Part shown: positions 1-30,194 of the stretch, one piece after another | Numbering within the stretch: position 1 is the stretch's first letter | Layout of the letters: each line of letters opens with the position of its first letter | Notes under the pieces: model-generated | Databases searched by the model: none | The model's input: only the letters and a program-made list of their open reading frames with translations | Told to the model about the DNA's origin: nothing | IMG/VR virus record: IMGVR_UViG_3300037541_000437 | Span: 1-30,194 of that record | DNA: 30,194 nucleotides | Origin: a virus | Direction: 5' to 3' (one strand) | Translations under genes and position numbers: made by a program

Positions 1-1638
1 GAGAATTTAGATACGAAGCCAACTGATTTTAATGATCTTCACTGTCTTGAGGGGCTTCAGGCCGTTGCTGAATGTTTCATCAAAAAGCCAAAGTCTGAAA
101 ATGGGTATATTCCACTAGGAATAGATGATGCGGGATTCCATTTTTTTAACCAAAAAAATCGCATTGTGGTTAGTTTTCAATCCATATCAGAAAGCAGCCT
201 GTTATCGCTCATGCCGCTGGCATACTGGGAAACGCTGTTTCCAAACGACAAGGGCGGCGTTTGTTGGCTGGCAGCTCGTAGCTATGTTATTGAGCAGGCA
301 AAGAGCGTCGGGCTTTATGATAAAAATTTAATCAGAGGCACTGGGGTCTGGAAAGACAACGGCCGCACTGTTATAAATTTAGGCGATAGGATTGAGGGAG
401 ATATATCCAAGTCGAAATATATTTATATCCAGACTCGCAACTCTTTGAACGGGGTGCACCCGAATCCGTTGACTATAGACGAGGCTAATAACTTGGTGAC
501 GGCCTGCAATTCCCTAAAATGGCTTGATGAAAAGTCTGCCTATTTATTAGCCGGATGGATTGCCATTGCTAGAATTGCGGGGGCGCTCCCGGTTCGTCCG
601 CATATTTGGCTGACTGGCGGAGCCGGGACGGGGAAATCGACTGTCATGGATAACCTGATTCGCCCGGCCCTTGGGGGCGAGCATGGGCGTTTTTACCTAC
701 AGGGCGGATCAACTGAGGCCGGTATCCGGCAGATGATCAAGGCCGATTCCATTCCGATCATCTTTGATGAGTTCGAGACAACGAACGAATCAAGTAAAAA
801 TAGGGTTGAGTCCATTGTCGAACTACTGCGCCAGTCTTGGAGCTACACCCAAGGGCACATCGTCAAAGGGTCGGCCTCCGGGGAGGCGCAGCAATACGCT
901 CTCGGCTTCTCAGCGCTGGTCAGCTCTATTCGTGTCTCTCTTAACAATGACGCCGACAGGAGTCGCTTTAGCGTCTTGGAGCTTGATAAGCATGGCAGCG
1001 ATCAAAAGCAATGGACGGAAGCCCGCTCCCGGATGTTAAAAATGACGGAGGAGTTCGGAGAAAGGCTATTCTCTAGGTCCGTCAAGAATATGGACAGCAT
1101 ATTAAAGAGCTATTCAGTTTTTAAATCTGAATTGGCCAATATCGTCAGCCAGCGATTCGGGCAACAATACGGGATGCTATTGGCGGGATGGTTCTCTCTC
1201 GTTTCGGATGATCCAGTAACTATTGAGCAAGCAAAAAGCATTATCGAGTCCTTTAAGTTCTCAGATGATAAGCAAGAGGCGACAATCACCGACGAGCAAG
1301 AATGCCTTGATCAAATTTTGACCACAAGAATCAGTTTGTCCGTTCAGGATTTGCCGCAATCGACACCGATCCGCCTTGAGAAGTCTATTGGCGAAATTTT
1401 ATCGGATAATGTGAAAGGTGAGCTTGAATCTTTGCAGGCTTATGGTATTTTGAAAGATGACCGATCCATATTCGTCGCAAACTCTCATGCGGCGCTTTAT
1501 AAATTTGTTTTTGAGAAAACCCGATGGTCTGGGTGTTGGGCTAAAACTTTAGCCAGACTGCCCGAATCCGAAAAATCCGCACTCAAATGGATTGCCGGAA
1601 AAACGACCAGATGCGTAAAAATTAAACTCCCAGAATAG
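1..1638 (+). CDS. Phage replicative primase/helicase-type P-loop ATPase, 3' part (5' truncated)
   Basis: The reading frame is open from base 1 to the TAG at 1638, so the window begins inside the gene; a GTG at 166 is in frame but nothing suggests it is the true start. At least 545 residues are present. A Walker A loop, GGAGTGKST, is at 616-642. A Walker B strand, IPIIFDEFE, is at 751-777, with D and E at 766-771. A region ending in LNNDADRSRF (about 934-972) looks like the sensor/arginine segment that closes such ATPase domains. The layout, including a GTGVWKDNGRTVINLGD segment before the ATPase and a WSGCWAK...GKTTRCVKIKL ending, resembles phage DNA primase-helicase proteins (DUF927 or primase/polymerase-helicase type). 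Inferred role: unwinding and priming phage DNA. The family assignment rests on motif reading. The N-terminal primase half, if any, is outside the window. An origin-like repeat region follows directly. Confidence 0.8.
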   Translation, partial: ENLDTKPTDFNDLHCLEGLQAVAECFIKKPKSENGYIPLGIDDAGFHFFNQKNRIVVSFQSISESSLLSLMPLAYWETLFPNDKGGVCWLAARSYVIEQAKSVGLYDKNLIRGTGVWKDNGRTVINLGDRIEGDISKSKYIYIQTRNSLNGVHPNPLTIDEANNLVTACNSLKWLDEKSAYLLAGWIAIARIAGALPVRPHIWLTGGAGTGKSTVMDNLIRPALGGEHGRFYLQGGSTEAGIRQMIKADSIPIIFDEFETTNESSKNRVESIVELLRQSWSYTQGHIVKGSASGEAQQYALGFSALVSSIRVSLNNDADRSRFSVLELDKHGSDQKQWTEARSRMLKMTEEFGERLFSRSVKNMDSILKSYSVFKSELANIVSQRFGQQYGMLLAGWFSLVSDDPVTIEQAKSIIESFKFSDDKQEATITDEQECLDQILTTRISLSVQDLPQSTPIRLEKSIGEILSDNVKGELESLQAYGILKDDRSIFVANSHAALYKFVFEKTRWSGCWAKTLARLPESEKSALKWIAGKTTRCVKIKLPE

Positions 1639-1643
1639 GAAAT

Positions 1644-1856
1644 TGTTAGGAACGTAAGTGAGTGTTAGGCAGCAAACCCTTGCAGCCCAACACTCCTAAC
1701 ATTCTAACATTCCTAACACGGAAAAATATATATATAGAAAAATACACAGAGAGAAATATTTATATATATATATATATTTATGTTAGGAATGTTAGTTATG
1801 TTATAAGTCTTGAGGCTCAAGGGTTTCCGGCCTAACATCGCCTAACATTCCTAACA
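1644..1856. repeat. Iteron-like 9-bp repeat cluster around an AT-rich core; candidate replication origin
   Basis: About eleven copies of TGTTAGGAA or its complement TTCCTAACA, exact or degenerate, lie here. Forward copies: 1644-1652 and 1663-1670 (TGTTAGGC). Reverse copies: 1693-1701 (CTCCTAACA), 1702-1709 (TTCTAACA) and 1710-1718 (exact). A (TA)-rich core follows at about 1724-1780. Forward copies resume at 1781-1789 (exact), 1790-1798 (TGTTAGTTA) and 1799-1807 (degenerate), stepping every 9 bp. Reverse copies end the array at 1829-1837, 1839-1847 and 1848-1856 (exact). Ordered arrays of a short site flanking a meltable AT-rich core are typical of iteron origins, and the gene just upstream is a replicative ATPase. 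The origin role is inference. An operator array or a partition site is the main alternative. Confidence 0.6.
1661..1694. other. Imperfect hairpin inside the repeat cluster
   Basis: AGTGTTAGGC (1661-1670) pairs with GCCCAACACT (1685-1694) with one mismatch. An inner GCAA (1672-1675) pairs with TTGC (1680-1683) around an ACCC loop. It starts 22 bases after the stop of the upstream ATPase gene but has no T-run, so it is a poor intrinsic terminator. It includes one of the 9-bp repeats. It may be a structural element of the putative origin. Confidence 0.5.
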
Positions 1857-2070
1857 CTTTGCAAAAATAATAATCACATAGCGTTTAAAATCGTTTATAG
1901 CGATTCTGAGGGGTCGATTCTGTTGGCGTGTCTTTTAATGGGTTAAGAATTTAAATCAATTCTAGCCGTGGTTCCGCTCGAAATTGGGCGGTTTCGTTGC
2001 GTTCGGTCTGGATAGGACCTTAATAAATGTTTGTGTTTAAAAAATAAGCATAACTTTTTTTGTTGAAATG
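1857..2070. other. Non-coding stretch without a recognised element
   Basis: Together with the repeat cluster this makes a 504-base gap without a gene. It has a CGATTCTG direct repeat (near 1901 and 1914), a short inverted repeat AGAATT...AATTCT (near 1946-1963), and a TGTTGAA at 2061-2067 that partly matches the promoter repeat starting 10 bases further on. No tRNA, stable ncRNA fold or supported ORF was found on either strand. Confidence 0.4.
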
Positions 2071-2114
2071 TGTTGACAAAAATAATCTAATTGCCTATAT
2101 TGATTGTGTTGACG
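2071..2114 (+). promoter_or_regulatory. Consensus sigma70 promoter P1 with TGTTGAC repeat at the start site
   Basis: A perfect TTGACA -35 box (2073-2078), a 17-bp spacer and a TATATT -10 box (2096-2101). The predicted start is near 2108, inside a second copy of the -35 octamer, TGTTGACG (2107-2114). The two octamers are 36 bp apart. Two near-copies of this promoter drive the next two cassettes. The octamer at the start site could be an operator. Confidence 0.85.
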
Positions 2115-2142
2115 AGATAAATAACCAACTAGGAGTTACAAA

Positions 2143-2460
2143 ATGGGTAAAGTATATAGAGCTGGCGTATGTTTAACGAGCATGAAAGATGCACAATTAA
2201 ATGGCATCGTCATTGCTGCGGTTGCAAGGGGCGCAGATTTTTCAGAGATCGAATTTTATGCAGAGGAAAACCGTCTTTATGGATGGCGCAAGGCGGTTGC
2301 TTATGCGGCATCTGCTATTGATCGGATTGAATATATGCTTACTGAAACGACCAGAATTGAACCATCCCCAGAATCTAAAATGTGGTCAAATTTTGAAGGC
2401 GGGCATACCTTTCACAAACGCCCAAACGATGATGAAATAATGGGCATGTTATTCAAATAA
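2143..2460 (+). CDS. Small early-region protein of unknown function (105 aa)
   Basis: Not recognised. The ATG follows an AGGAG (2131-2135) with a 7-base spacer, and the mRNA from promoter P1 would have only about 35 leader bases. The protein is small and soluble. Its N-terminal half is mixed (GKVYRAGVCLTSMKDAQLNG), followed by an alanine-rich helix (GWRKAVAYAASAIDRIEYML) and a charged tail. There is no signal peptide, membrane span or cysteine cluster. It is a single-gene transcription unit: a dedicated strong promoter in front and an intrinsic terminator directly behind. This layout is typical of phage genes expressed early at high level, including host-takeover or anti-defence genes, but the sequence gives no specific function. 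Confidence 0.8.
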   Translation: MGKVYRAGVCLTSMKDAQLNGIVIAAVARGADFSEIEFYAEENRLYGWRKAVAYAASAIDRIEYMLTETTRIEPSPESKMWSNFEGGHTFHKRPNDDEIMGMLFK

Positions 2461-2466
2461 AATATC

Positions 2467-2493
2467 GGGGCTAAATGGCCCCTTATTTTTTTT
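2467..2493 (+). terminator. Intrinsic terminator after the first small gene
   Basis: GGGGC (2467-2471) pairs with GCCCC (2478-2482) around a TAAATG loop, followed by TTATTTTTTTT (2483-2493). It lies 7 bases behind the stop codon and 10 bases before the -35 region of the next promoter. Confidence 0.85.
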
Positions 2494-2502
2494 CTAAAAT
2501 AG

Positions 2503-2547
2503 TGTTGACAAAATAAATCCAATTACCTATATTCATTCCTGTTGACG
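2503..2547 (+). promoter_or_regulatory. Consensus sigma70 promoter P2 with TGTTGAC repeat at the start site
   Basis: TTGACA (2505-2510), a 17-bp spacer and TATATT (2528-2533). TGTTGACG recurs at 2540-2547, 37 bp after the TGTTGACA that contains the -35 box. The sequence is nearly identical to promoters P1 and P3, including the AATT(A/G)C just before the -10 box and the following AACTAGGAG ribosome-binding site. Confidence 0.85.
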
Positions 2548-2576
2548 GGCTAAACAATTAACTAGGAGAAATCAAA

Positions 2577-2909
2577 ATGAACGCAATGGAAATCGCACAA
2601 GCAATCAAGGGCCAAATCAGAACGACAGAACTATGGGCAATCGGGGCTAAAAACTTCTTTGTTATTCCAGCCGGACCACAAGTCTCAGGCGGGCTTAGAT
2701 TTGACGCTAGCCTATATGGTCGCGGGAAGTGCCGTGTAGCAATCGGACTTAATGGCAAAGATCTTTATGATGTTTTAATTTGCACAGGTCGCGGATACAC
2801 CAAGATCCTAGCTGAATTTAAAGACGTATTCTGCGAAGATCTTGAGGCATTTGTTGTCGAGGCGCTGGAAAACAAATTTAAAACAGTAGAAGAAAAAGCA
2901 TTTATCTAA
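2577..2909 (+). CDS. Small early-region protein of unknown function (110 aa)
   Basis: Not recognised. AGGAG (2564-2568) lies 8 bases before the ATG; an in-frame ATG at 2586 is a weaker alternative. The protein is a mixed alpha/beta type: an N-terminal helix (MEIAQAIKGQ), a strand-rich middle with IGAKNFFVIPAG and YGRGKCRVAIG, and a C-terminal acidic helix (CEDLEAFVVEALENKF). There is no membrane span or known catalytic motif. It is the second unit of a repeated promoter-gene-terminator arrangement and shares regulation, but no visible sequence similarity, with its two neighbours. It may be an accessory early gene. Confidence 0.8.
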   Translation: MNAMEIAQAIKGQIRTTELWAIGAKNFFVIPAGPQVSGGLRFDASLYGRGKCRVAIGLNGKDLYDVLICTGRGYTKILAEFKDVFCEDLEAFVVEALENKFKTVEEKAFI

Positions 2910-2915
2910 ACAAAA

Positions 2916-2944
2916 GGGGGCCAGAGATGGCCCCCTATTTTTTT
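2916..2944 (+). terminator. Strong intrinsic terminator after the second small gene
   Basis: GGGGGCC (2916-2922) pairs with GGCCCCC (2929-2935) around an AGAGAT loop, followed by TATTTTTTT to 2944. It resembles the terminator at 2467-2493 in stem sequence and position, so the whole terminator-promoter unit appears duplicated. Confidence 0.9.
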
Positions 2945-2953
2945 CTAAAAATG

Positions 2954-2997
2954 TGTTGACAGAATAAACGTAATTGCTTATATTGATTGTGTTGACG
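2954..2997 (+). promoter_or_regulatory. Consensus sigma70 promoter P3 with TGTTGAC repeat at the start site
   Basis: TTGACA (2956-2961), a 17-bp spacer and TATATT (2979-2984), then TTGATTGTGTTGACG as in P1. TGTTGACG is at 2990-2997, 36 bp after the first octamer copy. It drives the zinc-finger-like gene at 3022 and probably the gene at 3260, since no terminator lies between them. Confidence 0.85.
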
Positions 2998-3021
2998 GGG
3001 AAACTAACTAGGAGAAATAAA

Positions 3022-3231
3022 ATGTGGAAGCCAACAATTAAAGCAACATACAAATGTCAGTCACTCAAGCAAGTAATCAATGGCGCAAAGTGCAACAAAA
3101 AAGCCCCAGACGGGGAAAGATATTGCAATGATTGCTGGAGCAAATTGCAAGAAATAACAGCATCATATGAGCCTAAAGAGATTACAGCAGAGAGTCTCCA
3201 TAAAGCATATTTAGATCGTTGCAACGACTAA
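3022..3231 (+). CDS. Small cysteine-rich, probably zinc-binding protein (69 aa)
   Basis: The start is the ATG at 3022, placed by AGGAG at 3010-3014. An upstream in-frame TTG at 2974 lies inside promoter P3, before its start site, and cannot be used from that transcript. Cysteines at residues 12, 24, 35 and 38 (KCQ, KCNKK, RYCNDCW) give a C-x11-C-x10-C-x2-C pattern that could bind one zinc ion, like small phage zinc-ribbon regulators. A helical, charged C-terminal half follows. No named family is recognised. A nucleic-acid- or protein-binding role is inferred only from the cysteine pattern. Confidence 0.8.
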   Translation: MWKPTIKATYKCQSLKQVINGAKCNKKAPDGERYCNDCWSKLQEITASYEPKEITAESLHKAYLDRCND

Positions 3232-3259
3232 AAAGCAAACTTGAAAAGGAACCGATACC

Positions 3260-3571
3260 ATGAACCAAGCCAAACTATTCCTCGAATCCTGCAAACAACA
3301 CGGATGGACACCATCCATTCGTGGGTCTGTTGTCTCTATCGCAAAGTCCTTCACTCCGGGCGATACACAGGCATTTGTCGATTGCGACGCCATGGCATAT
3401 TATCTATTAGCCATGGTTCATCTCAAGGGCGGTCCAATCTGGGGCACCGATGGCGGATCGGTCGGCGGATATGTGGCGGTTAAAAACGGCCAGTACGTTC
3501 TTAATAAGTCAGGAAATGGAAAGCGATTTATAAATCACTTGCAAAAAAATTTGATATCATCTATCAATTAA
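3260..3571 (+). CDS. Small early-region protein of unknown function (103 aa)
   Basis: Not recognised. AAAGGA (3245-3250) lies 9 bases before the ATG at 3260. It follows the zinc-finger-like gene by 28 bases with no terminator or promoter between them, so both should come from promoter P3. The protein begins with an amphipathic helix (NQAKLFLESCKQHGW), has a glycine-rich middle (GGPIWGTDGGSVGGYVAVKNGQ) shorter than a typical fold core, and a basic C-terminus (GNGKRFINHLQKN). There is no membrane span or catalytic motif. The overlapping frame at 3241 is open but lacks a sensible ribosome site. It is the last gene before two terminators. Confidence 0.75.
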   Translation: MNQAKLFLESCKQHGWTPSIRGSVVSIAKSFTPGDTQAFVDCDAMAYYLLAMVHLKGGPIWGTDGGSVGGYVAVKNGQYVLNKSGNGKRFINHLQKNLISSIN

Positions 3572-3600
3572 ATTCCTAGTGAACGTCAACGCTGGAGAGA

Positions 3601-3634
3601 AGCCGCCGATTAAAAACCGGCGGTTTCTTTTTTC
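3601..3634 (+). terminator. Intrinsic terminator closing the early region
   Basis: CCGCCG (3603-3608) pairs with CGGCGG (3618-3623), with a flanking G-T and A-T pair, followed by TTTCTTTTTTC. It is 30 bases behind the stop of the last early gene. Confidence 0.85.
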
Positions 3635-3658
3635 TTCGTAAAATGTAATCATGAAATA

Positions 3659-3690
3659 ACAATGATCAAAATATGGTCATTGTCTTTTTT
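3659..3690 (+). terminator. Second terminator in tandem before the late operon
   Basis: ACAATGATC (3659-3667) pairs with GGTCATTGT (3675-3683), with one G-T wobble, around AAAATAT, followed by CTTTTTTG. With the terminator at 3601-3634 it separates early from structural genes. No clear sigma70 promoter is visible between it and the small terminase gene. Confidence 0.7.
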
Positions 3691-3734
3691 GTTTTTAATT
3701 TTGATATAAAAAGATTTTAACGAAAGTATTAAAA

Positions 3735-4187
3735 ATGGCTAATGGCTTTAAAACTGGCGGTAAAAACTTTAAAAGGGGATGGGTTTCTAATCCTAATGGC
3801 CGTCCACCGATTCCCGAAGAATACAAGAAACTGCAAAAACTAAACGCTGATCAATTCAAAGGCATGGTTGCAAAGTTTGCACTCATGACAGTTTCGCAAA
3901 TGAATGAATACTTGTCCAGAGATGACGTGCCAGTTTTTGAGGCGATGATTGGTAAAATCATAAAAGTCTGTATAGAGTCCGGCGATCACGCCAAGTTAAA
4001 CTTTTTGCTGGACAGGACTATAGGCAAGGTCAAAGAAAACGTGGAAGTCTCTATTGCTCCACAGATCACATACAAAACGACCATGACTGAGGACGGTCGC
4101 ATGGTGCAAGATATTTTGACGCCGCAACTACTGGAGGCCGAATACAGTGACTCAGGAAATAACAATACAGCCACCGACCCCGCATAG
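3735..4187 (+). CDS. Terminase small subunit (DUF5681-like N-terminus)
   Basis: 150 residues. The N-terminus has the GWVSNPNGRPP motif typical of DUF5681-type phage proteins that precede the large terminase. A helical middle and a KLNFLLDRTIGKVKE segment follow, also common in that family. Its position directly upstream of, and overlapping, the large subunit supports the call. Its role would be recognising the packaging site on concatemeric DNA and loading the large subunit. The ribosome site is weak (GAAAG, 3722-3726). It is the first gene after the tandem terminators, so the late transcript must start in the 50 bases before it or reach it by antitermination. The last 41 bases overlap the next gene. 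Confidence 0.8.
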   Translation: MANGFKTGGKNFKRGWVSNPNGRPPIPEEYKKLQKLNADQFKGMVAKFALMTVSQMNEYLSRDDVPVFEAMIGKIIKVCIESGDHAKLNFLLDRTIGKVKENVEVSIAPQITYKTTMTEDGRMVQDILTPQLLEAEYSDSGNNNTATDPA

Positions 4188-5532
4188 TAAAAAGCAAGAA
4201 TTGATCATGAGGGGGTTCTTATTCCCGACGGTTAATGAAATCGTGGTTGTATGTGGAAGCAAATTCGGAAAAAGTTTGTCCGCTTCGGCTTGCCTGACTA
4301 ATGCGGCAATGGTTAAGAGGGGAGCTAATTGGCGATGGATAGCACCGATATACCGACAGGCTAAAATCGGTATGAAATACTTTAAAGGAATCTTGCCTCC
4401 GGCTCCTCATTCTGATTTTGTCGAATCTAAAATGATGATCAATCTACCTAACTTGGATTCAAATATTGAATTCTGGCATACCCAAAACCCTATGGACCTT
4501 GAAGGCGCTGGCATACATGGCCAGATATTAGATGAGGCAGCTAAAATGCCTTATCAGGCATATGTCTCGTCAAAGACCACCACCACCCAGACTAGGGGGA
4601 AAACGATGATGATATCGACCCCGCTAGGCAAGAACTGGTTTTACAAGAAATACATGGAATGCAAGGAGCAAATGGACTGGGCCATTAAACATGGCAGGGA
4701 GCCTCTCAAACTGGCTATCCATGCGCCGACAAGCGCTAATCCGTTTGTCTCAAAGGAAGTGCTGGAGGCCGCAAGGAAAGAGCTTCCGGACCGTCTTTTC
4801 CGCCAGCACTACCTTGCCGAATTCTTAGATGAGGGGTCGGTTTTCGTCGGATTTAGGGATTGCACTGAAGGCGACGAATTGCCCGTTTTCGGCGCTATTC
4901 AACAATGGATATGTGATAAGCCCGAAGATATTGACGTTGTAATCGGGGCGGACTGGGCGAAGCAACACGATTACACGGTGTTCACGGCTATTGATTACAA
5001 ACATCCAAAGCCCAAAGTAGTCGGATTTATGCGCTTTCAAAGCCTTAAATATACTGACGCAATCGTGGAGCTTTGGCGATTTGCCAAACAATTTAAAAGC
5101 ATCGGCCATATCCTGCATGACAAAACTGGGGTCGGCGAAGCGATTGATGATATGCTGGTTAAGACCGGGTTGCCGTTTTCTGGCTTTCTATTTACGAATC
5201 AATCAAAGTCCAGCCTAATAAATAGGCTGATGATTAGGTTTGAGCGAAATGATATAATTATTCCAAACTGGACGGAACTATTAAAAGAATTGGAAGCTTT
5301 TGAGGTTGAAGTCTCGGAAATCGGGACAATGAAATACAATGCTCCGGCAGGTATGCACGATGATACCATCATGAGCTTGGGGCTGGCGGTTATGGCATAT
5401 GAGGAATATGCTGGGGGATTTGAGCTTCGATTTGTTGAGGATTTGCCCTATGACAAAAACCTAAATCGGATTCTCAATGATATGATGGATGAAAGCGACG
5501 ATGATAAACACCTATTCGGGCGGGGCTTTTAA
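4147..5532 (+). CDS. Terminase large subunit (packaging ATPase and nuclease)
   Basis: 461 residues, close to normal length. It is the motor that pumps DNA into the prohead and cuts it to length. The ATPase domain has a variant Walker A, CGSKFGKS (residues 36-43), a Walker B, ILDE (127-130), and a coupling motif MMISTPLGKNWFY (154-166). The RNase H-fold nuclease has the three expected acidic sites: GADW (D269), HDKTGVG (D325) and HDDTIMSLGLA (D405/D406). The start is a GTG at 4147, chosen because TGGAGG (4132-4137) is 9 bases upstream. The alternative ATG at 4207 would cut into the region before Walker A. The gene overlaps the small subunit by 41 bases and abuts the portal gene, fitting translational coupling. 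Confidence 0.95.
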   Translation: MTQEITIQPPTPHSKKQELIMRGFLFPTVNEIVVVCGSKFGKSLSASACLTNAAMVKRGANWRWIAPIYRQAKIGMKYFKGILPPAPHSDFVESKMMINLPNLDSNIEFWHTQNPMDLEGAGIHGQILDEAAKMPYQAYVSSKTTTTQTRGKTMMISTPLGKNWFYKKYMECKEQMDWAIKHGREPLKLAIHAPTSANPFVSKEVLEAARKELPDRLFRQHYLAEFLDEGSVFVGFRDCTEGDELPVFGAIQQWICDKPEDIDVVIGADWAKQHDYTVFTAIDYKHPKPKVVGFMRFQSLKYTDAIVELWRFAKQFKSIGHILHDKTGVGEAIDDMLVKTGLPFSGFLFTNQSKSSLINRLMIRFERNDIIIPNWTELLKELEAFEVEVSEIGTMKYNAPAGMHDDTIMSLGLAVMAYEEYAGGFELRFVEDLPYDKNLNRILNDMMDESDDDKHLFGRGF

Positions 5533-7671
5533 ATGGCTGAAAAAATTTCACTAACTGAGGAAATTCAGGAATATATCAATAAGTCTTACGAGTTTTCACG
5601 GGACGGCGAATCGGGTATGTCCAGTGACGTATGGACTGAGGAAGTTAAAGCCTTTTTGGACCCTCAAACGCTCAAGTCCTTATATTTCACTGAGGACTGG
5701 GTTTTTATTATTATCGACCTGTTGGCGAGTAAAATATCCTCTCAGCCCTTAAAGATATATAACTCGTCCCCAAATGAGGACGGCACAACGGCATGGAAGC
5801 CCAATGATGCGCACCCTCTAAACAAGATTATCCTCAATCCTAACGAAAATGAGGATTATCATAATTTCATGTACCATTTGTGTACTGAATTATTCTTAAG
5901 TGGCAATGCGATTTGTTGGTATCAAAGATTACTCGGAACTATCACAATTATTCCGACTGAACACGTCCAACTAGATTTTAACAATGCTGGAAAGATTCAA
6001 AACTACATTGTTCAAGTCGATAGCGACAAAACTTTGACGATACCTGTAAAAGAAATCTTCCACATAAAAAGGCCTAATCCTAATTCGGCTCTATGGGGAA
6101 TGTCTCCATTCACTCCGGGGCGCAAGTCTGTTTTATTTAACCGGTACACAACTGACTATCTAAACTCGTTTTATCTAAAGCAGGCGACGCCCGGAATGGC
6201 GCTGGAAATGGATAAGTCTGTAAATGAAGCGCAGGCCATTAGGCAATTACGCACGTTTGAACTGGCGTACACGGGACGCCGAAATCAGCGCCGGACTTTG
6301 CTACTGCCAAAGGGCATGAAAGCTACGCCACTAACTCACTCCCTTGCGGATCAAAGAATCGTTGACCTCGTTCGCATGAACAGGGAAACGATTATCAATA
6401 TATTCAAGATTCCACCGCACGAATTGGGACTACAGGCATCCGGTTCCCTTGGTTCTGAGGAATACAAAACAGCGCTAAAAAACTTCTGGGAAGCCACGCT
6501 GATCCCTGCAATGCGCATGATTTCAGGGATGATGACTAAATTCTTTGCCAAGCAACTGGGTGATCAAAGTAAGTTTGATTTTGATTTATCTAGTGTTTCG
6601 GCCTTGGCTGATGACTTCTTAACAAGGGCAGAAGTCGGCGCTAAAATGCTGGCGGCAGGTTTATCGGTTAATGAAGTGAGGGAGAGAGTCTGGAAGGCGA
6701 AGCCCATTGAGTCCCCAGAGGCGTCAATTCCTTATGTCTTGCGTGACCAACAGCAGCCTATGCAGCAATTTAGTTTGTCGGCGCAGCCGGAACAGATTGA
6801 GCAAAAGCAACTGATAGAAAAAGAATCTATTACAAGGTTTATAGATACAAAGATTCCTGACTGGAAAGACACCATTTCAAAGCAGATGACTGACATTACT
6901 GAGGGCGATAATGGTCAGGCGTTTAATGCTTTTGTGATGGAAATACTGACGTCTATGTCTGAGGAAGCTGTCAAGGTTACTCAGAATGAACTGGTAGAAA
7001 AGGCGGCTCAGGAGCCTAACAGGAAAGAACTTAGGAAAAGGCTCAATGAGGCGTTTGATAAGTTCGAGGGCGAGTGGGTAAACGAATACATGAGGCGGCT
7101 GAAATCGTCCGTTGATATTGGCTATGATCAGCAGTTGAATTTTGTATTTAATGAACAGGACAGAAAAGAAATCGAGGCCCTGAAAACTCGTGGAGATAAG
7201 CAAAGACGTGCCACACTGGAAGCCCGTGGCCTTAGTTCGTTTGCCCAAGTTTCGACTACTCACACCGAAACGATTATGAGGGAAATTACTAAGGGAGTTG
7301 AGGAAGGCGAGACAGTTCAGCAAGTCGCCAAGCGAATCAGGGATACATTTGCGAATCCTGAGAAGTGGCTGGCAAGGTCCAAAACAATCGCCAGAACTGA
7401 GATGCTAACCGCTGTCAGCCTTGGGCAAAATGCGGCACTGAAAAACGCCAAGAAAGTCCTGCCTAATCTTAAAAAAGCATGGATCACGGCCAATGATGAG
7501 CGGGTCCGGGATACTCATTTTATGGCTCAAGAGGACGGCGCAATCGGCGTAGATGATTCATTTTCTAACGGTTTGGAATATCCAAGGGAGCCGGGCGCAC
7601 CTGCGGAGGAGGCTATCAATTGCCGGTGTACTCTTATAATTATACCAGAGGGGGAGAAGTTAAATGGCTAG
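5533..7671 (+). CDS. Portal protein fused to a MuF-type head morphogenesis domain
   Basis: 712 residues, much longer than a usual HK97-type portal of about 400-500. Residues 1 to about 400 read as an HK97-family portal: DWVFIIIDLLASKISSQPLKIY, a GNAICWYQ strand, IFHIKRPNPN, WGMSPFTPGRKS, and an RETIINIFKIPPHELG segment. A charged linker of about 200 residues follows. From about residue 610 the C-terminus matches phage Mu gpF-like minor head proteins: KTIARTEMLTAVSLGQ, AWITANDERVRDTHF, and the closing PAEEAINCRC. The portal forms the dodecameric DNA gate and connector; MuF domains enter the head and may be ejected. No stop or frameshift separates the two halves. It abuts the large terminase and overlaps the protease by 8 bases. 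Confidence 0.9.
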   Translation: MAEKISLTEEIQEYINKSYEFSRDGESGMSSDVWTEEVKAFLDPQTLKSLYFTEDWVFIIIDLLASKISSQPLKIYNSSPNEDGTTAWKPNDAHPLNKIILNPNENEDYHNFMYHLCTELFLSGNAICWYQRLLGTITIIPTEHVQLDFNNAGKIQNYIVQVDSDKTLTIPVKEIFHIKRPNPNSALWGMSPFTPGRKSVLFNRYTTDYLNSFYLKQATPGMALEMDKSVNEAQAIRQLRTFELAYTGRRNQRRTLLLPKGMKATPLTHSLADQRIVDLVRMNRETIINIFKIPPHELGLQASGSLGSEEYKTALKNFWEATLIPAMRMISGMMTKFFAKQLGDQSKFDFDLSSVSALADDFLTRAEVGAKMLAAGLSVNEVRERVWKAKPIESPEASIPYVLRDQQQPMQQFSLSAQPEQIEQKQLIEKESITRFIDTKIPDWKDTISKQMTDITEGDNGQAFNAFVMEILTSMSEEAVKVTQNELVEKAAQEPNRKELRKRLNEAFDKFEGEWVNEYMRRLKSSVDIGYDQQLNFVFNEQDRKEIEALKTRGDKQRRATLEARGLSSFAQVSTTHTETIMREITKGVEEGETVQQVAKRIRDTFANPEKWLARSKTIARTEMLTAVSLGQNAALKNAKKVLPNLKKAWITANDERVRDTHFMAQEDGAIGVDDSFSNGLEYPREPGAPAEEAINCRCTLIIIPEGEKLNG

Positions 7672-8935
7672 GGCAAAAAAAATTCATTTCCAGTGTTTAT
7701 CCAGCGTTGTTAAATCCGCCGAGGACGGCGGGGTTTATATCGAAGGATATGCTAATAGAAAGACGGTCGATCGTGCCGATGAGATTATCGAGCATGATGC
7801 TTGGTTTCTGGAGGACTACAAAAAAAATCCGGTGATTTTGTATAATCACGGCATGGATGGTAAAATTGGCGCAACACCCATCGGCAAATGCGAGAAGATC
7901 GACCCCAGAACTGACGGGCTTTTTGTTAAGGTGAAAATGTCAGGGGTCGATGATCCTGACATTAAGCGGGTTCGTGACTTGGTAAAAGAGGGTATGCTGA
8001 GGGCGTTTTCTGTTGGATTCAACTGCCGTGATTCCCAAGTTGACGAGAAGGGTATCCGCAGGATTAAAAAGGCCGATCTTTTTGAGATTTCAATAGTCGG
8101 CGTACCCATGAATCAGGATAGTTTATTTTCATTAACCGGAAAAATGATCACAACTAAAAGCATTGATCAGATAGGGGCAAAAGTGTGTAACAAAAAGGGA
8201 GCGCTGGCGGCTGGAATGATCCACATGCAAATGCACGAAATGCAGGCTGATGGTGAGAAAAAAAGGGATGACCTTTTGGCCATGGTCGCTGAAAAGGCTG
8301 GCGTTGAAGTCGAGGTATTAAAGCCAATTCTTGCCGGGGACGTGACTCCGATTCCTGAGAATGTTTTAGCGGCGTTTGCTGAAGTCTTGGGGATTGATCT
8401 TGAGAAGCTAAAGCAAGCTGAAGCGGAAAAGGAACAGCCTGAAGATGATACTGAGGAAACAGAGCCAGAGGTTGAAGTTGAGGTTGAGGTTACAGAGGAA
8501 GAAAAAGCGGCGATGCAGGATTGCGTATCGGCAAAAGTCCCTAAACTTTTAGAGGAAGGGATGAGCCAAGAGCAAGCGGTGGCCGTGGCCTTGGATATGT
8601 GTTCAAAGGAAAAAAGAATCAAGCAAGCGGATCAAGAAGGGGTCTCACCTCTTACTACCGAAATTGCGGCATCTAAAACAGGGGTCGAGAATGATGACTT
8701 CGGAAGCCCATATTTAGACGCCCAAAAGCAGACGAATGTCCTTTTGGGGGCGCTTATTGCCGAGGTCCAGAAATTATCCACAAAAATGGATCAAAGCCAA
8801 GGGGCTGAACAGGTTCAGGAGAAACAGCCAGAGCCAAAAGAGGAGGCCACGCAAGAAAATCAAAAAGCCGCTCTTGACTCTTTTAATGAGAGGTTAGAGA
8901 ATTGTATTAAAAGACTAAAAGCCTTGGGAGTCTAA
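7664..8935 (+). CDS. HK97-type prohead protease (U35) fused to an HTH-like segment and a scaffold-like acidic tail
   Basis: 423 residues. Residues 1-160 form a U35 prohead protease: IEGYANRKTVDRADE, catalytic His62 (VILYNHGMDGKIG), Ser116 (LRAFSVGF) and the EISIVGVPMN strand. It would cleave scaffold and capsid protein during prohead maturation. Residues 204-250 read like a helix-turn-helix (LAMVAEKAGVEVEVLKPIL, then ENVLAAFAEVLGIDLEKL). After an acidic VEVEVEV stretch comes a CVSAKVPKLLEEGMSQEQAV motif (residues 287-306) of the type found in protease-scaffold proteins. The end is a glutamate/glutamine-rich coiled coil, as in a scaffold. No separate scaffold gene is seen, so this protein probably supplies it. 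GGGGGAG (7650-7656) precedes the ATG. Confidence 0.9.
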   Translation: MARAKKIHFQCLSSVVKSAEDGGVYIEGYANRKTVDRADEIIEHDAWFLEDYKKNPVILYNHGMDGKIGATPIGKCEKIDPRTDGLFVKVKMSGVDDPDIKRVRDLVKEGMLRAFSVGFNCRDSQVDEKGIRRIKKADLFEISIVGVPMNQDSLFSLTGKMITTKSIDQIGAKVCNKKGALAAGMIHMQMHEMQADGEKKRDDLLAMVAEKAGVEVEVLKPILAGDVTPIPENVLAAFAEVLGIDLEKLKQAEAEKEQPEDDTEETEPEVEVEVEVTEEEKAAMQDCVSAKVPKLLEEGMSQEQAVAVALDMCSKEKRIKQADQEGVSPLTTEIAASKTGVENDDFGSPYLDAQKQTNVLLGALIAEVQKLSTKMDQSQGAEQVQEKQPEPKEEATQENQKAALDSFNERLENCIKRLKALGV

Positions 8936-8937
8936 TA

Positions 8938-10308
8938 ATGGATATTAACGAACTTGATAAAAAGGCAACCGATCTCGAAGATCGTATTGCTAAAGTTGAA
9001 GAAATGAAAAAAAACATTGAAGAAGAAAAATCTAATTTAATTTCTAAAGGGGGCTATGTGACTACTGGAACTCGCCATGATTCCGATGAGCAAAGGGCGC
9101 TGAGATACTTCGGCTGTTCTGATGTTAAACAACTTCTTAACGTAAACACCTGCGACCCACGCTTTAAGTCTGTTCCTGCGGAATTGAAGTATGTCGTTAT
9201 GGACCTTAAAAAGTCTGTTGATATTGCTCGTTTCACGGCGCAAATTTTCCACGGCGCTCCTCTTGATCGTGACACTACTCCATCCGTTGTTAAAAACCTG
9301 ATGGACACATACTACGGCAAGACAATGCTTGCACCTCGCCTCAAGGCGTTCGGCTCCACTGTTGCCGGTTCCGGTGATGAGTGGGTTCCTACTGCGGTAT
9401 CCAGCTCCTATATCGAAGAATATGAGCTTGAGCGCAAAGTATGCGCTATGCTGCGTCAGATTCAAATGCCTAGCGATCCTTTTGATCTTCCCGTTCAAAA
9501 GAATGTCACAATTGCTCGTATCCAAGGCGAGAACGCAAGCATTTCTGACGCACAATTTGGCACTGACAAGATCACTCTTGACGCTACCAAGATGACAGAA
9601 TTCATGATTCTTCCTGAAGAACTCAACGAAGATTCTGCCCCTGCGATTCTCGAACTCGCACGACAGGAAGTCGTTGAAGCACAGGGACGCGCTTGCGAGA
9701 CTGCTGTTTTGAATGGCGACACCACTGGCACTCACATGGATAGCGACGTAACAGCGGCTTCCGATGCTCGTAAAGCTTGGAAGGGCTTGCGTAAACTTGC
9801 ACTTGCAAACAGCGCTAACGGCTCTGTTGTCGATTTCTCGGCAGCGGCTCCAACTGTTCTGAAGCTTCGCTCTATGCGCGCAGCTATGGACAAGTTTGGC
9901 GTCAATGTTCGCGAACTTGGCTGGGTTGTTTCTTCTAAAGTTTATCAGCAATTGATGGGCTTGGATGAAGTTTCGAGCGTTGAGAAGTTTGGCCCACAGG
10001 CCACTATCTTGAGCGGCGCACTTGCTGCCCTTGATGGTATTCCGATCTTCATTTCCGAATTCTTGCGAGATGACCTTAACGCTACCGGCGTTTATGATGG
10101 TGTCACAACAAACAAGAGCGGAATCCTGTTGGTAAACACACGTCGGTTCTACCTTGGCCAGCGCCGTCCTATCCGTGTTAAAGCGGTCATGGACCCAACA
10201 CCTCCAAACGACCGTTGGTTGCTTGCAAGCTGGTGGAGAGGCGACATGAAGGGCCACGCACAAAGCGCAACCGAGACAAGCGTTGTTTACGGCGTAAACG
10301 TCCTTTAA
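8938..10308 (+). CDS. Major capsid protein, HK97 fold
   Basis: 456 residues. A short N-terminal coiled coil (residues 4-36, lysine/glutamate-rich) is followed by the capsid body. HK97-fold signs are DEWVPTAVSSSYIEEYELERKV, the long spine-helix region DSAPAILELARQEVVEAQGRACETAVLNGD, WVVSSKVYQQLMGL, GIPIFISEFLRDDLN and the C-terminal GILLVNTRRFYLGQRRPIRV. The coiled coil is short for a delta domain, which fits scaffold activity lying in the fused protease. GGGAG (8926-8930) gives a good ribosome site. Codon use looks more biased than in its neighbours (many CTT, CGT, AAC, GAA), as expected for the most abundant virion protein. A terminator lies 21 bases behind the stop. Confidence 0.93.
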   Translation: MDINELDKKATDLEDRIAKVEEMKKNIEEEKSNLISKGGYVTTGTRHDSDEQRALRYFGCSDVKQLLNVNTCDPRFKSVPAELKYVVMDLKKSVDIARFTAQIFHGAPLDRDTTPSVVKNLMDTYYGKTMLAPRLKAFGSTVAGSGDEWVPTAVSSSYIEEYELERKVCAMLRQIQMPSDPFDLPVQKNVTIARIQGENASISDAQFGTDKITLDATKMTEFMILPEELNEDSAPAILELARQEVVEAQGRACETAVLNGDTTGTHMDSDVTAASDARKAWKGLRKLALANSANGSVVDFSAAAPTVLKLRSMRAAMDKFGVNVRELGWVVSSKVYQQLMGLDEVSSVEKFGPQATILSGALAALDGIPIFISEFLRDDLNATGVYDGVTTNKSGILLVNTRRFYLGQRRPIRVKAVMDPTPPNDRWLLASWWRGDMKGHAQSATETSVVYGVNVL

Positions 10309-10329
10309 TCTGTAATTACCTAGAGAATG

Positions 10330-10364
10330 GAGAGGGATGTTAAAGCATTCCTCTCTATTTTTTT
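10330..10364 (+). terminator. Strong intrinsic terminator behind the capsid gene
   Basis: GAGAGGGATG (10330-10339) pairs with CATTCCTCTC (10346-10355), with one G-T wobble, around TTAAAG, followed by TATTTTTTT (10356-10364). It lies inside the structural operon, so it should lower expression of downstream genes relative to capsid and upstream head genes. Confidence 0.88.
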
Positions 10365-10376
10365 GGCGGAGGATAA

Positions 10377-11126
10377 ATGACCATATTACAATTCGATCCG
10401 TTTAGCTCTGATGCGTGGCTAAAAAAAGAATCAAGGTCGGCGGGTACATATGAAAAGACTGGAGAAATGCGTTCTGCGGCTTTTCTTTCTACTCTTTATG
10501 TCCAACAGATAGACCCGGGAACAACCATAAAAATAAACTTTTATGACGCCACCACAAGCGCTTCTGACGGCGAAAGATATGATTTAAAAGGCCACGCTTT
10601 GGCTAGTTCTGTTGGTCATTCACGAATCCTCGTCACAAGGACACACAACCGGGTGACTTGTGAGGCTATCGTTACTGGCGGGAGCGCTTTATTTTCTGTT
10701 TATGTAACAGGACTTGAATCGACAGATTTAATTGACGTGATTGGGGTTAATACAAATGGCGACCCTGCATTAAGAGTTATTTCCGAGGCAAATCCGGTTC
10801 AAGATGTAAACATAGTTTCACCAGATCCTTTGCCCGTATCTGTTGATAACTTCCCGGCGATTCAGGATGTTAATCTAGTAAATCCTTCAACCTTGTCTGT
10901 TACGATAAAAGACAACACAGACAATATTAGAACATCTATTTTAGCGGCTCCTGATAGGGAGCAGTCGATAACAACGCTTGACTTTGGTACAATTAACGAG
11001 AGGGTAACTCAGATTGATTATAGCTCGTCTACGGTCTATCCTTCTAATGTTGCTAGAAAGACAATCAATTATGTTCTTGATAGCGGTTTTTATAAAAGAA
11101 CTGATATAGTTTGGTCGATAATTTAA
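10377..11126 (+). CDS. Probable virion appendage or decoration protein, function unknown (249 aa)
   Basis: Not recognised by family. GGAGG (10368-10372) is well placed before the ATG. The N-terminal half is beta-rich (TTIKINFYDATTS, RVTCEAIVTGGSALFSVYVTG), like an Ig-type sandwich. Residues about 140-185 hold a repeated proline-valine pattern (VQDVNIVSPDPLPVSV, then IQDVNLVNPSTLSVTI), a low-complexity linker common in phage structural proteins. The C-terminal third is a separate small domain ending in TDIVWSII. It is the first of five genes inserted between the capsid gene and the neck genes. The likely role is a capsid- or tail-attached accessory protein, inferred from position and fold class. 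Confidence 0.7.
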   Translation: MTILQFDPFSSDAWLKKESRSAGTYEKTGEMRSAAFLSTLYVQQIDPGTTIKINFYDATTSASDGERYDLKGHALASSVGHSRILVTRTHNRVTCEAIVTGGSALFSVYVTGLESTDLIDVIGVNTNGDPALRVISEANPVQDVNIVSPDPLPVSVDNFPAIQDVNLVNPSTLSVTIKDNTDNIRTSILAAPDREQSITTLDFGTINERVTQIDYSSSTVYPSNVARKTINYVLDSGFYKRTDIVWSII

Positions 11127-11135
11127 GGAGTCGTC

Positions 11136-13208
11136 ATGACAAAAATTTATAAAGCCGGTTTACTTGATAGCGTCGTAGGAAGTTACGATCAAACAAAGAC
11201 AACCATACAGGGCCGCGTCGCGTCTAAGACAATCGACGGTGGTACTGTTTTAGGGCCTCCTGTTAGTAAATTTTTGGATATATTTACAGATGGCGCAGCT
11301 ACTCCGCTCGGCACTCTTCATGCATCACCAAACGGTAGGCTTTTAGTATTAGGCGCATTGGCGACAGGTGTCGGCACTCTTCATTTATATGATTTCAATT
11401 ACACTACTGGCGCGAGCGCATATGTAGGAAGAATAAACTTTGTAATACCAAACACCGCAGCGACTACATTCGCCGCAAAAGGCGTCCGCATTCACAATGA
11501 TGGCGGAAACACTGGGTGGAGAATTGCACTAGCAGCCACGGGTTCAGTGCTCATCAATGGTGGTGTGTTCGTTCTAAATAATATTGACAAAGCTGACTTT
11601 GTTCAAGTGTCGCCTCCCACAATTCCATTCGCCACTGCTACGGATCAAAAAGCGGTTTACTTCACTCAGCTATCAGGTGCGATCGGAGCTGGACAATTAG
11701 AAACAAGTCTTGCAGGACTTATTTACAATTCAACAGATTCAAAATTATATGCGCACAATGGTGTGTCGGCTACACATCAGTATTATGTTAGAGACATGGC
11801 TGCGACAAATATGACTTATGTTCCATCGGCTGCAACGATCACAGTGGCAACACCTGGTGTAGTTACTTCTACAGCGCACGGATTTGCGGCCAATGATCCG
11901 GTTGTATTTATCGGCGGAACGGTTCCGACTGGTTTGGTGTTGGGAACGGTTTATTTTGTGCGAAACCCAGCTACAAACACATTCGAAGTTTCCGCAACAT
12001 CGGGTGGTGCATCAATTACAACCACTGGATCCGCAGGAACAACCACTGTCGGGAGAGCATTCGGCACAACTACATCTACCGTCCTTCACAGAACTGGAAA
12101 CTTACCAGCACTTGCAGGGGGTCTCTTGAATGTGGATAGTGAGAACAGTGCAACGCCTGTATCTGCTCCGATCAATGGCGGCATCCTTGATGGAAATGAA
12201 TGCGCATTTTTCGCTACTGCCTCAAACTTATATCTAGGTCTTCTATCAGAATTGACAAACGGCGCTACAACTTGGCCATCATTGACCACTTCCAATTTAT
12301 TAGGAACCGTCAACCAGATCACCGCGCCATCTCCAACATTTGCTGGTTGGGATAACACGATAGATTCTGCAATTTATGTAACGAACACATCAAAAGTAGT
12401 AGTTAAAAAAGTTGAAAACAACGTTATCGGCGCAATCTTCGGTGCGCTAAATAATGATTACTACGAGGGATTTACATTCGACACTGTTGAGCTAGGCCTA
12501 GCAACTGTAATAAATATCGCGCAAAGAAATGGCTGGTTATTTATGGCTGGCGGTACGATTGGACAGCGCGGAATTATAGCAGTCGATATGAGCGCAGATG
12601 CGGTTTACGACGATTCATTTATCGTTACAAAAGTATTCTCTCACCCTAACGCGGTACTGAGCGCTTACGCCACGATTGAAAAACTTTACCAACACACCGG
12701 CAACATTTGCCTAATGTATAGAACAAGCGGATTCGGATCAATTGGCGGTGGCTGGATTGAAATCATGCCAGGGGTTAACCCAGAAATTCCAGTTGCGTCA
12801 CAAATTCAATTCAAGATTTTATTTAGATTAATATCCGAGGGAAGTTCAGCACCGGCACAAATTCAAGAATTACTTTATAGCATCGAAAACAATTCCGGCG
12901 TGTCAGACAATTGGGAATACAGCTTTGACAATAGTTCAAGCGGATCTCCGACTCGTGTAGGCTTCAGATTAAAAACTGCTTACGCTACTTCTGTACCTCA
13001 ACTATTCTTCAGATGGTATGACACTGCGGATACATTGATGGGCACACGCAACACAGTAGCGGACGATGCAGAATTTGAATATTCAAGCAATGACGGCGTT
13101 AGCTGGTCGGCTCTTGGGACTATCCCTAATACGGTTGGCACTCTGATTCGTTACAACTTCGCTTCGCCTCCGGGGGTTAAAGTACGTCCGGGGCTTCGCG
13201 AATCTTAA
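11136..13208 (+). CDS. Large beta-rich virion protein, possible fibre or propeller-like protein (690 aa)
   Basis: Not assigned to a named family. AAGGAG (11125-11130) overlaps the upstream stop. Residues 1-230 have many short strands with glycine turns (ASPNGRLLVLGAL, GTLHLYDFNY), resembling blade repeats of a beta-propeller. Residues about 234-306 look like the small domain common in phage fibres (TAHGFAANDPVVFIGG, then GTVYFVRNPATNTFEVSA). Residues about 320-550 again have propeller-like strands (NGWLFMAGGTIGQRG, TGNICLMYRTSG). The last 130 residues form a distinct domain (FKILFRLISEGSSAPAQIQE, then FFRWYDTADTLMG), perhaps for receptor or glycan contact. It could be a head fibre or a side tail fibre. 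Confidence 0.7.
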   Translation: MTKIYKAGLLDSVVGSYDQTKTTIQGRVASKTIDGGTVLGPPVSKFLDIFTDGAATPLGTLHASPNGRLLVLGALATGVGTLHLYDFNYTTGASAYVGRINFVIPNTAATTFAAKGVRIHNDGGNTGWRIALAATGSVLINGGVFVLNNIDKADFVQVSPPTIPFATATDQKAVYFTQLSGAIGAGQLETSLAGLIYNSTDSKLYAHNGVSATHQYYVRDMAATNMTYVPSAATITVATPGVVTSTAHGFAANDPVVFIGGTVPTGLVLGTVYFVRNPATNTFEVSATSGGASITTTGSAGTTTVGRAFGTTTSTVLHRTGNLPALAGGLLNVDSENSATPVSAPINGGILDGNECAFFATASNLYLGLLSELTNGATTWPSLTTSNLLGTVNQITAPSPTFAGWDNTIDSAIYVTNTSKVVVKKVENNVIGAIFGALNNDYYEGFTFDTVELGLATVINIAQRNGWLFMAGGTIGQRGIIAVDMSADAVYDDSFIVTKVFSHPNAVLSAYATIEKLYQHTGNICLMYRTSGFGSIGGGWIEIMPGVNPEIPVASQIQFKILFRLISEGSSAPAQIQELLYSIENNSGVSDNWEYSFDNSSSGSPTRVGFRLKTAYATSVPQLFFRWYDTADTLMGTRNTVADDAEFEYSSNDGVSWSALGTIPNTVGTLIRYNFASPPGVKVRPGLRES

Positions 13209-13218
13209 GAGGTAAATA

Positions 13219-14613
13219 ATGTCCGATCTTCTTTTTCAACAGGACGTTGTGCAGTCGTCACCGACTGCCACGTCTTTCCATGATCAATTACCTTTTGAGA
13301 ATATTCTACAAGGTACGTCTCTTGCGTGCGTCGTTGATTTTACACCTCCGACGTTCGCAGGGATCACCTCTTTAACCGTTGAGGCTAGGGGTCAGTTAAG
13401 AGCTAATTGGTCTGCGGCGACCGACGCGACAGCTCCTATCAGGTATCAGGTTTATATCAAGCCAGCGACAGCCACCGGATTATTTTCGGCAGGCAATATC
13501 GTTGGCATTACTTCAAATCTGCAATTAGATATCTTTACTTTACCAGATGGGTCTTTACCCGTTGCCGGTGATGCATACTATGTTGGCGTGAGAGCGTTCG
13601 ACGGCGTAGGTAATTTGGATGGTAATACTGTTAGTTTGAATATCGTATCTCCCGGTCTTGGATCAGGGGCAGAGACTTACGAGTCCAAAGCGTCGTTTGC
13701 AGTCAACGAAAACAACGATCTTCAGGGTACTTTGTGGGTTAATAAAAACGGGCAGTTAATGACTTCGAGTTTAGGCACTGCGAGTTATCAAGTGTATGAC
13801 GATTTAGGGGCGCATGTCCCTACGATGTCCGAAAGCGGCATAGTTGCTGATGCTAACGGTCAATTTAAGATAACTCCAGTTACGTCCGCTCTAATTGATA
13901 ACCTTACTCACTATATTGCCAAGGTAACAGTTATCGCAGACGGCGCCGAAAGATCTTCCTATATACCTTTGGTGCAAGCGGCTCCAGAGTACAATATAAA
14001 TGGACTATTCTTTATTAACGAATCGAATCAGTTTGACGGTTCGTTCTGGGTGATGGCAGATGAAATCGTCAGGACTTCAGGGATTGGCCTTGCGAGCTAT
14101 CAGGTTTACGACTCTGATGGAAGTCCGGTCGTTGGAATGTCTGGCAGTGGTATATCGGCAGATGTAAACGGCGTTTATAAGATATCCGCTGTATCATCTA
14201 CGCTTTTAGCTCAGAATCTAGGATATTCGGTTCGAGTTTCTCTTGTGATAGATGGTTTAACACGAAGCGACATGATACCAGTCGAAGTGAAAAGACTTGA
14301 GTACGAGTGCAAGGGAACTTTCTCAATTAACGCTCTTAATCAATTCCAAGCTACCCTATGGGCGGTTGCCGATGGCGTGGTTAAGACGACAAGCCTTGGT
14401 ACGGCTTCCTATACGGTTTACGACAAGGATGGCGTGGCTGTATCTGGATTGTCTCAAACAGGCATAACCGCCGATGTTAATGGTCGATTCAATACGACTC
14501 CAGTGAGCGCGGCGCTTTTAACAAATTTAACGCATTACACAGTCAAAATAGCGATTACGGTGTCTGGTCTTGAGCGGGTTTCTTATAAAGGATTTACCTT
14601 GTTAGGAAATTAA
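13219..14613 (+). CDS. Ig-like repeat virion protein with an FN3-like domain and three 104-residue repeats
   Basis: 464 residues. After a short N-terminal segment, residues about 42-145 look like a fibronectin type III domain (LTVEARGQLRANWSAATDAT, then GDAYYVGVRAFDGVGN). Three tandem repeats follow, starting at Y154, Y258 and Y362, exactly 104 residues apart. Each has the order N-x-F/L-x-G (e.g. NNDLQGTLWV, NQFDGSFWV, NQFQATLWA), then ASYQVYD (ASYTVYD in repeat 3), then G-I-x-A-D-x-N-G and a closing strand. Such Ig-like stacks occur on phage capsids and tails and may weakly bind glycans or surfaces. AGAGG (13208-13212) precedes the ATG. The repeats differ at many residues, so the duplication is old. 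Confidence 0.78.
   Translation: MSDLLFQQDVVQSSPTATSFHDQLPFENILQGTSLACVVDFTPPTFAGITSLTVEARGQLRANWSAATDATAPIRYQVYIKPATATGLFSAGNIVGITSNLQLDIFTLPDGSLPVAGDAYYVGVRAFDGVGNLDGNTVSLNIVSPGLGSGAETYESKASFAVNENNDLQGTLWVNKNGQLMTSSLGTASYQVYDDLGAHVPTMSESGIVADANGQFKITPVTSALIDNLTHYIAKVTVIADGAERSSYIPLVQAAPEYNINGLFFINESNQFDGSFWVMADEIVRTSGIGLASYQVYDSDGSPVVGMSGSGISADVNGVYKISAVSSTLLAQNLGYSVRVSLVIDGLTRSDMIPVEVKRLEYECKGTFSINALNQFQATLWAVADGVVKTTSLGTASYTVYDKDGVAVSGLSQTGITADVNGRFNTTPVSAALLTNLTHYTVKIAITVSGLERVSYKGFTLLGN
13678..14610 (+). repeat. Three tandem 312-bp coding repeats (104 residues each)
   Basis: Units begin at 13678, 13990 and 14302. They are clear at protein level (NNDLQG/NQFDGS/NQFQAT, ASYQVYD/ASYQVYD/ASYTVYD, ADANGQF/ADVNGVY/ADVNGRF) but diverged at DNA level. 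Confidence 0.85.
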
Positions 14614-14616
14614 TAA

Positions 14617-15153
14617 ATGCCTAAAGTTTGGGTGTCACAAGATTGCGACGATGTACAGGCTCTTAGAGTGAACTCTTCGAGCCGTTACATTTATGTAATC
14701 GATTCAGCTTGGCAGCCTTTATTTGCTTACGATGCAACGCTTGCGCCTCCTGTTAGGACTTTTAAACTAGCTGCGGAGCTAGATACGACAACCTTCCAAA
14801 AGCTAAGAGTGATAGCCTATATCTATAACGAGACGACAAACTCAGTAGATTCAGCGTCGTCAGTTAGTTTTAGTCTTTACTCAGTTAATCAGCCAGGATG
14901 GATTGACACTTTTGAATCAACATTAACCGGCGTTGAACAGTCTAATGCGTATTTTTTCGTAGAGATAAATATCTCTGATTTTATTTCTGGTCTTTATAAT
15001 GGAGACACGACCTTGATGGTTGAGGCAACAGCGACTAGACTATCAAGTACATATAGAAATAGAATCTATATAAATCATCTTGGTATATACTCTAGCTTTA
15101 CGAAACTTAAAAAGTTTGTTGACTATCTGGATATAACCAAACTAGACGAATGA
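14617..15153 (+). CDS. Virion-associated protein of unknown function (178 aa)
   Basis: Not recognised. It starts 3 bases after the upstream stop behind AGGAAA (14604-14609). The sequence is beta-rich throughout (SSRYIYVIDSAWQPLF, TFKLAAELDTTTFQKLRVIA, NAYFFVEINISDF, DTTLMVEATATRL) and suits a single jelly-roll or Ig-like domain, with a short basic-acidic helix at the C-terminus (TKLKKFVDYLDITKLDE). There is no signal peptide or membrane span. Its place directly after the Ig-repeat gene and within the same coupled run suggests a partner in the same appendage, perhaps a tip or cap. That role is inferred from position only. Confidence 0.7.
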   Translation: MPKVWVSQDCDDVQALRVNSSSRYIYVIDSAWQPLFAYDATLAPPVRTFKLAAELDTTTFQKLRVIAYIYNETTNSVDSASSVSFSLYSVNQPGWIDTFESTLTGVEQSNAYFFVEINISDFISGLYNGDTTLMVEATATRLSSTYRNRIYINHLGIYSSFTKLKKFVDYLDITKLDE

Positions 15154-15162
15154 GGGATCATC

Positions 15163-15633
15163 ATGCAAACGTATGCGTTTATCCTAGATAACGTGGTAAC
15201 CAAAGTTGAAGCCTGTAGCGAGGAAGACTTTATTGCCCAAGCACATAAGTATCAGAATATCGCCGATGTAACCGATCAGCTTCCACAGCCGGTTGTGGGA
15301 TGGCTTTTATCAGAGGGTAAACTAGTACCACCGGTTGAGTTAACGCAGGGCGAGAAGGATCTAGCCAAGTATCTAAAACGGGCGAGAGTAAAGGATCAGA
15401 TTATAGCCGAAATGGCTTCTGAGAATATAGGTCGTATTCGCTCTGGCGTCTGGACAGTTGCACAGCTAACGTCATTGACTCAGGATCAAGAATTAAAATT
15501 AGTTTTAGATGATGTCAGTACGTTATCATATGAACTTTCGGTTCAGAAGGTTATGGCCACAACAAACGCTTTAATAACTCCTGAAATAAAAGCAGGATGG
15601 GTCGCAAAACTAATGTCTCATTTTTATAATTAA
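15163..15633 (+). CDS. Small protein of the appendage island, possibly a fibre-assembly factor (156 aa)
   Basis: GAGGGA (15152-15157) is 5 bases before the ATG. The N-terminus (MQTYAFILDNVVTKVEACS) and the VVGWLLSEGKLVPP segment resemble short N-terminal modules of phage fibre-associated proteins, where a strand-rich start is followed by a helical body. Residues about 60-156 are helical and charged (GEKDLAKYLKRARVKDQIIA, DQELKLVLDDVSTLSYEL). It has no repeats, cysteine cluster or membrane span. It is the last gene of the appendage island, and fibre-assembly chaperones often sit behind their fibre genes. No family match is certain, so the chaperone idea is tentative. Confidence 0.65.
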   Translation: MQTYAFILDNVVTKVEACSEEDFIAQAHKYQNIADVTDQLPQPVVGWLLSEGKLVPPVELTQGEKDLAKYLKRARVKDQIIAEMASENIGRIRSGVWTVAQLTSLTQDQELKLVLDDVSTLSYELSVQKVMATTNALITPEIKAGWVAKLMSHFYN

Positions 15634-15645
15634 CTCCGAGGAATT

Positions 15646-16224
15646 ATGATTTCCACAATTCGCCGATATCTAATTCGTTTTTTAAAGCCATTGAGCATTT
15701 TGGCCGGGCATTTATATATTGCACCAAAAAAAAGGGCAATAAAGGCCAGCCATATTATGCAAATGCAAGATGTCCTAAATGTGGGCGACGTTATACTAAC
15801 ATTCTCAAGAGGAGAGCTAACCAATTTCCTTATCGAAGGCGACTTTAAACATTGCGCCATGTATATCGGCTCCGGGACCATTATAGAGGCTGTTGGCAAG
15901 GGCGTCACAACGCAATGTTTTGAGGATTTTTGTGCATCTAAGGACCGCATAGCTATTATGCGAGCTTTATTCTGTTCTGAGGCTGAGGCGCAAGCGGCGG
16001 CAAGATTTTCCCTATTTCAAGAGGGCAAGCCATACGATTACAATTTTGAACCAAATGAAGATGCTTTTTATTGCGCCGAACTAATTGCTGAAAGCTATAA
16101 AGAGGCTACAAAGGATACCTCTCCATTTGTTAAAAGGCAGGTTATGGGCGTGGATACCGTGTTGCCTAATGATTTCTTTATGGCTCGGAAGAAGTTTGAT
16201 TTAATAATTGATATGCCTTGCTGA
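15646..16224 (+). CDS. Permuted papain-like amidase/peptidase (NlpC/P60 superfamily, YiiX/YaeF-like)
   Basis: 192 residues. The layout fits permuted papain-like enzymes, in which the catalytic His comes before the Cys: VGDVILTFSRG (residues 46-56), FKHCAMYIG with His69, TIIEAVGKGV with Glu81, then DYNFEPNEDAFYCAELIAES with Cys143. These enzymes cut amide bonds in peptidoglycan peptides or lipoproteins, or act as acyltransferases. The N-terminus (RRYLIRFLKPLSILAGHLYIAPKKR) is basic and hydrophobic and could be an amphipathic or membrane-touching helix. GAGGA (15638-15642) precedes the ATG. Its place between appendage and neck genes, with no lysis gene nearby, suggests a virion-carried wall- or membrane-acting enzyme. 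The substrate is unknown. Confidence 0.82.
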   Translation: MISTIRRYLIRFLKPLSILAGHLYIAPKKRAIKASHIMQMQDVLNVGDVILTFSRGELTNFLIEGDFKHCAMYIGSGTIIEAVGKGVTTQCFEDFCASKDRIAIMRALFCSEAEAQAAARFSLFQEGKPYDYNFEPNEDAFYCAELIAESYKEATKDTSPFVKRQVMGVDTVLPNDFFMARKKFDLIIDMPC

Positions 16225-16415
16225 CTTGGAATGATTTTGATGGGATAATGGTGGCTGATTCTGGGGAAGGGTGGTTTTGGGTTATTCTTAAAAATGGTTC
16301 AAAACTACAACTAGATTCAGATGATGATTTTTTAAAAAAACTAGGAGTTACCAAAAATGAAAGTGAAGCTAAAAAAATTCAGACGTGCGAATCAGACAAA
16401 CCTTGTACACATTGA
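16218..16415 (+). CDS. Possible very small protein (up to 65 aa), start uncertain
   Basis: Not recognised. The frame fills the 132-base gap between the amidase and the next gene. A TTG at 16218 overlaps the amidase stop; an in-frame ATG at 16248 with GATGGG before it is the alternative. The protein is acidic and aromatic in the middle (GEGWFWVILKNGSKLQLDSD). It overlaps the following gene by 59 bases. Continuous tight packing of the operon argues that the gap is coding, but no ribosome site is convincing. Confidence 0.45.
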   Translation: MLTWNDFDGIMVADSGEGWFWVILKNGSKLQLDSDDDFLKKLGVTKNESEAKKIQTCESDKPCTH

Positions 16416-16590
16416 TGACGATGGGAAATTTTACTCATGGTCGCAAGTTGGTGATGAGATCGAGGTTGAGGATTCTATCGGTTATAAACTCGTCGGACTC
16501 TATCCAGATATGCTCGAAGAATCTTTGCATGAGGTTGAGGTTGTGCGCCGTGGAAGGCCGCCAAAGTACGATAACAAAGCAGAGGTTTAA
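16357..16590 (+). CDS. Small head-neck region protein with an AT-hook-like C-terminus (77 aa)
   Basis: AGGAG (16343-16347) lies 9 bases before the ATG, with the AACTAGGAG context seen before several other genes here. The protein has a basic N-terminus (MKVKLKKFRRANQ), a strand-rich core (KFYSWSQVGDEIEVED, IGYKLVGLYPDML) and a basic RRGRPPKY motif near the C-terminus. GRP flanked by basic residues is the core of AT-hook DNA minor-groove binders, though here it may only be a charged tail. Small proteins of this kind often lie just before the head-tail connector gene in HK97-like phages. The function is unknown. Confidence 0.7.
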   Translation: MKVKLKKFRRANQTNLVHIDDDGKFYSWSQVGDEIEVEDSIGYKLVGLYPDMLEESLHEVEVVRRGRPPKYDNKAEV

Positions 16591-16592
16591 AC

Positions 16593-17216
16593 ATGGCTCT
16601 TGACGCTTACGCACTAACAACCATTGCAGCGGCTAAAAGTCACCTTGGCATTTTGGCTGGCGATACTAGCCAAGACGCTGTTTTAGAGCGTTTTATCAAT
16701 TCGGCATCGGCTAGGATTGAAAATTATATCAATAGGAAAATCCTGAAGCGGGCTTATACCGAATACCAAGACGGTCGAGGTAATGACAGAATCCTATTGA
16801 GGCAATGGCCAGCGGATAAGCCCTCAGAGTTATGGGATGATGTTGATAACGAATTTACAGACCCAAATAATCAATTTGAGGCCCCTGATTTTGTTTTAGA
16901 AGAAACGAGCGATGGCGGTATCGGGGTTGTTTTGGTTGACGGCCAGCGGTTTAATCGTGGAAATCAAAATATAAAGATCGTTTACGAGGCCGGATATTCC
17001 ACGGTCCCATATGACCTTCAAGATGCTTGTTTGTTTATTGTGGATTACCTATACGCAATTAAACAGGACAGGCGGGTAGGCGTAAGTTCTAAGTCTAAAA
17101 ACGGCGAATCCGTCCAGTTTCTTGAGAATATTCCCGAACACATCACGGATATTCTTGATCGGTATGCTAGATGCGAATTTGCTTTAGTAAGCGCTCCGGT
17201 GGGCAATGGCCAATGA
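16593..17216 (+). CDS. Head-tail connector protein (gp6-like adaptor)
   Basis: 207 residues. The start LTTIAAAKSHLGILAGDTSQDAVLERFINSASARIENYINRKIL is the helical signature of gp6-like/Phage_gp6 adaptors, which form the ring below the portal. A middle strand region (GGIGVVLVDGQRFNRGNQNIKIVYEAGYSTVPYDL) and a C-terminal helix (DACLFIVDYLYAIKQDRR) complete the fold. The protein is somewhat longer than the minimal family of about 100-120 residues owing to the inserted middle. AGAGG (16581-16585) is well placed, and the next gene overlaps by 11 bases. Order relative to gp10-like and terminator genes is as in HK97. The adaptor joins the filled head to the neck. Confidence 0.85.
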   Translation: MALDAYALTTIAAAKSHLGILAGDTSQDAVLERFINSASARIENYINRKILKRAYTEYQDGRGNDRILLRQWPADKPSELWDDVDNEFTDPNNQFEAPDFVLEETSDGGIGVVLVDGQRFNRGNQNIKIVYEAGYSTVPYDLQDACLFIVDYLYAIKQDRRVGVSSKSKNGESVQFLENIPEHITDILDRYARCEFALVSAPVGNGQ

Positions 17217-17730
17217 TTTAACGCTAAAAATAGAGCGGCGGATACTTGATAGGCTAAGGGCTTATGATCAAGATGATCCCCGCATGAAGGCAGCGTTATT
17301 GAGGATTGGGTTTCTACTTGAAGCGCAAATAAAGCTGAATATCAGGAAGCAAAAACTGATAGACACTGGCAGGCTGATAAATTCTATCCGCTCGGAAGTA
17401 ACGAAAGACGGATTGACGGTCGGCGCTTATAATATGCCATATGCGGCAATTCATGAATTTGGCGGGACAATTAGCGCCAAAAACGCTCGATATTTGACGA
17501 TCCCAATGAGTCCAGAGTTTAAGGGCCGCAGAGCCTCTGAATTTGGGGATTTATTTGTGAAGCGGATCAGAAATCGAGCCTATTTGGTTAGGCGCTTGGA
17601 TAGCGGTCAGTTGCAATTTTGCTATATGTTGCGGGAACAGGTTACAATGCCAGCACGTCCATTTATGAGGCCAGCGCTTCAACAGCATAAAGATAGAATC
17701 ATAGAAATAATCAGGGATTTAATAAAATGA
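17206..17730 (+). CDS. HK97 gp10-like neck/tail completion protein
   Basis: 174 residues. The central motif KLIDTGRLINSIRSEVTKDG, followed by VGAYNMPYAAIHEFGGTI, is diagnostic of the HK97-gp10/virion morphogenesis family, in which D-T-G-x-L and Y-A-x-x-x-E-F-G are the best-conserved parts. The C-terminus has the usual MPARPFMRPAL motif. These proteins sit at the head-tail joint and are needed to finish the tail or neck. The ATG overlaps the connector gene by 11 bases, with GGTGGG (17198-17203) only 2 bases upstream, so it probably relies on translational coupling. The stop overlaps the next start as ATGA. Confidence 0.88.
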   Translation: MANDLTLKIERRILDRLRAYDQDDPRMKAALLRIGFLLEAQIKLNIRKQKLIDTGRLINSIRSEVTKDGLTVGAYNMPYAAIHEFGGTISAKNARYLTIPMSPEFKGRRASEFGDLFVKRIRNRAYLVRRLDSGQLQFCYMLREQVTMPARPFMRPALQQHKDRIIEIIRDLIK

Positions 17731-18164
17731 GCATAGAATCTGATATCTGTGATAAAATAGTGAGCATTATTACAAATGATGTTCCAGAGGTAAAATCTGT
17801 TAGTTTTGATAAGATAAAGCTATCCACAAGTGATTTTAGGGATTTTGAGCTTCCAGCCGTCCAGATTTGGGATGTTGCGCAGTCTATGCAGCACCAGAGG
17901 GGGAGGATTCTGGTTACATGGTCGATTTCTCTTGAATTGACGATGAAATCAAACGAGGCGGGGACAGCGAGCCAAAAGGAGCTATGGGAGCTTAGGCGGA
18001 AGATTCAGCAGGCTTTATGGAATAAACCTAATCTTGAATTAGCGGGCGTTGTTCATTTAGTATATAATTCTAATATAACTGATTTACATTTGGTCGAACC
18101 ATATTATATCGCTAGAATTGATTTTGATGTTCTTTTCTACGATAATTTAACAGGATCATGCTAA
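17727..18164 (+). CDS. Probable tail terminator protein
   Basis: 145 residues. The position between the gp10-like gene and the tail tube gene, and the size, match the tail terminator (lambda gpU/HK97 gp11 type), which caps the tail tube and joins it to the head. The pattern fits: an N-terminal helix (SDICDKIVSIITND), a strand with FELPAVQIWDVAQS, the RILVTWSISLELTMKS strand, a helix with KELWELRRKIQQALW, and a final IARIDFDVLFY strand. Sequence motifs in this family are weak, so order and secondary-structure pattern carry the call. It starts at an ATGA overlap. Confidence 0.75.
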   Translation: MSIESDICDKIVSIITNDVPEVKSVSFDKIKLSTSDFRDFELPAVQIWDVAQSMQHQRGRILVTWSISLELTMKSNEAGTASQKELWELRRKIQQALWNKPNLELAGVVHLVYNSNITDLHLVEPYYIARIDFDVLFYDNLTGSC

Positions 18165-18184
18165 AGCTAAGGGAGTAGTAAAAA

Positions 18185-19420
18185 ATGGCTAAGAATTATG
18201 TATCACTTTATGAAGGCGGAAACGATTCGATTGCTCTTGAGCAAAAGATTTTTATTAAAAAAGAGACGGTGCGTGGTCAATTGGTAACTCCAGCGGGTAC
18301 TGATTTTATCTATCACCTTGATGGTGGATCGGTAAATTTCAGCCAAGATATTGAGTCCGCACCTCACAAGTCTGGCCGTCACCATACTTCTGTAATTAAG
18401 CAGAAAACATCTACAGAATGGACGCTTCCGACATTCTTTAACATTGATGAGTCTCTTGGAGCTGCGGCAGTCGGTGAGATTGATTCTGGCGTTCGTGTAT
18501 TGCATGAGTCCATGTTTGGCAAGCAGGACATTTCTGGCGGCTCGCCTGTTTACACTTCAGAAAATCCACCTTCTATAACATTCTCAATTTACGAAGTTGG
18601 AGACGTATGGGCAAAACAATGTCCCGGCGCTTTCGTAGAGTCTTGTAACATGACATTCCCCGGCGATGGTCAGGCACAGGCGGAATGGTCTGGCATGGCT
18701 AAGACTGTTTTCACGGTCGGTATGGGCAAGTCGATTACAGCAAACGCGGCTAACGCTATTACGCTTGCAGCCGGTGAGGGAAAACGCTTCCCTGTAGGCT
18801 CCAAAGTCATGATCATCAAAGACGACAACACAAAATCCGCTGATACCCCTGCGGGATCGGCTAGAACTGTAACAGCAGTAGCGGGCGACGTTGTTACTGT
18901 TGACGGCGCTGTTTTGGCTGATGCTGATGGCACGGTCGATCCTGTTTATCTATGCTACTACGAGCCAGAGGGAGCGACTGCGATCAATAATCCTGTAACC
19001 GGATTGGTTGGTTCTATTACTTTGGCAGGGTTCCCAACTGTTACAAATTGCGTTCGCACTTTCAGCCTGAACTGCACCAATAACCATGAAGTTCAAGACT
19101 TCTGTTATGGTGAGACTGGACTGGGCGGAAAATTGTTTGTTCCCGGTGGCCGCTTGACTTGTGAGGCCAGCATGGAAATCAATATGTCTAAGGAGCTTGT
19201 TGGATTTATCAACGGTCTTACCGAGTTTACTGGCGAAGATGTTTCCCTTGTTTTGGGCGATGCTTCAGGCCGCCATTTGTTGCTTGAACTGCCTAAAATC
19301 ATCTTCCCTGTACCTGAGATCAGCGTCCCAGAGTCCGGCACAATTCCTGTCACACTTACAGGAAACGCTTACCAGACAGCGCTTGACGCAGCCGACGAGG
19401 TAACAGTATCCTACTTATAA
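18185..19420 (+). CDS. Major tail (tube) protein
   Basis: 411 residues, following the tail terminator and preceding the chaperone pair and tape measure gene, the standard place for the tube protein. GGGAG (18171-18175) is a good ribosome site. The N-terminal part has LEQKIFIKKETVRGQLVTPAG and GSVNFSQDIESAPHKSGRHH, typical of phage tube proteins with a long loop. A central insertion (about residues 175-265), ITLAAGEGKRFPVGSKVMII then ARTVTAVAGDVVTVDGAVLA, looks like a small Ig- or FCCH-like domain facing outward. The end is strand-rich. Its size, about twice that of a minimal tube protein, reflects the insertion. No sheath gene is present, so a non-contractile tail is expected. Confidence 0.85.
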   Translation: MAKNYVSLYEGGNDSIALEQKIFIKKETVRGQLVTPAGTDFIYHLDGGSVNFSQDIESAPHKSGRHHTSVIKQKTSTEWTLPTFFNIDESLGAAAVGEIDSGVRVLHESMFGKQDISGGSPVYTSENPPSITFSIYEVGDVWAKQCPGAFVESCNMTFPGDGQAQAEWSGMAKTVFTVGMGKSITANAANAITLAAGEGKRFPVGSKVMIIKDDNTKSADTPAGSARTVTAVAGDVVTVDGAVLADADGTVDPVYLCYYEPEGATAINNPVTGLVGSITLAGFPTVTNCVRTFSLNCTNNHEVQDFCYGETGLGGKLFVPGGRLTCEASMEINMSKELVGFINGLTEFTGEDVSLVLGDASGRHLLLELPKIIFPVPEISVPESGTIPVTLTGNAYQTALDAADEVTVSYL

Positions 19421-19445
19421 TTAATTTATAACTAGGAGAACTTTT

Positions 19446-19886
19446 ATGGCGTTGAGTTTTGGAAATGATCAAGAATTGGTAGAGGTTATTTGCTCTAAAG
19501 ATGAGTCCGTGACTTGTGATGCGGACTCATTTCAAGAGTATTTGAAAACTCTCGATGAGTCTTTGCTTGGTTTGAATCCGGATATCCAGCCGACTCGTTT
19601 TGTGATGAAAAAGACGTTGCCTTATGCAGCGACTAAAAAGATCAAAAACGAGCAAATTGGATATAAAGATGGAGAAATGGAGCTTCGACTTGGTTTTATT
19701 ATCGAGGAGGTGCGCACCGCACTTGTCGATATTAAAAATCCCGGTTCTGGTCTTGAATTCAAGAAGGACGGCGACGGCGGAGCCAGCAAGTCACTAATCG
19801 AGAAATTAGAAGCGGCTGGAATCGTTCAGGAGCTTTATACGGCTCGTCAAAGCGCTATTAAGTCAGTAACACCAAAAAAAAGTTAA
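19446..19886 (+). CDS. Tail assembly chaperone, upstream partner (lambda G-like)
   Basis: 146 residues. It sits between the tube and tape measure genes, where chaperones that coat the tape measure are encoded. It is mainly alpha-helical and charged, with a VMKKTLPYAATKKIKNEQIG segment and a lysine-rich end. AGGAG (19434-19438) is well placed. The last codons are CCA AAA AAA AGT TAA. The run of eight A (19874-19881) contains the heptamer A AAA AAA in the zero-frame phase for -1 slippage. Slippage would continue as AAG TTA ATG into the next ORF and give a fusion of about 298 residues. Family similarity is weak; position and the slip site make the case. Confidence 0.78.
   Translation: MALSFGNDQELVEVICSKDESVTCDADSFQEYLKTLDESLLGLNPDIQPTRFVMKKTLPYAATKKIKNEQIGYKDGEMELRLGFIIEEVRTALVDIKNPGSGLEFKKDGDGGASKSLIEKLEAAGIVQELYTARQSAIKSVTPKKS
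19874..19880 (+). promoter_or_regulatory. Programmed -1 ribosomal frameshift site A AAA AAA
   Basis: The heptamer fits X XXY YYZ in the zero frame (CCA AAA AAA AGT). After a -1 slip, reading continues AAG TTA ATG in the frame of the downstream ORF. The downstream ORF lacks a Shine-Dalgarno site and its ATG overlaps the upstream stop (TAATG). No strong downstream hairpin was found by eye. Confidence 0.75.
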
Positions 19887-20341
19887 TGGCTTTACTTGAA
19901 TTGTCCTTTGCAAACCCTGCCCAACTTAAAAAGGAAGGTAGGGTTTTTGATTGTGCAAACTGCCCCAATTCGATCCAAAAGATCAGGCGATGCAAAGAGG
20001 ATAAAGAGTTTACTGCGGCAGACGGCGCAATTTGGCCTATGTACATAAATAAGGGCGGGACCATGTATAATTACTGCCCCGGAAAGGCGACTTGGGACGC
20101 ACAGGCGGCGGAGCTATTTCATAGGCTTGTTTTAATGTGTGAAATGAAAGTTTTTCCAAGGGCGGGCGGGATTGATGACCAAGATTCGGATATAATAGAG
20201 ACATTGGCATGGTTTTTACCCAAGTACGATATCCATAAATTCATGCAAAGGGCTGAAATGGTTTTAGGCGGCGATTCTTCCGATGGGAAAAAGCCGGAAG
20301 CGCCAAAGATAAAGCCAAGAGGTCAGTCAAAGGGGCGATAA
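19886..20341 (+). CDS. Tail assembly chaperone, frameshift extension (T-like), cysteine-rich
   Basis: 151 residues from the ATG. It is probably made mainly as the C-terminal half of a -1 frameshift fusion with the upstream ORF; coupled re-initiation at TAATG is the alternative. Cysteines at residues 23, 26, 36 and 64 (FDCANC, RRCKED, YNYCPG) form a C-x2-C-x9-C-x27-C set that could bind zinc. A helical part follows (DAQAAELFHRLVLMCEMKVF, then ETLAWFLPKYDIHKFMQRAE), and the end is a basic, proline-rich tail (KPEAPKIKPRGQSKGR). In lambda, the T part of gpGT contacts the tube protein. The zinc-like cluster is not a feature I know from lambda T, so it is worth noting. Confidence 0.72.
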   Translation: MALLELSFANPAQLKKEGRVFDCANCPNSIQKIRRCKEDKEFTAADGAIWPMYINKGGTMYNYCPGKATWDAQAAELFHRLVLMCEMKVFPRAGGIDDQDSDIIETLAWFLPKYDIHKFMQRAEMVLGGDSSDGKKPEAPKIKPRGQSKGR

Positions 20342-23300
20342 ATGGCGGTTAGTGAAAATCTTTTAATAAATGTTAAGGTTAAAAAAGATGGCTCCATAAA
20401 GGGCGCTGAATTAGAAGTTTCAGCGTTTCAAGAGGCTCTTTCGTCTTTAAAATCAGAAATTAAATTATTATCTGAATCGACTAACAGGCTTTCAAGGGAA
20501 AACGAGATACTCGCCAAAAGTTTTAAGAATTCTAACTCTGATTTAAAACACTCAGAAAAATCATTTAAAGATATTGCGGCAGGGGCTTATTTGGCATCTT
20601 CGGCGATGGACGCATTGTCAAAAGCTGTTTCGATGATTCTAACCGCAGATTCAAGAAAGCGCCTCATAGATATTCTTAGAATTTTTGCGGCATTGGCAGA
20701 TTCAAAGGGTCTAACAAGATTATCCGACAGAATAAATTATCTAAAAGAAATGATAGTAAAACTCGATGAGGTCATGAGGGAATACCATCTAAATAGTACG
20801 CAAGATTTTGGATCAGTGGCCGATTATATCGAGAAACAAATTCTTCTTTACAAAACATTTTCAGCCGTGGCAATTGCTGGAGTCATTGCGGCGACAGCCT
20901 ATGCGTCTAAAGAACTTTACAAATTTGCAATGTCTCTTGATGAGGTTAAGTACGCAATTTATAGAGTCAGAAATATATATTTCAGACTTGATGACATTTT
21001 GCGACGACCCGAAGGAATGGAGATATTAAAAAGAGAGATTTGGGCAACAGCGGCAGCGTTTGAAGCGATGACAGTCATATACTTTAAAAGGTTTAAGGTT
21101 GCGTCTATAGACGCAATGAAAGCGGCAGGGGTTGCGGCTGTTGATTTTTCTCAAAAAATAAAATCATCTATCGAGAATTCTATTGGTAAATCATTGTTTT
21201 TTGCCGAACAAAAAATAATAGGTTTTAAAAACCTGTATATATCAGGGATAAAGGCTATATCTGGAGAAGTCGCAAAAGAATTTAAAGACGGATTTTCACT
21301 ATCAAAGTATTTAACTAAATTTATAAATGATTTCAGGAGCGAATACGCATCTGTTCTCATGATGATCAGTGTAAATAATATCTCTATAAAAAATTCATTT
21401 GTGCAAATGTTTAGGATTATCGCAGATGCGGGGAGAATTGCCGCAATAGGTGTGGCTGATGTTATTCTTACGTTTATCGCCAGTGTTTCTAAATTTTCAG
21501 GCATATCGTCAGCAGTATATGCAATGACAGGGTTCTTTAAAGATGCTTCAGTTGCATCTTCAATGTTCTTTGAATCAATGAAGAAAGGAACAGGGTACGC
21601 AGCGGCGTTTAACGCTTCTATGGCATCCATTGTGAGGCTATTTGTCGGATTTCTTCCGTTAATAAGCCAGATTTCGATTCAATTCATACCTATTATATCC
21701 ATAATATTTAATATCCAAAATGCTATAAATGTTTTGATCCCAACATTGAAGGTTTTTTATGGATACCTGCAAACTCTTTCGATGTTTGTTCCTTCATTTG
21801 TTTCATCTTTAAAAAATATAGGTTCATCATTTGCTGGTCTTGTTGGATCAATTGGAATTTTATTTAGCGAATTTGGTAAAAATGGATACAAAGATTTGAC
21901 CACTTTTTTCACAAAGCTAAAATCTATATTTTCAGCGTTATATTCTGAGTTTAGTTCCGGAATTGTTGAATTTGTAAAAAAGATACCCTCAAGTTTGTCT
22001 AGCGCATGGTCCGGAGTTTCTGGATTTTTGACAAAACTAGCGGATTCTGGTGCATCGGCTCTTTTGAGTGGATTTAACAGCCTTGCATCAAAATCCACAA
22101 ATGTAGGAAAAAGCATATTTGAAGGAATTAAATCAGGATTGGCTAGGGGCGTTAAAGAGGTTTTCACAAATGCCGACCTTATAGTCAAGGCTGGCGCTTT
22201 CGTTACTCACCCACTCTTGTTGTTTGGAAATGCGGCGCTTTCTTCTGACAGTGGCTTGGTAAAATTTGCTGGAACTTTGTCAATCGTTGCCGGAATACTT
22301 ATCGGTGGATTCTCGGCGGCTATTGTTTACGCTTTGGGCGCTATAGGAAATTTCGTTGAATCAATTGGAGACAAGTTGATTTCAACAATGGATAAGATGG
22401 AAGAAAAATTTATAAAGTCGCAGCAGGTTGTTAAGTCGTTTGCTTTTGTTGTTACAGGTTTTGGAAAAACATTCGGTGAATCAACGATAGGAAGTTTAGA
22501 ACAATGGCAAGGCGTTGTTTCTAAAATAACTGAAAAAACTATATACGGCACTGATGAAGTAAATAAAGCAATCAAGATAATGATTGCAGAGGGTGCGGCT
22601 CTTGGTCTTAATTTTACTCAAAATGTTGAATTGCTCAACAGGGCGCTTGATGTTTCTGCATCCCAAGGAAGGGATTTAACCGAGGTTGCCATTGCATTGG
22701 CTTCAGGTCTTATGGGTCAATCCCAGAGCGTTCTTTCTCTTGGTATAAACTTAAAAGAGAGTCATTTAGAACATTCAAAATTCTTGGTTTCTCAAAATAA
22801 ACTTTTAGATGATTTGAGCGATACAGAAAAAGTACAATTAAGATATAACGAGGTTCTGGCCCAGACTGTTCCTATTCTCGGAGCGGCATCATCGCAGATG
22901 GATACCGTTGCCGGTTCTTCTAGGAAGCTAGAGCAGGCGGTTGATTCTATATCTGTAAAACTAGGAGCCATGGGATTCGCTACGGAATACCTTTTAAAAA
23001 CACAGCGAGAACTTGCGTCTGTTTTTTTAAGTCTTCCTGATGTTGTCCTTAATGTTATAGGTGTTTTCTGGGATTTTTCTGGAGTTATTCTAAAAATAAC
23101 CGGAATATTGATAAAATATGCAGTGATCATTTCAAGTCTTGCGGTTACATATAAAATTTTATTGTGGGCCACGACTCAAAACGCAATGGCTCAGGGCGTT
23201 TTAACGGTTGCAATGAATGTTTTAGGTAATGCGGCGGGTGTTCAAACCGTTGCCGTTACATCACTTGGTGTTGCATGGTCAAATTTACTACTCATTCTTA

Positions 23301-26300
23301 GAGGCGGCGCTATAGCTGTTTTAAAAACAGTATGGGCAACTATATCAGCCGTCACCATTGGTCTTGTTAAGTTTGGAGCGGCTCTATTGGCGAACCCAAT
23401 GACTTGGGTTATTGCCGCAACTGCCACCGTTGTTTTTGCTTTTGTTCAGTCTCTAAACGATCTTAGCAAAGAGCTTTCTTTCTTGAAATCCATGTTTTCT
23501 AGCGCTTCCGAGGAAGTTTCAATATTCTCAAAAATAACTAGCGCAATTCTTGCGCCGATTAAATTTGTGTGGAATGCCATATATGTTTATGTAAAAACGG
23601 CGTTGCTTGGAATTATTGAGTCGGTTTTGTTGGTTCAGGCCGCATATTATAAAATGCGGGCTGTTTTCGCCATGACAAGAGAAGATCAGGATAAATATAA
23701 CAAGTCTCTTGATCAGACCATTAAGAATTTAAAAGAGACAGATCAGGCCGTCAAAAAAACTTATGATTCTTTGCAGTTCTCTTTAGGCGGCGTGGCTCAT
23801 GCGGCTGAGGCGACTACTATTAAATTTTCAGAAATGGAAGAAAAAGCCCGCCTGTTTTCTCTGAGGGCGGCCAAGGTTTCTGAGTCTATTTCTGGAATAT
23901 CTAAAGAGTCTCTTAAAATAGAGGTTTTAGGTTCGGACATAGAACGAGCCACCATGGAGCTATCCAAGCACAAAATCGAACTTGATGACATGATCAAGAA
24001 ATACGTTGAACATGGCTCTGAAAGTAAGGATGCGCTTGATCAGATTAAACAAAAGCAAGAGGAGGTATGGCGCTCTGAATTTCAAATTCAAAAGGCTAGA
24101 AATGACGCTGTAAAGGCTCAGATTGAGGCTTTGACAGATATCAAACGCCAGAATGAGGACTTGGCCACAAGCATCGAAAACATGGGCGCAAGCCAGTTTG
24201 ACATTATCAATCGTCAGGTTGCGGGCGAGATAAAAAAACTAGAGCTTAAAAAAGAACAGTTGAGAATTGAGGGAAAATTATCCAAGGCGGCAATTGCGGC
24301 AATTGATGAGCAAAAGGCGCTGGTTCAGGAAAAAGGCGAGAAAGATAAATCAAAAATAGGCAAAACAGAGATCATATCTCGCGAAACAATAGACTCACTC
24401 CGGGCCAGCGTTGGCGACGGTGCGGCAGATTTGGCAGCTGGAGTATCCGGCGCATTTAGTTCTTTCGCTGGTGGCGTTGGTGCAGTCATGAGCGCTGTAA
24501 ATGCCGTTCTTGATTTTGCGCAGCAGATTATCGATTTTATTCCGCAGGTGTTAAACAAGATTGCAAACCTGTTTAATTCTCTTACTGAATTGCCGCTGAA
24601 GATACTTGAGGGCGTTCAAAATATTGTAAAATCAATATTTAACTTTATAGAGAATTTTGCGGTTAATATTGTGACCATGCTAGAAGGCATCGGGGAAGTT
24701 TTGGCCAATTTCCTATTGGACTTGCCGACTGTTTTTGATCGTCTTTTGGAAAAACTGCCTGCGGCATTTCTGAAACTTATAGATAGGCTTCCGGACTTTG
24801 TAACAAGGCTAACCGAGGGACTCATTGCCCATGCTCCGGAAATTGCTATTGCTCTTGTTGAGGTTCTTATAGAGAAAGCGCCATATATCGCATACAAGAT
24901 CGTCGAACTTATGGCGATCAAATTGCCGGTTGCCATTGTCCGGGGTGTTATCAAGGCTTTCGAGAGTATATTCAAGCGTCTTGGTAACGCTTTTAGCGGG
25001 ACAAAATTGCCAAAAAGCATAACCGATCTTCCAAAAAATATAGCCAAGGGCGCTGATAAATTGGGGCGCAATATAGCCAAAGAAACGTCCCAGATTTTTG
25101 CGGTCAAGAATCTTGAGGAAGCGGCTAAAAACGCTCAGTTTACCCAAACTTTTGATGAGTCAATGAAAAAGGCTTTTGATGTTTGGGGCTATATAGTTGA
25201 TCGGCTCATGGCGGCGTTTAACTACTTCCGCGATATGTGGCTTAGGTTTTTAGACGCTTTGACGCAAGTATTTGAAGGCGTTAAGCAGGCGTTTCAGATG
25301 GTCGGCGAGATGATGAGGACCATATTTAATGGCGTTGTTACCGCAATTAGAGGGGCCTTTGAATATGGTGCAAATTTAATCAGAGCGGCAGCCTATTTTA
25401 TTGGTTCCAGTGGCTATAAGATTTGGGACGGCTTTAAGAACGCAATTGGTTCAGCCGGTTCATTCTTTGAGGGTCTTGGGTCTAAAATTGTTGAGGGTTT
25501 TAGAGTGGCATTAAGCGCCTTAAATCCGGGCAATCTCTTGTCTAAAATGTTTACATTTGACGGGGGCGGGCGTGACAAGGTTGAGCAGGCACTTGGCATT
25601 GATGTTCCATTTGTGGCGTTTGCCCAAGGCGGTATGGTCCCCGGAGCGGCGTCTGTACCGGGTGATAGCTCAATAAACGACAAAATTTTGGCGCTACTTT
25701 CGCCGGGTGAATACGTTATCCCAAGATCAGCTATGGCCATCCCCGGCGTTGCCGATATTGTCAGGGCTGTTTCGTCCGGAAATATTGACGCTTTAAACCT
25801 ATTCGGCGGCGGGGTTGGCAAGGCCCTTAGCGGTGGCGCTTCGGCCCTTGGCGGGGCAGCCAGTAGCATTGGCGGGGCTATATCGCAGGGCGGCAAGGAC
25901 GCTTGGGCGACTATCTCGGAAGCGGCTCAAGAGACTTTAAACGAACTGGCTAGGCTCGATCCGACACAACTTTGGAAGCTGGTCGAGGATAAGGTTTTCG
26001 AGGGTATTTGGCAGATGGTGACTCATTCGGCTCCGAAGTTCCACACGGGCGGCCTTGTTCCGTCTTTTGCAGACGGCGGGGACGTTATGAGTAGGTTGCA
26101 GCCGGGTGAGTTTGTAATGCAGCGAAGCGCTGTAAATGCCAATGGTCTTGACTTCATGAATCGGATCAATAACGGGCAGCCAGCGGCAAGCAGCCAAACA
26201 TATAATTTTGATGTTAATTTGAGCATTGATGCGTCGGCGCAATCGTTGGATGATAACTATGTACGAAATAAACTGATTCCCGCCATTAAAACAGAATTTA

Positions 26301-26353
26301 AAAAATCTAGTTTGCGTGGCGAATTCTTGATGAGCGATAAGGGGCTAAGATGA
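20342..26353 (+). CDS. Tail length tape measure protein
   Basis: 2003 residues. It sets tail length and is ejected or channels DNA on infection. The N-terminus is a coiled coil (EALSSLKSEIKLLSESTN). Several hydrophobic, alanine/glycine-rich segments could span a membrane, e.g. TFSAVAIAGVIAATAYA and LSIVAGILIGGFSAAIVYAL, then two near residues 900-940 and 1010-1035. A middle region with EQWQGVVSKITEKTIYGTDE and ALASGLMGQSQSVLSLGINL resembles conserved tape-measure domains. The C-terminus has two copies of the typical cap motif: GGMVPG...SPGEYVIPRSAM (about residues 1765-1795) and GGLVPSFADGG...QPGEFVMQRSAV (about 1900-1928). No lytic transglycosylase or peptidase motif was seen in it. AAGGGG (20330-20335) precedes the ATG. 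The stop overlaps the next start (ATGA). Confidence 0.93.
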   Translation: MAVSENLLINVKVKKDGSIKGAELEVSAFQEALSSLKSEIKLLSESTNRLSRENEILAKSFKNSNSDLKHSEKSFKDIAAGAYLASSAMDALSKAVSMILTADSRKRLIDILRIFAALADSKGLTRLSDRINYLKEMIVKLDEVMREYHLNSTQDFGSVADYIEKQILLYKTFSAVAIAGVIAATAYASKELYKFAMSLDEVKYAIYRVRNIYFRLDDILRRPEGMEILKREIWATAAAFEAMTVIYFKRFKVASIDAMKAAGVAAVDFSQKIKSSIENSIGKSLFFAEQKIIGFKNLYISGIKAISGEVAKEFKDGFSLSKYLTKFINDFRSEYASVLMMISVNNISIKNSFVQMFRIIADAGRIAAIGVADVILTFIASVSKFSGISSAVYAMTGFFKDASVASSMFFESMKKGTGYAAAFNASMASIVRLFVGFLPLISQISIQFIPIISIIFNIQNAINVLIPTLKVFYGYLQTLSMFVPSFVSSLKNIGSSFAGLVGSIGILFSEFGKNGYKDLTTFFTKLKSIFSALYSEFSSGIVEFVKKIPSSLSSAWSGVSGFLTKLADSGASALLSGFNSLASKSTNVGKSIFEGIKSGLARGVKEVFTNADLIVKAGAFVTHPLLLFGNAALSSDSGLVKFAGTLSIVAGILIGGFSAAIVYALGAIGNFVESIGDKLISTMDKMEEKFIKSQQVVKSFAFVVTGFGKTFGESTIGSLEQWQGVVSKITEKTIYGTDEVNKAIKIMIAEGAALGLNFTQNVELLNRALDVSASQGRDLTEVAIALASGLMGQSQSVLSLGINLKESHLEHSKFLVSQNKLLDDLSDTEKVQLRYNEVLAQTVPILGAASSQMDTVAGSSRKLEQAVDSISVKLGAMGFATEYLLKTQRELASVFLSLPDVVLNVIGVFWDFSGVILKITGILIKYAVIISSLAVTYKILLWATTQNAMAQGVLTVAMNVLGNAAGVQTVAVTSLGVAWSNLLLILRGGAIAVLKTVWATISAVTIGLVKFGAALLANPMTWVIAATATVVFAFVQSLNDLSKELSFLKSMFSSASEEVSIFSKITSAILAPIKFVWNAIYVYVKTALLGIIESVLLVQAAYYKMRAVFAMTREDQDKYNKSLDQTIKNLKETDQAVKKTYDSLQFSLGGVAHAAEATTIKFSEMEEKARLFSLRAAKVSESISGISKESLKIEVLGSDIERATMELSKHKIELDDMIKKYVEHGSESKDALDQIKQKQEEVWRSEFQIQKARNDAVKAQIEALTDIKRQNEDLATSIENMGASQFDIINRQVAGEIKKLELKKEQLRIEGKLSKAAIAAIDEQKALVQEKGEKDKSKIGKTEIISRETIDSLRASVGDGAADLAAGVSGAFSSFAGGVGAVMSAVNAVLDFAQQIIDFIPQVLNKIANLFNSLTELPLKILEGVQNIVKSIFNFIENFAVNIVTMLEGIGEVLANFLLDLPTVFDRLLEKLPAAFLKLIDRLPDFVTRLTEGLIAHAPEIAIALVEVLIEKAPYIAYKIVELMAIKLPVAIVRGVIKAFESIFKRLGNAFSGTKLPKSITDLPKNIAKGADKLGRNIAKETSQIFAVKNLEEAAKNAQFTQTFDESMKKAFDVWGYIVDRLMAAFNYFRDMWLRFLDALTQVFEGVKQAFQMVGEMMRTIFNGVVTAIRGAFEYGANLIRAAAYFIGSSGYKIWDGFKNAIGSAGSFFEGLGSKIVEGFRVALSALNPGNLLSKMFTFDGGGRDKVEQALGIDVPFVAFAQGGMVPGAASVPGDSSINDKILALLSPGEYVIPRSAMAIPGVADIVRAVSSGNIDALNLFGGGVGKALSGGASALGGAASSIGGAISQGGKDAWATISEAAQETLNELARLDPTQLWKLVEDKVFEGIWQMVTHSAPKFHTGGLVPSFADGGDVMSRLQPGEFVMQRSAVNANGLDFMNRINNGQPAASSQTYNFDVNLSIDASAQSLDDNYVRNKLIPAIKTEFKKSSLRGEFLMSDKGLR

Positions 26354-27948
26354 CAGTTACAACGTCAATTCTGGGCTATTTACAGGACCCATATTTGAAT
26401 AATCCATACGGGACGAGCCAAGCGCAGGCGTCCGCTGGATTACAGTTTTTCGCCGTCATTGATGCAATCAAGGCTCATGGGGTTCAAAAACAGTTTCAAA
26501 TATTGGACTATATCGAATCATTGGGGCTTCAAGCTCAGTTTATTATTAAGGCCGATAATGCGCAGGGCTTGCAGGGTAATCTTGTTATCAATTCCCAAGA
26601 GGCTCTTGGCGTTGAGCAAAAATTCATAATTAACTATCTAAATGAAATAGGGATACAGGCTCAATTCTCGATTTCTGGAGTTACGGACACCCAAGGCGTT
26701 CAAACTGTTTTCAATATTGAATCAAAAGGCTATGCGGCAATCCAATTCTTGGCCGACCTAAATCAGTCCGAGGCTTACGGCGTTCAATTCCAAGGCGTCA
26801 TAGCCAAGAATATGAATAAGGGGCTGGAGTTTAGATCGGATAAATACCCGTCCGGCGAGTGCGTCGGTATGGGTTATTTGATGGACGAATATCTATCAGG
26901 ACCTTATGCGGTAGCGACATGGTGCATGAAGCCCGGTCTGCAAGCGAAATTTATGCTTGTGGATAAACTAGACGCTAATGGATTACAGACGAAATTCATC
27001 ATAAATGCCTTGAGTCAATACGGGGTTCAATCAAAGTTCCAGATTGTTGACAAAAAGGCGGCCTTTGGCGTCCAGTTTAACGCTCAAACCGTTCTATCAA
27101 CTGCCTTGCAGTTTTTGGCGACGATCTACAACACGAATAATTTAAGAATCCTTTGCGAATTTCCGTCAAGGGGATCAACGGCATCAAACTGGGCGGCTAG
27201 TAGCACGGAGCCTGGCGATTTTTCCATTCAAAACGTCGATACTGATATCGTGGAACAGATCTGGAGATCAGCGACAGGGGTTAAGACTGGCATAAACTTG
27301 ACGACTGATACCGGATTGCCTCAGGGCGTTTTTGTGGATACGGTGGCAATTCTTAATCATAATATGACTAGATCGGCGACCATAAATTTACTTGGATCGA
27401 ATGATCCAACGTTCTCAATTGTTGGCACGACCATACCATTACAGGCCAGAGTCGGGGATATTTATTATGTCGCCCCAAGTCTGCCGCTGTCTGGTTACAG
27501 ATATTGGAGGCTGACGATTGATGACAACTCAAACGCTGAAAACTTTGTATCTATTGGCACGATAATTTTTGGATCATCAAGAATCTTTCAAGGCGAATGT
27601 TTCGTTGATGAAATTGATTTTGAGTTAAAAGACTACGCCGATACGGTAAGAACTGAGGGTTTTACCAATGTATCGAATTCTAGGGCTTTGAAAAAGAAAG
27701 TAAGGCTAGAATTTAGATCGTTGGACGCCAGTTTAAACAACTTCAAGACAATGCGCTCAATTTTCCAAACATATCGCACGACTCATAAATGCCTATGGAT
27801 ACCGACCCCCGATCCGGTAGATCAGGAAGTTACGGCGAGATTTGCGGTTTATGGTAAACTATCAATTATACCTAGTGAGCGGCACAACTCAAAAGGCGCA
27901 AATGCTAACTATGTGACTTTTTCAGTCGAAATTGATGAGAGTTTATAA
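26350..27948 (+). CDS. Tail-tip protein with a GxQ repeat field and a distal-tail-like C-terminus
   Basis: 532 residues. Residues 9-262 hold about 14 short repeats with consensus G-(V/L/I)-Q-x-(K/Q)-F-x-I and a period of 14-15 residues. Examples are GVQKQFQILDYIESL, GLQAQFIIKADNAQ and GIQAQFSISGVTDTQ. The block is itself duplicated: GYLQDPYLNNPY (9-20) and GYLMDEYLSGPY (175-186) each start a run of GLQ repeats. Residues about 266-430 (LRILCEFPSRG, VDTVAILNHNMTRSATINLLGS, GYRYWRLTIDD) look like a discoidin-type beta-sandwich. The end (RALKKKVRLEFRSLDASLNN) resembles siphophage distal tail proteins. Its position after the tape measure gene fits a tail-tip part. AAGGGG (26339-26344) precedes the ATG. 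Confidence 0.8.
   Translation: MTVTTSILGYLQDPYLNNPYGTSQAQASAGLQFFAVIDAIKAHGVQKQFQILDYIESLGLQAQFIIKADNAQGLQGNLVINSQEALGVEQKFIINYLNEIGIQAQFSISGVTDTQGVQTVFNIESKGYAAIQFLADLNQSEAYGVQFQGVIAKNMNKGLEFRSDKYPSGECVGMGYLMDEYLSGPYAVATWCMKPGLQAKFMLVDKLDANGLQTKFIINALSQYGVQSKFQIVDKKAAFGVQFNAQTVLSTALQFLATIYNTNNLRILCEFPSRGSTASNWAASSTEPGDFSIQNVDTDIVEQIWRSATGVKTGINLTTDTGLPQGVFVDTVAILNHNMTRSATINLLGSNDPTFSIVGTTIPLQARVGDIYYVAPSLPLSGYRYWRLTIDDNSNAENFVSIGTIIFGSSRIFQGECFVDEIDFELKDYADTVRTEGFTNVSNSRALKKKVRLEFRSLDASLNNFKTMRSIFQTYRTTHKCLWIPTPDPVDQEVTARFAVYGKLSIIPSERHNSKGANANYVTFSVEIDESL
26374..27135 (+). repeat. Short coding repeats (14-15 residues) in two duplicated blocks
   Basis: Block one is residues 9-160 (about 26374-26829) and block two residues 175-262 (about 26872-27135). 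Each begins with GYL-x-D-x-YL-x-x-PY followed by GLQ-type repeats, nine in block one and five in block two. Confidence 0.8.
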
Positions 27949-29660
27949 TGGCGACCTTTAATAGAACTCCATATTTGACGGTATCGGTACTGGATCAGTC
28001 TTTTTTAAATGACTGCCACGATAACCTCGTCAATCAATTGGAGCTTGTGGTTGATATTGAATCACCTACCGGAACGCTCCATTTGAGCGACCGCAACAAA
28101 TATGTAGGCTCAACATTCTATGAGGCTAGACTACAATTCCCGATCATCCAAAGGACTATCGGGGAATTTCTATCGCCTACGCTTGAGTTTTCCCAATTGC
28201 AGCTAGAAATAAACAATGCGGACGGAAAATATAATAATCTATTGCCCGCTGGTGATGACTATGACGGGTGGATAGGCCGACAAGTATCTGTCAAGATGGG
28301 CCTGCGGGACGTGGCATCGACCTACAAAGAGATTTTTAGGGGGCGTGTCACGGATCAGGGTGGATTTCAGCGCTCAATTAAAAGTTTTACTTTGATTGCC
28401 CGAAACGACTTTGAAAAAATCAATGTTTCATTCCCTAAAACGGTCTTGAAGGCGACAAGCTATCCGGACATTGATCCGGAGTTTGAGAATGTGATTTTGC
28501 CGCTCATTTACGGCGATTGGACCAAAGAAGTGGAGCCTGATGCGGCATCGGTTCCGGCGTTTCCTGTGAACACGGCTAACCCAAATGTGGATGGATCAAC
28601 TTCTAATACTGTTTCAATAGAATGTATAATATCAGAAAATAATAATCTTTTTTTTAACTCTAGTCATGTTTATGTATTAAGAGGCGATTTATTTTATAAA
28701 TTTCATGCCTCTGATATACATGACGTTGTTAATAATAGAACTTTTAAAATAAAGCAATCGGGTAATGGTGGAGTTACAACTATAGACGGGTCGCCGTACA
28801 ATTATCAAAGAGGAGACAAATTCTATTGCAGAGTAAAAGGAAAAGATCTTTCTGCTTATTCTGATAATATCGTTGAAATATCAAGGGACATTTTAATAAA
28901 TCAGGCCGGTTTAGTATCGGGTGATTTCGATTCTAGCTGGAACACGTTGCGAGACAAAAATACCCCAGTGCAGTCGGCAATTTATTCCATAAAGTCCCGT
29001 GTATGGATTCAGGAGCCACAAGAGGCGCTGAGGTATGTTTTGAGTTTGCTGGAACAGGTCAGACTTGAGGCATTTATAGACAGGAACTTAAAGCTAAAAT
29101 TAAGGTCACTTCATTTTGAGGATTTTGTTGCCAGCCCGTCTTTTGAGGTTAAAAATTGGGACATAGAGGCCGGTTCGTTTGTTCCTAAAATTGATGACAG
29201 AAACAATTTTAACAGGGTTAGAGGCTCTTATAACTTTTTGCCAAATAGGAACGAAAATATATACGAATCAGGGACTTACAGAAATCAGGCGGCTATAGAT
29301 CAGGCCGGAAAAGTGATATCCAAGCGGGTTATTTTCCCTAATCTTTATGAGCTTGATGATGTTTCTTACCAAGTTCAGGAAATATTAAAATTTGCGTCAA
29401 GCTATATCGAAACGATTGATTGCGCCTTAACTTGGAGATCAATGCTTTTAGATATTGGGGATTTTGTTAAAATAAATGTTAATATACAAGGGACGGTTTT
29501 TGAAGGCATCCCGGCGATGATTCGGGAAATTGGTTACGATCCGGCGGGAATAAAAATACCTGTTAAAATGTGGTCTTTCCAGTTAATGCCGTTTTCTGGT
29601 CACAATCCGGCCTATTCAGGAATAGTGGGCGGCTCTACGGCAACAATTATTGAGGAGTAA
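27948..29660 (+). CDS. Tail-tip/baseplate hub-like protein
   Basis: 570 residues, starting at a TAATG overlap with the upstream gene; GAGAG (27937-27941) is upstream. The N-terminal third (EARLQFPIIQRTIGEFLSPTLEF, then LQLEINNADGKYNNL and YKEIFRGRVTD) reads like siphophage tail-tip proteins in which strand domains surround the tape measure exit. The C-terminal third (NFNRVRGSYNFLPNRNENIYE, then WRSMLLDIGDFVKINVNIQG) has the domain order of hub-like tail proteins. Residues about 220-310 are encoded by an AT-rich patch. The gene could correspond to the hub or to the proximal half of a lambda J-like tip. The exact homology is uncertain. Confidence 0.75.
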   Translation: MATFNRTPYLTVSVLDQSFLNDCHDNLVNQLELVVDIESPTGTLHLSDRNKYVGSTFYEARLQFPIIQRTIGEFLSPTLEFSQLQLEINNADGKYNNLLPAGDDYDGWIGRQVSVKMGLRDVASTYKEIFRGRVTDQGGFQRSIKSFTLIARNDFEKINVSFPKTVLKATSYPDIDPEFENVILPLIYGDWTKEVEPDAASVPAFPVNTANPNVDGSTSNTVSIECIISENNNLFFNSSHVYVLRGDLFYKFHASDIHDVVNNRTFKIKQSGNGGVTTIDGSPYNYQRGDKFYCRVKGKDLSAYSDNIVEISRDILINQAGLVSGDFDSSWNTLRDKNTPVQSAIYSIKSRVWIQEPQEALRYVLSLLEQVRLEAFIDRNLKLKLRSLHFEDFVASPSFEVKNWDIEAGSFVPKIDDRNNFNRVRGSYNFLPNRNENIYESGTYRNQAAIDQAGKVISKRVIFPNLYELDDVSYQVQEILKFASSYIETIDCALTWRSMLLDIGDFVKINVNIQGTVFEGIPAMIREIGYDPAGIKIPVKMWSFQLMPFSGHNPAYSGIVGGSTATIIEE

Positions 29661-29665
29661 AAGAG

Positions 29666-30194
29666 ATGACTGTTTTATTGACTGTATCTGAGACACTTGG
29701 CGGGGCGGCTATTGCGGATTCCTTGGCTGGCGGCGGTTCCGGGATCGACCTTGGTAGCGTAACAAATAACAACTATGCGCCATTGACCAACAAAACAGCC
29801 AATACCGGACACCAAGATTTATATATCAGCCACGACGCCACAATCGACCCGATTACTGATGTTAAATTCTTTATTCAGGAATATGGGATTGGTACTGGAT
29901 TCACTTATGGCGGAGCGGATACAGCGACAAATGATGACGCAACACTGCGCTCACTTGGAAACAACTCAGGATCATCAAAAAATAACGCTGACGGATTGTC
30001 TGGCGGTCTTTGGATTGACATGGATTGGAACGCTTCAACAGCTAACCAATTTGATCAAGCAAACTTCCCGGCTTTAGTAAAAATTTTCGGCGACAACGTA
30101 ACAGACGGAACAGACTTGGCGACAGCCTTTGCTCTTGCTACTGACGCAATGGTTTATGACGCACCGGGCGAGACAGCGGCGAGCGCTCCGGTAG
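29666..30194 (+). CDS. Virion protein of the tail-tip region, 3' truncated by the window
   Basis: The frame starts at the ATG at 29666 behind GAGGAG (29652-29657) and stays open to the last base, so at least 176 residues are encoded. The sequence is rich in glycine, asparagine, threonine and aspartate (ADSLAGGGSGIDLGSV, NNSGSSKNNADGLSGG). Strands such as TDVKFFIQEYGIGTG and GGLWIDMDWNAST suggest a secreted or virion beta-protein. It is the next member of the tail-tip run, 5 bases after its neighbour. It may be a fibre or tip protein; no family is recognised. Confidence 0.75.
   Translation, partial: MTVLLTVSETLGGAAIADSLAGGGSGIDLGSVTNNNYAPLTNKTANTGHQDLYISHDATIDPITDVKFFIQEYGIGTGFTYGGADTATNDDATLRSLGNNSGSSKNNADGLSGGLWIDMDWNASTANQFDQANFPALVKIFGDNVTDGTDLATAFALATDAMVYDAPGETAASAPV

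Follow-up and report, generated by a model that had tools for sequence, protein, structure and literature searches.

An iteron-like array 3' of a primase-helicase gene is very probably the replication start of a tailed bacterial virus

Results

The DNA analysed here (the window) covers an entire IMG/VR virus record, 30194 bases long, which starts inside a gene. This truncated open reading frame encodes a primase-helicase, of which the C-terminal 545 residues are present, and matches the DNA primase family phrog_35358 (E=3e-132), congruent with an earlier note on the sequence, which had recognised a replicative ATPase directly upstream of the repeats; full-length homologues of approximately 840-970 residues are found in Bdellovibrio, Synechococcus, Serratia, Bordetella, Pseudomonas and other phages. 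The first iteron starts 6 bp past the stop codon and opens a 213 bp array of CCTAACA/TGTTAGG copies, arranged in blocks of alternating orientation (Table 1).

Table 1. Coordinates of the repeat array and of the adjacent primase-helicase gene in the window.
Feature	Position	Strand	Sites or basis
Primase-helicase gene, proposed initiator, 5' part missing	1-1638	+	phrog_35358, Foldseek; Walker-type ATPase and C-terminal DNA-binding domain (predicted)
C-terminal domain (residues 440-545), proposed iteron-binding, winged-helix-like with C-terminal beta hairpin	1318-1635	+	AF2; co-exchange with array
W530 codon, near hairpin tip	1588-1590	+	Covaries with motif
CCTAACA/TGTTAGG array	1644-1856		
Iteron block 1	1644-1669	-	TGTTAGG at 1644, 1663
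Iteron block 2	1686-1718	+	CCTAACA-type at 1686 (CCCAACA), 1695, 1703 (TCTAACA), 1712
AT-rich core, (TA)n, proposed melting site	about 1720-1780	none	Sequence and inverted repeats
Iteron block 3	1781-1805	-	TGTTAGG at 1781, TGTTAGT at 1790, TGTTATA at 1799 (two mismatches)
Iteron block 4	1831-1856	+	CCTAACA at 1831, 1841, 1850

A recount identified 11 sites that differ from the 7-mer core at no more than one position, eight of them exact, and sequence, inverted repeats and site count all place iteron sets on both sides of the AT-rich region. The roughly eleven copies of the earlier note are hence real, and the four exact 9-mers that it had claimed indeed lie inside the array, with a fifth exact copy at 14600. 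Its alternating inverted blocks were also recovered, with small adjustments to the counts: the left reverse block comprises four copies rather than three (1686 being added), and the right forward block reaches three only if the looser TGTTATA at 1799 is counted (two on a strict count). Inside most blocks the steps are 8-10 bp. The dyad layout is borne out by two long imperfect inverted repeats, 1640-1702/1798-1860 at 75% and 1704-1743/1756-1795 at 83%.

The stretch that follows, 2040-3040, contains three small genes (2143, 2577 and about 3022), each preceded by a near-identical leader with a TTGACA-17-TATATT promoter (2073, 2505 and 2956), a second TGTTGACG element and then AACTAGGAG before the ATG. 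With terminators after the first two (2467 and 2915), this looks like a series of repeated stand-alone early-gene cassettes.

The motif is enriched beyond chance. Eight copies of the 7-mer were observed in the array stretch, as compared to at most three of any 7-mer in 2000 dinucleotide shuffles, and 9-mers with up to one mismatch number 15 across the whole window against 7.4 expected, a value reached in 0 of 100 shuffles. Eight of the 11 exact 7-mers of the window fall in the array, with only three more in the other 30 kb. A motif count, suggested earlier as a check, thus reveals a single array and no spread through the rest of this 30194-base fragment. GC skew, proposed for the same purpose, climbs throughout the fragment without a minimum and is uninformative.

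Scanning sequence collections for the exact 15-mer CTAACATTCCTAACA returned 111 contigs, mostly with single matches, a number that is about the chance expectation given the collection size. Real arrays were present in roughly ten of these, of which eight or so are P2-like phages (L007, L011, L029, L065, L070, L077, L110 and L115); here the arrays contain CCTAACATTCCTAACA and often also a GGCGGATTTCTGCGG-type repeat, and sit beside portal/Dam or integrase genes. No relative of the window primase was found in these phages, an empty result of limited weight, and the VapE, DUF3987 and D5_N families were not found in the four longest P2-like records.

We then turned to the primase-helicase itself. 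A Pfam search detected no family above threshold, including no match to the VapE-like domain PF05272, and a PDB sequence search with the protein family returned no match, the solved SaPI Rep included. The AlphaFold2 model is confident (mean pLDDT 85.9), and in this predicted form the best fold matches are replication initiator helicases and primase-helicases: the top PDB match in Foldseek is SCCmec Cch (5dgk, 3.6e-9), with NrS-1 CTR, SaPIbov1 Rep (8tch, E 6e-7) and SaPI5 PriRep1 (7pds/7ola) among the further top matches. Modelled alone, the C-terminal 117 residues reach a pLDDT of 92 and a pTM of 0.83, and the strands of the predicted terminal hairpin span residues 524-531 and 534-542. The isolated C-terminal domain fold has no solved structural match in the PDB (best E 1.2) and two matches among viral models.

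Searches of the viral and genome collections with a single protein recovered no relatives, whereas alignment-led searches did. The comparison covered 153 relatives, taken from phage records, genomes and viral contigs. With an array defined as one 7-mer present at least five times in 300 bp, 81 of the 153 have one immediately 3' of the gene and 27 anywhere else in the locus; several of the latter are low-complexity coding sequence, and the comparison is conservative because elsewhere comprises many more windows. Approximately 70 relatives are without an array 3' of the gene, some of which have one elsewhere (Acjo_20 and MQ-4). The nearest annotated relatives keep the layout with another motif, TGTTACC in phi1422, CCGTTAG in S-H1 and GCTTACA in KLER1-1. 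Overall, the motifs vary widely yet make up a class, and the block order is alike between lineages with the motif changing as a whole in all copies. Looking for the array beside primase genes of related phages, a check suggested in the earlier note, thus recovers its position in these 81 relatives, with many different motifs. In the two relatives named above, clusters of the motif class are located at about -3046 from the primase stop (L123, Acjo_20) and about +1722 (L119, MQ-4), with the motifs TGTAACA and CGGTAAC; perhaps these represent relocated origins.

Next, motif and protein were compared. Motif distance correlates with the distance of the C-terminal approximately 105 residues (Spearman 0.34), and the correlation persists once the helicase domain is controlled for (partial Mantel p=0.001), which is not so for the reverse test (p=0.25). 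Among 511 alignment columns, that of W530 alone stands out (MI z 13.6-14.3, null maximum 6.6), with a score matched by 0 of 300 permutations. In the discovery set of 51 non-redundant relatives, CCTNAC goes with W in nine of nine cases, TCTNAC with Y or H in nine of nine (Y seven, H two), and GTNAC with R or K in 17 of 19 (R 15, K two; the rest one N and one W), with 13 arrays outside these three motif classes. An arginine at this position together with a G among the motif bases is in line with contacts often made between proteins and DNA. Residues reading the middle bases of the motif were also searched for, and nothing clear emerged.

As the motif classes had been chosen after viewing the data, the rule was fixed in advance and then tried on fresh loci. 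Among 35 non-redundant held-out arrays, newly fetched and with motifs called blind, R/K accompanies GTNAC in 15 cases and CTNAC in one, as compared to zero and three for Y (Fisher by hand approximately 0.004); W does not occur in this set, and 12 of the 35 arrays have motifs outside the classes. There are also exceptions: W is found with CCAAACA in L230, with ATTACCC in L160 and with GCGTAAC in L131, and R with several motifs outside the three classes. L131 is closest to the window protein by tree and has W at the same position, and its rule-breaking array is weak.

A tree of 86 rows, for which the helicase columns were used and the C-terminus excluded, implies approximately 13 switches of motif class. 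Of 10 supported independent pairs that differ in motif, about nine have a residue class that follows the motif, and none has one that goes the opposite way (median sign p 0.004); the W versus Y pairs agree in three of three, too few for significance. A natural exchange separates L161 (R, CGTAACA) from L165 (Y, CGTAAGA). Their DNA is 93-100% identical until approximately 300 bp before the stop codon, drops to 37-73% across the last approximately 95 codons and the array, and is back at 90-97% about 300 bp further on, and the same breakpoints recur in three more comparisons between the two groups. At the level of sequence, this swap is natural evidence for the C-terminal domain and the array as a cognate unit.

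A second family, the VapE-type primase-helicases (PF05272), neighbours one independent CCTAACA array, L044. Of 86 assessable VapE-type loci, 72 have an iteron array directly 3' of the gene, and R or K occurs with GTNAC or GTNNACA, Y twice with TCTTAC, and W once with CCTAACA and once with TTGGACA; the automatic alignment was shifted by one to three columns in several rows, which were therefore read by eye, as was the consensus that gave the motif of L588 (Y, TCTTAC). C-terminal profiles of the VapE-type and window families have no detectable homology, and therefore the likeness of the rules is a parallel rather than shown descent. A further compact CCTAACA array, L101:6800-7000, follows a VapE-type protein whose C-terminus differs from the rest and in which the recognition residue is not evident.

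Discussion

Taken together, the repeat array is very probably the replication start of this bacterial virus. The candidate origin beside a replicative ATPase proposed in the earlier note is well supported, with the layout kept in dozens of relatives and the motif confined to the array. That note had left the initiator as unknown and possibly encoded elsewhere, which is not the best reading, for the motif covaries with the C-terminal domain of the adjacent primase-helicase. Because the two covary and are exchanged as one cassette, this protein is the likely initiator, and we consider it highly probable, judging from sequence comparison, that the array is a theta-type origin at which the upstream primase-helicase would act through its C-terminal domain.

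Alternatively, the array may be an operator or partition-like site of a separate DNA-binding protein, a repressor or ParB-like, that lies near the primase through operon layout. Operators and centromeres, too, typically contain inverted and direct repeats, and a consensus promoter-like match, within chance numbers, extends over the right end of the array (1842-1871). We nevertheless regard this as very unlikely, as the place at the 3' end of the gene is kept across many relatives and VapE-type phages, and a third protein would not account for the covariation of the motif with the primase C-terminus or for their joint exchange. Still less likely is an origin bound by host DnaA or another phage initiator, to which the primase is merely recruited. 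Many phage origins rely on a separate initiator, and one had been suggested before, but the array and its surroundings contain no DnaA box (TTWTNCACA), the window as a whole has three (8774, 21905 and 26958), as expected by chance, and the covariation is located in the primase C-terminus. A transcription terminator or RNA structure ending the replication operon has a nearly negligible probability: the inverted repeats could fold in RNA, but no terminator is called inside the array, relatives keep the block order while all motif copies change together as for protein sites, and direct 8-10 bp steps are unneeded for a hairpin.

Returning to the primase-helicase as initiator, we infer a sequence of events by analogy. 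Copies of the protein would bind the CCTAACA iterons via their C-terminal domains, with W530 on the terminal beta hairpin helping to recognise its CC. Through the inverted blocks, two assemblies facing in opposite directions, possibly hexamers as for SaPI Rep, would come to lie on either side of the AT-rich core, which would melt between them. The helicase may then load itself, the same protein prime, and replication start bidirectionally.

More generally, we consider it reasonably probable that tailed phages of several primase-helicase families share an exchangeable specificity cassette, consisting of the C-terminal domain and the array, with the hairpin residue as a readable code (R/K for GTNAC, Y/H for TCTNAC and W for CCTNAC). 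If so, origins would diversify like incompatibility groups, and a phage origin motif would be partly predictable from the protein, and the reverse. Phage origins are seldom annotated, and a rule that links the motif 3' of a gene to its initiator makes them predictable from sequence; the array-after-gene arrangement is common in the tailed phages studied here. The natural swaps of domain and array also offer ready pairs for studying how initiator specificity changes, and suggest selection for origins without cross-reaction.

This kind of system is known from satellites; that it extends across tailed phages appears to be new, as does the rule linking residue and motif. Nothing on the origin of this phage primase or on such a rule was recovered in the literature covered, with subscription papers largely outside its scope, and the novelty is hence provisional.

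Among known systems, a residue-to-iteron-base correspondence has been published for the iteron-related domain of geminivirus Rep (PMC10611410). The correspondence is alike, whereas this is an unrelated rolling-circle Rep of plant viruses that employs an N-terminal domain. The VapE-type proteins have the 3' array and a similar residue rule in common with the window family, while belonging to a different protein family. In SCCmec, Cch is the best fold match to the window protein, and Cch2, through its isolated C-terminal domain, binds direct repeats that lie downstream of the Cch2 gene (PMC7581432); its three short iterons are of another sequence, and SCC elements are chromosomal cassettes, unlike the window.

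Closest are the Rep-ori systems of SaPIs and PICIs (SaPIbov1 Rep, SaPI5 PriRep1 and Gram-negative PICIs), where the origin, like the one proposed in the window, is located directly 3' of the initiator helicase gene. SaPI Rep recognises its downstream iteron origin through the C-terminal domain (PMC7581432), and the PICI origin, directly 3' of rep, consists of two iteron sets around an AT-rich region, the probable melting site, with gene and ori replicating a plasmid (PMC6092414). The predicted fold of the window protein matches SaPIbov1 Rep and PriRep1, with no recognisable sequence relation to solved SaPI Rep; a C-terminal DNA-binding domain is proposed for the window protein as well, and the motif differs. 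SaPIs and PICIs are satellites, whereas the window represents a tailed phage with its own terminase, a portal with Mu F domain and long late-gene open reading frames downstream. The array would work like a SaPI/PICI origin, yet the element is no PICI, because the record is that of a tailed phage.

Follow-up and report, generated by a model that had tools for sequence, protein, structure and literature searches.

Promoter early stem-loops (PeSLs) are composite terminator-promoter motifs which are repeated between small genes and have been linked to gene shuffling. They were reportedly described in T4-type myoviruses, by Arbiol in 2010 and by Comeau in 2014. This work is cited in passages of PMC4503421 and PMC3950731, and it appears as a reference in PMC5348500. 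In cluster K mycobacteriophages, the sections of PMC3203893 and PMC11373665 dealing with ESAS/SAS elements describe a SigA-like promoter and a conserved sequence in the Shine-Dalgarno (SD) region before small non-structural genes of different families, while the passage of PMC3950731 on the haloarchaeal virus HGTV-1 describes a repeated TATA-like motif with an inverted repeat before most left-side ORFs, proposed as an aid to shuffling.

The locus considered here lies in an IMG/VR record of one uncultivated virus, analysed over its whole stretch of 30,194 bp (hereafter, the window), and is best read as a set of PeSL-like repeated regulatory cassettes, earlier described in T4-like phages and here found in a siphophage. 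As in PeSLs, there are sigma-70-type intergenic promoters (assigned by sequence match), a stem-loop terminator is joined to the promoter (in leaders 2 and 3, leader 1 having a T-run only), and several similar copies occur per genome, three in the window. On the other hand, there are only three copies, and they carry an extra box at +1. Different genes between the same boundaries were seen in Titanviruses and Rhizobium phages, no close relative of the window having been found for comparison. The term PeSL-like was therefore preferred to PeSL in the strict sense, since the window belongs to a siphophage instead of a T4-type myovirus and shuffling was shown only in other phages. The ESAS/SAS elements, in the sections mentioned, share with the window a promoter and an SD-region sequence repeated before small genes of different families, but ESAS has inverted repeats where the window leader has a direct TGTTGAC repeat, and in place of a 13-bp SAS of the GGGATAGGAGCCC type near the start codon (consensus as given in PMC3203893) the window leaders have AACTAGGAG and an A-rich spacer. 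Similarly, HGTV-1 has, in the passage cited, a repeated promoter motif before many ORFs, although of the archaeal promoter type.

Organisation of the three-unit array

The window also contains genes for a portal, a protease, an HK97-type capsid, a head-tail adaptor and a 2003-aa tape measure, and it is a siphophage fragment according to the HK97-type portal, protease and capsid and the long tape measure. The array is placed among small genes between the primase gene and the terminase gene (Table 1). Directly 3' of the primase gene (1640-1860), an AT tract lies between copies of CTAACATTCCTAACA/TGTTAGGAATGTTAG in direct and inverted orientation; these repeats are iteron-like and might mark a replication origin.

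Table 1. Coordinates of the array and of its neighbouring genes in the window
Feature	Position	Strand	Description
Primase/helicase-like gene	166-1638		
Cassette leader 1	2055..2142	+	T-run 2055-2061, TTGACA 2073-2078, 17-bp spacer, TATATT 2096-2101, TGTTGACG 2107-2114, AACTAGGAG 2127-2135
Gene 1	2143..2460	+	105 aa, credible homologue not found
Gene 1 terminator, fused to leader 2	2467..2493	+	6-bp stem with 5 GC pairs, T8 run
Cassette leader 2	2486..2576	+	T-run, TTGACA 2505-2510, TATATT 2528-2533, TGTTGACG 2540-2547, AACTAGGAG 2560-2568
Gene 2	2577..2909	+	110 aa, placed by alignment in the widespread phage family phrog_9437, motif LNGKDLYD
Gene 2 terminator, fused to leader 3	2915..2944	+	9-bp stem, 7 GC pairs, T7 run
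Cassette leader 3	2938..3021	+	T-run, TTGACA 2956-2961, TATATT 2979-2984, TGTTGACG 2990-2997, AACTAGGAG 3006-3014
Gene 3	3022..3231	+	69 aa, cysteine-rich
Gene 4	3260..3571	+	103 aa, second gene of unit 3, homologue not found
Terminator closing unit 3	~3602..3633	+	-22.1 kcal/mol for 3590-3640
Terminase large subunit gene	4147-5532		

The initial annotation had pointed to three perfect promoters (TTGACA, a 17-bp spacer and TATATT), which were recovered exactly at P1 (2073-2101), P2 (2505-2533) and P3 (2956-2984). These were the only three occurrences of TTGACA-N17-TATATT on either strand of the window, each 5' of an unrelated small gene, and no exact match arose in 60 runs of a first-order Markov simulation of the window. 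The flanks that the promoters were said to share were likewise confirmed by alignment, with 77.5% identity over 138 alignment columns between leaders 2 and 3, from within the terminator of the preceding gene to the ATG (E 4e-21), and 79.8% over 94 alignment columns between leaders 1 and 2, starting at the T-run and again reaching the ATG (E 7e-17). The similarity extends well past the promoter hexamers, as the repeat spans the entire intergenic region, ~91 nt at P1 and ~130 nt at P2 and P3, where it takes in the terminator of the preceding gene. Moreover, the distance from the T-run to the -35 box was 11 nt in all three leaders, for which reason the T-run may additionally serve as an UP element.

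A second box, TGTTGACG, overlooked in the initial annotation, was found 36-37 nt 3' of TGTTGACA in all three leaders, at a position overlapping the expected transcription start. All eight of its columns were invariant across the leaders, compared to 33 of the other 62 non-box leader columns, the probability of such invariance at that rate being 0.006. To judge from its position, the box could be an operator or an initial transcribed sequence; a second promoter starting from it was ruled out by eye, the -10 box being absent at 17 nt. This invariance would suit a purely regulatory origin, in which duplication of the leader lets a single regulator (TGTTGAC at -35, TGTTGACG at +1) control several fixed genes, with no cargo exchange in the lineage, but the leader copies are homologous and hence the agreement at TGTTGACG is not independent. 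None of the three leaders folded notably better than shuffles in the search for a 5'-leader RNA hairpin (z-scores of 1.78, -0.14 and 1.08), and we therefore do not propose a structured 5' UTR; an Rfam search of positions 1500-4000 gave no match at the gathering score.

The terminase, portal, primase, gene-1, gene-2, gene-4 and leader-pattern queries did not retrieve a close relative of the window from the phage or viral-contig collections, from which very near records are possibly absent. Among viral contigs, the terminase query had a single match, of 28%, on a contig of 4 kb; the phage matches to the terminase and portal queries were all below 60%, the primase and gene-4 queries had no match in viral contigs, and blastn of positions 1600-3800 had none in phages. 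Two-box leader patterns, one of them with one surplus spacer base, had zero matches in viral contigs. In genome contigs, for which a two-box pattern was the sole query, three matches appeared that were read as chromosomal: two promoters before tRNA-like sequences (Lachnospiraceae) and one before an S21-like ribosomal protein gene, these identities being our own reading. A looser pattern of the promoter plus AACTAGGAG matched 41 viral-contig stretches, 24 of which corresponded to the same gene in different contigs, and no second box was seen by eye in any of the 41.

Host sigma-70 selects for its consensus, which the hexamers of P1-P3 match at 11 of 12 positions, so that three strong promoters might have become alike by convergence, without duplication, as the similar double boxes at the three chromosomal promoters and the 41 viral stretches would allow. 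However, the similarity covers the T-run, the spacer, the +1 box and the terminator at the E-values given above, and this flank identity contradicts convergence, which is considered highly improbable. The ribosome site invoked earlier as a shared element proved a weaker argument than had been stated: AACTAGGAG is indeed present in all three leaders, but it also occurs at 16339 and 19430, 5' of the ORFs at 16357 and 19446, respectively, and within the tape-measure ORF at 22959. Since it precedes two other window ORFs and joins TTGACA-N17-TATATT in the viral-contig stretches, AACTAGGAG does not define the cassette.

The similar GC-rich terminators that had been noted at the end of the first two genes, directly before the next promoter, were corroborated by stems at 2467-2482 and 2915-2936 followed by T-runs, with folding energies of -13.0 kcal/mol (2455-2495, z -2.65 vs. 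shuffles) and -20.2 kcal/mol (2905-2946, z -4.08 vs. shuffles), respectively. The terminator of unit 3, whose 9-nt loop exceeded the limit of the hairpin scan, was detected by folding; this unit comprises genes 3 and 4 and is closed by a strong terminator. At P1, the T-run is present and a hairpin directly 5' of it is absent. Thus, the modular terminator-promoter-gene units first described are real, but the terminator is carried by two of the three leaders. As a terminator precedes each next promoter, each gene would be expressed alone (genes 3 and 4 together in the last unit).

Own promoter and own terminator are the architecture of morons, and the window units, with both, fit it, in which case the genes would be independently expressed prophage cargo and not lytic early genes. 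Nevertheless, the scan of window genes, which covered a subset of the ORFs of a fragment record, revealed neither an integrase nor a repressor, and four of the five Titanviruses compared below appear as lytic in Table 3 of PMC8601537 (RcMotherGoose is absent from that table). The lysogenic reading was accordingly judged improbable.

Cargo genes and the family of gene 2

The genes behind the leaders had been called unrelated by eye, and blastp among genes 1-4 agreed, with no similarity up to an E-value of 10. In tblastn searches, gene 4 had no match and gene 1 a single one at E 0.2. Gene 3 reached the Pfam family DZR_2 at E 0.002 and 18.4 bits, below the cut-off of 27, and its product is perhaps zinc-ribbon-like.

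Gene 2 alone matched phrog_9437 only at E 0.17. Among 20 aligned gene-2 relatives, 18 matched this family at E≤0.001, with a best value of 8.5e-35. Gene 2, which is outside these 18, aligns with those relatives at the LNGKDLYD motif, with phmmer E-values down to 3e-9 in the fetched ORF set, and on the strength of these alignments it is assigned to phrog_9437. None of 20 family members matched Pfam, and the best hit of the family in the PDB by sequence was only E 0.26, with no credible solved relative. The AF2 model of gene 2 (HH-EEEEE-H, mean pLDDT 79.9) had no match among PDB structures at E≤0.001, its best VIA-align Z was 7.3, within the range that the tool calls common, and its best matches in the viral structure library were unnamed or uncharacterised proteins. 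As no structural match was confident and the Z of 7.3 is in the common range, no function is claimed for gene 2. A PADLOC link to PbeC, found for one of 20 family members at 0.007, was not taken as evidence.

A search with a three-sequence alignment (A1) provided 35 viral-contig loci with gene-2 homologues, and two homologue proteins used as queries provided 49 and 14 phage records, 15 regions of which were examined. In some of the loci, the gene-2 domain lies inside longer ORFs of 237-865 aa (L071 188-2785, L080 1340-3052, L081 1322-3349 and L072 1946-2659), in which no Pfam family was found and one EzrA match stayed under its cut-off.

Repeated leaders and cargo exchange in other phages

The 120 nt 5' of each gene-2 homologue were searched for same-strand recurrence within 2.5 kb before and 3 kb after, at a threshold of E<1e-6. 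With the window counted, 8 of 38 loci had a repeated upstream region (7 of 37 when the window is left out), and the other 30 had none. In comparison, such a region preceded 20 of the 320 further ORFs in these loci (Fisher P-value of 0.014), several of the 20 being partner cassettes, and, in 14 viral loci unrelated to them, 2 of 210 ORFs (P-value of 3e-5). The ORFs of both controls are mechanical, the former on the + strand, of at least 60 aa and including window ORFs, and the latter of at least 80 aa on both strands, taken from 14 of the 41 promoter-pattern loci. Left out of the 38 loci were ten IMG/VR loci treated as near-duplicates because their coordinates were identical and their scores the same or almost so (L053-L056, L063, L066, L070, L074, L077 and L078), L085 as a near-duplicate of L084, and the loci with the domain within a long ORF (L071, L072, L080 and L081). 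The repeated leader is therefore enriched at the gene-2 family, yet it is not its rule.

Besides the window, the positive loci were those of Microbacterium phage Zeta1847 (L007), Rhodobacter RcSpartan (L084), Agrobacterium Milano (L092) and Rhizobium RHph_Y52 (L093), and the viral contigs L057, L065 and L067. In L065, copies of one leader precede the gene-2 homologue and then an ArdC-type anti-restriction gene (2911-3813; Pfam ArdcN 5e-29 and MPTase-PolyVal 5e-30), a neighbour that offers one hint on cargo function. The units of L052 (terminator, T-run, promoter and gene) are much like those of the window, with an E-value of only 1.5e-5 for its gene-2 leader. In Zeta1847 (L007 589-2999), a 118-nt block occurs three times (69-72% identity) across the start codons of different genes, and in Tunturiibacter phage Tunturi_5 (L089 491-3016), strongly repeated regions lie 5' of five mechanical ORF starts close to the gene-2 homologue, within a stretch that has little annotation. 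The repeats of L067, L074 and L077 lie at nearly the same coordinates, and these loci were thus excluded from the exchange test.

Direct evidence of cargo exchange, in the form of cargo replaced behind a conserved promoter, came from other phages with gene-2 homologues; it supports the mechanism for the window by analogy only. Five Rhodobacter Titanviruses (RcSpartan, RcMotherGoose, RcTitan, RcHartney and RcThunderbird) were compared in the region after the primase, common to all. At slot 44, the leader is kept through the ATG, and the coding sequence then differs completely: the cargo is a member of the gene-2 family in RcSpartan and RcMotherGoose, a 56-aa protein in RcTitan and RcHartney and a 57-aa protein in RcThunderbird (best blastp E of 0.33 between the three kinds), behind leaders 74-100% identical over 100 nt, the annotated start of RcTitan having been shifted to the ATG aligning with the other four phages. 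The promoter has TTGACA in three phages and TTGACG in two, followed by N17 and TATATT, so that three of the five are TTGACA-N17-TATATT, as in the window. At slot 38, the cargo of RcMotherGoose is unrelated to that of the other four (E 0.67), with leaders 89-97% identical. Gene groups 39, 40, 42 and 43 are common to all five phages, and most slots between the primase and the HTH gene are hence stable; group 41 is also common to the five by clustering, although RcMotherGoose and RcSpartan match there over only 25 residues. Swapping thus affects some Titanvirus slots, not all.

Slots 44 and 38 resemble the window in the gene-2 homologue (two of five phages), in the promoter at slot 44 and in an array placed after a replicative primase/helicase gene; slot 44 differs in that its -35 box lies inside an inverted repeat and no T-run terminator fused to the promoter was seen by eye. 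In this inverted repeat (L084 3880-3990 and L099 3655-3785), the -35 box occupies the loop and the arms changed together, GCGCCGAAGG..CCTTCGGCGC vs. GCGCCGAACC..GGTTCGGCGC, which suggests a constrained dyad or hairpin. For these R. capsulatus phages, PMC8601537 already describes a variable gene content in the right-hand part of the genomes, and the words 'promoter', 'intergenic' and 'terminator' are absent from its main text; no description of the promoter-slot swap was found in the literature searched.

Two further comparisons involved Rhizobium phages. The leaders of Y52_123 and Y60_122 are 91% identical and their cargo is unrelated (E 0.37), while gene 124 of TM3_3_9, the Y60_122 homologue, comes straight after the hairpin of the gene-2 homologue, without the intervening gene and promoter, which shows the gain or loss of one unit. 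An exchange between Agrobacterium Milano and OLIVR4 was dropped, the upstream identity being only 0.56.

These comparisons also bear on the purely regulatory origin of the leaders. The absence of TGTTGACG from the slot-44 leaders, meaning that the box is not needed for exchange there, and the stability of most Titanvirus slots speak for it, whereas the unrelated cargo behind each window leader and the swaps in the other phages fit exchange; this origin is regarded as rather unlikely.

Interpretation of the array

The favoured explanation, held to be probable, is that the three units represent a copied intergenic regulatory block before unrelated small accessory genes, with cargo exchangeable by recombination. 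The window itself contains the repeated block, the terminators and unrelated cargo. One intergenic block (terminator T-run, strong host sigma-70 promoter, +1-region box TGTTGACG and SD) would have been copied; the host RNA polymerase would read all three units early, as the consensus promoters suggest, and each terminator would end its unit just before the next promoter. Because the boundaries are alike and every block brings a start and a stop of its own, a gene could be replaced, added or lost by recombination in or beside the leader with its neighbours undisturbed. We infer the early timing, the recombination route, exchange in the window phage and an accessory function of the cargo (host takeover or counter-defence). 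The locus probably serves as a plug-in point for accessory genes, and sites of this kind are already on record.

A broader proposal is more tentative. Proteins of the gene-2 family may travel repeatedly as passengers in portable promoter slots, and phages of alphaproteobacteria, of an actinobacterium and of uncultured hosts would independently run terminator-promoter-start arrays as landing sites for counter-defence or host-takeover genes; the shared leader, not cargo homology, might then be used to find anti-defence genes, and the paired TGTTGAC boxes found here would bind a phage-specific switch over all slots.

Overall, the same logic in a siphophage, together with a widespread gene family and the swaps seen in phages of Rhodobacter and Rhizobium, points to a general way for phages to exchange small genes. 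It also gives a practical handle for the discovery of small genes, which may be searched for behind a repeated leader, one neighbouring cargo being the ArdC anti-restriction gene.
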